Source: Pseudomonadota bacterium
GTDB lineage: Bacteria > Cyanobacteriota > Vampirovibrionia > Obscuribacterales > Obscuribacteraceae
NCBI GenBank assembly: GCA_021324135.1
Contig: JAJPJO010000168.1
Span: forward strand, 1-64,000
DNA length: 64,000 nt
Direction of reading: 5' to 3'
Shown here: piece after piece, positions 1-64,000 of the stretch
How the letters are laid out: the number at the start of each line of letters is the position of its first letter
How positions within the stretch are numbered: position 1 is the stretch's first letter
Made by a program: the position numbers and the translations under genes
The notes under the pieces: model-generated
What the model was told of the DNA's origin: nothing
Seen by the model: only the letters and a program-made list of their open reading frames with translations
The model's database searches: none

Positions 1-124
1 ACCGCTGCTCGAAGTGCATCGCACTCAAGAAAAACAAATCACCCGACGCCAACATTATTGATGGCGGAAAAGCACTCGGCAAGCGTAGCCAAGTAGCCGA
101 TAACTTGACAGCCAAGACACATGT

Positions 125-235
125 GACACTTTTTGCGCTGAAAATGGACAGGAAAGACACTTTTACTCTTTGCATCCAGGCGAATTTCTGCCAAAAAAAT
201 GACACACTCGACACTTTTTGAGCAAAAAATGGTCA
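125..235. repeat. Two 26-bp imperfect direct repeats, possible end of an IS21-like element
   Basis: Copies at 125-150 and 210-235 both begin GACACTTTTTG and share 22 of 26 bases; a shorter GACACTTTTA lies at 156-165. Read on the minus strand they have the form TG..CATTTT..GCAAAAAGTGTC. Multiple internal repeats of this kind are known near the termini of IS21-family elements, whose transposase genes would lie to the left, outside this window. No transposase is visible, so the assignment is tentative. Confidence 0.35.
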
Positions 236-270
236 CATAAGTCCAACTCGAATAGCCGAGGCGAGTACTC

Positions 271-444
271 ATGCCAGTGCCGCGACTGACAGACATACAA
301 TCACGAGAGCTAAACGCAATCATCAGGGCTAAACGCTATTTATCAGATATTCAGGAGGCGCTGCGAGATTCTGGAGATAGTCCTCTGCTAGAGGACGTTC
401 GCGAGGCCAGACGAAAGGAAGAGCCGATCATCAACAGAAATTAA
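271..444 (+). CDS. Small hypothetical protein (57 aa), possible orphan antitoxin
   Basis: The ORF opens with ATG at 271, nine bases after GAGG at 258-261, and encodes MPVPRLTDIQSREL and ends EARRKEEPIINRN before a TAA. It is highly charged, predicted helical, with no membrane segment. Its size and basic, Arg/Glu-rich tail resemble small antitoxins, but I recognise no defined family and no toxin gene adjoins it. It sits between the repeat cluster at the left edge and the CBS-domain gene at 504. It could be a gene remnant left by the adjacent putative mobile element. Start choice rests on the ribosome site. Confidence 0.45.
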   Translation: MPVPRLTDIQSRELNAIIRAKRYLSDIQEALRDSGDSPLLEDVREARRKEEPIINRN

Positions 445-503
445 CCGGTTGGGTTGGCCAAATGGGAACAAATAAGCGAAGGAGGATCATTCTGATCTAG
501 GAA

Positions 504-1808
504 ATGATTTTCGTCGTCGCGACAATAATTTTTCTCGTTACTTTGACTAGCTTTCTCTACGTTGCCGGAGAGTTCGCCATAGTCGCGGTCAGAATCGCTC
601 AGGTGCAGAAAATGGCATCCAGCGGGAATGACCTGGCGCGCCGCTTGCAAGCCGTTCTCGACAATCCGCAGCTCCTCGATAGATACATAGCGGCCTGTCA
701 AATTGGAATAACGTTCACTCAGCTCTTTCTCGGCGCTTACGCCGTCATCAATCTGTCGCCGCGCTGCGCGGCATTTTTCATGATCCACGCCGGGCTTGAT
801 GCCGAGGCGGCGGCCTGGGTGGGGAACGCCTGCGTTCTGATTCTTTTGACTTCATCACAAATCATATTTGCCGAGCTTCTTCCAAAGGGGCTGGCATTGC
901 GGTATTCAAACCGTATGGCGCTGGCTCTCTATTGGCCGTTGAACATTTCAGCACGCCTCTTCAAACCGTTTATCTGGCTGCTGAACTCCAGTGGCAATGC
1001 GCTTTTGACATTGTTCGGCATTCCGCTGACCTCGCACAAGCACATACATTCATTGCAAGAGATCGAGCTTCTGCTTGCCGAAAGCAAAGAAGGCGGGCTC
1101 CTCGATCCGCAAGAGCATCAGCGACTTCATCACGCCCTCGAGTTGAGTCAGCAAACCGCCAAACAATTGATGACGCCGCGCACCAAGCTGGCTGCAGTCA
1201 GCTCGAGCATGAGCATCAACGAGTGCTATGCACTGGCGTTGAAAAGTCCCTTCACCAGGTTGCTTGTCTACGGCGATAACATCGATGATGTGCGGGGCAT
1301 CGTCAATGTTAAGGACATCATCTCGGCTCGGGCAGCGCGCCCGAGGGAAACGGGCTTCGAACATTTGGTCAAGAACGTGCCCATCGTTCCCGAGAATCTG
1401 AGCATGGACCGGCTGATCAAGGAATTGAAAGAAGCGCAATCGCACGCCGCGATCGTTATGGATGAGTATGGTGGAACGCTCGGCATTGTCACCGTCGGCG
1501 ATATCTTTGCAGAGCTCATGGGACAAACAGAACGCGACGAGTTTAAGCAAATGCCTAAAGTGGAGGTGCTTGAGGACGGGAGGGTGCGGCTGCCCGGCTG
1601 GTATAAGCTGCGACGCGCCAAGAAATTCATCGGCAATTTCCCTGATACCGAATCTGATACCGTCAACGGGCTGTTGATTGAGAGTCTCGGGCGCGTGCCT
1701 GAGCCTGGTGAGGTTGTGCAGATGAAGGATGTAGTTCTGGAGGTAGTGGGAGTGGAAGGCAATGCGGTCACGTACGTTTTAGCGAAACGGCTTGAGCCGG
1801 CAGAGTAG
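504..1808 (+). CDS. CNNM/CorC/HlyC-family membrane protein with CBS pair (paralogue 1)
   Basis: The 434-residue protein has the full order of this family: an N-terminal DUF21/CNNM transmembrane region (about residues 1-170, opening MIFVVATIIFLVTL), two CBS domains (about 205-265, with MTPRTKLAAV, and 270-335, with VMDEYGGTLGIVTVGDI), and a C-terminal CorC_HlyC domain (about 350-430). Family members are inner-membrane proteins linked to Mg2+ or Na+/Mg2+ transport, with the CBS pair binding adenine nucleotide. An in-frame stop directly upstream makes ATG 504 the first possible start; a strong GGAGG lies 18 bases off, so initiation is somewhat unusual. It is followed 67 bases on by a paralogue. 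The exact ion is not predictable. Confidence 0.93.
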   Translation: MIFVVATIIFLVTLTSFLYVAGEFAIVAVRIAQVQKMASSGNDLARRLQAVLDNPQLLDRYIAACQIGITFTQLFLGAYAVINLSPRCAAFFMIHAGLDAEAAAWVGNACVLILLTSSQIIFAELLPKGLALRYSNRMALALYWPLNISARLFKPFIWLLNSSGNALLTLFGIPLTSHKHIHSLQEIELLLAESKEGGLLDPQEHQRLHHALELSQQTAKQLMTPRTKLAAVSSSMSINECYALALKSPFTRLLVYGDNIDDVRGIVNVKDIISARAARPRETGFEHLVKNVPIVPENLSMDRLIKELKEAQSHAAIVMDEYGGTLGIVTVGDIFAELMGQTERDEFKQMPKVEVLEDGRVRLPGWYKLRRAKKFIGNFPDTESDTVNGLLIESLGRVPEPGEVVQMKDVVLEVVGVEGNAVTYVLAKRLEPAE

Positions 1809-1875
1809 ATTGGAGCGTGCGGAGTGAAATCAGATCAATTAAGGAGAGCGTCATCGAGTTCAGGATAAAACGGCT

Positions 1876-3195
1876 GTGTTAGAAGGTTTGGCTATACTTG
1901 CATTTGTTTTGTCGAACGCTTTTTTTGAAGCGGCGCAGTTCGCCATCGTCTCAGCACCGAGAAATCTCTATGAGAGCATGGCGGAGGGAGGCGATCCGCG
2001 AAGCAAACGCGTGCTGCGCATTCTCACGGAAGAGAAGTTGCAAGAGCGATACCTGGGTGCAGCTCAGATTGGCAGCGCCGCTACGACCATCGGGCTTGGC
2101 ATGTACGGCGAGCAGGTGATTTCGCAATGGCTGATAGCCAGCATGCACGGCCCGCAATTGCCCGAATTTGCCGCCGCTCATACCATTGCCGCGCTCCTCT
2201 CGTTGCTGCTGCTGACCTATTTGCATATCGTTTGCGGCGAAATGCTTCCCAAAGCTGTGTCCTTGCAACGCTCGGAAAAGCTGCTGCCGTGGCTCATCGT
2301 TCCAATGACGTTCTTCATGAGAATTTTGCGGCCGGTGGTGGTGGCAATCAATACCATCAGTCGCCTGCTACTCAGGCACATCTTCCACATCGACGAGACG
2401 GAGCGATCGGCGCCTGTGTTTACACCCGAGGAAATCGAGTTCATCTTAAAGGAAAGTGAAACCGAAGGCATACTGAGCGATGAAATCGGCGACGTGATCG
2501 AGCAGCTATTCGATTTCGGCGATCGAATCGCAGCCGACGTCATGGTCCCACGGGTGCACATGACGGCGTTGCCCATGCGTCCGCCCGTGTCACAAATACG
2601 GCGCGTGCTGATCGATTCCGTGCACACGCGCTTTCCGGTGTACGGCGCGGACAAGGACGATATAGTCGGCTCAGTGCATATTAAGGAGCTTGGTTATTTG
2701 CTCGATGCAGAAGGTGAATGCGCTCTGCCACTACGGCCGATACCATTCGTGCCCCGCACTGCTCCCATTCCTGCCGTCCTAGACGCCATGCAGGAGCACA
2801 GCACCCACATCGCCATAGTCCTCGATGAGTATGGCGGTACAGCCGGATTGATCACTATTCAAGACATATTTGAAGAGGTGCTCGGCGAATTTGACGAAGC
2901 CTCGAAACGACACTCGATCGAGCAGCTCGATGAAAATCTCCTGAGAGCGAACGGAACGGCACGCCTGGACGAGTTAGCCGAGCATCTTGGTATAGCCGTC
3001 GAGCACGATGAAGTGAACTCGATTAGCGGATTGGTCCTCGATCGCTTGAATCGCCCGCCTCGAATCGGCGATCTAGTCGAATACAGCCGCATCTCAATCG
3101 AAGTCGTCAGAGTCAAAGGGCGCGGCGTACACACTTGCCTGGTCAGGCGCTTAGCCGATCCAGAAGATCAGGTGGAAGCGGAAGCCTCAGCCTAG
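1876..3195 (+). CDS. CNNM/CorC/HlyC-family membrane protein with CBS pair (paralogue 2)
   Basis: This 439-residue protein repeats the architecture of its upstream neighbour: DUF21 membrane region (about 1-165), CBS pair (about 195-320, with VMVPRVHMTALP and VLDEYGGTAGLITIQDI) and a CorC_HlyC domain to the C-terminus. GTG at 1876 starts MLEGLAILAFVLSNAFFEAAQFAIV, which places the first membrane helix at the N-terminus as the family requires. No good ribosome site lies close by; the nearest is AAGGAG about 30 bases upstream. Tandem pairs of these genes are common in bacteria and may encode partners of one complex or transporters for different ions. Confidence 0.92.
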   Translation: MLEGLAILAFVLSNAFFEAAQFAIVSAPRNLYESMAEGGDPRSKRVLRILTEEKLQERYLGAAQIGSAATTIGLGMYGEQVISQWLIASMHGPQLPEFAAAHTIAALLSLLLLTYLHIVCGEMLPKAVSLQRSEKLLPWLIVPMTFFMRILRPVVVAINTISRLLLRHIFHIDETERSAPVFTPEEIEFILKESETEGILSDEIGDVIEQLFDFGDRIAADVMVPRVHMTALPMRPPVSQIRRVLIDSVHTRFPVYGADKDDIVGSVHIKELGYLLDAEGECALPLRPIPFVPRTAPIPAVLDAMQEHSTHIAIVLDEYGGTAGLITIQDIFEEVLGEFDEASKRHSIEQLDENLLRANGTARLDELAEHLGIAVEHDEVNSISGLVLDRLNRPPRIGDLVEYSRISIEVVRVKGRGVHTCLVRRLADPEDQVEAEASA

Positions 3196-3288
3196 ATGCG
3201 CGTGCAGCTGAATGAGTCTGAGCTAAGCGCGTTTGATGCTTAGTTTGATATATTTGACAACTCATCCTCATATGAGCGAAAGGCGTTC

Positions 3289-5142
3289 ATGCACTGGCTC
3301 GCTTTCAGCCAGCCCGATACGGCAGAACCCAGATGTATAGTAAAACCCGAATGTCAAGAGAATCGCCATAAAGTGAATCATCTCCCCGAGAGCCTCAGAC
3401 GAGCGGCGCGCCTCTTCCAAGCCGAGGCGCTCTCGGCATTTGCAATTGTTGCGACTCTCAGCCTCATAGAGACTCTTTGTTTTGCCGCAGCCTACGCCCG
3501 CACGGGCTTCTATCTCGACGACTGGCTCATGCTCGCGCAACTGACTTTCGGACCCAAAGATTATCTACATCTCATCAGCAGCTACTTTGTACAGGATCCG
3601 CGCGTGGTCATTCGCCCGATTGAAGCGCTGCACTTCGGAACAGTCTTTTTCTTCCCAGGTGCAAATCCAGTCGGCTGGCGGCTATCCAACATGTTCATGG
3701 AAGTGGCTTCCGCCTTCCTCACTTTCTTGATTGTCGGACGCCTGAGTCGAAGCCGGGTTTTGGGATTCCTGGCGGCGGCTTTCCTTCTGACCTATCCTAT
3801 TCATGATGCAACCCATTACTGGGCGGTGTGCAGCTGCGTTTCTCTCAGCCTCGTCTTCTATCTGCTCAGCTTGTGGTGCACCATATGCAGTGCCGACGCA
3901 ACCAGAGATAAGATCGCCACAGGGGCTAAACGCTCATGGCTCCTCCCTGCAGCCGCACTCTTCTATGCTCTAAGCATATTTGGTTATGAACCTTTTCTAC
4001 CGCTGTGCGCATTGAATGTGGTGTCGTACATCGTCCTGACATGCTTGCCGTTGCGCACCGCTAATAATGTCAAACAATGCCTGCAAGCGACTGCGAAATT
4101 GGCCCTTCCTTATACCGCCATCGTTGCAAGCTTGCTTGTCTACCAGCGCTTCATTGCTCCGCAGCTCACAAAGGTTTCGCTGCATACCGTTGACCTCAAT
4201 TCAACTCAGATTGTCGGCACCGTATATGAAGGCATCAGGATCAGCTCGCCGCTATGCTCGGTTCCATTCATTTGGGATCAGGCGACACAAATGATGCACT
4301 CGGAGTTCTCCTTTCGAACCGTTGTTCAGCTTTTTGCTGTCGCCGCGCTCATGCTCGCGGGTATCTTGATAGCGCATCTCAGCGACGGAAAATCTGAGCC
4401 CAACGGCAATTTCATCGATTCACGCCGAGGGGTGAATCCAGCCGGATTAATCGCCCTCGGCTTCTTCGTCGTGATCATGTCTTACACGATTTTCGGGCTC
4501 AATCCCGAATACAAGCCTATCCTCACCACGATTGTCAATCGCATCAATACAGGAGCAGCCCTGGGTTGGTCGATTATTTTCGCTGGTCTTATAGGATGGC
4601 TTTCCAATGACAAATCTTTGCTGCCCATGCGGCGCTCCATCAGCCTGCTTACGAGCTGCTCGAGCGCTGTCGTCATCGTCATCTTCGCCATGGCAAACAT
4701 CGAATTGAGCAGACCGTGGCAGCTCTCCTGGGCGGTTCAGCAGCATACCTTTGAGGAGCTCAAGAAGAAAAAGGACGTGCTCGCGGACGCCAGTAGCGTG
4801 CTGCTGATCAACTGCCCGCGCTATGTCAATTGCAGCCCGGTGTTCGACGGCGCCTGGGATTTTCAGGAGATGCTCTCGATCGCCACCGGTAGAACTGACA
4901 TCAAGGGTGGTGTCGTTTCAGAGCGCATGCAAGTTGATGGAGCATCGGTAAAAGACATTACCATGTCTTATGTTTGCGCCGAATATCCCTTCAAGAACCT
5001 GGTTGTCGTAACGCCCGGACTGGGAATGGTCAAAAAGATCTCCAACGCCCGTGAATTTATTGAAGTCGTCGAGAAGAACGGAACGTTCTTCGGACTCGAC
5101 AAGCGAAGCATCGCGGGCTGGAAGAAGAACAATAATTTGTGA
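3289..5142 (+). CDS. Polytopic GT-C-like membrane protein
   Basis: The 617-residue protein has an N-terminal cytosolic stretch, then about ten hydrophobic segments and a C-terminal soluble tail of about 130 residues. After the first helix comes YLDDW (about residue 71), the acidic first-loop motif typical of GT-C glycosyltransferases, followed by VVIRPIEALHFG and NPVGWRLSN, which match the RPL...NPFGYHLxN pattern of the TMTC/PMT-like branch. Such enzymes use polyprenyl-phosphate sugars and act on the outer face of the membrane. AAAGG lies five bases before ATG 3289. It is the first of three related genes in this region. Substrate and acceptor are unknown, and a non-catalytic role is possible. 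Confidence 0.7.
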   Translation: MHWLAFSQPDTAEPRCIVKPECQENRHKVNHLPESLRRAARLFQAEALSAFAIVATLSLIETLCFAAAYARTGFYLDDWLMLAQLTFGPKDYLHLISSYFVQDPRVVIRPIEALHFGTVFFFPGANPVGWRLSNMFMEVASAFLTFLIVGRLSRSRVLGFLAAAFLLTYPIHDATHYWAVCSCVSLSLVFYLLSLWCTICSADATRDKIATGAKRSWLLPAAALFYALSIFGYEPFLPLCALNVVSYIVLTCLPLRTANNVKQCLQATAKLALPYTAIVASLLVYQRFIAPQLTKVSLHTVDLNSTQIVGTVYEGIRISSPLCSVPFIWDQATQMMHSEFSFRTVVQLFAVAALMLAGILIAHLSDGKSEPNGNFIDSRRGVNPAGLIALGFFVVIMSYTIFGLNPEYKPILTTIVNRINTGAALGWSIIFAGLIGWLSNDKSLLPMRRSISLLTSCSSAVVIVIFAMANIELSRPWQLSWAVQQHTFEELKKKKDVLADASSVLLINCPRYVNCSPVFDGAWDFQEMLSIATGRTDIKGGVVSERMQVDGASVKDITMSYVCAEYPFKNLVVVTPGLGMVKKISNAREFIEVVEKNGTFFGLDKRSIAGWKKNNNL

Positions 5143-5178
5143 GCGCCGGCTGTCAGCGCCGGGCAGTGAGCCTCGAGC

Positions 5179-5682
5179 TTACTTCAGATGCTTGAGCAAG
5201 CCGACACCCAGTCCGACGGCAGCGCCTGCTGCGGCTGTCTTTGCCGTTTTGCCGCCCGTGCCGTGGCCCTTGTGCGAGGCAAGACCCAAGCCACCGCCGA
5301 TGAGCGTGCCTTCGGCAACGTCTTTGACAATCGGATGGCGCTTCATAGTTTGACTTGAATGGACCAGTCCAACGCCAGCTCCGGTACCGGCACCAACGGC
5401 GGCGCCACGCACGACGCCCTTGTGGGTAACCAGGCCCGTGACGGCACCAACCCCGGCACCAACTCCGGCACCGACCGTTGCACTCTTGACCTTAGGATGC
5501 CGCGACATGTACGTGCCCGATTTGACGCATGTGCGAGTTTTGACCTTGGTTTTAGCAATCGTCCCTTGAAGCTGAGCTTGTGAGGGCGCAAAAGAGGTCA
5601 TAAACAAAAGACTGAAGGAGAGCGATGTCACCGTTACCTTAGCGAATACCTCGCCTATCGTTGGAATTTGTGCCACTTTCAT
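5179..5682 (-). CDS. Secreted or membrane glycine-zipper protein
   Basis: The start is ATG at 5682 (MKVAQIPTIGEVFAKV), with a perfect AGGAGG five bases upstream; a longer reading from 5964 lacks a ribosome site. The 167-residue product has an N-terminal hydrophobic signal (about residues 12-35, ending ..APSQAQ), then alternating alanine/glycine zipper blocks such as VGAGVGAGVGAV and AAVGAGTGAGVGLV separated by basic MxRHPxVK segments that occur twice. Glycine zippers of this kind insert in or tightly pack against membranes in envelope proteins. It converges on the GT-C gene with a 36-base gap. No specific function can be given. Confidence 0.75.
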   Translation of the reverse strand: MKVAQIPTIGEVFAKVTVTSLSFSLLFMTSFAPSQAQLQGTIAKTKVKTRTCVKSGTYMSRHPKVKSATVGAGVGAGVGAVTGLVTHKGVVRGAAVGAGTGAGVGLVHSSQTMKRHPIVKDVAEGTLIGGGLGLASHKGHGTGGKTAKTAAAGAAVGLGVGLLKHLK

Positions 5683-6235
5683 AAAACCTCCTGAAGAGCA
5701 GATGCAATTTCTAGTACCGACAAGTTCTAAATCAGAGAGTTGGAATCCGATTTTGAAAACAGACGTCCCAGTCAAATTCTGAACCGAAGTGATAGAGACT
5801 GTTTCCAACCTGGCAAGATCAACCCGGATAAGACTATCGTATTCCGCAAAACCAATGCTTAGTAGGCTCAAACAAACCAAACAAGCTTCATTTTCATATC
5901 CGGTGCTGACCCTATCGACGCACTGGAATGCGGTACGTTCCGGCATCACGCGGAGAGAACGCATGATTTCGTACTAATGTATAGCGCGAGTCAGCTCCGG
6001 AAATGCCGTTTTTTTCGCCCGATCCGAAGCATTACGAAATTAAGGCGGGCAGGAAAACGATATATAAAAATATAGGCAAGGCTGTATAAATCCCTACTCT
6101 TTCTACGATAATAAACGCAATCGTTTTGGTCACGCCGCAAGCGCCGGGTAAGCACTGGACTGCGGCAGGGGCGAAACGAGTCCGTGCCATCATTGCCGCT
6201 GGATCTTGAGCAGGAAAGGTTGAGAAGAAATTCAT
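5683..6235. other. 553-bp non-coding leader region upstream of gcvT
   Basis: No convincing gene is present. The stretch holds the upstream region of the minus-strand glycine-zipper gene and the leader of gcvT. Around 6058-6120 it is AT-rich with several TATAAA/TATATA elements that could be -10 boxes. At 6134-6166 the arms GCCGCA (6134-6139) and TGCGGC (6161-6166) can pair around a smaller CCGG/CTGG hairpin, so the gcvT transcript may have a structured leader. It does not fit the glycine riboswitch pattern that I know. Confidence 0.5.
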
Positions 6236-7339
6236 ATGACGACAACGAGCTTGAAAAAAACACCTCTGGCAAAAACGCATGAGCAGCTGGGTGGGCGAAT
6301 GGTTGACTTTGCCGGCTGGTATATGCCGGTGCAATACAAATCGATAGTGACCGAACATCTGGCCACTCGCAAAGCGGTCGGGATCTTCGATGTGTCGCAT
6401 ATGGGCGAGTTCGTCGTCACCGGTGACCGGCGCGCCGACTTTGTTCAATACATGGTGGCAAACGACGTTACTCGCCTTTCAGAGCCCAACCGCGCTCTCT
6501 ATACGCAAATGACTCGCGAGGACGGCGGCACCGTGGACGACTTGATTGTCTACAGGCGCGAGCATGATTTTCTGCTGGTCGTCAATGCCTCCAATATAGA
6601 GAAAGACTGGCGCTGGCTAAACGAACATGTACATCGATTCGAAGGCGTCAAACTGACCGATATCTCCGAGCAGACGGGACTGCTTGCTCTGCAGGGTCCA
6701 CACGCGGTCCAGCTCTGGGCCGACATTGCCGGTGGCACCATCAGCGATCTGGGCTCCTTTCACTACGGCGAGCGCACCATAGATGGTGTTAAGGTCGGCT
6801 TTGGCAGAACGGGATATACGGGTGAAGACGGCTTCGAGCTCTTCGTTCCCGCTGACAAAACGGAGTGGCTCTGGAATCTCCTGCTCGAGCAGGGGGCGAA
6901 GTACAATATCGAGCCGTGCGGTTTGGGAGCACGCGATACATTGCGCCTGGAAGCCGGGCTACCTCTCTACGGTCATGAGCTGACGGATACGATCAGCCCG
7001 ATTGAAGCGGGTCTGGCATGGAGCGTTAAGTTCAACGGCGAATTCATCGGAAGAGCAGTGCTCGAGAAACAGAAAAAAGAAGGGACGAGCAAAAAAATCA
7101 TTTGCTTGCGTGCCGACGGCAAAGCTCTTCCGCGGCAGGACTATCCCGTGTTCGATAACGGTCGCGAGGTCGGCATAGTGACGAGCGGTTCGCAAGGCAT
7201 ATACGTGGGATACCCGATAGCCTTCGCGCTTGTCGATACCGCATCCGGTACCGAAGGGAAAACGCTGGGCATCGATATCCGCGGCAAGCAAGTGCCTGCG
7301 CACGTAGTACCCCGCCCATTTTATAAGCGAGCTAAGTAA
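6236..7339 (+). CDS. gcvT: Glycine cleavage system T protein (aminomethyltransferase)
   Basis: The 367-residue protein is full length for GcvT, which transfers the methylene group from aminomethyl-lipoyl H protein to tetrahydrofolate and releases ammonia, in the cytoplasm. Visible family signatures are KTPLAKTHEQLGGRMVDFAG at the N-terminus, GIFDVSHMGEF (about 51-61), the folate-site region GRTGYTGEDGFELF (about 189-202) and GLGARDTLRLEAGLPLYGHE (about 228-247), then the C-terminal barrel domain. AGGAAAGG and GAGAAG lie ahead of ATG 6236. gcvH is not adjacent: two membrane-protein genes lie between, and no gcvP is in the window. Confidence 0.97.
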   Translation: MTTTSLKKTPLAKTHEQLGGRMVDFAGWYMPVQYKSIVTEHLATRKAVGIFDVSHMGEFVVTGDRRADFVQYMVANDVTRLSEPNRALYTQMTREDGGTVDDLIVYRREHDFLLVVNASNIEKDWRWLNEHVHRFEGVKLTDISEQTGLLALQGPHAVQLWADIAGGTISDLGSFHYGERTIDGVKVGFGRTGYTGEDGFELFVPADKTEWLWNLLLEQGAKYNIEPCGLGARDTLRLEAGLPLYGHELTDTISPIEAGLAWSVKFNGEFIGRAVLEKQKKEGTSKKIICLRADGKALPRQDYPVFDNGREVGIVTSGSQGIYVGYPIAFALVDTASGTEGKTLGIDIRGKQVPAHVVPRPFYKRAK

Positions 7340-7347
7340 ATCGAGCC

Positions 7348-9261
7348 ATGGGCAAACAAGCATGCGCCGCAACTGATGCGCCTGAAGCTGACTTGCCTGC
7401 CAGATCCAGGTCGTCCAATGTTCCGCTTAGAGAATCGCTCATTCTCTCAGGCGCCATTGTCCTCATCGGTCTTCTGTTCCTCGTCCCGAGTCTGTTTGAC
7501 AAGCCATTGATCAATTATTTTTCCGTCCAGCTCGGCGCCGATCTGTGCTCGGCAATTCCGGCGGCTCTGGCGCGCTACAGGATCTGGGTGGCTCTGACAA
7601 CGACGCTCTTCGCCATGTTGCACAATCAGCTCCTTCCCCTTATAGGAATGAAAGAGGAGGATATCGAAGGCAAAAGGCTTGAGCAAGCTGGTGCTGAAGA
7701 GGGCGGACAATCAGTCGTTTTATCATTCGATAAGCGTCTGATCTACACCTGCGTTTTAGCGGTTCTATTGAACCTGCTCTTACTGACGCGCACCTGGCAA
7801 TTTCCCTACTGCATCGATGATGCCTATATAGTCTTTCGCATCGTCGACAATGCCTTGAGTCTGGGTGCTCCCGACTTCGATCCCGGCATTCATGTCAATG
7901 CAATCGCATCGCTTTCACACTTCCTCGCTCTGATCGTGACTTGCTTTCTGACCGGCTGGAGAGAGATACCGGTCGTATCCCAAACGATAAATTTGGCCTG
8001 GGAAGTGGCCAGTTTGTTCGTTCTCTTCGCCCTGCTCAAGCGGCTTTTTGGAAAGGTCCAGCTGGCACTTTTTGGCTGCGCCATTCATGTCATGTCTGCT
8101 TATGCGATTTTAGAAGTCATGCGCGGCAAAGAAGGATGCTCGATGATGCTCTTGCTTTTCATTTATCTTTTGGCACAAACAGCCAATCTAGCCAGGACGA
8201 AAGCGTGGGCGACCTGCCTGATCTGTCTGACTCGAGCTGAAGGATTCATCTTGTTTGCCACCACGCTGGCAAACGAATTGCGCCAAAAGAGCATAATCGC
8301 CGGGCCATCGCTGATCAGAGCATGGGCAGTACCACTAGCTGTGGTCGGTCTGTCGCTGATGACCATTGCCTTATACTGCGGCACCATTGTTCCGCAAGGC
8401 GCGATCGTCAAGTCGACTGTTTTCCACGCACCAATCTTTCTGTGCAGCTCGTTTATCTTCGCGCAAGTGCTCAATTCGTTTGTCGGCATCCCGTGCTTCG
8501 TCGAAGGCGCCCTTGGATTGACGGCACTGATACTGGCTTATCTCCTGATGGGAACGCTGCTCTGGCCCTATGCCTCTCTGCGCCCATACCTTATTTCATT
8601 GATCCTCGTGAGTGCATTTTTTATTGCCGGAAACGCATTAATTGCCTATTTTCCATGGTACTTATCCTGGTGGGCACCACTGCCGCCACTGGTGTTTACC
8701 GCTATATTGCACCGCATCAACCATTCCCATCTAAACTCGAGAATCGCAGGCTCAGGGCAAGCAATCATTGCACTTTACAGTCTGGTTTTTGTCCCCTTCC
8801 ATGCCTACATGCAACCGGCACCCTATTCCGGGGTGTATTCACGCTTGCCCATCTTCTACTGGGACAACCTGGACGACCGCTTGCGCATGTACGAGGAAGC
8901 CAGAGAGTACCTCAAGAAGGTCTCCTCGCCAAACGATACGATTGCAGTCAGCGAAGTAGGCATCATCTCTTATACCTTCAGAAGGTGCAAAATATTCGAC
9001 TTGCTCGGCATGGTCACACCCGAGGCTCTGACACTATATCCGGTGCCACTGCCGGCGCGCTACGGCGCCTATTCGATTCCTCCTCAATACATCAGACTGT
9101 ACAAGCCAGAGCGTTTGCTCACCATGGAGTGCATGATCAGAAACGGAGTGGCAAAAGACGAGTATTTCAAAAGGAATTACGAGATCGAATGCTTCTGGCA
9201 AAATGACGCCTTCCAGAGCAACGGAATCTATCTCTTCAAAAAACGGCAGGCAGCCAGGTAA
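7348..9261 (+). CDS. Polytopic GT-C-like membrane protein
   Basis: The gene starts nine bases after gcvT. The 637-residue protein has two N-terminal helices, a soluble loop (about residues 95-135) and then about ten helices, ending with a soluble segment of about 130 residues. CIDDAYIVFRI (about 155) is the acidic loop motif of GT-C glycosyltransferases; the segment after it (DNALSLGAPDFDPGIHVNA) has the length of a periplasmic substrate loop. The C-terminal part carries a conserved-looking VSSPNDTIAVSEVGIISY, a form seen after the last helix in some ArnT/PMT-like proteins. It probably transfers a sugar from a lipid carrier; the acceptor is unknown. Confidence 0.68.
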   Translation: MGKQACAATDAPEADLPARSRSSNVPLRESLILSGAIVLIGLLFLVPSLFDKPLINYFSVQLGADLCSAIPAALARYRIWVALTTTLFAMLHNQLLPLIGMKEEDIEGKRLEQAGAEEGGQSVVLSFDKRLIYTCVLAVLLNLLLLTRTWQFPYCIDDAYIVFRIVDNALSLGAPDFDPGIHVNAIASLSHFLALIVTCFLTGWREIPVVSQTINLAWEVASLFVLFALLKRLFGKVQLALFGCAIHVMSAYAILEVMRGKEGCSMMLLLFIYLLAQTANLARTKAWATCLICLTRAEGFILFATTLANELRQKSIIAGPSLIRAWAVPLAVVGLSLMTIALYCGTIVPQGAIVKSTVFHAPIFLCSSFIFAQVLNSFVGIPCFVEGALGLTALILAYLLMGTLLWPYASLRPYLISLILVSAFFIAGNALIAYFPWYLSWWAPLPPLVFTAILHRINHSHLNSRIAGSGQAIIALYSLVFVPFHAYMQPAPYSGVYSRLPIFYWDNLDDRLRMYEEAREYLKKVSSPNDTIAVSEVGIISYTFRRCKIFDLLGMVTPEALTLYPVPLPARYGAYSIPPQYIRLYKPERLLTMECMIRNGVAKDEYFKRNYEIECFWQNDAFQSNGIYLFKKRQAAR

Positions 9262-9291
9262 GAATGCAGTCCGGCGGTGAGGTAACGGTTT

Positions 9292-11868
9292 TTGCTGACG
9301 GTTGAGAGTTCAAATCAAGAAACGCGCGAGCTGCATACCTTATCTCTGAGGCATCGGCTGCTCATCTGCTTACTGTTGTTTGCAGTCGTTTTCATCGTAT
9401 TCGGCAAGGCTCTGGGGGGAAACTTCATCGCCGACGATGCCTGGTACTTGCCCATCATTTGGCGCGGCTTCCATGGCGAGCCGGCGTTGATATGGCATCA
9501 GCTCCAGGCTCCCTATACTTATCGAGAAAGTCTGTATGTAATGTACAGGCCGCTGGTCGTCTTCAGTTGGTCGCTCGATTATCTTGTCTGGCACTTAAAT
9601 CCATTTGGTTACCACCTGAGCAACCTTATATATCATGCCATCAACTCCTGCCTTGTCTTTTGGGTAAGCCGTTTGCTTCTTCGTTTTCTATTGTTGAACG
9701 ACGGCGAGAAATTGAATCTGGATCAAAGCGTTGCCTGGAAGATACCACTGATGGTGTCATTGGCATTTGCCGTCTATCCCGGGCAGGTCGAGCCGACCTG
9801 TTGGGTGATGTGCCGCATCGACAGCCTGGCCGCTATCTTTTACTTCTGCGCGCTCGGAACCATGCTTCAATACTGGCTGGGCGGTAACAAGAGCTGCTTC
9901 TGGTCATCGATAATCGCTCTCTTTTTTGGTCTGGCGACCAAAGAAGTCTGCGTCACCGCGCCGCTTGTCTTGATGATGGTATGGTTATGCAAAAAATACC
10001 GCGCGCCGGGCTCAGCGGGGGCGGCTAGAGAAATTTTTGCTTTTTTTCAATCAATTTGGCCGATGCTCGCCTTGATCTGTGTCTATATCGTCGTAAGAGC
10101 CGCGGCTCTAGGTACGCCCATCGGCGGCTACACCGGCTCGCTTGGGCTTTATCTCAATCATTCATTCCTCACCCGTTTACTCAACATAAACAATTACTGG
10201 GCACTCCTGCATCCAATAGACCAGTACATTCTGGGGGCGAACAGCGCAGCCGATATAGGTTTGCGCGCTATCTACTCGATCATAGCGGTCCTTCTAGTGC
10301 TCAACTATAAAACGACGCCCTGCATGATTCGGCGCCTCAAACTGGCCTGCTGGTTCCTCGGCATTGCCCTGCTCATGTTTATTCCATCCTTGCAGATATG
10401 GTTCGTATCAAAGGGCATGATGGGCACTCGCCTCGTTTATCACATGTGCCTGCCGACGTTACTGGCAGTCGTCTTGCTTTTACATCCGGTTGCCACTAAC
10501 GGAAATTCAAAAGCGAACCGGCTGAGGAAAGCATCATATGTGGTGCTGATTTTGTTCGTCCTCACCTGCAGTTACATATCCTCAATCTATGCCGGCGCCT
10601 GGCGTGAGGCCAGCAATACGGTAGCGAAGATCAGGCGAGACATAGTCACGGAAGCTGCCACACTGCCGCCTCGGGAAAAATTGGTCCTGCTCAATTTACC
10701 CTCGGATTTCGATGGTCTGGTCGCTTTCTTCACAATCGATTTCTTGCCAGGACTTTTGCGCCCCGGGCTTTGCGAGTCCGACTTATCATCCCGCGTTATT
10801 TCCATTGACGGAGCCCCCCTCAATCTGCGCTTGCTGAATTTCAGCAGGCTCAAGGATCTGGTAGAGCACCAGGGGCAATATCAGTTTTTTGCCTACTCCC
10901 CTGCCGACAAACAACTCCACCGAATGTTCTTCCCCCGCTCCAGCGAGATAAATGCACCTGACAGACGAGAGCTTTCGATAAGAGATATAGGCAAATTCGA
11001 AACCGTAAACATATTCGATGAAAACAAGAGCCATTTCTTTTTCACAAACAACCGGGCGGGGAAATATTTCCAAAGTTACAAGATGGAGTTAAATCCGCCG
11101 GCACATCCATTTGATGCCGAGCTGATGGAACTGAAGATTTCTTGTCGCCCCCATAAGAGCTGGCTGAAACAAAGGTTGGATGATCTTCAACGAGCACTAC
11201 CTGACCAGGAGGAAAAATGGCAACCAGTGGATAAGGCCGATGGCCGCAGCGCCTCTTATGTAGACAATGCCGGTTATCTGTCGTGGGATACCCAAGCGCA
11301 TGCAGTCGGCGAGTTGGTTTTACCTGTAGCCTTCTCCGTATTCGATGGCGAGCATGTAACCTACCGCATCAATCTGACTCAATACAAACGCTGGATTCTG
11401 GCCGGCGAAGTCAGGGAATTTCGTCTGGATTTGCCGATTGAGGAGTATTCCTACGATCTCGAATCCGTATCATTGCTGAGAAATGCCGACAGCTTCGTTC
11501 CCAAACTGCATTTTGCCGGGAAGGGAGTTATGAACACTTGCGGACTTTATGAGCTGGAGGCAAATGATTTGCGATTTTCATTTGATGCCTCAAAGATCCG
11601 CAACGCCAGAGGGATTATTGCCGAGGTATCAAGACCATATTGTGAATTTGATTTCGTCTCGGGCACGCTGCGAGATAGAAAGCCTTGCAAGTATGCATTG
11701 CATACCATGAGGATGGACAAGCTTCAAGGAGAACTTACGGTGCCACCAGGCATGGTGCGCAAACCGGCCTACTATCAGGTGCGAATCGCTGCCACAGATG
11801 CGCATGGAGAGATTCTCGGCTCCTTCTCGGATCCCGTCACGGTGGCAACCGTAACCGGACTGCCGTAG
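9292..11868 (+). CDS. TMTC-like GT-C membrane protein with large C-terminal domain
   Basis: Of 858 residues, about the first 460 form roughly ten helices and the last 390 are soluble. FIADDAWYLP (about 46) is the acidic GT-C loop; MYRPLVVFSWSLDYLVW followed by LNPFGYHLSNLIYHAINSC matches the TMTC/DUF1736-type glycosyltransferase pattern closely. The C-terminal part appears beta-rich (runs such as EFRLDLPIEEYSYDLESVSL) and could be a carbohydrate-binding or interaction domain; I do not recognise it. The start is TTG 9292, about nine bases after GGTGAGG. Likely membrane glycosyltransferase, third of the local set, following the preceding gene by 30 bases. Confidence 0.7.
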   Translation: MLTVESSNQETRELHTLSLRHRLLICLLLFAVVFIVFGKALGGNFIADDAWYLPIIWRGFHGEPALIWHQLQAPYTYRESLYVMYRPLVVFSWSLDYLVWHLNPFGYHLSNLIYHAINSCLVFWVSRLLLRFLLLNDGEKLNLDQSVAWKIPLMVSLAFAVYPGQVEPTCWVMCRIDSLAAIFYFCALGTMLQYWLGGNKSCFWSSIIALFFGLATKEVCVTAPLVLMMVWLCKKYRAPGSAGAAREIFAFFQSIWPMLALICVYIVVRAAALGTPIGGYTGSLGLYLNHSFLTRLLNINNYWALLHPIDQYILGANSAADIGLRAIYSIIAVLLVLNYKTTPCMIRRLKLACWFLGIALLMFIPSLQIWFVSKGMMGTRLVYHMCLPTLLAVVLLLHPVATNGNSKANRLRKASYVVLILFVLTCSYISSIYAGAWREASNTVAKIRRDIVTEAATLPPREKLVLLNLPSDFDGLVAFFTIDFLPGLLRPGLCESDLSSRVISIDGAPLNLRLLNFSRLKDLVEHQGQYQFFAYSPADKQLHRMFFPRSSEINAPDRRELSIRDIGKFETVNIFDENKSHFFFTNNRAGKYFQSYKMELNPPAHPFDAELMELKISCRPHKSWLKQRLDDLQRALPDQEEKWQPVDKADGRSASYVDNAGYLSWDTQAHAVGELVLPVAFSVFDGEHVTYRINLTQYKRWILAGEVREFRLDLPIEEYSYDLESVSLLRNADSFVPKLHFAGKGVMNTCGLYELEANDLRFSFDASKIRNARGIIAEVSRPYCEFDFVSGTLRDRKPCKYALHTMRMDKLQGELTVPPGMVRKPAYYQVRIAATDAHGEILGSFSDPVTVATVTGLP

Positions 11869-12304
11869 CGCTCAGGTTAGCTTCACAATGAGCAGACCAC
11901 GAAGAGCATCGTGGCAAATAGTACTGAACAGATTGCCAGCCGGTCGAGGGTTTGCGATCTGGCACTGCTTATAGTGGCACATGTCGTGGTGCTCATGTTT
12001 CTGGTATTAAGTCTGGTGCGATTCAACATTTGCGTTCTGCCTTTCAGTTTGCCTGGCTGCCTATTGAGATGACATATCTTTCAGCTATGTTCCTTTACGA
12101 CAGGTATATAGAATTTAGAGCGAAGTCAAGAGGAGTTTTGTTTTTGAGCCCCTGGCTTAACAGTCTTAACCCGGCAATCAACGTTTTGCGGCAGCTATGG
12201 GCGTTTTTCATAAATGAATTTGGAAATTGGCGGCAAATGCCAAAAATAACTTGTGCCCTTGATAAAATCTGATCCGCGCACCGACCATGGAGTAGAGTGG
12301 CAGC
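11869..12304. other. 436-bp region between GT-C gene and gcvH
   Basis: Holds one possible small ORF (11911-12072) and the promoter region of gcvH. TTGATAAAATC at 12260-12270 contains a TATAAA-like -10 candidate, but no matching -35 was convincing. Nothing else identified. Confidence 0.4.
11911..12072 (+). CDS. Possible small single-pass membrane protein (53 aa)
   Basis: A GTG-initiated reading frame encodes MANSTEQIASRSRVCD followed by a strongly hydrophobic run LALLIVAHVVVLMFLVLSLV and a short tail ending in a TGA at 12070-12072. The hydrophobic segment is long enough to cross the membrane and has an N-in, positive-inside pattern typical of a real helix. A weak GAAGAG lies upstream. There is no recognised family, and the frame could be chance; it follows a membrane-protein gene by 42 bases. 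Confidence 0.33.
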   Translation: MANSTEQIASRSRVCDLALLIVAHVVVLMFLVLSLVRFNICVLPFSLPGCLLR

Positions 12305-12691
12305 ATGATGCTTACTTATCCGTCCCAATTGAAATACGTGAAGACGCACGAATATGTGCGCGTGGAAGGCAATAACGCCACGATCGGCGTGACAGCCTTT
12401 GCAGCCGACCAGTTGGGCGATGTGACTTTCGTTGAGCTGCCCAAAGTCGGAGAGAAATTCAAAGTCGAGCAGAAGTTCGGCGTCATCGAGTCGGTGAAGT
12501 CCGTTTCCGACCTGTTCATGCCGGTAAGCGGAGAGATAACCGCGATCAACGAACGCCTCGAATCAGAACCGGAGCTGGTAAACCTCGACTGCTATGGCGA
12601 TGGTTGGATGATCAAGGTGAAGCTCGACGATCCCAGCGAGCTCGATACCGCCTTGAGCGCCGAGCAGTACAAAGAGTTTGTAGTTGAGTAA
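12305..12691 (+). CDS. gcvH: Glycine cleavage system H protein
   Basis: At 128 residues this is the usual length for the lipoyl-carrier protein that shuttles the aminomethyl group between the P, T and L proteins. The lipoylation site is K65 in FGVIESVKSVSDLFMPVSGE, exactly the family motif; KYVKTHEYVRVEG at the N-terminus and YGDGWMIKVKL near the C-terminus are also diagnostic. Two adjacent ATGs (12305 and 12308) are possible; GGAGTAGAG lies upstream. The gene runs into a convergent gene with a four-base gap. It is separated from gcvT by 5 kb. Confidence 0.97.
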   Translation: MMLTYPSQLKYVKTHEYVRVEGNNATIGVTAFAADQLGDVTFVELPKVGEKFKVEQKFGVIESVKSVSDLFMPVSGEITAINERLESEPELVNLDCYGDGWMIKVKLDDPSELDTALSAEQYKEFVVE

Positions 12692-12695
12692 TTGC

Positions 12696-13646
12696 TTACT
12701 CTTCTGATTTTTGGAAGACCGGCTTTTTAGCCGCTGTCTCCTCCTCAGGAGTGACAATGTGCGGCTCACTGGCGCCCCCCTCCAGTTGAATCGATGAGGG
12801 ACGCGATTTTTCCTGGAGTATTTCTTGAGCCTTGGTGAAAAAGCGCGAACCGGCTGAAATCTTGCTCAACTGATTGAGCGCCGCCTGATCCTCAGGATCG
12901 GCTTCCAGCTTGTCCATGGCATCAAGATACAAAGCCTGATTCAACAATTCATTAGGGTCGGAGCCGAAACCATTAAAGAACTCTGGAATGGGATTGCGTT
13001 TCAAAATAGTGATGGCGGCTTTGTAGTTGTGCTGATAAATGCTCTGCTTCGCCATGTGGGTTATATAGATTCGCATGAGCCCGGTCGTGAAACCACCGAC
13101 CACCAGGAGAAGTCCCAGGGCAAGAACGATATCGAAGATCATCGTCTGCTTGAAGCGCCTCGGCAGAGGCGGTGATTGATCGAGGACTGTATCGAGCATG
13201 TGGTAATGGTGGTGATGGGTCGTGGTACCACCATCGGTGGCGCGAGCGGCGGAAACCGACTCATCGCTTTTGCCTTGCGCTACCTCCTCAGACTTGCCCT
13301 TCTTCGCGCCCTCCGGCGCACTCGAGTCCGGCTTATCCCTGGCGCCGTCATCCACCTTGGACTCGTTGGCAGGCTCTGCCGCTGCCTTTGGATCAGATCC
13401 CGGCGTCGGATTTGTGAGCAAGTCCATAGCCTCTTGTGGCGCGCTCTTGCCCATCTTTATATCGGTCAGCTTTCCGGTGCTGAACGGCTCGATATCACCG
13501 GTGATCAGCTGCGGATCCGTTTCGCGATCCATGTGTGCTTCAGCACTTTTCTCGTCATTTTCGGGTCGAGAGCTTGTCTGTGAAGACTTCGAGTCTTCTT
13601 CTCCGGAGGAGCTTTTGTCCGCGTCGATCGGCTCCGATGTTGTCAC
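12696..13646 (-). CDS. Single-pass membrane protein with disordered acidic N-terminus
   Basis: GTG at 13646 (MTTSEPIDADK) is preferred because GAGG sits seven bases upstream; an in-frame TTG at 13652 touches that site and is unlikely. About residues 1-165 are low-complexity, rich in Ser, Asp, Glu, Lys and Pro, and include a histidine run (HHHHYH). One transmembrane helix follows (about 180-205, IVLALGLLLVVGGFTTGL), then about 105 residues of helical, TPR-like sequence (QSIYQHNYKAAITILKRNP). The topology suggests a cytosolic disordered tail and an external helical domain, or the reverse. No family recognised. It lies downstream of the HEAT protein gene on the same strand, 156 bases away. Confidence 0.7.
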   Translation of the reverse strand: MTTSEPIDADKSSSGEEDSKSSQTSSRPENDEKSAEAHMDRETDPQLITGDIEPFSTGKLTDIKMGKSAPQEAMDLLTNPTPGSDPKAAAEPANESKVDDGARDKPDSSAPEGAKKGKSEEVAQGKSDESVSAARATDGGTTTHHHHYHMLDTVLDQSPPLPRRFKQTMIFDIVLALGLLLVVGGFTTGLMRIYITHMAKQSIYQHNYKAAITILKRNPIPEFFNGFGSDPNELLNQALYLDAMDKLEADPEDQAALNQLSKISAGSRFFTKAQEILQEKSRPSSIQLEGGASEPHIVTPEEETAAKKPVFQKSEE

Positions 13647-13802
13647 AACCAACCCTCACGATTTCAATAGCCGAAGCTGCCTGCTCGATTACCTTGGGCT
13701 CGTTTTAGTCCCGGGATTTTTGCCTAAATTTTGGCGATTCGCGCCCGATAAATCTACTAATGTAGTTAATCTCTTCTACCTTATCATGGCTTAATTTCGC
13801 TG

Positions 13803-15587
13803 TCAGGCAAGAGTGGTCTCAATAAAATGTTTCAGCTTATGGCGGCGATGAGCGTCGGTCTCGCTTTTCAAAGCCTGTTGCAGCCTTTCAACCACTTCGC
13901 GCTTGTGACCTTTCTTTGCAAGTTCTGATAATGTCTGGAAGGCTTCCTTGCCCACGGATATCTCCTTAGCCCGGGTCATGGAAACGACCTTCTTCAGGTC
14001 CTCATTGCTGCCCAGCAAACCGAGTCCGCGCAATGCCGTTTTTCTCACCTCGGAGGAAGGGTCGCTAAGAGCAGCACTCATGCTCTTTTGAACGGCATCT
14101 TTCAACTCGGCAGCGGCACTGGACTGCTTCGCATCCAGGTCGGCGGCGACGCTGGCAAGAGACTCCAGAGCCTGGGCACGCTTGTCGGGGGCATGATCTT
14201 CGGCGGCGCGCAACAGGAAGCGCAGGCTCTCCTCGCTCGGCATCCGGCCAAGCTCCTTGAGAATTACCCAATAAGATTTAGCGGCGCGCCCATCAGCTTC
14301 TTGCACTGGATGCGCCTGTTTGAGCGACTCTACACGCGCTTCGATATCGACGAGATCAGCGGCGATATCGATCAGAGTCGCGGCTGAGGAGGTATCACGG
14401 ACAGCGCCAAGAGCCTCGACCATGTCATCGAGGAGGACATGCTCCTTGTGCAAAGCTTGCCTGAGCATCACGGCAGCATCTTCGATCTGCAAATGTTTTA
14501 CCAGTTGAACCGAGCTTCTCAATTCATGCTGGCTGCCGTTTCCAGGCTGAACGTGCTCCTTCAAAAGACTGCCCAGGCGTTCGCTCAATTGGGACTTGAA
14601 CTCCAAAGAGCGCACTTCGAGCAATACGCTCTCGATCTCTTTGCCCGGGGTCGGTGAGAGAAGCGTATAGCTGTGATGCTTGTCCAGCCACTCTCCTAGA
14701 AGCAGAGCACAGCGAGCCACATGCGCCGACTTCTCCCCGGCAAGCTGCTCGGCAAGCAATGCAAAACATTCATGAGCACCGGTTTCCGTTATAAGGTCAT
14801 GGTTGAAAGTTTTGCCGGCGGCATCAAGAAGCGAAATAATCATTTCGCAACCGGCTCGCCTGGAAACCTCATCGGAAGAAGCGATCAGTCTCATTGGACC
14901 GATCGAGCGCGACACGGCTACGGCCGTATAATCAGAAAGATTGTGTTTTTCGATAATGGCGTGAAGCAGCTCGATTGGCGGATCTTCAGGGTGAGCCTCT
15001 GCCAATGCACCGGCTGCATCCACCCGAATCCAGAGTTCATCACTCTTCAAATAAGGCGCCAGAACGTCCTTCGCCTGCGGGTGCTCCAGACGGGCCAGAG
15101 CATACGACTGATGAGGAAATGCAAGCGGGGCATTACGGGCGGTATCATCAATGCTGTGTTTGATTTTCTCGAAGTGCTCTTTGGCATCCAGGTGAGCCAG
15201 AGCAATGGTGGCGTTGGCGCGCACTTGCCAGTCCGAGTGCAGAAGCGGAATGTCATCGAAAAACCGGGCATCATCGCGCACATCCGGCGCCAACAATTCC
15301 CCGGCAAGCCGCCTGTCCGGCAGCTCGGAGAATATTGATCGCAATCGCTCTTCCCACCACAGAGGCGCCAGCTTCAGGGCAATAGCCAACTGGGCGCTGC
15401 TGCGATTGCGCACGGCTTGATGGATATCGGCGCGCACATCCTTGAATTCCCGCTGGTTCTCAGGACTCTTTCCGACCAGCCCGTGATAAAGCAAAAAGTG
15501 CTCGAGCTCGAAGTCATTAGTCTGGACGACCGGCTTTTCTGCAAAAACAGAAGCAAATTTTTTCAGCCATTTGTTCATTGTTGACAT
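13803..15587 (-). CDS. HEAT-repeat protein
   Basis: The ORF is open to 15704, but ATG 15587 (MSTMNKWLKKFASV) begins the natural sequence and has GGTGAG ten bases upstream, giving 594 residues. The protein consists of repeated helix pairs with the HEAT pattern, for example DWQVRANATIALAHLD, DELWIRVDAAGALAEAHPED and DPSSEVRKTALRGLGLLG, with a phycobilisome-lyase-like PBS-HEAT look. No signal peptide or membrane segment is visible, so it is probably a cytosolic scaffold. It is divergent from the acyl-CoA dehydrogenase gene. HEAT proteins bind other proteins; the partner is unknown. Confidence 0.82.
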   Translation of the reverse strand: MSTMNKWLKKFASVFAEKPVVQTNDFELEHFLLYHGLVGKSPENQREFKDVRADIHQAVRNRSSAQLAIALKLAPLWWEERLRSIFSELPDRRLAGELLAPDVRDDARFFDDIPLLHSDWQVRANATIALAHLDAKEHFEKIKHSIDDTARNAPLAFPHQSYALARLEHPQAKDVLAPYLKSDELWIRVDAAGALAEAHPEDPPIELLHAIIEKHNLSDYTAVAVSRSIGPMRLIASSDEVSRRAGCEMIISLLDAAGKTFNHDLITETGAHECFALLAEQLAGEKSAHVARCALLLGEWLDKHHSYTLLSPTPGKEIESVLLEVRSLEFKSQLSERLGSLLKEHVQPGNGSQHELRSSVQLVKHLQIEDAAVMLRQALHKEHVLLDDMVEALGAVRDTSSAATLIDIAADLVDIEARVESLKQAHPVQEADGRAAKSYWVILKELGRMPSEESLRFLLRAAEDHAPDKRAQALESLASVAADLDAKQSSAAAELKDAVQKSMSAALSDPSSEVRKTALRGLGLLGSNEDLKKVVSMTRAKEISVGKEAFQTLSELAKKGHKREVVERLQQALKSETDAHRRHKLKHFIETTLA

Positions 15588-15784
15588 TGCCGATGTGCTC
15601 ACCCACGTCTCGGGTGGGTTATCAGGGGTTTTTCCATTTGAGAGTGTAATCGATTCTTCGGCGGATGTTGCTAAAATTAGCTGCACACCAAGCCGTTCGC
15701 ACATGATAATTAGCGAATCCTAAGCAATCGACAGCGGCGGTTGCCGACCTGCATGGTCGAGAATGGCTACAGAGGAGGGAATCA

Positions 15785-16957
15785 GTGAATACGTTTCTAA
15801 ACGCCGAGCAGGAAGCATTAGTGAGCCGCTATCGAAGCTATGTTACAGAAAGTATCCGGCCTCTGGCAGCTGCCCTCGAGCAGCGCTCACACAGCCTCAA
15901 GGATGTTCTGCAGATGCTCGGACATGAAGGCTTCCTCAGCATCAACGTGCCGAAAGAATACGGCGGGCAAGGCAATCCTTTCATAAACCTCTGCTTGTTC
16001 ATCGAGCAGCTCAGCCGCGTCGATGCCGGAACGGCACTGGCGATTGCGGCTCATCAGGCTGTGATCGAGCTGATCGTCCAATTCGGGACAAGCAAGCAGA
16101 AATCGCGCTACCTGCCGCTTCTGGCGCGTGGCGAGTGCATCGGCACATTCGCATTTGCCGAGGAGAACGCCGGCAGCGATTATTCTGCCGTCCAGACTGT
16201 GATTGAAACGAACAACGCCGAGGATGTGTCAATCTCAGGCAAGAAAACCTGGGTGGTCAACGGCGACATCGCCAATCTTATCGTCGTCTGCGGCCGCTTT
16301 GAGAAAGGCGACGGCCAGCCGTCCCGACTTTGTTTGTGGTTGGTCGATCGCGACGACAAAGCCGGCATCAACGTTTTCAAAAACCGCAATAAGCTCGGTC
16401 TGCGCTCTGCATCCACTAACGATATCGAGTTCAGCCAATGCAAAGCGGCGTCCGACGCCTTTCTCGGCCCCATCCATCCCAAGGATGCCTCAGACGATAA
16501 GGATGCAAACGAGCAGATCATGCGAGCCATGGATATCGCCAAAGTGATTGTGGCAGCCTCGGCCATCGGGCTGCTCGATGAAGCGCTTCACAAGAGCGTC
16601 GAGCACGCTAAAGCGCGAGAGCAGTTCGGAGCCAACATCGGCAAGTTGCAAGCAATTCAATGGAAGCTGGCGGACATGTCTGCCGAATCGTCCGCCGCCC
16701 GCTTCCTGACATATAGAGCCGCATGGAGCAAGGACCTGGCCCAAGATGAGTTTTGCAAATTCGCCGCCATGGCCAAATATAACGCCGCCAGAGCAGCGCG
16801 CCTGCACAGCGGTGAGGCTGTACAAATCTTTGGAGCACTGGGCCTCAGCGATGAGGAGACGCTCGAGAAGATGTATCGCGACGCCAAAATGATGGAAATT
16901 TGCGAAGGCACCTCTGAGATTCAGAAAAACATCATCGCTCATGAAGTCGGGGCTTAG
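15785..16957 (+). CDS. Acyl-CoA dehydrogenase
   Basis: The 390-residue protein has the length and order of this FAD enzyme family, which oxidises acyl-CoA to 2-enoyl-CoA: helical N-domain (1-120), beta middle domain (AFAEENAGSDYSAVQ, about 121-135; KTWVVNG, about 155-161) and helical C-domain. MMEICEGTSEIQKNII near the C-terminus carries the glutamate that is the catalytic base in short- and medium-chain members. GTG 15785 has AGAGGAGGG directly upstream, the best ribosome site in this part of the window. It stands alone, divergent from the HEAT gene, so its substrate cannot be inferred from neighbours. Confidence 0.94.
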   Translation: MNTFLNAEQEALVSRYRSYVTESIRPLAAALEQRSHSLKDVLQMLGHEGFLSINVPKEYGGQGNPFINLCLFIEQLSRVDAGTALAIAAHQAVIELIVQFGTSKQKSRYLPLLARGECIGTFAFAEENAGSDYSAVQTVIETNNAEDVSISGKKTWVVNGDIANLIVVCGRFEKGDGQPSRLCLWLVDRDDKAGINVFKNRNKLGLRSASTNDIEFSQCKAASDAFLGPIHPKDASDDKDANEQIMRAMDIAKVIVAASAIGLLDEALHKSVEHAKAREQFGANIGKLQAIQWKLADMSAESSAARFLTYRAAWSKDLAQDEFCKFAAMAKYNAARAARLHSGEAVQIFGALGLSDEETLEKMYRDAKMMEICEGTSEIQKNIIAHEVGA

Positions 16958-17010
16958 TTCTCTGCTCCAGTGGCATATTCGAATTGAGTGTGCTTTGAGA
17001 GGTAGAAAGA

Positions 17011-18342
17011 GTGTTCATTAAACGAGCCTGTACGAAGAATGTGATCGCCTGGGCCATGCTTGCCGGCTGCCTTCTGCGGCAAACGGCGGAGGCACAGAGT
17101 GTCGACTACATGCAAGGGCAAAAGCTTTTCGCGCAGGGAAATTACAAAGCCGCTCTGGCTGCCTTTACAAAAGCTCAAAAGGAGTACTCGACCGACGGCA
17201 ACGTCTATTACTACATGGGAGTCTGTTACTACAGGCTCAGGGACATAAACAATGCCAAAGATTGCTATTCCAAAGCAATCAAATACGGTCGCAGCCAGCC
17301 ACCGGGAAAAGCGGCTCTGAAAGCGCTTCTTCCCATCGATCCGGATCTGGCCAGGCGCTCGATTCCAAATGGCGTCCAGGGACTTTTGGATATGCTGCCT
17401 GGCGGAGCAGCCGGTGCTCAAACCAGCGCTCAATCGACTGTAACCATGCATAACACGAGCACGCCGAGCACGAGACCACAAGCGTCGACAACTACTTATG
17501 TAGCGAGCAGCTCGGGTCCATCGAGCGATCTGGCCAGCCTGCCTAGAGAGGCCCGCCTTTACTTCGACGGCGAGCCGGATCAAAACGGCATGGTATATGT
17601 AAAAGCAAACGTTAACGGTCGACCGATACGCATGCTCTTCGACACAGGTGCTGCCGTTGTTTTGTTGGGCAAAAACCATTTGAAGGAGCTCGGAATACCC
17701 GGTCCAAGCGGACCGGCAACCGGTTATGTAATGGGTGTCGGCGGCTCTCATGTGCCAAGCTGGAACATGAACGTCGATCTCAAGGTCGGCTCAATTGAGC
17801 GACGAAACTTCAAAATCACCGTCCAGGACAGCCTTGAGCACCCGCTTCTCGGTCAGCCATTCTATAAGGACTTCCAATATCAGATCGATAAGCAAGGCAA
17901 ACAGATCGCTCTGATCAGGAACGATAGCTATGCGCGGACCAGCACCACAGCTTCGAATTATTATGATGTTCCCTTCACAAGAAAATCGGGTCTTGTAGTT
18001 GTCGATGTTCAGATCAATGGTAAACGGGCACCAATGATCTTCGACACAGGTTGCACTCAGACAACTTTCTTGCCGCAGCATCTCGGCGCATTTAATCTCG
18101 AGGTGCCGGCGGACGCGCAGACGAGCGGCTCACAAGGCATCGGTGGCGTGACAAAAACTCGCCTGTTCCCGGTCGGTCGCGTGCGGTTGGGCCCGGTGGA
18201 AAAATCAAATTTTCCTATAAGTGTGGCTGAGACCGGCGCCTTTGAATATCCGCTTCTCGGTCAGGATTTCTTCGGGGATTGGAGATACTCAATCGATAAC
18301 GCAAACAATGTAATCAAATTCCATAGCCGCAGCAGTCAATAA
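17011..18342 (+). CDS. Exported TPR protein with two tandem retropepsin-like aspartic protease domains
   Basis: A signal peptide (about residues 1-29, ending AEAQS) precedes TPR-like repeats (about 32-110), a Ser/Thr-rich linker (135-172) and two complete retropepsin-like units. The first has LFDTGAAVVLLG (D211), a flap-like VMGVGGS and HPLLGQPFYKDFQYQID; the second has IFDTGCTQTTFL (D345), SQGIGGV and YPLLGQDFFGDWRYSID. Retropepsins normally dimerise with one DTG each; here both halves are in one chain, as in pepsin. GTG 17011 is preceded by AGAGGTAG. Its stop overlaps the start of the next gene by one base, so translation is coupled. Probable periplasmic protease; substrate unknown. Confidence 0.85.
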   Translation: MFIKRACTKNVIAWAMLAGCLLRQTAEAQSVDYMQGQKLFAQGNYKAALAAFTKAQKEYSTDGNVYYYMGVCYYRLRDINNAKDCYSKAIKYGRSQPPGKAALKALLPIDPDLARRSIPNGVQGLLDMLPGGAAGAQTSAQSTVTMHNTSTPSTRPQASTTTYVASSSGPSSDLASLPREARLYFDGEPDQNGMVYVKANVNGRPIRMLFDTGAAVVLLGKNHLKELGIPGPSGPATGYVMGVGGSHVPSWNMNVDLKVGSIERRNFKITVQDSLEHPLLGQPFYKDFQYQIDKQGKQIALIRNDSYARTSTTASNYYDVPFTRKSGLVVVDVQINGKRAPMIFDTGCTQTTFLPQHLGAFNLEVPADAQTSGSQGIGGVTKTRLFPVGRVRLGPVEKSNFPISVAETGAFEYPLLGQDFFGDWRYSIDNANNVIKFHSRSSQ

Positions 18343-19109
18343 TGCCGCTCTCAGTAGTGATAGTCGCGCAAGACGAAGAGCGCACCATAGGTAGAGTCAT
18401 CGAGTCCGCTAAGCCGATTGCCGATGAGATCATTCTCGTCGACTCCGGCTCGACCGATCGCACCATGGCAATCGCAGAAGAGCTTGGCGCTGTGTGTGTT
18501 CATCAAGATTGGCTGGGTTATGCCGCGCAAAAAAATTATGCCATCGGTCTGGCAAAAGGAGATTGGATCCTCAGCCTCGATGCAGACGAAGTTCTGACAC
18601 CGGATCTGGTGCAAGAGATCGCCGAGCTGATGAAAAATGACAGCAGAAGCGAATTTGATGGCTATTTGATTCCGCGTGTTTTGTACATAGGCGAGCAAGC
18701 CATCAGGCATGGCGGTTTTTTCCCGGACGCGCAGTTGCGTTTGATCCAGAAAGGCAAAGGTGAGTTCAACAATCGCATGGTGCATGAAGCGATAAAAGTG
18801 CAGGGACCGGTGAGGCAGCTCAGGCATTGCATGTTGCATTACGCTTACAGGAATATAAGCGAATTCACGGAAGCAATGGAAAAATACGCCAGGCTGTCCG
18901 CTCGAGAATATGCATCACATAAGAAATTCGGCTGGCGCTGCCATCCATTGAACGAGCTGGTTCACCCCTTCTGGACATTTCTTTACCGTTATTTTGCCCG
19001 CGGTGGTATTTTAGACGGTGCCATTGGCTTGAAGCTGGCTACCATATATAGTGACTACGTCAGAAAGAAAATTCGCTACCTGCGAGAGTTTAGAGATCCA
19101 TCTGCCTAA
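18342..19109 (+). CDS. Family 2 glycosyltransferase (WaaE/KdtX-like)
   Basis: The 255-residue protein begins with the GT2 nucleotide-sugar fold: LSVVIVAQDEERTIGRVI, then IILVDSGSTDRT and the metal-binding ILSLDADEVL (about residues 80-89). GYAAQKNYAI and the trailing HPFWTFLYRYFARGG are characteristic of the small LPS-core WaaE/KdtX-like group. It acts at the cytoplasmic face of the membrane. ATG overlaps the stop of the upstream retropepsin gene and its own stop overlaps the start of the next gene (TAATG in both cases), so the three genes form one translationally coupled unit. Sugar donor and acceptor are not predictable. Confidence 0.92.
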   Translation: MPLSVVIVAQDEERTIGRVIESAKPIADEIILVDSGSTDRTMAIAEELGAVCVHQDWLGYAAQKNYAIGLAKGDWILSLDADEVLTPDLVQEIAELMKNDSRSEFDGYLIPRVLYIGEQAIRHGGFFPDAQLRLIQKGKGEFNNRMVHEAIKVQGPVRQLRHCMLHYAYRNISEFTEAMEKYARLSAREYASHKKFGWRCHPLNELVHPFWTFLYRYFARGGILDGAIGLKLATIYSDYVRKKIRYLREFRDPSA

Positions 19110-20749
19110 TGGGACCTGGAGACCAGAGCGAGACCGGCGCCACGCGTGCTCCATCACGTCAATTATCCGTGCGCGGTGTGGTGATTATTTTATGTACGAC
19201 TTTCATTCTCGGGCTTAGCCTGTCCGCGCTGGTAAGCACGCTTGGAGACCGCATGCCGGGCAAGGGGCGTTCGGGCAGCGTCGCTCTGAATGTCCCACCC
19301 CCCAAACCTCAGGACGAGAAGTCTAGTTTGGAAGCATTCAAAATGGTCGACTTGCAGCTCTTCAACGATTGCTTGCATTTGCGCGCCGCGGCTCAGCATA
19401 TGTTCAAGATGGACTACGAAAAAGCGCTTGAGGAACTAAGTCTGGTCAGTGATGCTTACAGAAGACGAGATCAAAGCTGGTATTCGCTGGAAGTTGAATG
19501 CTTGCTGTCGACGAAGCAAATTGACAAAGTGATCATATTGGCAAATGGATATGTAGCGGAGCATCCCAACCAGTACGCCGGCTACATGTGGAGAGCGCAA
19601 GCATTCGAGCAAGAAAAAAATTATCCGGCCGCCATCAAGGACTTTAAGAAGGCGCTTGATGTATTCCAGGAAGAAAAGCCGAACATGGCAAGCAGACTTC
19701 ACACGAGCGCAGGATTTGCCAGAAGTGTGATTGACGCCATCGACAGTATCCTGCACAAACATCTGGGCACGTCGTTGGAGCGCAACAGTGACTACAAGGC
19801 AGCAGCGGAAGAGTACCAGAAAGCCCTGCTTATTCTTTCAGATAAAACGCTTTCGCCGACCATCAATGTCCCAATCGAGCCGGCATCGACAGCGCAAAGA
19901 TCGATCTCCTCAGTCAACAAAGCCCTGGAGGGACATCCACGAGAAGCGTCATTATACGCAGAAAGAGCCGATCTGTACAAAACGGTTGGTAAGTTCGATC
20001 TGTCCATTAAGGATTACGATCAAGCATCTAAGTTGACACCCGCCAGCCGTTTTCACCTTCAATACGAACGCGCCGGCGCCTATTGGGGTCTCAAGGATTA
20101 TAAAAACACATGCCGTGATTTGCGCAAGGTATTTCACGAAGATCCTTTATACGAGCAGCCTCAGGAGCGGCAAAGAAAATACGCATTTCTAATCATGCCG
20201 GCCATCTATATGAGCAAGAGCGAAGCACTGAGTCGCTTCGATGAGGCGATTTCAAAACAGCCAAATGTAGCCATCAACTATTATTATCGCGGCGTCATTG
20301 AGCTGGCGTTTAATGACTTCGATCTTTCCGGAAAGGATCTGGCGCACTTCCTGGATATGCACGCTCAAAATGACGATCTCGGCGCCAAGGCGCATATTTA
20401 CCTGGCTTTATGCCGAGTGCTCGATGGGCGCCATGCCGAGTCGGAGATCATATTGAAGAAGATCGGCAATGAATACGCTCACTGCCCATGGTGGCATGCG
20501 CTTGCCGCATATCTAAACGGCTCAGCAGACGAGGCCGGCATAATGGATGCGGCCGGGCAAAGCAAAGCCAGAATCGCTCAGTGTCAGTATGTGATTGGGC
20601 AAAAGTTTCGCAGTGACGGCAAAAAGCGAATTGCAGAACAACATTTTCAAAAAGGTGTCAGCGATGGCGCGCCTGTCGTGGACGAGTTCTATCTATGCCA
20701 GATGGCATTGTTGCCGGAATTGGAAGAGAAAAGCGAGCATCATTTTTAG
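19109..20749 (+). CDS. Membrane-anchored TPR protein
   Basis: The 546-residue protein has a short cytosolic N-terminus, one transmembrane helix (about residues 24-46, GVVIILCTTFILGLSLSALV), a Pro-rich linker and then TPR repeats over most of its length, e.g. MDYEKALEELSLVSDAYRRR, GYMWRAQAFEQEKNYPAAIK and ASLYAERADLYKTVGKFDLS. TPRs are protein-interaction scaffolds, here likely on the outer side of the membrane. The start overlaps the stop of the GT2 gene. No enzymatic motif is visible. It may organise the envelope enzymes encoded around it; this is inference from context only. Confidence 0.82.
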   Translation: MGPGDQSETGATRAPSRQLSVRGVVIILCTTFILGLSLSALVSTLGDRMPGKGRSGSVALNVPPPKPQDEKSSLEAFKMVDLQLFNDCLHLRAAAQHMFKMDYEKALEELSLVSDAYRRRDQSWYSLEVECLLSTKQIDKVIILANGYVAEHPNQYAGYMWRAQAFEQEKNYPAAIKDFKKALDVFQEEKPNMASRLHTSAGFARSVIDAIDSILHKHLGTSLERNSDYKAAAEEYQKALLILSDKTLSPTINVPIEPASTAQRSISSVNKALEGHPREASLYAERADLYKTVGKFDLSIKDYDQASKLTPASRFHLQYERAGAYWGLKDYKNTCRDLRKVFHEDPLYEQPQERQRKYAFLIMPAIYMSKSEALSRFDEAISKQPNVAINYYYRGVIELAFNDFDLSGKDLAHFLDMHAQNDDLGAKAHIYLALCRVLDGRHAESEIILKKIGNEYAHCPWWHALAAYLNGSADEAGIMDAAGQSKARIAQCQYVIGQKFRSDGKKRIAEQHFQKGVSDGAPVVDEFYLCQMALLPELEEKSEHHF

Positions 20750-20813
20750 CGTCTTCTCATATTTGTTGCTAATGAAAACTATAAGATGCACAGGTGTTTG
20801 ATTAAGATGATTT

Positions 20814-21857
20814 TTGAAGGTGGCATTGTTGTACAGAGCATGGCGCCTGGTTCGAGCTCATGAGTGGTGGCACTACAAGTTGCCGCTGGCAATCGCCGTC
20901 GCCTTTGCTTTCTCATCATTCAGCAGAATACCAACCTGCGAGTTATTTTTGCCGTTCATTCTCATTATGGCGGCAGGCATAAGCGCCGCTATATATGCCA
21001 GCGTCTTCAACGATTACATGGATCTCGATCAAGACCGGCGTGCTGGTAAGAAAACGCCGATGATGGACTTATCTCCGGCAAAAAGATCGGCTGTGATTTT
21101 CATCTCTCTTTCACTGATGGCGGCAATTTCATTGCTTCTTCTTCACATGCCGGCTTCATTAACATGTTTTCTTCTCATCTGGGCAGTGTACACAGCTTAC
21201 TCTTTGCCGCCGATCCGCCTGAAAGAGCGTGGCATTCTCGGCGTTCTCTGTATCGGTGTGGGAGAGCACGTCCTCGCCTCTTTCCTGGCCGTTTTTCTGG
21301 TGGCTGAGCTGACCGGGCGATCCGTTCCGTGGTGGTGGTTGCTGCCGGTTTTAGGATGGTCGTTGCCATTCGGTTGCAGGGGCATTGTCTGGCATCAGCT
21401 TGCTGATATTGACAACGATCGCAAGGTCGGTTGCACGACGATGGGGGCGAACCTCGGTGCTGAAGCGCTTCGCCGATTCGGCGAACGCGTGCTCTTTCCA
21501 ATAGAGGTTTTTTCCTTTCTCACGTTTCTAATACTCTGCAATAATCTTGTTGTCTGGCTGCTCCTCGCTCTTCATCTTTTCTTCGAATGGATGAGATACA
21601 GATTTTGGTCCGCCAACATCATTATTGTGGACCCGGTTCCAGGAGGGCGTTTCGCCCTTTTCGAGTACTACCAGCTCTTCTTTCCGCTGGCGATTCTTTT
21701 CTCGGCGCTGCCTCGAGATCCGACAGCAGCAGTGCTGATTGGTATGTTCTGCCTCACATTCGCAGCACCACTGGCGGTGTCGATGCGCGTTCTTCCGGTA
21801 ATCCGCTGGCGCCTGCTCGAGCCCTGGCTTCGCAAGACGAGCAGAGAATCAGGTTAG
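20814..21857 (+). CDS. UbiA-family prenyltransferase
   Basis: The 347-residue polytopic protein has the two aspartate motifs of the UbiA superfamily: NDYMDLDQDRRAGKK (about residues 66-80) and DIDNDRKVGCTT (about 201-212), each placed after a helix as in the intramembrane prenyltransferases. The family joins prenyl diphosphates to aromatic or other acceptors, and a branch transfers phosphoribose to polyprenyl phosphate. The start is probably TTG 20814 (MKVALLYRAWR); GTG 20820 is an alternative. The gene lies in a same-strand run of glycosyltransferases, so either polyprenyl-phosphate-sugar synthesis or prenylation of the nearby polyketide product is possible. No quinone-pathway genes accompany it. 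Confidence 0.87.
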   Translation: MKVALLYRAWRLVRAHEWWHYKLPLAIAVAFAFSSFSRIPTCELFLPFILIMAAGISAAIYASVFNDYMDLDQDRRAGKKTPMMDLSPAKRSAVIFISLSLMAAISLLLLHMPASLTCFLLIWAVYTAYSLPPIRLKERGILGVLCIGVGEHVLASFLAVFLVAELTGRSVPWWWLLPVLGWSLPFGCRGIVWHQLADIDNDRKVGCTTMGANLGAEALRRFGERVLFPIEVFSFLTFLILCNNLVVWLLLALHLFFEWMRYRFWSANIIIVDPVPGGRFALFEYYQLFFPLAILFSALPRDPTAAVLIGMFCLTFAAPLAVSMRVLPVIRWRLLEPWLRKTSRESG

Positions 21858-21912
21858 TCAGAGACATGTCTAGAGACCGCGTACACTGCCACCCCAATCA
21901 GGAGCTCTTCAT

Positions 21913-23046
21913 TTGGTCACCTTTCTGATTTTCAAAGACGAAGCATCTCATCCGGCTCAGGAGGCTGACGATCCCCGCCTGTCATGCACGCTTGAAAGCA
22001 TCGATGCCTTGAACATGGAAAGGGAGGTGCGCATACTTGCAAGTGCGGAGGTCTTCGAATATTTAAGGCAAATGCCCGGCTCGGATGAAAAAAGGTACGT
22101 GCAGATTTTGCGGTCCGGCGAAAAAATCGATCCTCACTCGTTCCACAAGCAGCTAAACAAGCTTAAGTCGAACGCCAATGCCTTTTGCCTTCTAAGAGTA
22201 GACAGCGGCTCGACTTTGAACCAACCGATGCCTGGTCCGCTCTTTCTTTTCCACAGCTTCAATCAACTGCGATTGCCTGCCGTTCATCCCGAGCAGATTT
22301 TGATCAAGGCAGACTCAGGTGTTCAAGTTGATACTCAGTTTTCATCGCTGATCTACACGGATCTTGCCTTCCAGCTCGCGCGAAAGGGAGAGATTATCAT
22401 CGAGCATTTTGAAGGGTTTACCTCACCACCACTGCCTCGTTTTATAGATGAGTGGTTGCTCATATCGCAAAAGTATCAATCAATTTTGCGCTGTCTGGGC
22501 TGGTCGCAGACCGCCATGCTCGAAAGATTGGTAGAAGCTTCGATTGACGTTGCGGACTGGCTCAAGCTCTCGAGAATGATTGGCGCGGAACAAGAGCAAG
22601 CCATTGCACAGTTGTTACGCTCGAGCAATCCCGATCTGATTCAATCGGCAAAGCGAATAATGCAGAATGGCAAAGTATCATCGCGACAAAAGGGAAACCG
22701 TATTGTCGTGTTCGAGGCCGAGATTCAAGAGCGCGAACTGGAACTGCAGCGCTTGTTGCAGAGCCCGTCTTGGCGTTACACAAAATGGTTGCGTGACTGC
22801 AACCATTTTGCACGGCAGGCGAAGAACCTGGTTCATTCCCAACTCAATCGGAACGAACGACGAGAAGTAACGCGCCCGCCGCAGAAATGCCAGCCGGCAG
22901 CGATTACTCCGATCGATTATCTAGCTCATCTGGAGGCATCGATCAATAATATCCATCAAAGCAAATCTTGGCTCATTTCAGCCCCACTGCGCCACCAGGA
23001 AAACAGTGAGCGCAGGAGGCAATTGAGTCTTTCCGAAGCACGGTGA
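21913..23046 (+). CDS. Glycan-locus protein with two SW-x-x-x-x-LR motifs
   Basis: TTG 21913 has AGGAG nine bases upstream and gives 377 residues. I do not recognise the N-terminal 200 residues (about 90-145 contain NAFCLLRVDSGSTLNQ, faintly like a GT2 'who is speaking' loop but without a DXD). From about residue 270 there is a coiled-coil-like stretch followed by SPSWRYTKWLRD (about 292) and, near the C-terminus, SKSWLISAPLRHQ (about 352). The motif S-x-SWR-x-T-x-PLR is known from linker regions between glycosyltransferase domains in rhamnan/O-antigen type proteins. It lies ten bases before a GT4 gene and is probably part of the same glycan pathway. Confidence 0.55.
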   Translation: MVTFLIFKDEASHPAQEADDPRLSCTLESIDALNMEREVRILASAEVFEYLRQMPGSDEKRYVQILRSGEKIDPHSFHKQLNKLKSNANAFCLLRVDSGSTLNQPMPGPLFLFHSFNQLRLPAVHPEQILIKADSGVQVDTQFSSLIYTDLAFQLARKGEIIIEHFEGFTSPPLPRFIDEWLLISQKYQSILRCLGWSQTAMLERLVEASIDVADWLKLSRMIGAEQEQAIAQLLRSSNPDLIQSAKRIMQNGKVSSRQKGNRIVVFEAEIQERELELQRLLQSPSWRYTKWLRDCNHFARQAKNLVHSQLNRNERREVTRPPQKCQPAAITPIDYLAHLEASINNIHQSKSWLISAPLRHQENSERRRQLSLSEAR

Positions 23047-23056
23047 TCGGCTGCAT

Positions 23057-24466
23057 ATGCGAATCTGGCTTCTCTGTCATCAATTCCTTCCTGAGTATTA
23101 TGCAGGCACCGAAACGGTCACCCTGCAGACGGCATTGCAATTGAAGCAAAACGGCCATGATGTAACGGTTATATCCGGACATCCTGATCTGACCGCGTTG
23201 AATCGCGCCAGCATTGCCCTCGAGAGATACAGCTACAAGAGCTTGCCGGTAATTCGCCTGCGAAGTTCAGCCGCTGATAGCGAAATCAAACATGACTATC
23301 GTTCTCTTTATCGCAACACACCGGTCGCGGAAACACTCTCGCGACTGCTCGATTCCGAGCCGATACCGGACATTGCACATTTTTTCAATTTCAGACACTT
23401 GACACCGGCAGTGGTACCAGTCTTCAAGCAAAGAAATATTCCGATTCTGTTCACCGCCACCGATTTTTTCCCAACCTGTTCTTTGAGCCACTTGCGTTAC
23501 TATGATGGACAAAAGTGCGATGGACCTCGTGCTGATTTCGGCAATTGTCTCCGTCACCATTTGCAAATCATACTTCCCCAAGAGCTGAGACCAGGATTGG
23601 AGCAATATTCCGACGAGGACATGGGTAACCTTATCTGGCTGTCCGGTCACGATTTGCCTGCGGAAGTGACAACCTTTTTGCATCCCGCTGATGCCGGCCA
23701 GGACTGGTTCAAGGAATTGGCCCGGGGTCTTGTCGAACACAAAACGTTGATGGTGCAGGCTCTTGCCGATGTGGACAAAATCCTGGCGCCGAGCGCCATT
23801 GCATCCAAGGTTCTTGTAAGAAGTGGGATCGACGAAGAAAAGTTGGAGACGTTGCCATTCGGATTGGATAAAAAGGGATTGATCCGCAATCTGAATAGAG
23901 GTCAAAAGCGCAAGCTGGAGCTGCTATTCATCGGTCAGATCACAAAACATAAGGGTCTGACAATTCTGGTGGAAGCGCTGATGAAATTACCCGAGTCGGC
24001 CAATTTTTCACTCCACGTTTACGGCGATCTGCAGAAGGACAGGTACTATTCCGAATCGATACTTCGGCTTACCAAAGGGGATCCGAGAATCATATTCATG
24101 GGTTCGTTCACTCCCGACAGGCTGCACGAAATTTTGGCAAAACACGACGTGATTGTCATCCCATCACTTTGGTCCGAGAATACACCAATGGTTCTTCTAT
24201 ACTCGCAAGCAGCCGGACTGCCCGCACTTGTCTCGGATGAGGAGGGTTTGTGCGAAACGATCCAGGACGGCAAGAATGGTCTTACATTCAAGACCGGCGA
24301 TGCAGAAGAGCTCTCTAAGTGCATTCGACGCCTGATCGAAGAACCAGATTTGGTGCCTAAGCTGGCTGATGGAACAGTGCCCGGGTTTTCAATCGAGGAT
24401 CACGCTCAGGCCCTCGAGCGTCTCTATAAGGACTGCGCTCGCAAGCCTGCTGCTGCCAGTCCGTGA
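23057..24466 (+). CDS. Family 4 glycosyltransferase
   Basis: The 469-residue GT-B protein starts MRIWLLCHQFLPEYYAGTE, with the glycine-rich loop PEYYAGTETVTLQTALQLKQ that contacts the donor phosphate. The C-terminal Rossmann half carries LLFIGQITKHKGLTILVEAL (about 292-311) and SLWSENTPMVLLYSQAAGLP (about 373-392), with the E-x7-E-like glutamates of GT4 enzymes. An insertion of about 70 residues (170-245) with a cysteine-containing YDGQKCDGP segment separates the halves. It is a retaining cytosolic transferase using a nucleotide sugar. It follows the SW-motif protein by ten bases. Acceptor unknown. Confidence 0.92.
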   Translation: MRIWLLCHQFLPEYYAGTETVTLQTALQLKQNGHDVTVISGHPDLTALNRASIALERYSYKSLPVIRLRSSAADSEIKHDYRSLYRNTPVAETLSRLLDSEPIPDIAHFFNFRHLTPAVVPVFKQRNIPILFTATDFFPTCSLSHLRYYDGQKCDGPRADFGNCLRHHLQIILPQELRPGLEQYSDEDMGNLIWLSGHDLPAEVTTFLHPADAGQDWFKELARGLVEHKTLMVQALADVDKILAPSAIASKVLVRSGIDEEKLETLPFGLDKKGLIRNLNRGQKRKLELLFIGQITKHKGLTILVEALMKLPESANFSLHVYGDLQKDRYYSESILRLTKGDPRIIFMGSFTPDRLHEILAKHDVIVIPSLWSENTPMVLLYSQAAGLPALVSDEEGLCETIQDGKNGLTFKTGDAEELSKCIRRLIEEPDLVPKLADGTVPGFSIEDHAQALERLYKDCARKPAAASP

Positions 24467-24539
24467 AGGCTGCAAGGCACGGATGTGACGGCAAAGCATC
24501 GTATTAGTCCAGCTTAAGCCGCGCTCACTTGATTACCTT

Positions 24540-24545
24540 TATAAT
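24540..24545 (+). promoter_or_regulatory. Candidate -10 box TATAAT upstream of the PhyH gene
   Basis: A perfect TATAAT lies 42 bases before the PhyH gene, within the 120-base gap after the GT4 gene. No good -35 is seen at 16-18 bases (TTAAGC at 24514-24519 is 20 bases away). It suggests that the metabolic locus starts a separate transcript here. Confidence 0.4.
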
Positions 24546-24586
24546 GCTCGAACGGCAAAGACATTACTATCAGGAGCATCGGCAAC

Positions 24587-25522
24587 ATGGAGACATGCAT
24601 GAGCACAAAGGAACAGGTGTCCATCTTCAATGATGCCGCTCTGGATGAAGAGTTTCGCACGAAGGGCTATGTTGTTCGCCCTCTGATCAGTCGCGAAGAA
24701 GCAGCCTCCCTGATCGATTTTCATCAGGCCCGGGTGCCTGAGCATGCGCCCAAGGACAGCTTCGGCTGGCAAAGCCCCGATCAATACTTCACTGTGTTCT
24801 GGAAAGAAGATCTGCGTCGAGAATTTCATGATGGAATAAGCGCCGTTCTCAGGCCTCATCTGGAAAAGATTGTGCCCAGCCACAGAGTTTGTCTGAGTTC
24901 CTTTGTCAGTAAGCGGCCCAAAGGCACCCAGGCACGAGTACCCCTGCATCAAGATCTGGCTTTCGTCGATCCAGGCAGGCAGATCGCTGTTCACGCCTGG
25001 GTTCCGATGGTGGACGTCGACGAGAAAAGCGGCTGCCTGAAGATTATTCCTGGCAGCCATAGACTGAAACATATAGGAAGCACTCCAATGAATCCATCGC
25101 CCTGGGATAACCTCAGAGATGTGATGGAATCAGAGTTCATGACGCCCATTCCCATGGCAGCGGGCAGCGTTCTTATCTATGACGGACGCCTTCTGCATGC
25201 CTCGGATCAAAATATGTCCGATGACTGGCGGATCGCGACCAATTCGATCATGATACCGCGGGGAGTGGCGCCACGCATTTACTACTGGTCGCCGCCCACT
25301 ACCTATTCGATTCTCGAGGTGACTGATGAATACTTCATCGGCTTCGACTATTTGACACCGATGCCACAACCATTCCCGAGCGGCGTCAAGAAAGTCGGTT
25401 CGGTCGAATATGAAATCAAACAGTTGAGGCTCGAGGACATAGAGCACCTGCGTCCGCCGCGAGCCAATCGAAGGTCATGGTTCGGAAATCTGCTCGGGCG
25501 ATTGGCCGGCAAATTGGGATAA
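24587..25522 (+). CDS. Phytanoyl-CoA dioxygenase (PhyH) family oxygenase
   Basis: The 311-residue protein is a Fe(II)/2-oxoglutarate oxygenase. The metal triad is visible as H121-x-D123 in VPLHQDLAFVDPG and H204 in GRLLHASDQN; R215 in DDWRIATNS fits the 2-oxoglutarate-binding arginine. KSGCLKIIPGSHRL is the PhyH signature between them. ATG 24599 (MSTKEQV), six bases after GGAG, is an equally good start and would remove four residues. Members hydroxylate acyl-CoA, sugars or natural products. Its place ahead of the exporter ATPase by 32 bases suggests a tailoring role in the locus. Confidence 0.9.
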   Translation: METCMSTKEQVSIFNDAALDEEFRTKGYVVRPLISREEAASLIDFHQARVPEHAPKDSFGWQSPDQYFTVFWKEDLRREFHDGISAVLRPHLEKIVPSHRVCLSSFVSKRPKGTQARVPLHQDLAFVDPGRQIAVHAWVPMVDVDEKSGCLKIIPGSHRLKHIGSTPMNPSPWDNLRDVMESEFMTPIPMAAGSVLIYDGRLLHASDQNMSDDWRIATNSIMIPRGVAPRIYYWSPPTTYSILEVTDEYFIGFDYLTPMPQPFPSGVKKVGSVEYEIKQLRLEDIEHLRPPRANRRSWFGNLLGRLAGKLG

Positions 25523-25554
25523 GCTATTGATCCCGTAGAAGTGAGTGGAAGGCA

Positions 25555-26826
25555 ATGGCACAGCCCCTCCTGGAAGTCAGCAAATTGTCGAAACGCTTTT
25601 GCCGCGATCCGCATCGAGGCGCTGCTTATGCCGTGCGTGATATCGTATCTGATATCACGATGCAAGAGAAGCAAGATAGCCTGCGCAACGGAGAGTTTTG
25701 GGCGCTAAGGGATGTGAGCTTCAACGTCAGCCCCGGGGAAGTGGTCGGAATAATTGGGCACAACGGGGCCGGAAAAACGACACTAATCAATCTCGTATCG
25801 GGCATCTTGCGCCCAAGCGTGGGCAAGGTGCGGCTCAATACTGAAAATATTGTGATGATGAGTCATCAGGGGCAGCTGGACTCGGTCCAGAGCGGCAGAG
25901 AAAATATCGTCAATCAACTGCTGCTGTACGGAAGTCAGCAAAATGATTTGGCAGAAAATGTGGAGAAAGTGATTGAATTCTCGGAGCTCGGCAAGTCAAT
26001 TGACGCGCCGGTAGGCACATACAGCCTCGGAATGAAGCTGAGGCTGTCGTTTGCAATATACACACGTCTTAATCCTGATTTATTTGTCGTGGATGAAGCA
26101 CTGAACGGCGGCGATCTTCAGTTCCAGAGGAAGTTTCAAACTTTCCTGGAAGAATACATCGCCGGTGGTGGCGCCATACTTCTGGCATCCCATGACTTGT
26201 ACACCATTCAACTGCTCTGCAACAGATGCATCCTGATGGAAAAAGGCGAGATCGTCGCCATGGGCGATCCGGTAGATGTAATCAACACTTATCAGCTCCT
26301 GGAGAAAACGAATCGTTCCTGCGAGCCGCTTACAGACAGAGCTTCACTTCTGCAAAGCATTGGCGCCATATCAACAGACAACGGCCAGAAGGAAACAGTC
26401 CGAATCGAAGCCGTTCAAGTCACCGCATTTGGTGGCGGTCCGTTGCTGCCCGGAGCGGCGGCGATGCTCGAAATTGTTTGCTCGTGCGATGAAGATCTGG
26501 AAATGGTGGCGTGCGGCGTTTCCATTGGCAGGCATGACGTTTTTCCAGTGGCCATGCTTGGCAGGGATCAGCTTACTTTGAAAAAAGGAAAGAACAAACT
26601 GCGTTGCAAAATTGTGAGTCTGCCGCTGGTGCCCGGCATCTACAACATGACGGTCGGCTTCATTCGCAGCAATGGATATGTGTTGGGACTCAGAGGTTAT
26701 ATGGACAACTCGCTCAGCTTCGAGATAATAAGCAAGCCGGATGCCCTGGTCAATCAAGAAAGATTCCGAAAGTGCGTTGTGCACTTGTCCGCGGACTGGC
26801 AAGCATTAGAGCACTACCGGCAATGA
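25555..26826 (+). CDS. Wzt-type ABC transporter ATP-binding protein with C-terminal domain
   Basis: The 423-residue protein has an ABC ATPase (about residues 5-245): Walker A GHNGAGKTT (about 68-76), the signature YSLGMKLR, Walker B LFVVDEAL and switch histidine ASHD. The remaining 150 residues (SLVPGIYNMTVGF and similar, beta-rich) resemble the Wzt C-terminal carbohydrate-binding domain. This subtype (polysaccharide/teichoic acid exporters) pumps lipid-linked glycans across the inner membrane. GGAAGGCA precedes ATG 25555. The matching permease gene is 1.5 kb downstream, beyond an opposing P450 gene whose 3' end overlaps this one by 21 bases. Confidence 0.92.
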   Translation: MAQPLLEVSKLSKRFCRDPHRGAAYAVRDIVSDITMQEKQDSLRNGEFWALRDVSFNVSPGEVVGIIGHNGAGKTTLINLVSGILRPSVGKVRLNTENIVMMSHQGQLDSVQSGRENIVNQLLLYGSQQNDLAENVEKVIEFSELGKSIDAPVGTYSLGMKLRLSFAIYTRLNPDLFVVDEALNGGDLQFQRKFQTFLEEYIAGGGAILLASHDLYTIQLLCNRCILMEKGEIVAMGDPVDVINTYQLLEKTNRSCEPLTDRASLLQSIGAISTDNGQKETVRIEAVQVTAFGGGPLLPGAAAMLEIVCSCDEDLEMVACGVSIGRHDVFPVAMLGRDQLTLKKGKNKLRCKIVSLPLVPGIYNMTVGFIRSNGYVLGLRGYMDNSLSFEIISKPDALVNQERFRKCVVHLSADWQALEHYRQ

Positions 26827-28077
26827 CTCCAGGCATCTGATCCGAATCGGCATTCGATAAGAAATTTTGTCGTGCGCCAGTTTTATGCCGGGCGCCCTTT
26901 GCACGAGCGTGCTGATTGCCACCTGAGCCAGCAATCTGGCAAGATGCGAGCCGAGACAGAAGTGCGTTCCTGCACCGAATGCCAGATGCCTGTTACTGTT
27001 CGGCCGCAAAATGTCCAATCGATCGGGCTCGTCGAAAATTGCCGGATCTCTATTGGCTGATCCGATTAGCAGATGAACGGTTTCGCCCTTCTTGAGCAAT
27101 TTTGAGCGCAACTCCACATTCTCCTTGATGAAGTAAGGCACAATCTGGCCCGAAGCTTCAAATCGGGCCAGCTCATCAACGGCACGTTCGATATAGGTTG
27201 GATTCGCCCTGAGCAATTCGAACTGGTCCGGATTTCTGAGCAAGGCAAGTACGCCGTTGCCGATTAGAAATGCCGTGCTTTCGAAGGCCGCCATGACCAG
27301 ATAAAGGGCATTGGCAAGGACCGTATCATGAGAGAGCGACCTGCCCTCAGCCTTGTGCTTGAGAAGATCTGTGATTGAGTCATTGGCCGGCTGTCGTTTG
27401 CGCTCCAATACGATGGGCTTGAGTAATGCCGCCAGTCGAGCGGTCGTCTCCTCCAGCTTGTCCCTTTCGGCCAGGACAGGGTCGAAGCAAAGCATTAGCT
27501 CCCTCAAGAGATCGCAAATTTCTTTTGATTCCTGTGGTATTCCGATTTGTTTGAAGGCAAAGTGCGATGAGAGCGGGAAAGCATAATGCTCAAGCAAATC
27601 AAAGGCACCGGTTTGATTCTCAACATCATCCCATAATTGCCGGGCATATTGCGCAATTTCATCAGTCAACATTTGCACGGATTGTTTTGAAAAGCGCTGA
27701 TTTAGTGGTGTACGAATCTTTGTATGCTGGGGCGGATCGTAGTTTGATATGAAGCCTTTCAAATCGATGGCGGGCTGCTTAACGCCCATGAACATCTCAT
27801 TTGAAAGCGACTTCAGTCTCTGGATGAAGCCTCCAAAAGGACAGCTCTGTTCTGAATTGTTCAGCACTTTTGTAAAATTGCGGTCACGTAAGCAGAAGTG
27901 CACATCCTCGTACTTCGAAATCAGCCACCAGTGTCGATCGGCATTATAAAAAACAGGAGCTTGCTCTCTTAGCACCGCATATAGTGCGTAAGGATTCTGG
28001 ACAAATTCGGGGCGGACGGGATCAAAAGGATCCGCCAGAAAAGATAGAGGAGAATCTAATGCCGTGCCCGTTCTCAT
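26806..28077 (-). CDS. Cytochrome P450
   Basis: ATG 28077 (MRTGTALDSPLSFL) has GAAAGG just upstream and is preferred over the ORF limit at 28116, giving 423 residues, the usual size for a soluble bacterial P450. The haem loop is FGAGTHFCLGSHLARL with the thiolate Cys374; the K-helix ExxR is DELARFE; HLAFG and the HTKIRTPLNQRFS (C-helix arginine) segment also fit. The I-helix reads MAAFESTAFL, so the usual AG-x-x-T is AF-E-S-T. It requires ferredoxin partners that are not in the window. It sits on the opposite strand between the two exporter genes and is probably a tailoring enzyme of the locus. Confidence 0.95.
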   Translation of the reverse strand: MRTGTALDSPLSFLADPFDPVRPEFVQNPYALYAVLREQAPVFYNADRHWWLISKYEDVHFCLRDRNFTKVLNNSEQSCPFGGFIQRLKSLSNEMFMGVKQPAIDLKGFISNYDPPQHTKIRTPLNQRFSKQSVQMLTDEIAQYARQLWDDVENQTGAFDLLEHYAFPLSSHFAFKQIGIPQESKEICDLLRELMLCFDPVLAERDKLEETTARLAALLKPIVLERKRQPANDSITDLLKHKAEGRSLSHDTVLANALYLVMAAFESTAFLIGNGVLALLRNPDQFELLRANPTYIERAVDELARFEASGQIVPYFIKENVELRSKLLKKGETVHLLIGSANRDPAIFDEPDRLDILRPNSNRHLAFGAGTHFCLGSHLARLLAQVAISTLVQRAPGIKLAHDKISYRMPIRIRCLESLPVVL

Positions 28078-28336
28078 AGACCTTTCGTTTCTGCAGACGG
28101 CTTGCAAACCGCGCAAAGCCGCTTAGATCTAGCTCAAGACTATACCCCACTCCTGGTTCAACGTTATGAGCATTGCCTTATGGGCAGTCAGCACCTGGAT
28201 TTCCGAGCCAAAATTAGGTGCGGCTAAGATTTCCCTGAGGTTGTCATCTATATAATTGACCAGTCTAGCTGTGTGGCTGTGCGTGCAATCAAACAACCAG
28301 AAATATGATTTGCTGGATCGGGCTCCGTTGTCGACT
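28078..28336. other. 259-bp divergent region between P450 and ABC permease genes
   Basis: Should hold promoters for both flanking genes. No strong box or operator was found. A minus-strand frame (28129-28350) is open here but lacks a ribosome site. Confidence 0.35.
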
Positions 28337-29224
28337 ATGGAGCCGTCCATCGAGCATGCGCAAAATGCGAACAGCGGCTCGGATGCCATCCTGGAATTCG
28401 CCGCTGAAAGCCCTCTTCGCCAGTTCAAAGGCTTTATCAGGCAGGTATGTGACGATTTATTATCCGCCCGGGCTCCCGCCTATCGCTTGTTTAAGAGCGC
28501 CATAGCGCAAAGGTATCGCCATTCTTCTCTGGGACTGCTCTGGGCGTTTTTGCCATCGGCGATAGTGGCGGCCATTGTCTCACTGGGACAGAAGCATGTT
28601 CCTGCGCTTGCTCCAATAGACATTTCCGGTCAGTTTTATGCAATTTTCGGTCTCATTCTTTTCCAAACACTTCTTGAAACCTTCAATACACAGCGATGCC
28701 TGTTCACGGCAAATCGACACCAGCTCAATCGTCACCGGCGCATATTAGAGGCATCTTTTCTGGCTGGACTTCTAGACAATCTGTTCAGCCTGGCTGTGAA
28801 GCTACCCATACTGATTGGCGCCCTTATCTTATGCGGCGTGCATCCTGCCTCGACCGTCATTCTGGGACTGTTTGGTATCCTGCTTGTACTGGCATTCGGC
28901 ACCACGCTGGGAATTCTGGCAGCACCATGGAACGCGCTCAGAGGAGACCTGAATCACGTCATGGGATTTTTTCCCTGGATTCTGGCAGCGACGACGCCTG
29001 TGTTCGTTAAACCCACCGTCGACTCCCTTTGCTGGAAGTACTATCTCCTCAATCCGCTTACCTGGGTCTTTGAAGCAGTGCGAAATTTCTTTTATGGAAA
29101 CGCCACCATGGGTGATGGCATTGTCATGCTTCTCGTTTGCTCCATAACCTTCATCCTACTTCCCGTGAGCTGGCTCATTTGCCGCATTGCCCGTCCCTAT
29201 GTCATTGAGCGAACGATGGTCTGA
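28337..29224 (+). CDS. Wzm-type ABC-2 transporter permease
   Basis: The frame is open from 28256 (TTG), but the sequence up to ATG 28337 (MEPSIEHAQNA) looks non-coding; neither has a strong ribosome site, so the start is uncertain. The product has a cytosolic amphipathic start, the diagnostic AIAQRYRHSSLGLLWAFLPS, and six hydrophobic segments, ending in a short basic tail. This is the membrane half of polysaccharide/lipid exporters and pairs with the Wzt-type ATPase upstream. The stop is three bases before the ATG of the AT-P450 fusion gene, so both are probably cotranscribed. Confidence 0.9.
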   Translation: MEPSIEHAQNANSGSDAILEFAAESPLRQFKGFIRQVCDDLLSARAPAYRLFKSAIAQRYRHSSLGLLWAFLPSAIVAAIVSLGQKHVPALAPIDISGQFYAIFGLILFQTLLETFNTQRCLFTANRHQLNRHRRILEASFLAGLLDNLFSLAVKLPILIGALILCGVHPASTVILGLFGILLVLAFGTTLGILAAPWNALRGDLNHVMGFFPWILAATTPVFVKPTVDSLCWKYYLLNPLTWVFEAVRNFFYGNATMGDGIVMLLVCSITFILLPVSWLICRIARPYVIERTMV

Positions 29225-29227
29225 GCC

Positions 29228-31447
29228 ATGGCCGTGCGAGACTTATACAACAAAATTCAAAACTTGTTCGCCTCAAAGGAGTCGCAGACATTTGCAGGCG
29301 GCCGCCAGCCTCAAGGTCGTCTGCTATTCCTGTTCCCCGGCGCACACGGCTTTTGGCCCGGAATAGGACAGGGACTCTATCGCACTGAGCGCATCTTCCG
29401 GGACACAGTTTGGCAATGCAATAAAGTAGTCGCGGACAGATTCAAGCTAATCGATTATTTTGAAAACAACTTGAGCGAAGAGCTCATCAACAGCGGTCTT
29501 CTGCACTCACCTATTCTTCATGCCGTTATCCATATAGCGCTTTCGGAGCTCTGGCTAGCAAAGGGCGTAGAGCCTCATGGAACTATCGGCTGCAGCATTG
29601 GGGAAGTGACCTCGTGTTATGTCAACCGATCGCTCGGACTGGAAGACATTCTGCGCTGCGCTTCCTTTCCCAGATGTGACCCTGGTCGAATATTCAGTAA
29701 GGCAAAACTGTTCGCCGTTCAGCACAATGCGCAAGTCTTGGACAGGCTCTATAAAGAGTGTCCCGTGCAGGTCTTCACCTGTGCAGAGTTTGGCCCGACC
29801 TTCAATGTTTACGGCTGCTTTCCAGAAGATCTGGGTACAGTCCTGTCTGTTTTGGAAGAGAACAACATTGCTTACTACAGCTTCAGCGGCGATTACGGAC
29901 TTCATATGCCGCTCCAGGAAGGTGGCATGGAGATATTTTTCCAGGAGCTGGGTGAACTGGCACCCGAAAAAGCACGCTACGACTTCTACTCCAATCTGTC
30001 CGGCGCCCAAAACCCGGAAGGAGTCTCACTAGACACCACCTACATGTATTGGCTATCGGTAAAGCCGGCACGTTTTACAGCAGCAATTCGGCAGGCGATC
30101 ATGGATGGCTATGACACCATATTAAGTATCGGCGCCAGCTCGATAATTCTTCCCCAGATTCAGCAGCTTTCTGCTGAAATGGAAACAGAGCTTACGATAC
30201 TCGATTCTATGCGCAGTGACGAGCCTGAGGAGGACACCTTTGAGAAGACATTTTATACTCTTGCCGATCTTGGCTTAGTGAAATCGCGGCGGCATCGGCA
30301 AGCAAGTAACCTCGAATTTAAAGACCAAAAGCACATAACGCCGCAAACTGCGGATCTGCAATCAAGCGAATTTATACAAAATCCATACCTGTACTATGAA
30401 TCTTTGAGGCAAAATGGATCCGTCCATTTCCTCAGCAAGCACGGCTGCTGGATTGTGCTTGATTACGATGATGTTCAATCCGCATTGCGACAACCTCAGT
30501 TGTTTTCCAGTCGCGACCAATCAGTGATTCCCATTTTGGTGGGCTCAGATCCTCCTGCGCACACAGACATTCGGCAAAACATACAGTCGTTTTTTTCCGG
30601 GCGCGAACTATTGCACGTGCAAGGCTACATTGAGGAATGCGCGCGTCGATTATTGCAAGCCTCTACATCTGGGAAAAACGAGTTCGACCTGGTCAACGAT
30701 TATGCCGTACCACTGGCCGATTTAGTGATGGGTCGCTGCCTGGATCTAAAGGAAGCGGATGTGGCAGCTCTTAAACAATGCATTGGCAAAAGCGGAAGCG
30801 ATCACACAGAAGCGATCGAAAACTTTTTTGTGTCCTATCTGAATAACGGCGAAGCGTGCTCGAGAAATCGAATTGCGGACGCCCTCATAACCGGGGCGGG
30901 CGGCAAGAAGTTCACACCAGATGAGATCGCTTCATTGCTTAAGCTGTTCTGGCTTGCAGGAACGACTACGGTCAGCACGCTGATCAGCAGTGCCGCATTT
31001 GTTCTGTTGCATCATCATGTCGTCGCTTATGAGGTTCGAAGCAAGACCGATTTGTTGCCGCAATTCATCGAGGAAGTGCTGCGCTTCGAAACACCTGAGC
31101 AAACAGCAAGACGCATTACCCTGGAGGAAACTGTCGTGTCGGGAGTTACTATCCCCCGAGGCGCACAGGTCAGGCTTTGCGTGGGCGCCGCCAATAGAGA
31201 TCCGAAGAAATTTGCCCGGCCTGATTTGTTCATCCTGGGCCGAAACCCTAAAGAGCATATCGCCTTCGGTGCCGGACCTCACTATTGTCTCGGCGCTGCT
31301 CTTGCCCGCATGGAAGCGCTCGCTGCCATAGAGGCATTGTTAACAGCCTTTCCAAACATGTGCCCCGTCGAATCTCATCGAGCCGCTAGATACGTGCGAC
31401 TCTCAGACCACAGCCGCTCGCTCGAGAAATTGCTCGTGCGGGTCTAG
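29228..31447 (+). CDS. Acyltransferase-cytochrome P450 fusion protein
   Basis: The 739-residue chain joins two enzymes. Residues about 30-335 resemble a polyketide-synthase/FabD acyltransferase: FLFPGAHGFWPGIGQGLY, nucleophile S123 in GCSIGEV (usual GHSLGE) and H226 in GLHMPLQ as the partner histidine. The arginine that binds the malonyl carboxylate (25 residues after the serine) is Pro here, with Arg one place later, so a malonyl substrate is doubtful. Residues about 378-739 are a P450: I-helix LAGTTTVST, ExxR EEVLRFE, haem loop FGAGPHYCLGAALARME with Cys687. Both halves look intact. It is coupled to the exporter permease and converges on the PPTase gene, overlapping its 3' end by 45 bases. 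Confidence 0.88.
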   Translation: MAVRDLYNKIQNLFASKESQTFAGGRQPQGRLLFLFPGAHGFWPGIGQGLYRTERIFRDTVWQCNKVVADRFKLIDYFENNLSEELINSGLLHSPILHAVIHIALSELWLAKGVEPHGTIGCSIGEVTSCYVNRSLGLEDILRCASFPRCDPGRIFSKAKLFAVQHNAQVLDRLYKECPVQVFTCAEFGPTFNVYGCFPEDLGTVLSVLEENNIAYYSFSGDYGLHMPLQEGGMEIFFQELGELAPEKARYDFYSNLSGAQNPEGVSLDTTYMYWLSVKPARFTAAIRQAIMDGYDTILSIGASSIILPQIQQLSAEMETELTILDSMRSDEPEEDTFEKTFYTLADLGLVKSRRHRQASNLEFKDQKHITPQTADLQSSEFIQNPYLYYESLRQNGSVHFLSKHGCWIVLDYDDVQSALRQPQLFSSRDQSVIPILVGSDPPAHTDIRQNIQSFFSGRELLHVQGYIEECARRLLQASTSGKNEFDLVNDYAVPLADLVMGRCLDLKEADVAALKQCIGKSGSDHTEAIENFFVSYLNNGEACSRNRIADALITGAGGKKFTPDEIASLLKLFWLAGTTTVSTLISSAAFVLLHHHVVAYEVRSKTDLLPQFIEEVLRFETPEQTARRITLEETVVSGVTIPRGAQVRLCVGAANRDPKKFARPDLFILGRNPKEHIAFGAGPHYCLGAALARMEALAAIEALLTAFPNMCPVESHRAARYVRLSDHSRSLEKLLVRV

Positions 31448-32179
31448 ATCAGCATATTGGAAATCGTCGATGTGCCAATCGAACGCGCTGATCGTGGGGC
31501 GATCGGATAGGTTCTCGGCCAATGCCGCGGCATAGCAACCAGACGTATTCAACCAGTGCACACGCCAGCCAGAGCTCGATTCGCCTGCTTCATCTATGAT
31601 CGCCGTGCAGCCATTTTGAAAGTGAAAGCTGGGGACTGAGAAGGATTGAAACGACCGAGACAATCCCTGTCCGGTGGCTTTGACAAACGCCTCCTTTGCC
31701 GTCCAGAGGCGAAAAAATGCCTCCTGCTTTTGATCATCGGCAAGTGAATTTAATGCCATCGCCTCGTCTGTCTGGCAGACTCGCAAAGCAATCTCATTGA
31801 TATTTGGTACAGTGCGTATCTTCTCCACATCCACGCCGAGATCCGCATGCGCAGAGACGGCCAAGAGATTCATCCCCCCGGAATGAGAAAAACTAAAACG
31901 CAGTCTCTCTTCATTGGCAATAGACGGTTTACCATAGAGTCCCAATTTAAAAACCACATCTGCCGGATGCACAAACAGGTACTTTGAAAGAACGGCTCGC
32001 AGATATGCTCTGGAGCACATAAAACCTTCTTGCAATTCTTGAGTGACAAAACGATTCGCTCGCTCGAGTTCATCAGAAGATAACCATGTCTTCAATTGCC
32101 GGGAAGCGATGGCGCCTGGTTGGCGACGAAAGGACCAGATGTGGATGTCGCCTTTGCTCAAATGCCAGTTTCTAAGCAT
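31403..32179 (-). CDS. Sfp-type 4'-phosphopantetheinyl transferase
   Basis: The 258-residue pseudo-dimeric enzyme carries GVDVEKI (D117, E119 bind Mg2+) and FRLWTAKEAFVKATG (E163, K167), the two motifs of Sfp-type transferases; GKPSIANEERLRFSFSHSGG precedes them as expected. It attaches phosphopantetheine from CoA to the serine of carrier proteins, here presumably S1367 of the PKS. It lies 19 bases after the type II thioesterase gene in the PKS operon. Its 3' end overlaps the AT-P450 gene on the other strand. Confidence 0.95.
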   Translation of the reverse strand: MLRNWHLSKGDIHIWSFRRQPGAIASRQLKTWLSSDELERANRFVTQELQEGFMCSRAYLRAVLSKYLFVHPADVVFKLGLYGKPSIANEERLRFSFSHSGGMNLLAVSAHADLGVDVEKIRTVPNINEIALRVCQTDEAMALNSLADDQKQEAFFRLWTAKEAFVKATGQGLSRSFQSFSVPSFHFQNGCTAIIDEAGESSSGWRVHWLNTSGCYAAALAENLSDRPTISAFDWHIDDFQYADLDPHEQFLERAAVV

Positions 32180-32198
32180 GTGGAAATCCTTCCATAGA

Positions 32199-32972
32199 TC
32201 AGTCCAGGCGCTTCAGAACTTCACTCAAGAGTTGTCCTCTCACATCTTGCTCCTTCAAAGAGAAATGTCCACCCGGCAGGATATGCATGTCAAAATTCTT
32301 GCTCGTCTGATCGCGCCAGCCCGAAACGTCCTTGGCGCCGGCGCGATGATCATCGCCAAAGGCGAAGGCGGTAATCCCGATATCGAGCGGCTTTTCCTGG
32401 CAGTAGTTGCGCTTCTCCAAGATCGTAAAATCGGCTCTCATAAGTTTAAGAATCAGGGCGCGCATTTCCGCATCGTTAGTGATCGCCTTAGGAGTGCCAC
32501 CAAATGAAGTGACCTCAGATAAGAGATCTGAATCGCACATGGTATGCAAAAGAGGTTGGTGCATAGGCGCTTGCGGTGCCGAAATTGCAGAGACGAAAAG
32601 ATGATTCGGTTGAGCCTTTCCCGATCGGCGAAGAGCGCGGCAAAGCTCAAAGGCAATAATGCTGCCCAGGCTGTGTCCGAAAAAGTAAAATGGCAGATCA
32701 AAGAGCGGGTCCATTTCCTCGACAAGAATAGTTACCAGCTCGCTCAGATCAGTAATTGGCTCCTCGCGCAAACGATGCTCTCTGCCCGGCAGCTGGATCG
32801 CGCAGGTTTCGACATCATTGCCCAAAATGTCCGCCCAGGGCCGGTAACCGAGCGCACCACCGCCTGCCCATGGGAAGCAAAAAATTCGCTTTTTTGCATG
32901 GGGACCATGGTTCCAGCGAAAGATCCACTTACTTGAGGCAAGCGATTCAACATTGGGAAGTGCCGTGCTCAT
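32199..32972 (-). CDS. Type II thioesterase
   Basis: The 257-residue alpha/beta hydrolase has the GrsT/RifR pattern: CFPWAGGGALGYRPWAD at the oxyanion side, IQLPGREHRL, nucleophile S101 in FFGHSLGS and the catalytic H236 in LPGGHFSLKEQ. Such stand-alone enzymes release wrong or stalled acyl groups from carrier proteins; as the PKS has no thioesterase domain of its own, this protein could also release the product. The gene begins five bases after the PKS stop and precedes the PPTase gene by 19 bases, so the three form an operon. Confidence 0.95.
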   Translation of the reverse strand: MSTALPNVESLASSKWIFRWNHGPHAKKRIFCFPWAGGGALGYRPWADILGNDVETCAIQLPGREHRLREEPITDLSELVTILVEEMDPLFDLPFYFFGHSLGSIIAFELCRALRRSGKAQPNHLFVSAISAPQAPMHQPLLHTMCDSDLLSEVTSFGGTPKAITNDAEMRALILKLMRADFTILEKRNYCQEKPLDIGITAFAFGDDHRAGAKDVSGWRDQTSKNFDMHILPGGHFSLKEQDVRGQLLSEVLKRLD

Positions 32973-32977
32973 TCGAA

Positions 32978-35900
32978 TTACCTGTTCGATTGACGAGCTA
33001 GCTCGTTTTGCCGGACCATTTGTTGGGCATCGGGATCGTTCACAACCTTCGCTGCGTCGCCTCGCAACTGCGTCTCAACATACTCGCTCAAGCAGTCTAC
33101 GCTGGGATACTCGTATAACTTTATGGCAGAAATAGCAGGTCCGCCCAGATCAGACTGGATGCGATTTGACAGCTCCACGGCCATCAGTGAATCGATGCCT
33201 AAGTCGAAAAGACTCTGGTTCGAATGGAGGTTTTTATTTGCCGGCCATTTAAGAATCTTGCGCACCTGATGCTCCAGGTATTCCTTCAAGACCTGTATGC
33301 GCTCTGCTGATGCTCCGTGTCTCTCGAGCTCTGCAATGCGGGCTCTCAATACAGCGGTCTGCTCTTGAGCCTCCGCTCTTTCCAATTCCGGCTCGATTTT
33401 TTCGGATGGTCCCGGCTTTCTATTGCGCGAGTTCGAGTTCTGCAATGTCGAGTACTGCAGGACAACCGATTGACTATCGGCTTGTCCGACGATCACTGCT
33501 TGTTGAGTGCCGCTGCCCAGCGTGATCACCTCGACGGATTCAAAACCTTCATCCTTCATTAGTTTCGTCCATTTAGATGAGGCGAGGAAAAGATGGTCGG
33601 GACGCAAATCAAAATCGTTGAAATGCCACCAACCCTCCAAACTGCCAAAGGCAACATCCAACCATACAGCGCTGGCGACCGGCTCGAGCGCGAGAATAAA
33701 TCCGCCCGGGGAGAGAAGCTGTTGAAGACTCCTGATCGATTCTCTGACCGAGCGTGTGGCATGAATGACATTGGCTGCAATTACAACATCAAATTGGTTT
33801 GCCGAAAAGCCTTGTGATTTTGGATTGCACTCCAGGTCGAAGCGCTCAAATTGCATGAATGGGTATTGGGAAAAACGCTGCCGTGCACGCTCCAAGAACA
33901 ATGGCGACACATCGGTAAATACATATTCACATCGCTCGGCAGATAATTCCGGCAAAACAAGATTGGTAGTGCCGCCCGTGCCGGCACCTACCTCCAGTAT
34001 TCTCAATTTCCCTTGGCCCGAAAACTTAGGGATTATCGACCTGAGAATTTCCCTCAATAACTTATTGGCGAGTTTGAAATAGGGTGCGCGGTAATAAACG
34101 TCTTCAAGCGAGACCTCCGGTGGAGCTGGAAACAGCAGCGACAGCGGATCCTGTCCGCCGGACCATAGCAAATGCAGATGGTCGGCGCTACGCTTGAGCA
34201 GAGTAAGCTCTATTGAAAAATCCGGATACCGATCAAGAATATCTTTATGATGCTGCTCGAGATCATCCAGTGACGGCCAACAAACGACGGACCAGAGCTG
34301 GCCCGTCTTCTTCAGAATCCCTGCCTCGATCAGCCGGGTGAGGCAATACTCCACATAACGTCTATGCCGGTCAATGATCCTTAAGTCCTTGCACAACGCA
34401 TCGACTTCAAAAGTATCACCGATTCGAGGCTTCCAACCCAACCTTTCCAGAGCCCTGCATATGTAATCATGGCAGAGTGGCACAAGTTCATTTTGCATGC
34501 CTTGCTCATCTGATAACAGCTCAGCGACATGCCGGTGAGCGAGAATGCCCTCCACTTCCTTAACAACGGCGGCACTATCCAGCTTTGGAAACTTGGCCAC
34601 CAGTTGGCATACCTGCTCCTCCGCCTTCTCCAAAATTTCCAGCCAATAGCGCTCTCGCTGCCAGGGGTAAGTAGGCAATGAAACCTTTCGTCGCTCATAG
34701 AAGCTTTCAAAACCAAGCCAGTCGATCGCCGCTCCGCTCACGTACAGCCGAGCAATACTTTCGAGCAGCACCACCCATGGTGCCTCTCCCCGGCGCATTG
34801 ACGGCAACCATTGCACTTTGCGATCGCCCTGGCAATCCATGCCGAATGTTATAAGCTGAGGTTGCGGACCAAGCTCGACAAATGTATTGCAGCCCTCGTC
34901 CATAGCCTTTTCGATCGCCTGCTGGAATTTGACCACCGCGCGCGTGTTGTTCGCCCAGTATTCCGCATTGATCCCCTCAGGAGCGACCAGGTCCGCAGTT
35001 ATGCTCGAAATCAACGGCAGTCGCAAGTCTTCGTATTCGGCTCTGTTCGCCGCCGCTAACAATTCCCTTTTCACAGGCTCGATATTGCCTGAGTGGAAGG
35101 CATGATATATGGGCAAACGTGTCGCCTGTATAGCTTGCTTCTGGCAAAGCGAAATCAGATCGTCGCATCGATCGAGGCTGCCGGCAACAACCGTCTGGGT
35201 GGGTGAATTGATACAGGCTATCTCAAAATCAGGAATCGCTTTTAGAAGCTCCTCGACTCTTTGCCACGGTGCCTGTACAGCTAACATGGTCCCATTGGGG
35301 TGTTGCCTCGTCAGCCGACCGCGCGCAACAATAAGATCGAGGGCAGTTTCAACCTTCATTGCACCGGCAATGACCGCAGCCGCATATTCTCCCAGGCTAT
35401 GGCCGAGCACCAGATGCGGTACCACACCGAAACTTTGCCATAGTTGCCCGAGAGCGTACTGAAGAGCAAATAAGCAGGAATGGGAGTAGACCACGTCCGA
35501 GAGCATTGGGTTGGTGCCATAAAGTGAATCGAGCAGACTAAATTCTTCATCGTATTGGGAGAAACGGACGGCACATTCATCGATCGCTTCCCGGAAAACC
35601 GGACTTGTACGATACAACTCACGTCCCATCTCCGCATCAAGTGAAAATCCCTGGCCCGAAAACAAGAATGCAATCTTTGGCTTTTCGGTGCCGGTTGCGA
35701 CCGTACCGCTCCGGTAATCGCGAGCGGTAAGCTTAGATCTGAAATCATCGAGATCGCGCGCTACGACAGACAGGCGATGCTCATGTCGAGCTCTACCAGT
35801 ATTGGCTGAGTAGGCTAGATCAGCAAGTTTTTGTCCCGGATGTGCCTGAGCGTGGGAAAGAAAACGCTCTTGAAGTTGCTCCAGCGCCTCAGGAGTTCTA

Positions 35901-37288
35901 GCTGACATTGTAACGACGTGTGCGGTTCTGTCGTCTTGCGGTTCCGTCTCGCCCGACTGCACCGGATATGGTGCCTCCTCCAGGATCAAGTGAGCAATCG
36001 TTCCGCTGGCGCCAAAGGAGCTGACTCCGGCTCTTCGGACGCGGCCTTCCATCTTAGGCCAGCTTGTCATTGATGTTGGCACAGCGGCAGGTATTGCTTG
36101 CCAATTGATCGCCGGATTTGGCTTTTGCAAATGCAGATGAGGTGGAATCGCTTCTTTCTGCAGGCAAAGCACGGTCTTAATCAAGCCGGCCATCCCGGAG
36201 GCTGCCTCAAGGTGACCGAGGTTTGTCTTGCAAGAACCAATGTAGAGCGGTTGCAGGCTTGCCGGCCGGTTCTGAAAGACACGAACCAGTGCTTCTGCCT
36301 CCGTCGGATCGCCTATACTGGTTCCCGTTCCATGAGCCTCGACATAGTCGATGCTGGACGGCGACAATTTTGCCAGTTCGAGTGCTCTTCGAATCAAAGT
36401 CTCTTGCCCGACTGCATTCGGTACCGTCAAGCCGTTTCGTACACCATCCTGAAGAACGGCACTGCTTCGAATTACGGACAGAATCCGATCGCCGTCACGC
36501 TGCGCATCTGCAAGGCGCTTCAGAACAACAACACCACAGCCTTCACCGCGAGAGAAGCCATCAGCGCTGGCATCAAAAGTCTTGCATCGTCCATCCGGGG
36601 AAAGCACGCTTGCTTTGCAGTAATTTATAGTGTGCTCAGGGGTAATCATCAGGTGCACGCCGGCAGCAATGGCACAGTCCGCTTCCCCGTTTAGCAAGCT
36701 GGAGCATGCATTGTGTACCGCCACCAGGGATGATGCACAAGCGGCATCAACCGCCCAACACGGACCCATGAGACCGAGCAAGTATGCCAAGCGTCCGGCA
36801 ATAACATGTGGAACGCTGCTGGTTATGCGAAAGATCGATTGGTCTTCAGACCGATCGTATTTGCTGAGCAGAAAACCATAGTCGTTAGATGAAACGCCGA
36901 CGAAAACGCCGGTGAAGCTACCGTTCAGTTTGTCCGGGTTTATGCCTGCATCTTCCAGCGCTTCCCAGGCGACCTCGAGAAAGAGCCTCTGTTGTGGATC
37001 CATCCACTCGGCTTCGCGCGGACTGATGCCGAAGAACTGTGCGTCGAACTCATCGATTGGACATTCAAGGAAACCGCCCTCACGAACGAACATTTTGCCG
37101 GGCGCTTCCGGATCAGGGTCATAGTGATCCGCAGCCCGCCAACGCTCTTCCGGAATTGGTCTAATGGCATCGACGCTTCTTTCTAAAATCTGCCAGTAAG
37201 AATCGATATCGTGTGCGCCGCCGGGAAAGCGACACCCCATGCCGATAATGGCAATTGCTTCCGGTTGCCTGCTAGAGTCTAGAACCAT
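32978..37288 (-). CDS. Type I polyketide synthase, one module: KS-AT-cMT-ACP
   Basis: The 1436-residue protein has a ketosynthase (about 8-435; C184 in DAACASS, H319 in VEAHGTGT, H359 in NLGHLEAASG), an acyltransferase (about 535-860; S631 in GHSLGEY, R656, H732), a SAM methyltransferase (about 940-1270; LEVGAGTGGTT), a charged coiled coil (about 1297-1345) and an acyl carrier domain (S1367 in LGIDSLMAVEL). HAFH at the AT active site points to malonyl-CoA. The MT type is that of C-methylating PKSs. No ketoreductase, dehydratase, enoylreductase or thioesterase domain is present, so one round would leave an alpha-methyl-beta-keto thioester. It leads an operon with the thioesterase and PPTase. 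Confidence 0.96.
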   Translation of the reverse strand: MVLDSSRQPEAIAIIGMGCRFPGGAHDIDSYWQILERSVDAIRPIPEERWRAADHYDPDPEAPGKMFVREGGFLECPIDEFDAQFFGISPREAEWMDPQQRLFLEVAWEALEDAGINPDKLNGSFTGVFVGVSSNDYGFLLSKYDRSEDQSIFRITSSVPHVIAGRLAYLLGLMGPCWAVDAACASSLVAVHNACSSLLNGEADCAIAAGVHLMITPEHTINYCKASVLSPDGRCKTFDASADGFSRGEGCGVVVLKRLADAQRDGDRILSVIRSSAVLQDGVRNGLTVPNAVGQETLIRRALELAKLSPSSIDYVEAHGTGTSIGDPTEAEALVRVFQNRPASLQPLYIGSCKTNLGHLEAASGMAGLIKTVLCLQKEAIPPHLHLQKPNPAINWQAIPAAVPTSMTSWPKMEGRVRRAGVSSFGASGTIAHLILEEAPYPVQSGETEPQDDRTAHVVTMSARTPEALEQLQERFLSHAQAHPGQKLADLAYSANTGRARHEHRLSVVARDLDDFRSKLTARDYRSGTVATGTEKPKIAFLFSGQGFSLDAEMGRELYRTSPVFREAIDECAVRFSQYDEEFSLLDSLYGTNPMLSDVVYSHSCLFALQYALGQLWQSFGVVPHLVLGHSLGEYAAAVIAGAMKVETALDLIVARGRLTRQHPNGTMLAVQAPWQRVEELLKAIPDFEIACINSPTQTVVAGSLDRCDDLISLCQKQAIQATRLPIYHAFHSGNIEPVKRELLAAANRAEYEDLRLPLISSITADLVAPEGINAEYWANNTRAVVKFQQAIEKAMDEGCNTFVELGPQPQLITFGMDCQGDRKVQWLPSMRRGEAPWVVLLESIARLYVSGAAIDWLGFESFYERRKVSLPTYPWQRERYWLEILEKAEEQVCQLVAKFPKLDSAAVVKEVEGILAHRHVAELLSDEQGMQNELVPLCHDYICRALERLGWKPRIGDTFEVDALCKDLRIIDRHRRYVEYCLTRLIEAGILKKTGQLWSVVCWPSLDDLEQHHKDILDRYPDFSIELTLLKRSADHLHLLWSGGQDPLSLLFPAPPEVSLEDVYYRAPYFKLANKLLREILRSIIPKFSGQGKLRILEVGAGTGGTTNLVLPELSAERCEYVFTDVSPLFLERARQRFSQYPFMQFERFDLECNPKSQGFSANQFDVVIAANVIHATRSVRESIRSLQQLLSPGGFILALEPVASAVWLDVAFGSLEGWWHFNDFDLRPDHLFLASSKWTKLMKDEGFESVEVITLGSGTQQAVIVGQADSQSVVLQYSTLQNSNSRNRKPGPSEKIEPELERAEAQEQTAVLRARIAELERHGASAERIQVLKEYLEHQVRKILKWPANKNLHSNQSLFDLGIDSLMAVELSNRIQSDLGGPAISAIKLYEYPSVDCLSEYVETQLRGDAAKVVNDPDAQQMVRQNELARQSNR

Positions 37289-37607
37289 TCCACGCCTGCT
37301 CCATAGTCACGAATCATTGAAGCACAACCGGCTTTTCAAACCATGAGATTGTGGTTCAAACTAAATAACAGAATTTTCATTACAATCGAGTGCTGATGGG
37401 CAGCTCCTCTAGCGGCTCAGCGGACGGTAAATCACAATTTCTTCCCATAGCCGCATCTACCGGATCCCGCAGGTTAAGCGGGGACGCGCATTTGATTTTT
37501 CTCACATGCATACAAGGAGCTGGTCATATAATCACTCAAGATCTTCGCTCTTGGCTCAGAGAGGTTTAGCCTGAGCGCTCCGGCGGTTCCATTGTCAGGG
37601 AAAGAAC
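37289..37607. promoter_or_regulatory. Divergent control region between the PKS operon and the cyclase-like operon
   Basis: The 319 bases separate the two operons. CAAACCATGAGATTGTGGTTC (arms AACCA/TGGTT, spacer 8) near the PKS side, at about 37337-37354, may be an operator. On the plus strand a perfect TATAAT lies at 37527-37532, 75 bases before ATG 37608, without a clear -35. Between it and the start, GCTCAG (37554-37559) and CTGAGC (37571-37576) form a hairpin in the leader. For the PKS, GGAG lies 11 bases ahead of ATG 37288. Confidence 0.45.
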
Positions 37608-38753
37608 ATGCCTCCAATGACGCGCCTAGACTCGCATTTGTCGATCGATCAAAGGAACCTGGGCCGGGCGATTGATAGCGGCATGAGTTTCCTATGGCAA
37701 AATCAGCTGCCCTCGGGCGAATTCATTTCTTATCGCTCCACCGATCCGACGATGGGCACGGCTTGTGAATTTGACAGTTCGCCCTTCCCGACAGCATTAA
37801 TCGCATTTTGTCTCAGCTTTTCGAACTCAGATAAAGCGCATCAAATGATCGCCAGGGCGAGCCAATTTTTCCTTCGCGAGATGGAAGCACCGGGCGTCTG
37901 GAGATATTGGACGTCCCAGCATCCATTCCACAAGAACATACCGCCCGATACCGACGATCTCGCCTGCGTATCAAGCATCCTCATGAGCCAGGGTTTAACT
38001 TATCGCAACAATATCGACTTGATGTTGGCTAACAGAAATGACGAGGGGCTCTTCTATACCTGGTTTGCGCCCCGCTTCCGTGCAGCCAATCGATTTGCCC
38101 GGCGATGTTTTTCATTCTGGCAAACTGTTGGGCGAGAAGCGATGCAACCTGCCAGCCTCTACTATTTTTGGAAACTCAATGAAGCAAAGCCAAATGATAT
38201 TGACGCCGTTGTAAATGCAAATGCCCTGTATTACCTGTGGCTTGCCAAACAATCCGGAGCAATTTCCGATTCGATTTATGAAGCTGCTGTTGTGCCGGTC
38301 GCGAACTATCTCATGGACATCATTAGAGAAGATCGCGAAGAGCTTTGCGACAAGTGGCATCTCAGTCCATTCAATCTCTATTACGCCGTCTCTCGAAATC
38401 TATTTGCCGGTGTCGAGCCGTTTCGATCGATTGAAGATCTCCTCGTCAGGAAGGTTCTCCGGCATGCCCGCCTTGATGGGATGATCGGGAGCAACGTTCT
38501 TGAGACTGCACTGGCGGTGTGCATCTTGCTCAACTGCTCCAGTCGTCCTGAGGAAATGTTCCGGGCCATCGACAAACTTTTAGCGAGCCAGGAAGAAACT
38601 GGCTGCTGGACCAGGTTGCCGCTCTATTATGGTGGACCAAAGAAATATTTCGGCTGGGGCTCCGAGGAGTTGACCACCGGTTTTTGCCTCGAGGCCTTGA
38701 TTCGCTGCCATCATCCTTCAATGCAGAGCGGAGCAGGTCCTTATGCTCTTTAA
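37608..38753 (+). CDS. Single-domain class II terpene-cyclase-like protein (squalene-cyclase repeats)
   Basis: The 381-residue protein is an all-helical toroid of the squalene/hopene cyclase type. It has D114-T-D116-D117 in PPDTDDLACVSS, which matches the DxDD acid motif of class II terpene cyclases, and QW-type repeats Q33-x3-G-x-F and Q328-x3-G-x-W334; DAVVNANALYYLWLA is also typical of this fold. It is about half the size of squalene-hopene cyclases, but monodomain class II cyclases are known (for example MstE of cyanobacterial meroterpenoids). Proteins of this fold can be non-enzymatic, so cyclisation is a hypothesis. Its end overlaps the MBOAT gene start by 11 bases. GGGAAAG precedes the ATG. 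Confidence 0.68.
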   Translation: MPPMTRLDSHLSIDQRNLGRAIDSGMSFLWQNQLPSGEFISYRSTDPTMGTACEFDSSPFPTALIAFCLSFSNSDKAHQMIARASQFFLREMEAPGVWRYWTSQHPFHKNIPPDTDDLACVSSILMSQGLTYRNNIDLMLANRNDEGLFYTWFAPRFRAANRFARRCFSFWQTVGREAMQPASLYYFWKLNEAKPNDIDAVVNANALYYLWLAKQSGAISDSIYEAAVVPVANYLMDIIREDREELCDKWHLSPFNLYYAVSRNLFAGVEPFRSIEDLLVRKVLRHARLDGMIGSNVLETALAVCILLNCSSRPEEMFRAIDKLLASQEETGCWTRLPLYYGGPKKYFGWGSEELTTGFCLEALIRCHHPSMQSGAGPYAL

Positions 38754-40149
38754 TTCGCTTGAATTCGTATTTTTCTTCATGATCGTGATCGCGATATATT
38801 ATGTCCGCATGCAGCGCCAGTGGCAGCTATCGGTGCTCGTTATATCGAGTCTCCTCTTCTACGGCTGGGCGCAGCCGGACTTGATTTTGCTTCTTGCATT
38901 CTCGATATTTCTGAATGCTTTTTTCTGCTGGCGAATCGTTTCTCAAACTGATCAAAAGAAGAGGCTGACCCTCACCCTCATGGCAGTGACACTAAATGTA
39001 GTGTCGCTCTTGGTTTTCAAATACACAACCTTCTTCGTCGATCTGCTTCGCACTCTCACACATTTGGACATCAGTTCGCGCCGGCTCGTTTCCTCGCTCA
39101 CGAACTTGCCGATCCCTCTGGGCATCAGCTTCTTCACGCTCGAAGGTATCTGCCTGCTGGTTGAGTCTTATCGCAAGCCGCAGCCCGCCACCTTCAAATC
39201 ATTTTTGCGCAATACATGCACTATCATGAGCTTTTTCCCTCATTTGATTGCCGGGCCGATTTTAAGGCCCGAGCAGTTCTTCCCCCAGGTGAAAACCAAA
39301 CGATTCTCTGAAATAGATTGGAACTTCGCTCTGAGCAGCTTGATACTCGGCTATTTTTTGAAGTGTTTCGTCTCCGATAATCTCGCCTCATACACAACCT
39401 TCGTCGCCGGAGATGGTGCGCTTTTGACAATCGTCATCATCATGGCGAATGCGCTTCGCCTCTTCGCCGACTTTGCCGGCTATTCCTACATCGCGATCGG
39501 TTTGTCGGCACTGCTTGGCTATCGCCTGCCGCAAAACTTCAACTGGCCGTTCCAGTCGCAGTCCATGAGCGAGTTCTGGACGAGATGGAACATGACTGTA
39601 TCGTTCTGGTTTAGAGATTACGCATATATCCCACTGGGTGGCAACCGCAAAGGAAAAATCAGGACCCTGATCAATACCCTCCTGGCCATGACGCTAAGCG
39701 GATTCTGGCATGGTGCAGGGCTTAGATATCTCATGTGGGGTTTTTTGCACGGCCTGGTAATCTGCTTTGAGGTTTTATTGGGCTTGCATAAAAGCCGTTC
39801 GAAAAACCGTCTATTAGCCACCCTTCGTACTCTATTCACCTTCTCGATTTTTGCCTTTCTCTGGACCCTTGTGATCGTTCCCTCGCATCAACTCCCAACA
39901 GTGTGGGCGCAATTGAGCACTCAAGATTGGAATCTCAGGGTGTACACCATATTTTTCATGCTTATTTATTCGCTTCCTGTATTCTTTCTACATTGCTTCG
40001 CGAATCCAGCGACCGACTTATCACTGCCGGCAATCCAGCCGGCAAGCTGGATGCGCTTCCGCCTGAAAGAATGCGCGCTTGCGATCATGCTATTTATGAT
40101 CGTGACGAGTTCAGGTGATCCAACAACCTTCGTCTATTTCCACTTCTGA
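38743..40149 (+). CDS. MBOAT-family O-acyltransferase (AlgI/DltB-like)
   Basis: The 468-residue polytopic protein begins MLFNSLEFVFFFMIVIAIYY, the standard AlgI-type start, and carries FFPHLIAGPILRPEQFFPQ, FADFAGYSYIAIGLSALLGY, WNMTVSFWFRDYAYIPLGG and the active-site histidine in LSGFWHGAGLRYLMWG. These proteins move acyl groups across the membrane to extracellular polymers or lipids with an SGNH partner. That partner is encoded next and overlaps by one base. The start lies inside the cyclase-like gene, so the three genes are translationally coupled. Confidence 0.95.
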   Translation: MLFNSLEFVFFFMIVIAIYYVRMQRQWQLSVLVISSLLFYGWAQPDLILLLAFSIFLNAFFCWRIVSQTDQKKRLTLTLMAVTLNVVSLLVFKYTTFFVDLLRTLTHLDISSRRLVSSLTNLPIPLGISFFTLEGICLLVESYRKPQPATFKSFLRNTCTIMSFFPHLIAGPILRPEQFFPQVKTKRFSEIDWNFALSSLILGYFLKCFVSDNLASYTTFVAGDGALLTIVIIMANALRLFADFAGYSYIAIGLSALLGYRLPQNFNWPFQSQSMSEFWTRWNMTVSFWFRDYAYIPLGGNRKGKIRTLINTLLAMTLSGFWHGAGLRYLMWGFLHGLVICFEVLLGLHKSRSKNRLLATLRTLFTFSIFAFLWTLVIVPSHQLPTVWAQLSTQDWNLRVYTIFFMLIYSLPVFFLHCFANPATDLSLPAIQPASWMRFRLKECALAIMLFMIVTSSGDPTTFVYFHF

Positions 40150-41033
40150 TGCAAATAAGAAATGCACTAGCGCTGGCGACTCTCCTGCTGCTCGGATACT
40201 ACCTCCTGAGCTACTCCGGTATTCTGCGCAATGGTGCTCCCTTTACACCCGAGCAAGCAGTGCGCTCCAAGTTATTGGAGTGGGCTCATCGCCGCGAAGC
40301 CCCGGAGATTGCCATTGTAGGCACCTCCCGAGCGTTTCTCCTTCGCACCGACCTTTTTGATGTACCTGCCGAGAATCTGGCAATTTATGGCGAAACGGCT
40401 CATGCCGGTCTGGAAATTTTAAGAAGAAGCCCGGTCACACCACATATAGTGCTAGTGGAAGCCGACTCGATCTCATTGGCGCGCAAATATATTCAGAACA
40501 GATTGAGCGAGCCCAAAAATATTTTGGAGGAAGTGCAATGGCATTTCTCTGATTGCCGCCGCAGACCGATCAATGTTTTGGCTGCATATTATCCGCAAGA
40601 AGCGATCAATATAAGATTCACGGATCGCGATCGCGAAATTGCCCGGCGTCAATTTCTTGACGGCACGGGCAGCTATTTTTTGAATGAGCTCAAAGACGAG
40701 CCGAGAAGGTCCGGCTGTATTGCAGAGGCCAAACGTTCAATCGATGAGCTGATCGAGCGTGGTGCCAAGGTCGTGTTTTTCACGATACCAAGCGACAGTA
40801 CAGTACAGGAGCTTGTGCGTCCGTATGACCAAATAATCAAGCAAACCTTCTCGTCATCGAAGTATCTGTGGTTGGATAGCTCATCAGAAAGCTTTGAGAT
40901 GGGCGACTTGCTGCATCTTTCGCAAGGAGGAGCCAGAGCCTTCACGCGATCGTTGCAGTCTCGACTGGTGCAGTCGGGAGCCCTGCCGATTCAGTTAAGC
41001 AAAAGAGAAAGCACTCATAAGTTAGAGCGCTGA
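40149..41033 (+). CDS. SGNH-fold protein paired with the MBOAT acyltransferase
   Basis: A single N-terminal helix (about 5-20) anchors a 270-residue outer domain. IVGTSRAFLLRTD (about 56-68) fits SGNH block I with its serine nucleophile and GDLLHLSQGGA (about 255-265) fits the C-terminal D-x-x-H. This layout resembles AlgJ/AlgX or DltD, which take an acyl group from the MBOAT partner and pass it to the final acceptor outside the membrane. The gene starts on the last base of the MBOAT gene. The acceptor is unknown; a glycan or the locus lipid are both possible. Confidence 0.75.
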   Translation: MQIRNALALATLLLLGYYLLSYSGILRNGAPFTPEQAVRSKLLEWAHRREAPEIAIVGTSRAFLLRTDLFDVPAENLAIYGETAHAGLEILRRSPVTPHIVLVEADSISLARKYIQNRLSEPKNILEEVQWHFSDCRRRPINVLAAYYPQEAINIRFTDRDREIARRQFLDGTGSYFLNELKDEPRRSGCIAEAKRSIDELIERGAKVVFFTIPSDSTVQELVRPYDQIIKQTFSSSKYLWLDSSSESFEMGDLLHLSQGGARAFTRSLQSRLVQSGALPIQLSKRESTHKLER

Positions 41034-41097
41034 GTCTAGTACAATATTGTTTTTTGCGGCAGGCGCACAATTGAGCAATGGCTCAGGGAGAGATTCT

Positions 41098-41757
41098 ATG
41101 CGCAAAATGATGTTGACCTCATTTTCGCTTGTTATTCTGAGTTCCGCCATCACTGCGGCTCGGGCTGATGACCAGAAATCCGCATCGCTCGACTATTTTC
41201 CACTGAGACCACTGGTTAAGGGCAAAGAAGGAGATTGGTGGAAGTACGAATTGGGTTCTGGAAACACAAAATCAGATTTCACCATGAAGGTCGTTAAGAC
41301 ACAAAAACAGGCGGACAAAACTGACCTGTTTCAAATCGACACGATCATGCCGGAGCGAACCATCCATTCATGGTTCACCAAGGGTAATGGCGTGGTTCTC
41401 AAGCAAAGAGAGCAATTCGGCGATGATCCGCAAATGATGACCCAGTTTCAGCCCGCCTACGTCATCAAAAATACTCTTAAGAACGGTGATAAATGGGAGT
41501 GGTCCGGCAAGGGCCAGATGGGAGTCGAGGCGAAGGAATCGTTTCAAGTCTCCGGACCCGAGACGGTTGTGGTGCCTGCAGGCAAATTCGAGACCATGAA
41601 GCTCACCGATCGTGTCGTGCAGGGAAAAAACATTTCCGTCAAAACGGTCTGGTTCGCCAATCAAGTCGGAATGGTGAAGTCGTCAGTACAGACCGATGCC
41701 GGAGTGACTGAAGTGAAACTCGTCGATTATGCAGCCAAGAAGAAATCTTCCGGTTAG
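41098..41757 (+). CDS. Secreted hypothetical protein (219 aa)
   Basis: ATG 41098 has AGGGAGAG six bases upstream and begins a clear signal peptide (MRKMMLTSFSLVILSSAITAARA, about 23 residues); the longer frame from 41047 lacks this. The mature part is rich in beta-strand pattern (DWWKYELGSGNTKSDFTMKV, FETMKLTDRVVQGKNISVKT). The segment VVVPAGKFETMKL and a final VWFANQVGMVKS fold resemble a family of secreted bacterial proteins of about 200 residues, often described as DUF-type, in which a 'PAG-x-F-x-T' motif recurs. Function unknown. It follows the SGNH gene by 64 bases. Confidence 0.75.
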   Translation: MRKMMLTSFSLVILSSAITAARADDQKSASLDYFPLRPLVKGKEGDWWKYELGSGNTKSDFTMKVVKTQKQADKTDLFQIDTIMPERTIHSWFTKGNGVVLKQREQFGDDPQMMTQFQPAYVIKNTLKNGDKWEWSGKGQMGVEAKESFQVSGPETVVVPAGKFETMKLTDRVVQGKNISVKTVWFANQVGMVKSSVQTDAGVTEVKLVDYAAKKKSSG

Positions 41758-41770
41758 CCGGCGCCCTTGA

Positions 41771-42307
41771 TCAGCTCTGAAAGCGGCTGGGCTCGTCCGG
41801 CTCCTGATCATGTTCTTTAAGGATCAGATGCCACCAACCGACATCGTGCCATTTCCCCAGTTTGTACCCGACATTTTTATACACACCCACCGGCTTGAAC
41901 CCGAGCTTCTCATGCAGAGCCACGCTCGCCGCGTTCGGAAGCGTCACACCGGCATAAGCGTTGTATAAACCAAGCTCGCGAAGTTGCCGAAAGAGCTCCG
42001 TATAGAGCATCGTGCCGACGCCCTTGCCTCGCGCTTTCTCGGCAAGATAAATCGCCACGTCACACGACCATCGATAAGCCGCACGTTCCTTATGTGCGCA
42101 ACCATAGGCATAGCCAAGTATTTCCCCATTTTCTTCGCAAACCAGCCATGGATGCGTCTTTGTAATTGCAGCCATCCGCCGCTGCATTTCATCAATGCTT
42201 GGAGGAACGACCTCAAATGTGGTGGCACTGTTCAAGCAAAACGGAGCGTAAATCTCCACAATGCCTAGCGCATCCTCGGCTCTGGCAGCGCGAATCATAG
42301 AGTGCAT
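41771..42307 (-). CDS. GNAT N-acetyltransferase (phosphinothricin/MnaT-like)
   Basis: The 178-residue protein is a GNAT enzyme of the PAT/MnaT type: IRAARAEDALGIVEIYAPF at the N-terminus, EKARGKGVGTMLYTEL as the acetyl-CoA pyrophosphate loop (about 91-106), and LHEKLGFKPVGVYKNVGYKLGKWHDVGWW, which is highly characteristic of this subfamily. Members acetylate methionine analogues or glufosinate-like amines. An alternative start is ATG 42298. It is the last gene of the minus-strand ffh-rpsP-khpA run. Confidence 0.92.
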   Translation of the reverse strand: MHSMIRAARAEDALGIVEIYAPFCLNSATTFEVVPPSIDEMQRRMAAITKTHPWLVCEENGEILGYAYGCAHKERAAYRWSCDVAIYLAEKARGKGVGTMLYTELFRQLRELGLYNAYAGVTLPNAASVALHEKLGFKPVGVYKNVGYKLGKWHDVGWWHLILKEHDQEPDEPSRFQS

Positions 42308-42333
42308 ATAATAGGATAATTCATGCGGTCCGC

Positions 42334-42660
42334 CTACTCGGATGATTCGCCGAGTATTTCTGCCATCAAAGCGCGATAACGCCGCAAATTCTCTTCGTAG
42401 CTACCGCTTACATTTTTGATGCTATCGTCTCCCTGTCCACTGCCTTTGATGAACAGCCAGGGAGCAACCTCTTTCAATTTCTGCTCACTGATCCAGTTTC
42501 GAGCCAGGAGAATTTCCTCCGGACTCATCGCCGTCACTTCCTGATCCGAGCGCACGAGGTTGGCTTGGGCCGAGGATATCAGTTTGCGCTCCACGAGCAG
42601 ATCAAGAAGATCCTGCTCCGAGCGTTTGTCTGCCGGATTGGTTGATTCTGCCTCAGGCAT
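42334..42660 (-). CDS. Small hypothetical protein (108 aa)
   Basis: ATG 42660 (MPEAESTNPADK) follows an in-frame GTG by one codon. The product is charged and helical: EQDLLDLLVERKLISSAQANLVRSDQ (broken here by similarity to the N-terminal MshEN-like helix pair found ahead of GspE/PilB ATPases, in which 'L-x-x-LL-x-x-x-LI-x-x-x-Q' recurs), then a second copy-like segment around AMSPEEILLARNWISEQKL. No membrane segment is present. It lies 26 bases after khpA. The similarity is weak, and function is unknown. Confidence 0.65.
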   Translation of the reverse strand: MPEAESTNPADKRSEQDLLDLLVERKLISSAQANLVRSDQEVTAMSPEEILLARNWISEQKLKEVAPWLFIKGSGQGDDSIKNVSGSYEENLRRYRALMAEILGESSE

Positions 42661-42686
42661 CACATTCGGGGCTCATAAAAACCCGC

Positions 42687-43082
42687 TTACTGGACCACTA
42701 TGTCGACTTTTTTGCCGTAGCGTCCGGCGGCTGCTTTTATTAAATTGCGAAGCGCCGAGATGGTTCGCCCATCTTTGCCGATCAAACGACCGGTCACGGC
42801 TGGGTCGCATTTGACACTGACGCGGCTGCGTCTGGGTCCGAAGCTCTTCCTTTCAAAATGCAATGAATCAGGCTCTTTGGCGAGAACCTTCAATATGTAC
42901 TCGGCTAAATCTTCAGGCGCAGAGGTCTGGATTAGCTTGCCTTGGAAGCCGCCCCGCCTTTGGCCGCCGCCCCGGCCGCCGCCGAACCGCCCTCCGCCGC
43001 CGCCACCGCCGAACCTGCCGCCGCCGCCTTTCTTAAAAGGCCGGCTACCGTATCGCTTGGCTGGGCCCCGTTTTTCATCCAT
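42687..43082 (-). CDS. khpA: KhpA-type KH-domain RNA-binding protein with Gly-rich N-terminal extension
   Basis: Residues about 45-131 match the YlqC/KhpA KH protein ([40 protein letters not shown] with the GKDG loop), which binds RNA with its KhpB partner. Residues 1-45 are an extra, Arg/Gly/Phe-rich tail (GGRFGGG and similar). The only possible start is ATG 43082, because no ATG, GTG or TTG occurs between it and the conserved core; its ribosome site is poor. The gene overlaps rpsP by 151 bases in another frame. The order ffh-rpsP-khpA is common in bacteria. Confidence 0.9.
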
Positions 43083-43246
43083 CGTTCAATTGCTTCTCTA
43101 TCTATACGCAACTCTTTTGTGCGCGGGTTGTAATAACCAACTTCTTCAATGGGCTTGCCATCGCGCCGAGTGCGGCCGTCCACAGCTACGATTCTGTAGT
43201 GGGGGGCTTTTTTGGCGCCCATGCGCTTAAGCCTAATTTTAACCAC
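42932..43246 (-). CDS. rpsP: 30S ribosomal protein S16 with Ala-rich C-terminal tail
   Basis: GTG 43246 follows GAGGAAGATCCA and begins [20 protein letters not shown], unmistakable S16; [20 protein letters not shown] also fits. The conserved core ends near residue 72. The remaining 30 residues are Ala/Gly-rich (e.g. [20 protein letters not shown]) and coincide with the overlap with khpA. S16 is essential for assembly of the small subunit. The gene is 102 bases downstream of ffh. Confidence 0.97.
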
Positions 43247-43348
43247 TGGATCTTCCTCTTCAAATCTTGAAATGCAAATCGAATGTGTATTTTAGCAGGT
43301 GTATATGCAAATACAGTCTCAAATAGTGTAAAGGCAGCTTTGCATTAG

Positions 43349-44881
43349 TTACCCTTTTCTTCGTTTTTTCCTCAACCTGCGTCCTCTGCCGAAGCCGCTG
43401 GCGCTTGCCGCACCTGAGCTTCCGGGCGGTTTGGGCGGGAAGCCGAACGGCGACCTTCCCGCCTGAGCCATGCCGCCACCGGGCTTAGGAGCGCCGGGCA
43501 TACCGCCCAGCCCAGGCAAGCCGGGCAGTCCAGGCATACCGGGCAATCCGGGCAGACCGCCAGGACCGCCGCGCAGCATGGGTTTCATGTACTCCATCAT
43601 CTGCCGCATTTGTTGAAACTCATTTAACATTTGACCGATTTGCGCATCTTTGAGACCGCAGCCTCGCGCGATTCGGCGCCGGCGCGAGAAATCGATCATG
43701 TCAGGATGACGGCGCTCCTCCTTGGTCATCGAGTTTATCGCCGTCTCATAAAGCGAGAGCATCTGCTCGCCATGATCGGCCACCAACTTTTGTTGCGAGC
43801 TGTTCAAACCGAGCATGCCGCCCAGTCCCATCATCTTCATGATGTCGCCGATCGAACCCATGCGCTTCATCATTTTCTGCATCTCGACGAACATCTCAAG
43901 CGTGAAGTCGCCCTTGAGCATGTCGGCGGCCACCCGCTCCATCTCCCGCTCATCGATTGTCTGCTGCGCTTTTTCAACCAGGGAGAGAACATCGCCCATG
44001 TCGAGAATGCGACTGGCCATGCGGTCTGGATAAAACGTCTCCAGATTGTCGAGCTTCTCTCCGGTGGATATATATTTGACCGGCTTACCAACCGTTTCCC
44101 GCACGGACAGCGCCGCACCGCCCCGGGCATCACCGTCCACTTTGGAGAGAATCAAGCCGGTGACATCGAGTTGCGTGTTGAATGTATCGGCTACATTGAC
44201 CGCTTCCTGTCCGGTCATCGAGTCGACGACGAGCAGCTTCTCGGCCGGCTCGAGAGCGCGATCGAGAATCATGAGCTCAGCCATCAGCGGCGTGTCGATT
44301 TGCAAGCGACCGGCCGTGTCGATTATCACCGGGCTATAACCATTTTTCTCCGCTTCCTCGATGGCGCCTTCGGCGATCTCTTGAACGTCCTTCTCGTCAG
44401 GCAGGGCGAAAACCGGAATCTCGATTTGCTCACCAAGGGTTTGCAGTTGCTTGATGGCAGCAGGTCGTTGCACGTCGCATGCCACCATCAGTGGTTTATG
44501 CCCCTCTGCCCGCAACTTAAAGGCGAGCTTCGCGCAGGCTGTTGTTTTGCCGGATCCCTGCAAACCAAGGAGCATGATTACAGGCGGCGTGCCTTCCAAC
44601 TTAATCGGCTCGTTCTCGCCACCAAGGATGGTGACAAGCTCGTCATAAACTATTTTGACGAATTGCTGCGCCGGCGTGACCGATTCGAGAACCTCGGCAC
44701 CAAGAGCCTTTTGCCTGACGCGGCTTATGAAGATTTTAACCACCTTCAAGCTTACATCAGCCTCAATTAGAGACTTGCGCACATCACCGATGGCTTCTTC
44801 GATATTCTCAGCCGTCAACTTGCCGTCGCCGGTCAAGTTGCGGAATGCGTTATGCAGCCTGTCGGTCAGAGTGTCGAACAT
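43349..44881 (-). CDS. ffh: Signal recognition particle GTPase Ffh (SRP54)
   Basis: The 510-residue protein has the N domain (1-90), the G domain (about 95-300) with GLQGSGKTTACAKLA, CDVQRPAAIKQL, IIDTAGRLQ, LSKVDGDARGGAAL, and the Met-rich M domain (about 325-430) with RRRRIARGCG for 4.5S RNA binding. It delivers nascent membrane proteins to FtsY. The tail after 440 is unusual: Gly/Pro/Leu repeats (PGLPGMPGLPGLPGL) and then a basic GFGRGRRLRKKRRKG end. AAGGAGCG precedes ATG 44881, 11 bases after the HD gene stop. Confidence 0.98.
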   Translation of the reverse strand: MFDTLTDRLHNAFRNLTGDGKLTAENIEEAIGDVRKSLIEADVSLKVVKIFISRVRQKALGAEVLESVTPAQQFVKIVYDELVTILGGENEPIKLEGTPPVIMLLGLQGSGKTTACAKLAFKLRAEGHKPLMVACDVQRPAAIKQLQTLGEQIEIPVFALPDEKDVQEIAEGAIEEAEKNGYSPVIIDTAGRLQIDTPLMAELMILDRALEPAEKLLVVDSMTGQEAVNVADTFNTQLDVTGLILSKVDGDARGGAALSVRETVGKPVKYISTGEKLDNLETFYPDRMASRILDMGDVLSLVEKAQQTIDEREMERVAADMLKGDFTLEMFVEMQKMMKRMGSIGDIMKMMGLGGMLGLNSSQQKLVADHGEQMLSLYETAINSMTKEERRHPDMIDFSRRRRIARGCGLKDAQIGQMLNEFQQMRQMMEYMKPMLRGGPGGLPGLPGMPGLPGLPGLGGMPGAPKPGGGMAQAGRSPFGFPPKPPGSSGAASASGFGRGRRLRKKRRKG

Positions 44882-44892
44882 TTTTCGCTCCT

Positions 44893-46200
44893 TTAGTGGG
44901 CTGGAATTAGTTCCTTTATAACCGCAATTTTGCCTGAGATCTCGTCAGGAAATACGAGCCACGTGGATTCGTAATTTCCTTTAACGAGTGCCTCTATGGC
45001 AAGCGATACCTTGGAGAGTTCGGTGGTACGGCCGCCCTCGGTGCGCACCATTATATTAGTTTGCGGGTGGGCATCGCTGGGTCGATAGTAATCATAAGGA
45101 CGGAAGCCGGTGGACTCAATGCCCGTGTAATATTCGGGATCGAGCCCGTGGTCGGCAACCAGGCGTTTCGCCTCTTTTAGAATATCGTTAACAAGCATGT
45201 CGCTGGGTGATGGAATGCGAATCGCTTTGAACAAACGACGATCGAGAAAACGGCTCGACAGATCGGAGAGAATCGGATCCGGATCTTCAGACCAGCGTTT
45301 GATGTGATAGGTGAGTTGAACGTCATCGAGATGCAAGTATTCATGGACGCTCAGGCGCTCACCGCGAAACCACTTACTGGTCGACTCATCGACGAAGCAG
45401 ACTCGATCGCTACGGTCGCTCAGAACTTTTTTGAAGCGTTTGATCAGGTTGGACAACAATGCGCGAGCAGCGAGATTTTTTCGATGATAGTAAACCTGTG
45501 AATACATTGATGAGCGGGCGAAGAGGTAGTCCTCAACAGCAATTTGCCCTTTCTCACCGACTACTACCATGCGATCGTTTTCATGATCGAGCTCGAGCGA
45601 GCGCAATATTCTCTGCAGCGCGAACAAACCGTATTTGGTGCCGGTCATATAACTGTCTCGCAGCAGATAATCGAAGCGGTCGCAATCGAGCTGGCTCGAG
45701 ACGATGTGTGAAACCCAGTGCGGCTCGAAATTCTTCTTGAGCACCTTAACGATTTGATCGGCGAGATCCTCCTGCTCTGAGAATTTGTCGAGAACCGCAT
45801 GAATTTCAGTATCGCCGGAGATTATTCGGCACGACCAGTCCTCATGATCGTAGCCGAGGATTTGTTCGGTGACGTGCGAATACGGTCCGTGCCCGACGTC
45901 ATGAAGCAAAGCCGAGGCCAGAATCAAGGCGCGCAAATCGCGCATCTCCTCGCCCTTGTCTTCAAGATGCTCGATCAACTTGGATGCGACGTGCATGACG
46001 CCGACCGAATGGCAGAAGCGCGATCCTTCCGCGCCCTGGAAGGTAAAATTGGTGACGCCGAGCTGATGAATGCGGCGCAGTCTTTGAAATTCTTTCGTGT
46101 CGATCAGATCGACAATCAGTCGCTCGACCGGCTTGCCTTTGTCAAGCACTATGTCTTGATGAATCGGGTCGAGATAAGTTCTTTTGTCTGCCGGCCTCAT
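44893..46200 (-). CDS. HD-domain phosphohydrolase (dGTPase/YwfO-like)
   Basis: Residues 30-200 form an HD domain: EFQRLRRIHQLGVTNFTFQG, HSVGVMHVA, ALLHDVGHGPYSHVTE and LDCDRFDYLLRDS supply the metal-binding H...HD...D set. The sequence order is that of the YwfO/SPO-type dNTP triphosphohydrolase-related family. ATG 46200 (MRPADKRTYLDPIH) is chosen because the family consensus begins near there; the frame stays open to GTG 46239. It is the first gene in the ffh-rpsP run. Confidence 0.9.
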   Translation of the reverse strand: MRPADKRTYLDPIHQDIVLDKGKPVERLIVDLIDTKEFQRLRRIHQLGVTNFTFQGAEGSRFCHSVGVMHVASKLIEHLEDKGEEMRDLRALILASALLHDVGHGPYSHVTEQILGYDHEDWSCRIISGDTEIHAVLDKFSEQEDLADQIVKVLKKNFEPHWVSHIVSSQLDCDRFDYLLRDSYMTGTKYGLFALQRILRSLELDHENDRMVVVGEKGQIAVEDYLFARSSMYSQVYYHRKNLAARALLSNLIKRFKKVLSDRSDRVCFVDESTSKWFRGERLSVHEYLHLDDVQLTYHIKRWSEDPDPILSDLSSRFLDRRLFKAIRIPSPSDMLVNDILKEAKRLVADHGLDPEYYTGIESTGFRPYDYYRPSDAHPQTNIMVRTEGGRTTELSKVSLAIEALVKGNYESTWLVFPDEISGKIAVIKELIPAH

Positions 46201-46367
46201 ATAGCCTGGGTTGTAGCGGAGAAACGAGCCCCGGCGCACAGCCGACTAAAAGAGGGATGCACGAGCCCGGAGTTGAGTTACCTATTATACTTGTTGTTGT
46301 ACCGATCAGCCCGTTTCGATTGACAAACAACTTCATCGCCGGCTGAGGCAACCTCAAGATCAACAGA

Positions 46368-47321
46368 GTGCCCTATTCACTGCCGCAAAAGCCGAATTCG
46401 ATTGCAGACCTGGTGGGGCTCGCCATCAGGTTATTCAGGCTCGAGTGGAAGCCCATCAGCCAGCGGCTTCTATGGCCGTCTTTGTTCTCGAGCCTGGCAG
46501 TAAGTGCCATTCAAATTGTCGCTACATACATCAGCGAGCAAAGAGGGCTTGGCGGCGGTCTGACTGTCTACCTCAGCATCATATTCGTTGCCTTCTTATT
46601 CGTCTGCTGGGCGCAGTGGCTGCTGGCAATCAGGGCCTGTGCGGTTCTTCGCAGTCTGTGGCAGGTTTCTGCCGATTACAAGGAGGCTGTGCAGTACGCC
46701 AATCGCCGAAAATGGTCGGTCGGGCTGGTCTATTTTCTGGGCACCCTCTTACCGCTCAGTTGCCTGATGGTTTTCATGATCGTCTGCTTTCCGCTGCTGA
46801 TGATGAAAGGTGCCAACCTGATTGTCGCCTGCTGTCTCTTCGTCCTCGGTTTTTTCCTGGTCATATCGCTGGCGCTGACCGCCCTCTACGCCACCCTGCT
46901 TTTTTCCGTCCTCTCGCTCGAGGATGTTAATCTTGGCGAAGTTTTTTCGCGAGCCGGCCGTTTGAGCTCGCGCTTTCTCTTTCGCGGCGGATCATTCATG
47001 GTCTTGCTCTGGCTGGTGGTGAACCTGATCACCATGGCCTTTTCATTAATCCTCACCCCGCTCGAAGTATACGAGAGCTACACGCTCGGCCCGAACAACA
47101 TGTCGCAGTTGCCCTTCTGGATTCATTTGCTGCGCGTCATCTGGTCGACGATTTTAAATATCGCCTCCATGGGGATGGCGCTCACAGCCGCCGGCTTTTA
47201 TTATCGCGATGTTCTGATCAGAGCCGAGGGGCTCGATTTATTGGAACGGCTCGAGGCTATCGCCAGGGGCAAAACCGCAGATGGTGGCGCATCAGGCGGC
47301 GCGCTGCTTGAACTGAAGTGA
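46368..47321 (+). CDS. Polytopic membrane protein, unknown function
   Basis: GTG 46368 begins a 317-residue protein with an amphipathic start (IADLVGLAIRLFRLEWKP) and six hydrophobic segments, in the pattern helix-loop-pair that resembles the DUF975/YciC-type glycerophosphoryl-diester-phosphodiesterase membrane domain proteins. The hydrophilic C-terminus is short (ERLEAIARGKTADGG). No catalytic motif is visible. The ribosome site is weak. It is divergent from the HD gene and converges with the next gene, overlapping its 3' end by 30 bases. Confidence 0.72.
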   Translation: MPYSLPQKPNSIADLVGLAIRLFRLEWKPISQRLLWPSLFSSLAVSAIQIVATYISEQRGLGGGLTVYLSIIFVAFLFVCWAQWLLAIRACAVLRSLWQVSADYKEAVQYANRRKWSVGLVYFLGTLLPLSCLMVFMIVCFPLLMMKGANLIVACCLFVLGFFLVISLALTALYATLLFSVLSLEDVNLGEVFSRAGRLSSRFLFRGGSFMVLLWLVVNLITMAFSLILTPLEVYESYTLGPNNMSQLPFWIHLLRVIWSTILNIASMGMALTAAGFYYRDVLIRAEGLDLLERLEAIARGKTADGGASGGALLELK

Positions 47322-47957
47322 GCGAGCCGCCTCGACAATTTCCGAGAACTGCAGATTGAAAGCCAACGGCGTCGCCATATAGCAGAGTTTCTGGAAATGA
47401 ACGGGCGCACCGAAGCTCGCACAATAAGGAAGAATCAAAGAATAAGTCATTTTCCTCACAGGCAAGTCGTCATTGGCTGAGATTGTTTCAACATACTCCA
47501 GAGCTCGCTGCCCATCAGGGAGAGTGACGACGGCGGCACTGAGAATGTGACCGACAAGCGGAAAAATTTCTCTGACCGCTTCGCCGGCCTCCTCAGGATC
47601 CAGCCGACCGGCGAACATTGTGGCTCGATCGAATTTCAAGAGTGCAAGTTCATCTGCCGGCTGGCCGGAAACCATCCAGGTAAGCGAAAGATTCCAATCC
47701 AGCGCCGTCCAAAATGTGGCTACCCGCGCGGATCCCAGCGGAGTCGACGGGATGGAGGAAGCGAAATTCTCCACACACACAGCCTCGCTTCCTGTCCCGC
47801 CAACTCCGCTAAGGACCGCTACGTCGCCTTCGGTGCTCTCAACTCCGGCGCAAACTTTTGTAGATTGATGAATCCTCTTGGAGCGCTTCCAGCCAGGCGG
47901 AAGATTCATCGACCAACCGAATTCGGATTCGTAAAAATTTTCATTGATTCTTTCCAT
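47292..47957 (-). CDS. Hypothetical protein, faint PsbP/DcrB-like pattern
   Basis: ATG 47957 (MERINENFYESEFGWSMNLP) has GAGGTGG upstream and gives 221 residues; ATG 47972 is an alternative. YESEFGWSMNLPPGWKRSK followed by beta-rich sequence recalls PsbP/DcrB-fold proteins, which often begin 'F-x-x-x-x-x-x-x-P-x-GW'. No signal peptide or membrane helix is present. I could not see any active-site motif. Function unknown. Confidence 0.6.
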   Translation of the reverse strand: MERINENFYESEFGWSMNLPPGWKRSKRIHQSTKVCAGVESTEGDVAVLSGVGGTGSEAVCVENFASSIPSTPLGSARVATFWTALDWNLSLTWMVSGQPADELALLKFDRATMFAGRLDPEEAGEAVREIFPLVGHILSAAVVTLPDGQRALEYVETISANDDLPVRKMTYSLILPYCASFGAPVHFQKLCYMATPLAFNLQFSEIVEAARSLQFKQRAA

Positions 47958-48040
47958 CGCCAGCCACCTCATTATTTGCCTGCACCATATATAGTTTCAC
48001 TTCGCCACCCTCAAAGAAGATGGCAGGCCCGAGGTAGTCC

Positions 48041-51000
48041 TCAATCTTTCTCCTGGACTTCTTGAACGCGCCCATCTTTGATGCAATACCTCGGGTCTAC
48101 TACCACCTTCCCATCAACCACTTTGTGGACCTTTGTGGGATCGCCGGCACTGATCACCTGTGGTGGTGTCACCGGTCTAGCGCCTCGCCAGCTGCTATTG
48201 AGACCTACCATGTTGTTGAAGAAAATACTTGCCGGGACTTTGGTCCGGTTGGTCGAATGATCTTCCTGCAGTCCCCATTGATTCATATAATTGACGTAAT
48301 CTCTGCCTCCTTCTTTGAACATGTTCGTCAATGTGACGACGTGGTTCGTGTAGAGCTCGTCGTAATCGAAATTGATTCCCTGCCAGGTGAACGGCATTTT
48401 CGATGCATTAACCGCCACAATCATCGAATCTTTTCCATTGGCGTCCAGTGCCACCCTCAAGTCATCGACCGAGCCGACTTGAACGACACCACGTTTGACA
48501 CCAGTAAGCTTGCTGAGCACTTCGGCAATTTCACCCATCTGCATGCCGGTGAACTCTTTCGGCTCACCTTTTGGATCAGTGGGGACGAACTTGCCGAGCC
48601 CGTCTTCGGTCGCGCGCCAATTGTAGTCCGGCTGTGCCAATGTTTGTATGCAGAGATTGTCGAAGATGCGGCTGGCGAGATTGCGTCCAGTGCAATCGGC
48701 AAGCTTAAGATTATCAGGATCGACTTTGACCGTTGCATCCGGCTTTTCTTTATTGCTTGTGTAGGCACCGTCCTTGAGGGCGGTGTAAACCGGCACCTCG
48801 CCATCGCTCATTGCACTGACGAACTCCATCACGTACCTGTCAGGAAGATTCATGGCCATCTCGCGCCTGATGACATGAGAATTGCACGTCGGTGAGCGAG
48901 ACTGATCCATTTCCTCAGGATGAGCGACATCGTGCATGAGGTCGGAGCGCAGAGCCCCTCGCTCCTCGTCCGTCAAATGCTTGGCGGTATCCAGTTTCTT
49001 GAGGGCGTCGTAAAAACGCGCCAGCGTCTCTTTGCCGTCATCTCTGTTGACATACTTCTGATGGATCTCGAGCAGATCCCGCAGATCAATTTCCTGTTCT
49101 TTATTGTTCTCCTTCAGATATTTCAGAAAATCGGACTCCGAATCGAGAAGCTTTTCATGATCGGCATTGTCTTTCTCATTCGGTCCCCAGCGATCGACGC
49201 TCAGGTCTTCATTGAGGCGAATGCCTGTGCCATCGGGGTTGTGGACGACCGTTCTCTCCGGAGTAACCTGCGATCGTTCACCACGGATGGTGCTGCCATC
49301 AACATAGCGGCCGAAGCACGGATCATCAATGACTTTATCAGTGCGGCCCGGAGCTACCGGGTTAACGGAGACGCTTTCGTCGTCGTTCTGGAAAGTCTCC
49401 GTGCCCCTTTGAACGTCATATGTTCCCGCCTTAGGCTTGACACCGAGCAGATCGCGGGCTCTTACATCGAATACCTCGACCCTTCTGTTGCCATCCGGTT
49501 GTGTATAGATTATTTTATCGTCGGCGACTACGACATCCTCGACGGCTTTACCGGTGCTATCGACGCGCTTGCCTGTAAACATGCCGCTGACGACGTCATA
49601 CTTGAGGTCGGTCTTAAATCCCGTGCGCTCATTCATTTTGATGCCGCTGATCAAACGACCGTTCGTCGAGCGAGTCCGCTCGACAGTTCTGCCGTCCAGT
49701 CCGCCATAGCTGTAAAAATCGGAGAGAATATTGCCATCGCGATCGGCTGTGATTTCGAAGATCGCTCCGTCCTTTTTCTCGCTCACCTTATAGCCGGAAA
49801 CCTTTTGCGGATCGCGGCTGTCGTACGTTTGCCTGCGCTCGATGTGCGTGTCATCCTTAAGATCGGACCAGGTCTTCTGACCCTGGTAGAACATTATTTG
49901 CCCGCTGGGGCGCAATTGGAATCGCATATCGGTCTTGCCATCGCGCTTCGTCTCGCCCCAGTATTCACCAAAATCGGTGCGAGTAAATGTCAGCCGATTC
50001 TTTCTGGAGGAATCGCTGTCGTCATTGATGGTCACCAGTATCTGATGTGGTGGCACCCGGCCGGGCGGTCTATAACGCTCCTCGACCTGGCGTCCCCATT
50101 CATCCGTTCCCTTTCTGTTCCAGAGCTTGTCTGCGCGCCACTCTTCGACAGTGCCATTCTCGAATGTTTTTTTGGTGAGATCGCCCAGTTTGAGCTCTTC
50201 ATACATGGTCAGTTTGTCTGCACCCGATATGGTACCGACCATGGTGGCGATAACGTCGCCTTCTTTGTTTGTCTTCTTGCCGCGCAGATCGCCCTTCTCA
50301 TCCGGAAGAAGCTCGATGTTGACACCGCTCTTCCAGTCTTGAACGGCAGCCCGCTGCAACTTATCATCCTTCGGGTTGTACTCGAGGGTAACGGTCCGTC
50401 CACGCTCGTCCTGATAAGTTGTCGATTTGCGCCCCCAATCAGGAGGTACACGCTCGACGCGTACGCCTGTGGCATCGGTGCTTACTTGCCGCTCGGCAAA
50501 AGTCCTGGTCAGCTTGCAATTACTCTTGTCGTCCGGATCCCAATTGACTTCGACCTTGCAACCGCTGCCGCGATCCTCAAAGGTCGCCTTGCCCTGACCC
50601 CGCTCGTTTATTTCAAATCGCGTTTCGTCATACCAGTCCGTTATCGTCTTACCGCGGTAACGATGCGTAATGCCGCCGTCTTCAGTTTGTCCCGGCAGTT
50701 TGATGTGAGTGCCCGCACCGATCTCCTTATCGATGTTCTCCAGGCCGTTTATTGATGCGAGAACGGAAGCATATTTCTCCACTTGCTCAGGCGATGCATT
50801 GGCACCTAACTGCTCCCTGGCTAAGCCGGCAGCAGTCGCAGCGTTCTTGACCTGATAATCATATCGATACTCAAAGGCCCTGGGTGAGGCACCATCAGTG
50901 GTGAACTTTAACTTTCCGTCGAGAACGGACTTTTTCAAGGCACCGCGGGCGTTCTCCAGGTAGATATTAGAGACTTCCCGGGCTGACTTGTCTTCCTTCT

Positions 51001-51322
51001 TTGACTCAGACTTGTATATGTTGTCGGCTGTCAAAAGACTGAGCCACAAATAAGCATCATCAACGCTGTCAGAACCTCGGCCATCGGGTTTATATGCCGG
51101 TCTTGGGATGTTTAGAAACTCTTGCAGATAGACCGGCGGAGCAGAATCGCGCAGCATATTTCCAGGAGGCCGCATCATGCCGTTCTCTCTTTGATCGTTA
51201 TTACCCAACCCTTCCTTAGTCTTTGATGTACTCTTCAGGAGGGCCGAAAACCTGTTTAATAGTGAATCTTGAACAGATCCGGATCCTGTTTTAGTGTCTG
51301 GGGTAAAGGACTGTATTTCCAT
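48041..51322 (-). CDS. Large protein with Rhs/YD-like repeats and C-terminal papain-like cysteine peptidase
   Basis: ATG 51322 (MEIQSFTPDTKTGSG) has GGAGG eight bases upstream and gives 1093 residues; the open frame to 51451 lacks a site. The middle (about 240-640) is strand-rich with repeats such as TDEWGRQVEERYRPPG and YQDERGRTVTLEYN, like Rhs/YD-repeat proteins. The end (about 790-1090) carries Q807-x5-C813 in DQSRSPTCNSHV, H994 in YTNHVVTLTN and N1014 in NYMNQWG, in papain order and with papain's Gln-Cys spacing of six. No signal peptide is visible, so it is cytosolic or leaves by a non-Sec route. Confidence 0.72.
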   Translation of the reverse strand: MEIQSFTPDTKTGSGSVQDSLLNRFSALLKSTSKTKEGLGNNDQRENGMMRPPGNMLRDSAPPVYLQEFLNIPRPAYKPDGRGSDSVDDAYLWLSLLTADNIYKSESKKEDKSAREVSNIYLENARGALKKSVLDGKLKFTTDGASPRAFEYRYDYQVKNAATAAGLAREQLGANASPEQVEKYASVLASINGLENIDKEIGAGTHIKLPGQTEDGGITHRYRGKTITDWYDETRFEINERGQGKATFEDRGSGCKVEVNWDPDDKSNCKLTRTFAERQVSTDATGVRVERVPPDWGRKSTTYQDERGRTVTLEYNPKDDKLQRAAVQDWKSGVNIELLPDEKGDLRGKKTNKEGDVIATMVGTISGADKLTMYEELKLGDLTKKTFENGTVEEWRADKLWNRKGTDEWGRQVEERYRPPGRVPPHQILVTINDDSDSSRKNRLTFTRTDFGEYWGETKRDGKTDMRFQLRPSGQIMFYQGQKTWSDLKDDTHIERRQTYDSRDPQKVSGYKVSEKKDGAIFEITADRDGNILSDFYSYGGLDGRTVERTRSTNGRLISGIKMNERTGFKTDLKYDVVSGMFTGKRVDSTGKAVEDVVVADDKIIYTQPDGNRRVEVFDVRARDLLGVKPKAGTYDVQRGTETFQNDDESVSVNPVAPGRTDKVIDDPCFGRYVDGSTIRGERSQVTPERTVVHNPDGTGIRLNEDLSVDRWGPNEKDNADHEKLLDSESDFLKYLKENNKEQEIDLRDLLEIHQKYVNRDDGKETLARFYDALKKLDTAKHLTDEERGALRSDLMHDVAHPEEMDQSRSPTCNSHVIRREMAMNLPDRYVMEFVSAMSDGEVPVYTALKDGAYTSNKEKPDATVKVDPDNLKLADCTGRNLASRIFDNLCIQTLAQPDYNWRATEDGLGKFVPTDPKGEPKEFTGMQMGEIAEVLSKLTGVKRGVVQVGSVDDLRVALDANGKDSMIVAVNASKMPFTWQGINFDYDELYTNHVVTLTNMFKEGGRDYVNYMNQWGLQEDHSTNRTKVPASIFFNNMVGLNSSWRGARPVTPPQVISAGDPTKVHKVVDGKVVVDPRYCIKDGRVQEVQEKD

Positions 51323-51758
51323 AAGTTTTCCTCCAGCGCCAACCGCCTCGGTGTTCGACCGAAGTAATTTCATGTTGGTGTAAATAGTCGCCCGGCTAGC
51401 GCCTTGCGGCGCCTGCAACACACACACACTTGCCACCATGATTATCCACAACTAAGCATTTAATGCAACCACATGTGCCACCGCATACGACACCGAGCTT
51501 TCGGGCGTTCGATTAACGCTCTGTAATCGGCAGCCTGTGTGAACTTTCAGCAATGTTGCTGAAAAACCGGCAATATCGAAACAGGCATGCTTCGCGACCG
51601 GAATTGCGCTAGCGTGGTGTCATTTACGGTATCAAGCTTTGATTCGATATTGGATTGTATCTCTTGATTTCCGAATTTGGTTAAGGAAACTTTATGCCCT
51701 GACGCCCTTATAGAGCCGACTAGCGGGCGCACGGCCGCTTCCTCTCATCGTTCCACTT
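51323..51758. other. 436-bp region between two peptidase genes
   Basis: Contains a 20-bp palindrome at 51545-51564 and a short hairpin (arms 51399-51403 and 51408-51412, GCAA loop on the minus strand). A CA repeat lies at about 51419-51430. No gene was recognised. Confidence 0.5.
51545..51564. promoter_or_regulatory. 20-bp inverted repeat, operator candidate
   Basis: TTTCAGCAA-TG-TTGCTGAAA: nine-base arms without mismatch around two bases. It lies 223 bases upstream of the start of the papain-like peptidase gene. It is not followed by a T run on either strand, so a dimeric-regulator site is more likely than a terminator. Confidence 0.4.
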
Positions 51759-53663
51759 CTAGCGCAGTCCATTCAAAAATTGATTCCATCCGCCTTGATT
51801 GCCAACGCCTTCTTTCTTATATACGGCACTCGGCTCCAGCGCTTTTTCATAAAGATCCAGCTTTTTCACGTATGGTGGCAAGCTGATCAGTTTCTCTATG
51901 GAACGACAAACCAGATCTGAGCCTTGCAAGAAGTCTTGGTCCGATCCTTTTAAACTAAGCTGCAGCCTGGCTACAGCTTCCTTAGTCTCCTGCCAGGTTT
52001 TGGCCACGGCAGGATCGGATAAGACATCTTTGTCCGTGTACTCGACCAGCGCCACCATATTTGGTAGCCTCTCTGCATATTGCTTGCGCGCCTCGAGTGA
52101 ATCCTCTTTCTTTCCAACCGCCAGCATTCTCGTCAGCCACAGCCGATTAGCCGCCGACTGCCTTGTGTCGAGCAGTTCTGATGACGGCAGAAAAACTGAC
52201 AGCCCGCCCAGATCTTTATACTTGATCGATTGTGCAGAGGCAGGATACCGGCCTGGGAAATAGCTCGCTTCAAATATTGTATGCTCCGAGCCATGATAGG
52301 CTGAGGTTAAACCTTTGCCGGCATCTCGCAATTTCTGAATAGCCTCTTTTACCGATCCGTCGGGATCGACTAACTTACCTGATGTGATTGCCTCATCGAG
52401 CCGGCCGAGGAACAGCTTCAAGTCACGCTTGTGCACTTCTCGTCGCGGATCGGCAATGCCGCTGATTCCATAGTTATAAATTCCGCCGTATCTTGGAACG
52501 GAATCGATGATCTGCTTGAGCGCTCTTTTTCCTGAGGGATCTTGAACCGTTTTTAACAAGGCTGCACCGAGCTGATCGAGAGAGGAATTGAAAGACGGAA
52601 CAGCATCTAAGTTGAAGAGCGCCAGTGAGTCGGTTGCCGACAGCGTTCGTCCATCGTTTGCGCCGCGGTCCGCTTCAGCGATGATCGCCTTGCCGAGCTC
52701 GTCTTCATCCATTCCCGGTTTCTTCAGCAACTGGCGGAGCCAGGCATTTAAATTCTGTCCGTTGACATTTTCTCTGCGATCGACAAGCTCCGTTTCGGCC
52801 GAAGCAATCAATCGTTTTGCCACGTTATGGCCTCGCCGCAGGATGTCATCCTCAGCCATTAAACAAGCATCGAGATCGAGTAGATGCAAACGTTGATGTC
52901 CGGAGCCTGCCAATCCGCGCTCAATCGATCTTTCAAATGCAGCGGCGGAGACATCGCCTTGATCGCCTGTTACACCGGCGTTTCCATCACCATGTCCAAA
53001 GAAATCGAGCGCCACTCTTTTGGCGGGATAGTTCTTCAAGGCAAACTGCAAGAGGTTGCTCAAGTCATCCTCATGCGCTTTCGACTCTCTTTTGGGCAGC
53101 TCCTCTATGCGCCCATCCTTTATTACATAGCGCCTCAATGTAAACGCACCTGGATCGGCAATTCCCGGTCTGCGATTATCAAGCACGGCCGAGGAGTTCG
53201 ACCCGGCGATGCGCGCCAGTTGTTGTTGAGCTGAAGGCGGGCTCGGCTCGATTGATTGCACTACTATTGTGATCGGTTTGCCTTTTGTTTCATCCTTAAG
53301 ATCAAAAAGCCGCTGCAACTTATCTTCGGCTCCGAGCTTGCCGCGCGCCGTGCGCTCGTTGAAGTTCGCAATCAGATCGACAACAATCGTCCATTCTTGT
53401 TGAGCGGTTGCCGTTTTTTCAAGCAGATCAAATCTACTGCCGGTGGTCTGCGTCTTATCAGGCTTAATGCCCATTTTTTCGAGCTTGCCGAGGTTGGGGC
53501 TGCCAGGACGCACCGGGCTATCCAGCGGTCCAAGGCAGGTTGGTATGGGCTGCTCATCGAACAGGGGTCCGAGCAATGCAGCCGGACGATCGCCGATCGA
53601 TGGAGATTGTTTTACATGGTCGATTTGTTCGTTCAGGCAATACTTCATGGATCGTGGAACCAT
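51759..53663 (-). CDS. Clostripain-family (C11) cysteine peptidase
   Basis: The central region of this 634-residue protein shows the C11 dyad: H224 in VALDFFGHGDGNAG and C267 in LLDLDACLMAEDDI, each at the end of a hydrophobic strand as in clostripain and gingipain-like folds. WTIVVDLIANFNER (about 91) begins the first strand of the caspase-like domain. Residues 1-88 and 400-634 are unassigned. No signal peptide is evident. The start is uncertain: ATG 53663 and ATG 53648 are both possible. Upstream of the papain-like peptidase gene on the same strand by 436 bases. Known relatives cleave after Arg or Lys. Confidence 0.8.
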   Translation of the reverse strand: MVPRSMKYCLNEQIDHVKQSPSIGDRPAALLGPLFDEQPIPTCLGPLDSPVRPGSPNLGKLEKMGIKPDKTQTTGSRFDLLEKTATAQQEWTIVVDLIANFNERTARGKLGAEDKLQRLFDLKDETKGKPITIVVQSIEPSPPSAQQQLARIAGSNSSAVLDNRRPGIADPGAFTLRRYVIKDGRIEELPKRESKAHEDDLSNLLQFALKNYPAKRVALDFFGHGDGNAGVTGDQGDVSAAAFERSIERGLAGSGHQRLHLLDLDACLMAEDDILRRGHNVAKRLIASAETELVDRRENVNGQNLNAWLRQLLKKPGMDEDELGKAIIAEADRGANDGRTLSATDSLALFNLDAVPSFNSSLDQLGAALLKTVQDPSGKRALKQIIDSVPRYGGIYNYGISGIADPRREVHKRDLKLFLGRLDEAITSGKLVDPDGSVKEAIQKLRDAGKGLTSAYHGSEHTIFEASYFPGRYPASAQSIKYKDLGGLSVFLPSSELLDTRQSAANRLWLTRMLAVGKKEDSLEARKQYAERLPNMVALVEYTDKDVLSDPAVAKTWQETKEAVARLQLSLKGSDQDFLQGSDLVCRSIEKLISLPPYVKKLDLYEKALEPSAVYKKEGVGNQGGWNQFLNGLR

Positions 53664-54016
53664 ATCTATCCAGCCCGAAACACGCCTGTTCGGCTGAATG
53701 TGCCAATAGCAGTGAAAGCGATCAGTTCAGATGTCTTCTCTCACCACATGGATGGTGATGAAATGCGCTGCCCATGAGGTGCCGGGTGCAGAGGGAAGCG
53801 AGCAGGCAGCCGCAATTAAATTCAGGGGTGTTTGCATATTATTCATTTGAAAGGCATTTGTCATCCGTGCCAATACGTATTTGAGATTGCACAATATCAA
53901 AAGAGTTTTCAAATTCCACGATAATTCCACGAGCTTGCAGTAAGCTGCTTGATTGGATCCCAAATTTGCACCCTCAAACCTGAGTTTCCGCTCAGTCTTA
54001 CTCGCTGCACCAACCT
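53664..54016. other. 353-bp divergent region between peptidase and glycosidase genes
   Basis: Should contain promoters in both directions. Two copies of AATTCCACGA, at 53912-53921 and 53923-53932, lie one helical turn apart, as tandem binding sites often do. AAGC/GCTT-type pairing is possible at about 53932-53953. No gene recognised. Confidence 0.4.
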
Positions 54017-55504
54017 ATGACTGAAACGCTTGGTGACAAACCAACCGCTGATGCATTGCAAGGCACTCAAAGGCATCTTGAGTGTTCGAAGCAAGCTGCC
54101 CCTGATGCGCAGAGCTGGGGAAACAAGGGTAGCGATTCGAATCAGCTCTGGCTGCAGGCTAAAACGAACTCGTGCAATTTGCAGAGCATGGGCTTTCCGA
54201 GTTTTCAGGTCAGCGACCAAAGCCTCACCTTCTTCACGGCCGAACGGCAGGATGTGAATGCTGCCGAGCGCACCACACATGATACCAATGCAAAAGCCGA
54301 CAAGCAAGACGGTGCGCCGAAAAGAGCTCAGCCTCAAGCGCTCGATCAGGCGATTCCCGTGGGGCGGCCCTGGGACAAAATTACCAATGAGCTTCCCGGC
54401 GTTTCAGATCTCGAGTCTATGGCCAGGCACAGCATCGTATTTGGCAGCACGAACATGTTTCACTTGAGATGGAATAATCAAGAGTGGCATGGACTCTCCA
54501 CTGGATTTGACGGAGAGGCGGAATCAAGGCAGATGCACACCGATCTGCAGCATCTGAATAAGAACATAAAAGTTCTGGCTGAGCTCCGTTACCGCGATGC
54601 AAGCCCGAAGGATTATCTTCCGGAGAACCACCCGTGGTGGATGCGCGATCCGAGCAAGTCCGGCGACAACAGGGTAGACGGCTACCCCGATCAGCACAAT
54701 AACCCATACAAGATGCTTGATTTTACCAACCCGGCATTCCAGGACAGGATTGCAGCTCAGGCTAAAGCAGCCGTGCAGTCTGGTGGCGTGGACGGTATCA
54801 TGTTCGATTGGTTTAACGACGGACGCTTTATGGGCAAGCATGTCGATGCACAAGGAAAACTGGTCGATTACGATGCCGCGCGACTGCAGCTGCTGCAAAA
54901 AGTTCGCCGTGCCATTGGCGACGACAAGCTGATTCTTATCAATACAAACGACGTGCAAATGCCCCAATCCGTGACTAACTTAGTCAACGGCTATTACATG
55001 GAATGCACAAATCCAGACGGGAAAAATCCTGATGGCACGAAGGCTCGGCAGGACTGGAGACGAATTGAGAACACACTCGATTATGCAGAGAAAAACACGC
55101 GATCGCCCCACATAAATATCGTGCAAACGTGGTTCGACGAAAACCAGGATGCAAATGACTTGAGCAAGATGCGAGCGACAGTGGGGCTGGTTCTGACACA
55201 CGCTCCTGACGGCTACGCCTTAATAGCCGAAAACAACGGTCCGCACATGGAAGAGCATCGACACAGGTGGTTCGATTTCTACAATACGAAGCTCGGCAAA
55301 GTGGATGGCGAAATGCTCAGGCGACCAGACGGCTCGACAACGCGAGAGTATGAAAATGGAACCGTTCTTTACAATCCTGCATATAATGGGGAGCCGGCGC
55401 GAATTGATTTTCCTGAGCCCCGCTATAGCGTGAAGGATAAAGTCTGGTCGAAAACTTTTGAAGTGAAACCCAGAGATGCTGACATCTTTTTGCGAGCTGA
55501 TTAA
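54017..55504 (+). CDS. Putative glycoside hydrolase (GHL15-like)
   Basis: Residues about 130-420 of 495 form a probable TIM barrel: FGSTNMFHLRWNNQEWHG, the acidic motif GGVDGIMFDWFNDGR (about 257-271) with a likely catalytic Asp, IGDDKLILINTND, NGYYMECTNP and HINIVQTWFDEN. The arrangement is like hypothetical glycosyl hydrolase family 15 and GH114-type proteins. The C-terminal 80 residues carry GTVLYNPAYN and FPEPRYSV, a feature found in these proteins. Residues 1-120 are polar, without a signal peptide. The ribosome site is weak. It is divergent from the C11 peptidase gene. Confidence 0.72.
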   Translation: MTETLGDKPTADALQGTQRHLECSKQAAPDAQSWGNKGSDSNQLWLQAKTNSCNLQSMGFPSFQVSDQSLTFFTAERQDVNAAERTTHDTNAKADKQDGAPKRAQPQALDQAIPVGRPWDKITNELPGVSDLESMARHSIVFGSTNMFHLRWNNQEWHGLSTGFDGEAESRQMHTDLQHLNKNIKVLAELRYRDASPKDYLPENHPWWMRDPSKSGDNRVDGYPDQHNNPYKMLDFTNPAFQDRIAAQAKAAVQSGGVDGIMFDWFNDGRFMGKHVDAQGKLVDYDAARLQLLQKVRRAIGDDKLILINTNDVQMPQSVTNLVNGYYMECTNPDGKNPDGTKARQDWRRIENTLDYAEKNTRSPHINIVQTWFDENQDANDLSKMRATVGLVLTHAPDGYALIAENNGPHMEEHRHRWFDFYNTKLGKVDGEMLRRPDGSTTREYENGTVLYNPAYNGEPARIDFPEPRYSVKDKVWSKTFEVKPRDADIFLRAD

Positions 55505-55551
55505 TCTGAGCTTCCTGTGAGAGAATGTTCTGCTCCATCAGAGGAAGACAT

Positions 55552-56604
55552 ATGACACAGGCAAGCAAAACAGCGTCCGTGGAGCAGAGTACAAAAGCAG
55601 GCCGGGCAGCCGTGGTTGAAAAGCCCGGCGGTCCACTGCAGTTCACCTCGAGAGATTACCGAATAACAAACAGCCGCGACGTGAGAATCAAAATAAAAGC
55701 GTGCGGTATTTGCCATTCGGACAGCTTTGCTTTCACCGGTCATTTTCCGGGATTGAAATACCCGATCATTCCCGGACATGAAATTGTTGGAACGGTCGAT
55801 GAGGTCGGCTCCGAAGTGAGGCGCCTGAGCGTAGGCGATCGGGTTGGGGTGGGCTGGCACGCCGGCCACTGCCATGAATGCGGCGCATGCAGAAGCGGTG
55901 ACTTTATCGCGTGCGACAAATTACAGACGCCGGGCATCACCAGAGATGGTGGCTATGCCGAATACGGAATTTTTCCGGAAGAGGTTTGTGCAATCGTTCC
56001 TGAAAAGTTGGAATTCAGCGAAGCGGCACCATTGCTGTGCGCCGGCATCACCACGTACAATGCCCTGAGACACGCCGGTGCATTGCCGGGAGATACGGTA
56101 GCTGTGCTCGGACTGGGTGGATTAGGGCATCTCGGCGTGCAATTCGCCGCCAAGATGGGTTACAGAACAGTAGCTATAGCGCGGGGCAGCGACAAAGCCG
56201 AGTTCGCCGGTCAGCTTGGCGCACACGTCTACATTGACTCGCAGAAGAGCACAGCCGTAGATGAATTGAATAAAATCGGCGGGGCCAAAGTTTTGCTCTC
56301 TACGATCACCAGTGCCGACGCGATGACACCATGGGTGGAGGCGCTATCGCTCAACGGGAAGATGGTCGTGGTGGGCGCTGATGTACAACCGCTGCGGATA
56401 AGCCCCATCGCTCTAATATCGAGAAGACGCACCGTCACCGGTTGGCCAAGCGGAACCGCCAAGGATTCGGAGGACTGTTTGAACTTCGCCGCTCGGCACG
56501 GCATACGAGCCATGGTCGAGACATATCCTCTGGCTAAAGCCGAGGACGCTTACAACCGCATGATGAGCGGCAAAGCGCGCTTTCGGGTGGTGGTCGAGCC
56601 TTAG
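55552..56604 (+). CDS. Zinc-dependent alcohol dehydrogenase
   Basis: ATG 55552 is preferred (GAGGAAG upstream), giving 350 residues. The catalytic zinc site is C51 in CGICHSD with H76-E77 in PGHEIVG; the structural zinc cluster is HCHECGACRSGDFIAC (about 110-125); VLGLGGLGHLGVQFA is the nucleotide-binding turn. This is the cinnamyl-alcohol/AdhP-like medium-chain dehydrogenase group, cytosolic and NAD(P)-dependent. It stands 47 bases after the glycosidase gene. Substrate unknown. Confidence 0.95.
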   Translation: MTQASKTASVEQSTKAGRAAVVEKPGGPLQFTSRDYRITNSRDVRIKIKACGICHSDSFAFTGHFPGLKYPIIPGHEIVGTVDEVGSEVRRLSVGDRVGVGWHAGHCHECGACRSGDFIACDKLQTPGITRDGGYAEYGIFPEEVCAIVPEKLEFSEAAPLLCAGITTYNALRHAGALPGDTVAVLGLGGLGHLGVQFAAKMGYRTVAIARGSDKAEFAGQLGAHVYIDSQKSTAVDELNKIGGAKVLLSTITSADAMTPWVEALSLNGKMVVVGADVQPLRISPIALISRRRTVTGWPSGTAKDSEDCLNFAARHGIRAMVETYPLAKAEDAYNRMMSGKARFRVVVEP

Positions 56605-56754
56605 AGCTCTTGCAACCTAATTGCTAGTAGAAAAGAATCTTCTCGCCGGAACTAACTGTGCGGGATGATTCGCCAATTAGACTTTTGATGTGAATCTGCA
56701 TGAGTGCAGCCCATGTTGTTGCGTAGTCAAATGGTAAACGAACTAGACACTTCG

Positions 56755-57423
56755 TTAACGTATTCTCGGGTAAAGGTAAAGTACATCTAGTTTCGGGGAT
56801 AAGAAATGCCTGTGAGGACTGCCAGGACTTGTCCTCGACCTGTATCGGATCACTTGATCCGTGAAGGTCTTTTGATCGACTTTGGGTGGTTTGCTTCTCT
56901 CCATTAATGCTTCCGCCTGCTTCACCGAAGCTTCATCAGCAAATTCGATAAGATTCTGCCGAAGGTTGCGCGTTTGTGCCCGCGCAACCGGGAACCTATA
57001 GTCATAGCCGTCCTTTCCAGATATCTCTCCCTTCAGAACTGTGTCAACCCAATGCTCCGTCTGGACGGCAGCTTCGCACGTCAAAAAATATTCGTAGTCG
57101 TAAATCAAGGCGAGGTAATAGTGTCTGATTCGCGTTCTTAGTGAGTCCATTGAGCAAATGTCCTTGGTCCAAACCTCTTGTCGTTGGTTACAACCGCACT
57201 TATAAGGGACATCCGTGATCGCCTGAAGTTCTGCCTCATCGACGTTGTTGACTAACTTGGAAAGATTCTCCAGGGTGTATTGCTGTGTAGTATCGATAGA
57301 AGTAGTATCGAGAGAACCGGCGCCGCGCTCGTCTTCTATGATTTGCTCCACCAATGACTTTGCCAGGACCGGGGATTGGCAGCCAAGGAACATGGTGAAG
57401 CATACTAAAGAGATAATCTTCAT
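56755..57423 (-). CDS. Secreted hypothetical protein (222 aa)
   Basis: ATG 57423 (MKIISLVCFTMFLGCQSPVLA) begins a clear signal peptide; the ORF extends upstream to 57486, but those residues do not fit. LGC could be a lipobox, though cleavage after VLA is as likely. The mature part contains IEDERGAGSLDTTSID, a YKCGCNQR cysteine pair and charged helices (VDQKTFTDQVIRYRSR). No family recognised. The gene stands alone between the dehydrogenase and the toxin-antitoxin genes. Confidence 0.65.
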   Translation of the reverse strand: MKIISLVCFTMFLGCQSPVLAKSLVEQIIEDERGAGSLDTTSIDTTQQYTLENLSKLVNNVDEAELQAITDVPYKCGCNQRQEVWTKDICSMDSLRTRIRHYYLALIYDYEYFLTCEAAVQTEHWVDTVLKGEISGKDGYDYRFPVARAQTRNLRQNLIEFADEASVKQAEALMERSKPPKVDQKTFTDQVIRYRSRTSPGSPHRHFLSPKLDVLYLYPRIR

Positions 57424-57615
57424 TGTTTTGCAGCGCGTATTCTGCAGCGGTTCAACAATTGACGGCATCTGTATCCAGTTTGACATCTATTCGCATAACC
57501 TAAAAGCTGTTTCGACTATTTCGAGCCTTGCGACCATTTCGACAATTCTAAGAAGCTCCAGTGACGCCTTGCCGATGACCAGGGCGAGGCTCGCTCGGCA
57601 CAAGACCTGGCTTTA

Positions 57616-57634
57616 TTTATAGAATTCCTATAAA
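57616..57634. promoter_or_regulatory. Operator/promoter of the BrnT-BrnA-like module
   Basis: TTTATAG-AATTC-CTATAAA has perfect seven-base arms and lies eight bases before the GTG of the toxin gene. TATAAA within it (57629-57634) is a good -10 box, so a repressor bound here would block transcription. Autorepression of this kind is known for BrnTA and related type II modules. Confidence 0.6.
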
Positions 57635-57642
57635 ATCCTAGA

Positions 57643-57894
57643 GTGGACATCCGATTTCACCGTGAGAATCTGGCAAAGCATAATGTCTCTCCCGAGGAGG
57701 TCGAGGAGTGTTTCGCAGACGAAAGAAAAATATTGCGGGCAGCATCGGGCAGCTATTGGCTAATTGCTAAGACAGAAGCTGGAAGATATCTCGAAATCGG
57801 ATTTTTGCGCGAACCAAACGAAAGTGCCTTTGTCTTTCACGCCATGGATGCGAAGCCTTATCAGAAGAAGCAGTACAAGAGAAGGGGCAAGTAA
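57643..57894 (+). CDS. BrnT-like toxin (RelE-fold type II)
   Basis: GTG 57643 starts MDIRFHRENLAKHNVSPEEV, with the N-L-x-KH-x-V-x-x-x-EVEE pattern of BrnT proteins; the strand pair YWLIAKTEAGRYLEIGF and the closing A-x-x-x-x-R-like KPYQKKQYKRRGK also fit. BrnT is a small RNase that slows translation. At 83 residues it has the family's length. No ribosome site precedes it, and a -10 box sits just ahead of the start, so the transcript may be leaderless. The antitoxin gene follows after one base. Confidence 0.7.
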   Translation: MDIRFHRENLAKHNVSPEEVEECFADERKILRAASGSYWLIAKTEAGRYLEIGFLREPNESAFVFHAMDAKPYQKKQYKRRGK

Positions 57895-57895
57895 G

Positions 57896-58282
57896 ATGCC
57901 GTCGAAAAAAAAGAAGTCAAACAAAGTGACTGCCACCACAAAGAAAACAAAGAAGATACCAGCTCCTCCTGGGCCGGAAGTATCGCGCGAACAGATTGAG
58001 TCGTACCTTGCTGAGCATTCGCTCGAGGATCTTGATAAAGCCGGTATGACACGGGCGCTCACAGCCGAAGAGACGGAATGGGTTGATAAGCTTTCCGCCG
58101 TAGCCAAAGAGAAAATCAAAGCCCGGAAGGGACGTTCAGGCCAACTCAATCTCGCCATGCCTGCCGATCAGCTTGCTAAATTCAACAAGTATGCCGCTAA
58201 GAAACACATTCCGCCATCGACGCTCGCTCGGGCCTGGATCTTAGAGCGCCTAGACCAGGAGTCAAAGGAAGCTTCCTCATAG
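57896..58282 (+). CDS. BrnA/CopG-like antitoxin
   Basis: The true start is ATG 57896 (MPSKKKKSN), just beyond the toxin stop and preceded by AGAAGGGG; a longer frame from 57764 merely runs through the toxin gene. A lysine-rich N-terminus is followed by a helical region and GQLNLAMPADQLAKF (strand) with NKYAAKKHIPPSTLARAWIL (two helices), a ribbon-helix-helix pattern at the C-terminus. It should bind the palindrome at 57616 and neutralise the toxin. The 128-residue length is longer than usual for BrnA. Confidence 0.72.
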   Translation: MPSKKKKSNKVTATTKKTKKIPAPPGPEVSREQIESYLAEHSLEDLDKAGMTRALTAEETEWVDKLSAVAKEKIKARKGRSGQLNLAMPADQLAKFNKYAAKKHIPPSTLARAWILERLDQESKEASS

Positions 58283-58699
58283 CGTCAAGTTGTTCAGGCA
58301 GTAGACACTTTAGGAATTTTTGAATTGAGCTTCGAGCCTGGTTCTCCGCATGCCACTGTATATAGTGCGAAGGTAAGCTCCCGTTGAAGTCTTAAAGAGC
58401 AAGAGACCGAATAGGAATTGGACTTTCCAACCATTGGCGACGAGTGATAAGCTGCAATCCTTCTCGATAAAAGCTGTTGATTGAGAATCCTTGGGACATG
58501 CACCTTTGTTCGCGGTTTTTCAAAAGCTAATTACACCCATCATTGCCGTGTCTAATATGGCCGCGGTCAGGTAGACGAGATCACCATCGACTGGAAACGA
58601 CTCAAAGGAAAGTGACGCTCTGTCCTTGGAGAGCCAGTTGCCGAGCGAACACAAAAGTGCCGGTCCGTCCACCCCTTGACCAAAAGAATCATCGCCGCA
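58283..58699. other. 417-bp region without a supported gene
   Basis: Several short frames occur on both strands, but none has a ribosome site or a protein-like composition. No repeat or promoter stood out. Confidence 0.4.
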
Positions 58700-58939
58700 T
58701 TACGGAGTGCTCTTGTTCTTAAACATATCCCTGATTTTGGCATCTTCAGTTTCTCGAGCATGATCGTCTAAGGTTGGTTCCTGCTCATTCAGCAGGAGAC
58801 GCTTCGAAGGATCTTCATATGTACCAGTCTTCGGAAGAGCCTCATTACAGACTGTTTCCAGTTTTTGCCATATACAGATCCATCCAAGCAATATCAACAG
58901 CGAGACAAGGACCAGACAAAATACTAATGCTCGTTTCAT
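58700..58939 (-). CDS. Small single-pass membrane protein (79 aa)
   Basis: ATG 58939 (MKRALVFCLVLVSLLILLGW) has AAGGGA nine bases upstream. An N-terminal helix (about residues 4-24) is followed by a charged, probably extracytoplasmic or cytosolic tail ending TEDAKIRDMFKNKSTP. No family recognised. The gene is divergent from topB, with 131 bases between starts. Confidence 0.6.
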   Translation of the reverse strand: MKRALVFCLVLVSLLILLGWICIWQKLETVCNEALPKTGTYEDPSKRLLLNEQEPTLDDHARETEDAKIRDMFKNKSTP

Positions 58940-59070
58940 TAACAGATCCCTTGGTGCTTCTGTTAGCGATCTTACTCGCAAAACTATTCATTTGGGCATC
59001 AAGCTCAGAATCGCCGGGTTTGGAAGACGTCTTGAGCTGACGGAGAGCTGCTTGCTACCATTCAGTTGTT

Positions 59071-61221
59071 ATGAAAGTTGTCCTTGCTGAGAAACCATCA
59101 GTCGCCCGCGACATTGCCGCTGTCCTTGGCGCCAGCACAAAGCGCGATGGTTACTTTGAAGGAAACGGCTGGATCGTCACTTATGCCTTCGGTCACCTTG
59201 TCCAAATTGCCGAACCTGAGGACATGAACTCCGCATGGGGTAAGCCCTGGCGCTTGGATCAGCTGCCCATGATTCCCACCCAATGGAAATATCGCATTGC
59301 CGACAAAGCCGGTCCGCAGTTCAAAGTAATTAAAAAGCTGTTTCTAGATCCCGGCACTAAATCTCTTGTTTGTGCAACAGATGCTGGCCGCGAAGGCGAG
59401 CACATCTTCCGCCTGATCTATAAACTGACCGGCTGCAAAAAACCAATCGAGCGCTTGTGGATAAGCTCCCTTACCCACGAGGCGATCAAAGATGGATTCA
59501 AAAACTTGAAACCATCAAGGCAATTCGACAGCCTCGCTGACGCTGCCTCGGCTCGCGCCCATGCCGATTGGATCGTCGGGCTCAATTTCACACGAGCTTA
59601 CACGGCCTTGAATAACCAGCTCTTCACCATAGGCCGCGTGCAGACACCAACGCTCGCCCTCATCGTGCAAAGACAAATTGAGATCGACAATTTCAAATCT
59701 GAGCTGTTCTGGGAAATTCTCGTCACGTTCGAACCGGGCTTCCTGGCTCGCTACATCAACAATGAAAAACAGACCCGCCTCAATGACTTGACCCTGGCAA
59801 GGAAGGTTATCGCCGACATAACGCCTGTCCGGGAAGGCACGGTCATTGAGGTTGAAACGACAGAGAAGCAATCCAAAGCACCTCCGCTTTATGATCTGCT
59901 CGCTCTTCAAAAGGACGCCAACAAGCGCTTCGGCTACACCGCTCAGGAAACACTCGATCTGGCCCAGAACTTATATGAAGAGCACAAGCTTATTTCCTAT
60001 CCGCGCACCGAGTCGCGACACATATCAACCGATATGGTTGGCGAGCTTCCCCGCATCTTATCGACCGTTTTGCAAGCACCGACCACTACTGAGCTCGCCA
60101 AAAACACATTTGCAAAATATGGTATCACACCTGGTGCCATAACTGTCGCAGAGCTTCGCCCACGCCTCAGCAAAACCTATGTCGACGACACTAAACTGAC
60201 TGATCACCATGCCATCATTCCAACGCCCAAACTGCCGGGCAAAGAATTGCCGCCGAAGCAGCGCAATGTCTACGAGCTCGTGGCGACAAGATTCATGAGC
60301 ATCTTCCTACCTCCTGAGATTCGCGATGAAACAGAGGCGATTTTAAAAATCGCCGAGCATCTCTTTCGCGCCAGAGGAGTCGTCATAAAAGACCCTGGTT
60401 GGACAATTCTTCGCTCAAAAGAAAAGGACAAACAAGAAGACGAAGATACGCAGCAACTGCCGCGCCTTTCAAAAGGACAGCAACTCGCAAAGCGCAAAGA
60501 AGAGTTGAAAGAAGGCAAGACAACCCCGCCAAAACCGTATGATGATGCCAGCTTGCTGACGGCGATGAAGACTGCCGGCAAGCAACTGGATGATGAGGAT
60601 CTAGCCGCCTACATGAAGCAAAGCGGGCTGGGCACGCCAGCCACCCGGGCAGCTATCATCGAGCGTCTTTTGCAATCCGGCTACATCGAGCGCAGCAAAA
60701 AGAGCCTAATTCCAACTGCAAAGGGCAAGGCTCTAATATCAGCCGTCCACGGCGATCTCAAAGACGTAGCCCTGACCGCACGCTGGGAGCAGCAGCTCGC
60801 TGATATGGTCGACGGCCGCGTTAACGCTCAGACATTCGAGTCTGAAATTGCCGACTTTCTCAGCCGCCTCTTAAAAGAGGTCACCAAAACTGGTGGCACT
60901 ATCTCGATACCCAGGGAAACCAAAGAGCGCCGCCAAGCCGAACAACATCTTACCGATGTCGGCAAATGCCCGCTCTGCAAAGAAGGCACCATCCGCCTAA
61001 CGCCCAAGGCGGCTGGCTGTAGCCGATGGAAGGAAGGCTGCAAATTTACCGTCTGGCGCGAGCAGTACGGCAAAAAGCTAAGCGACGCCCAACTCAATGC
61101 TCTGGTCGAAAGCCGCCACACTAAAAAAATCAAAGGCTTTAAGAAGAAGGATGGTTCAGGCACTTATGAAGCGCGCCTGGTCCTAACCAACGACTTCAAG
61201 GTGCGGCTCGACTTTACTTGA
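59071..61221 (+). CDS. topB: DNA topoisomerase III (type IA)
   Basis: The 716-residue protein starts with the Toprim domain (MKVVLAEKPSVARDIAAVLG, with E7, and ATDAGREGE, D104/E108 region), followed by the type IA core with the catalytic Y310 in LISYPRTESRHIS, TDHHAIIPT and GLGTPATRAAIIERL. The C-terminus has a zinc-finger-like CPLCKEGTIRLTPKAAGCSR (Cys-x2-Cys with a later Cys pair) and KSGTFEARL-like end. It relaxes and decatenates DNA via a 5'-phosphotyrosine. A Lys/Glu-rich insertion lies at about 450-485. The length and GREGE-YPRT spacing fit TopB rather than TopA. Confidence 0.93.
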   Translation: MKVVLAEKPSVARDIAAVLGASTKRDGYFEGNGWIVTYAFGHLVQIAEPEDMNSAWGKPWRLDQLPMIPTQWKYRIADKAGPQFKVIKKLFLDPGTKSLVCATDAGREGEHIFRLIYKLTGCKKPIERLWISSLTHEAIKDGFKNLKPSRQFDSLADAASARAHADWIVGLNFTRAYTALNNQLFTIGRVQTPTLALIVQRQIEIDNFKSELFWEILVTFEPGFLARYINNEKQTRLNDLTLARKVIADITPVREGTVIEVETTEKQSKAPPLYDLLALQKDANKRFGYTAQETLDLAQNLYEEHKLISYPRTESRHISTDMVGELPRILSTVLQAPTTTELAKNTFAKYGITPGAITVAELRPRLSKTYVDDTKLTDHHAIIPTPKLPGKELPPKQRNVYELVATRFMSIFLPPEIRDETEAILKIAEHLFRARGVVIKDPGWTILRSKEKDKQEDEDTQQLPRLSKGQQLAKRKEELKEGKTTPPKPYDDASLLTAMKTAGKQLDDEDLAAYMKQSGLGTPATRAAIIERLLQSGYIERSKKSLIPTAKGKALISAVHGDLKDVALTARWEQQLADMVDGRVNAQTFESEIADFLSRLLKEVTKTGGTISIPRETKERRQAEQHLTDVGKCPLCKEGTIRLTPKAAGCSRWKEGCKFTVWREQYGKKLSDAQLNALVESRHTKKIKGFKKKDGSGTYEARLVLTNDFKVRLDFT

Positions 61222-61399
61222 ACCAAGAGAGCACTTTTTTCTTGGTCCACTCCAATGCCTCGGACGCCTCGTCTATCATGCGCTTTATGCGCACCTTCAC
61301 AATAGCACCTTGTTTGACGATACCCTTGCCCAATGCATCAGTCGAGCCCAAACAGAATCGCCTCAATTCATTCTCGGATAAGCCTGTTTCCTGATACAA
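61214..61399 (-). CDS. Possible small helical protein (61 aa)
   Basis: A TTG-initiated frame encodes MYQETGLSENELRRFCLGST and ends DEASEALEWTKKKVLSWFK, overlapping the 3' end of topB on the other strand by eight bases. The amphipathic helical look favours a gene, but there is no ribosome site or family match. Confidence 0.3.
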   Translation of the reverse strand: MYQETGLSENELRRFCLGSTDALGKGIVKQGAIVKVRIKRMIDEASEALEWTKKKVLSWFK

Positions 61400-61495
61400 T
61401 CGAGAGGAAGTTCGTCCTTACTAATCTAGTTAAGCAAATCGCCCACCTGATTTGTAACTGAAACCCACCTCGATCTTACTTAGAGAACATAAATC

Positions 61496-63589
61496 ATGAC
61501 CAAGGACACCCCGGGTCCAATCCTCATCGTTGACGAGCATGAAGATTTTCGCAATCAGTTGGTCGCGCTCTTGAGCGAGCTAGGCTATCAAGTAGAGGCG
61601 GTCACCTCTACTGAAGATGCTACCAAATGCATAGCCGAGCAAATTCCGGTCCTTGCTATAGTTGATTGGAGAAGCCCAGGACAAGAGGGCTGGAACTGGA
61701 TCAAGAAGGTGCGCGAGCAGGGCAAGCAATTTCCAATCGTGGCTTTGACGGACTCGTGGTGCGACTCGACTACATTTCATTGGCTGAGAAATATTCTCAC
61801 GGTCTCGCTAATTCTGCAAAAGCCGATCGTGCCGGAACTATTCATCCATCAAATCGGTGATTTCTTGCCGAGTTTTCCGGATCGACGATCATCCACCACC
61901 GAGAGTCAATTGCCCGAGGTTGGGCTGCTCGAGCGCCTGCGAGCTGATGCCGGCGTAAAGGACAGTGTTGCGCCCGGGCCGGTGCTCAAGCCGAGTGTCA
62001 GACAGAAGATCGAGCAGCACAGAGCTGTTTATGTTAGAAGATTGATCGACACGTGGAACGATCTCTCATCCTTGATCAGTTGCGCGACGACGGATGCAAA
62101 TGCGGCTCAGGAAGCGGCTTTGCTCGCACATAAGATCAGAGGAACGGCAGGGTCTCTCGATTTAGCGAAGATCACTCAGTCCGCCATTCGTATCGAAGAA
62201 TCCCTGATTCTCGTGTATTCCAATCCCGGCTCGGAATCGAAAGCACATTGGGAAGAAATCCTCTCGGCTCTGGGAGACGGCGCATGCGCCATTGAAGAAG
62301 CGGCCAGTCAACTTCACTTCGATGGTGAGGAAACAAACATAGCTAACGCCGCTAAGATTCTCATCCTGTGCAAGAGCGATCACCTTCCTGCATGCACCAG
62401 TCAATTAAACACGAGCTATCCGGTTGAAATCGACATGGTCGAAAATCCGGCTCGCGCACTTGCAAAGACCGGCAGTGAGCCGTACAGCGCCTGCTTCATC
62501 GATCTTTCCTTGAGTGAGAAACAAAAACTTTTCGACTTCACCCGAGCGATCAGATCGATATCCGGTCATGAGGCCTTGCCACTAGGTTTGGTGGCAGATG
62601 ATCCCAATGTTCTTAGCGCGGCGGAGCAATTGTACATAGGCTCGTCCATCAATATGTCTTCCAGGTTTGACAAAGCAACACTGGAGACGGCGGTCAACCA
62701 GCTCCTTCATTATGCCAACACTCGCAAGCCCCGCATTCTGGTCATGGATGACGACGAGCAACTCAACAAAATGATTGCCACCACCCTTGATGGCTTCGGG
62801 ATGGTGGTAAAAACGCTCAGCAATCCAGTGCAAATCGTCAAGGTGGCTCGCGACTTCAGGCCCGACCTTGTCATTCTAGATGTAGTCATGCCCGGAATGA
62901 GCGGCTATGACGCGTGCCGAATGCTGCGCACGCTCGAGGAATGCAAGAACACGGCCGTGCTCTTTCTCACAGCCCGCAGCGATCCGGCAGCCCGTCGGGC
63001 AGCGTACTATGCCGGGGCAAACGACTTTCTGGTAAAGCCGGTTTTGCCTCGCGAGCTGCTTGCCAGAGTGCGCTCGCAGTTGGATCAGGCCAGCTTGTTG
63101 ACCGGCAGGCATGAGCGAGACCCACTTACCGGTGCCTTGACGCGCGGTGAATATATGATCGCCACTAATGAAGCGCTCGAATTTGCCCGGGCGCACAGCT
63201 TGAAACTGAGTGTTGCCTTGATGACCATCGACGGATTCGTCAGCTTGCTTTTATCGCGCGGCATGAGTTATGTCGAAGGCGGCGTCGCTGCTCTAGGCAA
63301 GCTCTTATCGTGCCGTTTTCGCGCCGAAGAGATTCGCGGGCGGTGGGGCGATGAAGGCTTTGCTCTCACTTTCATGAATCAGGAGCATGCCACCGTCCGT
63401 GATGCACTGTCGCTGCTGCTCGAGGAATTCATGTCGCCGGAAAAAGCGGCGGGTTTCAGAGCCTCATTCAGCGCCGGCATCGCCACCTATCCGCAAGACG
63501 GCACTGTTCTGGAAACCTTGCTCACATCGGCACAAAAACGCTTAATCGCCAACAGCTGCACCACTGTGGTCGGCTCATTTAAGGAGTAA
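61496..63589 (+). CDS. Multi-receiver response regulator with HPt and degenerate GGDEF domain
   Basis: The 697-residue protein has a receiver (about 8-125; D57 in AIVDWRS), an HPt domain (about 165-275; H212 in AHKIRGTAGS), a second receiver-like domain (about 285-405; D336 in CFIDLSL), a canonical receiver (about 412-530; D462 in VILDVVMPG, LFLTARS, LVKP) and a GGDEF-type domain (540-697; DPLTGALTRGEY). The signature is RWGDEGF (617-622) instead of RWGGDEF, so diguanylate cyclase activity is doubtful. No output DNA-binding domain. It probably passes phosphate within a multistep relay. The start has only a weak GAGAA. Confidence 0.9.
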   Translation: MTKDTPGPILIVDEHEDFRNQLVALLSELGYQVEAVTSTEDATKCIAEQIPVLAIVDWRSPGQEGWNWIKKVREQGKQFPIVALTDSWCDSTTFHWLRNILTVSLILQKPIVPELFIHQIGDFLPSFPDRRSSTTESQLPEVGLLERLRADAGVKDSVAPGPVLKPSVRQKIEQHRAVYVRRLIDTWNDLSSLISCATTDANAAQEAALLAHKIRGTAGSLDLAKITQSAIRIEESLILVYSNPGSESKAHWEEILSALGDGACAIEEAASQLHFDGEETNIANAAKILILCKSDHLPACTSQLNTSYPVEIDMVENPARALAKTGSEPYSACFIDLSLSEKQKLFDFTRAIRSISGHEALPLGLVADDPNVLSAAEQLYIGSSINMSSRFDKATLETAVNQLLHYANTRKPRILVMDDDEQLNKMIATTLDGFGMVVKTLSNPVQIVKVARDFRPDLVILDVVMPGMSGYDACRMLRTLEECKNTAVLFLTARSDPAARRAAYYAGANDFLVKPVLPRELLARVRSQLDQASLLTGRHERDPLTGALTRGEYMIATNEALEFARAHSLKLSVALMTIDGFVSLLLSRGMSYVEGGVAALGKLLSCRFRAEEIRGRWGDEGFALTFMNQEHATVRDALSLLLEEFMSPEKAAGFRASFSAGIATYPQDGTVLETLLTSAQKRLIANSCTTVVGSFKE

Positions 63590-63650
63590 GCAGAAAAACA
63601 TTACACTGCCATTCGCGGCAGATGGTGATGCGTGCTAAACTTCTCGTTTA

Positions 63651-63695
63651 GGCGATGGGGTTCGCCATAACCGCCGTCAGGCTGATGACTCCTAC
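63651..63695 (+). ncRNA. Fluoride riboswitch (crcB motif)
   Basis: The element GGCGATGGGGTTCGCC-ATAACC-GCC-GTCA-GGC-TGATGACTCCTAC matches the crcB-motif aptamer: hairpin GGCG/CGCC, conserved ATAA-CGCC, second hairpin GCC/GGC, and TGAtGACxCCTAC. The pseudoknot pairs loop GGGGT (63656-63662 region) with ACTCC (63688-63692), including one G.U pair. It lies 57 bases before a cation:proton antiporter gene, a gene type known to be controlled by fluoride riboswitches. Confidence 0.93.
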
Positions 63696-63743
63696 TGAGA
63701 ACTGCAAGCGAGGCGTTCCGCCGCGCAGTGAATTTGGTAGGAG
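63689..63743 (+). promoter_or_regulatory. Anti-Shine-Dalgarno/Shine-Dalgarno switch downstream of the fluoride aptamer
   Basis: CTCCTAC (63689-63695) at the 3' edge of the aptamer is an exact complement of GTAGGAG (63737-63743), the ribosome site of the antiporter gene, and the helix can be extended to 11 pairs with G.U wobbles. It shares ACTCC with the ligand-stabilised pseudoknot, so the two pairings exclude each other. Between them, a GGCG-TTC-CGCC hairpin (about 63711-63721) is closed by ACTGC/GCAGT. Confidence 0.75.
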
Positions 63744-63751
63744 GCTTAGTC

Positions 63752-64000
63752 GTGGCTGAAAATGTTTGGTTCATCTCGGCAATCTGGATCGCCTTAGCGC
63801 TCCTGTCATCTCTTATTTCAATTCGCATAGCGCTCTCGGTCGCGCTCATCGAAATCGTCGTCGGCTCCCTGGCCGGCAACCTGATCAAACTCGAGATTAC
63901 GCCCTGGGTGAATTACCTGGCCAGTGTAGGATCGATTCTACTCACCTTTCTTGCCGGCGCTGAGATCGATCCGAGCGTGATCAAAAGAAATTTCTGGTCG
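63752..64000 (+). CDS. Cation:proton antiporter (CPA2-like), 5' part only
   Basis: GTG 63752 has AGGAGG eight bases upstream and begins MAENVWFISAIWIALALLSS. The first 83 residues contain three hydrophobic helices and LASVGSILLTFLAGAEIDPS, the segment of Kef/Nha-type CPA2 antiporters where a helix ends with 'L-F-x-AG-x-E-x-D'. The gene runs beyond the window. Since it follows a fluoride riboswitch, it probably helps cells to withstand fluoride, by exporting F- or countering its pH effect. Ion and mechanism are not shown by this fragment. Confidence 0.88.
   Translation, partial: MAENVWFISAIWIALALLSSLISIRIALSVALIEIVVGSLAGNLIKLEITPWVNYLASVGSILLTFLAGAEIDPSVIKRNFWS

Follow-up and report, generated by a model that had tools for sequence, protein, structure and literature searches.

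An acyltransferase-like domain and a cytochrome P450 in a single open reading frame beside a small polyketide synthase

A non-photosynthetic relative of cyanobacteria carries an open reading frame (ORF) of 739 aa in which an acyltransferase (AT)-like domain is followed by a cytochrome P450, and the gene adjoins a small polyketide synthase (PKS). The window analysed here is a stretch of 64,000 nucleotides (contig JAJPJO010000168.1, positions 1 to 64,000). The features of the locus are listed below, with the basis of each assignment in brackets.

25555–26826, + strand: ABC transporter ATPase, Wzt/TagH-like (sequence matches)
26806–28116, − strand: second, stand-alone cytochrome P450, overlapping the 3′ end of the ABC ATPase gene by 21 nt (PF00067)
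28256–29224, + strand: probable permease of the ABC-2 type, its gene immediately preceding the AT-P450 ORF (inferred: hydrophobic, near the ATPase, no Pfam match)
29228–31447, + strand: AT-like/P450 ORF, 739 aa (single frame, no inner stop; ATG 3 nt past the permease stop codon)
29327–30244, + strand: Acyl_transf_1 domain, residues 34–339, with a post-AT helix after it that extends to about residue 349 (Pfam; Foldseek)
29594–29596, + strand: Ser123, predicted nucleophile in GCSIGE, with Cys122 in place of the usual His (alignments)
29669–29671, + strand: Pro148, at the malonyl-binding Arg column (alignments)
29903–29905, + strand: His226 (YGLHMP), predicted catalytic base (column invariant in the alignment)
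30275–30361, + strand: linker, residues 350–378, with GTG351 at 30278–30280 and a +1-frame TAG at 30276–30278 (sequence inspection)
30362–31447, + strand: cytochrome P450 domain, residues 379–739 (Pfam, PDB search, model and Foldseek)
31286–31288, + strand: Cys687, haem ligand in FGAGPHYC (column invariant in alignments)
31403–32179, − strand: 4′-phosphopantetheinyl transferase (PPTase), its 3′ end overlapping the AT-P450 ORF by 45 nt (PF01648)
32199–32972, − strand: type II thioesterase (PF00975, E 1.8e-47)
32978–37288, − strand: KS-AT-cMT-ACP polyketide synthase, 1436 aa, with an ordinary AT; proposed acyl-ACP source (Pfam; cMT closest to CurJ)

At the composition of the sequence, an open frame of 739 aa would arise by chance with a probability of about 2e-15. 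Pfam recognizes both parts of the protein, Acyl_transf_1 at residues 34–339 (E 3.1e-22; 79.9 bits against a cut-off of 32.7) and p450 at residues 545–708 (E 2.1e-24; 86.6 bits, cut-off 22.8). The first-pass annotation, made from the sequence alone, had claimed an AT-like domain and a complete P450 in one polypeptide, and this holds, as do the positions it had given for Ser123, His226, Cys687, the GCSIGE motif and the Arg-to-Pro change at residue 148. The 40-residue linker that it described is present, but comprises residues 350–378. GC and GC3 are 0.505 and 0.561 in the AT half and 0.516 and 0.545 in the P450 half, and the neighbouring genes agree; hence there is no sign that unlike DNA has been joined. 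A contaminant contig was considered and rejected, given that ffh (43349–44881) shares 72% identity with a relative from the same family, which makes the contig flank native to the lineage.

The KS-AT-cMT-ACP domain set ascribed earlier to the neighbouring PKS is borne out by Pfam, with no loading domain seen. Across the order, 52 other genomes yielded no comparable synthase; the best other PKS match there covers residues 7–885 at 39%, and most remaining matches are frames of 1,500–3,000 aa, taken as PUFA-synthase-like by size. On the other side of the ORF, the second P450 (26806–28116, − strand) sits on the opposite strand between the genes for the ABC ATPase and the probable permease. The product of the gene at 37608–38753 (+ strand) is toroid-like, 381 aa long, and contains a DxDD-type motif (PPDTDDL). 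It matches drimenol synthase weakly (E 0.007) and may be a small terpene cyclase-like protein of class II. Another genome of the cyanobacterial phylum has a 1510-aa ORF (L098:7585-12117; G168:C310) made up of PhyH, UbiA, SQHC-like, second PhyH and TPR parts. It unites relatives of the window genes 20814–21857, 24587–25522 and 37608–38753 in one protein, which suggests that these three share one pathway. Near the end of the window, a fluoride riboswitch (63642–63701, + strand; 60.6 bits) lies a short distance upstream of an ORF that starts at about contig position 63728 and, by eye, resembles a cation/H+ antiporter. On the contig past the window, a kynureninase-like and a kynurenine monooxygenase-like gene lie side by side (L067:11479-14409) with a cupin dioxygenase-like gene upstream (all by eye), a possible tryptophan-to-quinolinate operon.

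We compared the AT half with cis-acting ATs of modular PKSs (DEBS AT3, 2qo3; tylosin; spinosad; avermectin loading AT, 4rl1). Among its best sequence matches are DEBS AT3 (81 bits) and the avermectin loading AT (73 bits, E 2.9e-19). An AlphaFold2 model of residues 31–350, made for this half separately (pLDDT mostly 80–97), has the cis-PKS AT fold (Foldseek E 2e-23 to PKS ATs), the avermectin loading AT giving the highest target coverage (TMt 0.85). The domain match above cut-off, the fold and the Ser and His place the half among PKS/FAS acyltransferases, and it shares with cis-PKS ATs the GxSxGE nucleophile, the catalytic His and the post-AT helix. Unlike them, it has neither KS nor KS-AT linker and is fused to a P450. 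Of the earlier label ‘FabD/PKS-type’, the PKS part stands, as cis-PKS descent, but a FabD-type origin was rejected because cis-PKS ATs match far better. An origin as a tandem copy of the AT in the neighbouring PKS was also rejected, at just 26% identity and 42 bits.

The active site differs from that of cis-PKS ATs at several positions: the Gln of GQG is Ala39, the His of GHS is Cys122, the malonyl-binding Arg is Pro148, the Asn of NGP is Phe188 and the Ser of HS is Met227. Only 25 of 56 near-invariant AT columns, defined from 20 other ATs, are kept and 31 are changed, whereas the comparison ATs, each left out in turn, retain 70–100% of such columns. With the malonyl Arg, the His of GHS (GCSIGE instead of GHSxGE), the Gln of GQG and other core residues lost, the half is not an ordinary malonyl or methylmalonyl extender AT, in agreement with the earlier view that it is non-standard for malonyl. 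Against this background of change the Ser123-His226 pair stands out as retained; at the same time, the pocket lacks several further residues in addition to the Arg, which may leave Ser123 inactive.

In trans-AT systems, acyl hydrolases can be diagnosed by a missing Arg and often have a residue other than His before the Ser; an Arg-to-Gln change in an AT permitted acetylation from ACP, and in the hydrolase PksD the Gln that replaces Arg is required, Q124A being inactive (PMC11775670). The AT half shares this signature with PksD (8avz) and PedC, which suggests that, if it works at all, it would act on an uncharged acyl group. However, it scores just 28 bits against PksD compared with 81 against DEBS AT3, has Pro148 where Gln (less often another residue) is expected, and lies next to a cis-AT PKS; judged from its sequence, it falls outside the known trans-AT acyl hydrolase clade. 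The first-pass annotation had proposed an altered acyl group or a docking role only: the malonyl role is indeed lost, but the acyl-hydrolase signature had not been considered.

The P450 half is of the compact type, and PDB sequence matches to it span about residues 376–739. Its completeness, claimed earlier from the Cys687 loop, is confirmed by that loop together with E616xxR619 and the I-helix AGTTT (577–581) with Thr581. An acidic residue before the I-helix Thr is common in P450s, not universal; here it is replaced by Thr580, and the 11 nearest cyanobacterial P450s carry GNET where the fusion has AGTTT. The best Foldseek match of the AlphaFold2 model of this half (modelled separately, pTM 0.82) is P450BioI bound to acyl-ACP, followed by CYP109 enzymes, and by sequence the P450BioI:acyl-ACP structure (3ejb) ranks third of 503. 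From this fold similarity the P450 half may be ACP-dependent in the manner of P450BioI, although the similarity is shared with CYP109 enzymes, which act on free lipids. P450BioI and CYP109 enzymes are stand-alone, whereas the present P450 follows an AT fold and has Thr in place of the I-helix acid. A short F-G lid was dropped as a special trait: it measures 43 aa against 55–60 in relatives from the order, but 47 in the nearest cyanobacterial P450s.

The AT-P450 fusion is known from one genome. It is absent from 52 other genomes of the order, and no such protein was found in about 1,100 cyanobacterial genomes searched. AT queries were run against 386 genomes of the phylum; the matches listed include no AT-P450 frame, the short frames opened from them being PKS pieces, and full-length queries of 390 and 391 cyanobacterial genomes (samples that overlap in part) returned P450s only. 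None of 72,556 plasmids covers 80% of the query. Across 84,980 species no relative was found with exact 8-mers of the AT or with relaxed active-site motifs (query alignment of P0001 plus artificial rows serving to set the allowed residues), both narrow searches that miss relatives lacking those 8-mers or motifs. A phrase search of the open literature, which is weak evidence, did not find the fusion either, and the earlier statement that no described AT-P450 family is known agrees with these results. The nearest genomic P450 relatives found are stand-alone compact cyanobacterial P450s, 30–34% identical, with no AT in the 13–19 kb fetched around the closest of them. The idea that the two halves might always co-occur is not supported, with no co-occurrence found elsewhere in these searches. 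Being private to one genome, the fusion has no conservation in its support; occurrence in two or more lineages, which would mark an established family, was not seen in the genomes, plasmids and species searched.

Fusion candidates picked by ORF size proved to be a P450-reductase (L028), a P450 with an extra N-terminus (L029), PKS pieces (L061-L063) and a terpene synthase-P450 from Pantoea (L058). The first of these, in a related genome (L028:1665-3968), is a 767-aa ORF with a P450 and a ferredoxin reductase/ferredoxin-like part, assigned by eye. The last, a plasmid protein of Pantoea sp. At-9b (L058:2206-4419; WP_013511682, 737 aa), is annotated as a P450 only and is actually a terpene synthase-P450 fusion. 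It provides a precedent for the layout, a biosynthetic enzyme N-terminal to a bacterial P450 in a single protein, although a terpene synthase, rather than an AT, makes up its N-terminal half. Hence, a P450 joined to a biosynthetic enzyme is already known in kind, and the AT-P450 is a new combination of known domains, from one genome and with a caveat at its junction.

With a single frame, both folds, the Ser, His and Cys kept, the malonyl Arg lost and a PKS, PPTase and type II thioesterase as neighbours, the ORF can be read as encoding a tailoring enzyme of two domains that belongs to the adjacent KS-AT-cMT-ACP pathway; we hold this reading tentatively and rate it somewhat below an even chance. 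A cis-PKS AT domain that lost its malonyl site would now handle an uncharged acyl chain on an ACP: the AT-like domain would dock the ACP, Ser123-His226 would transfer or hydrolyse the acyl thioester, and the attached P450 would oxidize the acyl chain. That Ser123 is active, that the partner is the ACP of the neighbouring PKS, that the chain is oxidized while ACP-bound and in which order the steps run are points we infer. Most likely, the protein, or an AT/P450 pair, serves the neighbouring PKS with its type II thioesterase and PPTase.

The linker invites another reading, which we think possible but rather unlikely: two translationally coupled genes, one AT-like (29228 to about 30278) and one for a P450 that begins at GTG 30278. 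A one-base change near 30262–30276 would have joined them, be it a genuine recent mutation or a fault of the assembly, and the two proteins would work separately. GTG351 is the only in-frame start (ATG, GTG or TTG) inside the linker, and it lies in TTAGTGA (30275–30281), where the +1-frame TAG shares one base with it and the following A gives an overlapping TGA. This layout, a start overlapping the previous stop by one base, is shared by three other gene pairs in the window. GTG351 has no Shine-Dalgarno sequence, as is true of the one-base-overlap starts of GT2 (18342) and AlgJ (40149), while that of TPR (19109) has just 3 matching nt. Removing one base at about 30262–30275 would split the frame into an AT-like part of about 350 aa and, from residue 351, a P450 of ordinary length (389 aa) with an ordinary N-terminus, which may still be made from GTG351. 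The two-gene reading also fits the lack of the fusion in every relative and the nearest P450s being separate genes. A frameshift at residues 340–378 had been named in the first-pass annotation as the event that would undo the fusion; a footprint of one is found at residues 350–351, but the assembled frame has no stop. Also against two genes, AT homology in the present frame reaches about residue 349, which confines a separating indel to about 10 bases; no other gene is broken in the window or among the genes matched in this genome; and TA precedes a lone start codon by chance about 1 in 16 times, so that coincidence is possible. Because one indel would split the genes, the fusion could have arisen recently or, with lower probability, reflect a faulty assembly, and the tightly constrained indel position and lack of other broken genes make a recent real indel likelier than an assembly error. 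An old fusion is possible.

Two further accounts keep the protein whole and give the AT-like domain another role. It could act in trans to load starter units onto the neighbouring PKS, like the avermectin loading AT or a fungal SAT domain, with the P450 oxidizing the starter or the released product. A non-carboxylated acyl group would be in keeping with the missing malonyl Arg, the avermectin loading AT ranks with the best matches by sequence and fold, and the PKS has no loading domain of its own; however, extender ATs match equally or better, no acyl-CoA ligase gene lies alongside and iterative PKSs often start from malonyl, and we regard this role as improbable. Little credence is likewise due to a catalytically dead domain that only docks the ACP or supports folding while the P450 does the chemistry, a role for which the first-pass annotation had drawn the analogy to X-domain recruitment. 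The loss of more than half of the core positions, among them the GQG Gln, the NGP Asn and the HS Ser, would suit such a domain, but a domain with a purely structural role would have no need to retain Ser123, His226 and the GxSxGE frame, as this one does.

Returning to the two-domain tailoring enzyme, its proposed logic, a P450 brought to a carrier-bound chain, resembles that of glycopeptide synthesis, in which the X-domain, a condensation-type domain on the NRPS, recruits Oxy P450s. Here, the domain has an AT fold and not the condensation-domain fold of an X-domain, and it sits on the P450, not on an NRPS. That an AT fold could act as a carrier-handling module in a P450, with one enzyme both capturing or releasing the acyl group and oxidizing a polyketide bound to the ACP, is a doubtful proposition for now, and so is its standing as an AT-based counterpart of X-domain recruitment.

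Few systems are known for how stand-alone P450s find carrier-tethered chains. A natural AT-P450 fusion, if true, would be a compact and directly testable example of a P450 reaching a tethered chain, a part that might serve to engineer oxidation steps into polyketide assembly, and a clean case for asking if acylation or hydrolysis persists in an AT that lost its malonyl site. If the ORF is instead a freshly joined gene pair, it would show one step by which tailoring enzymes fuse.
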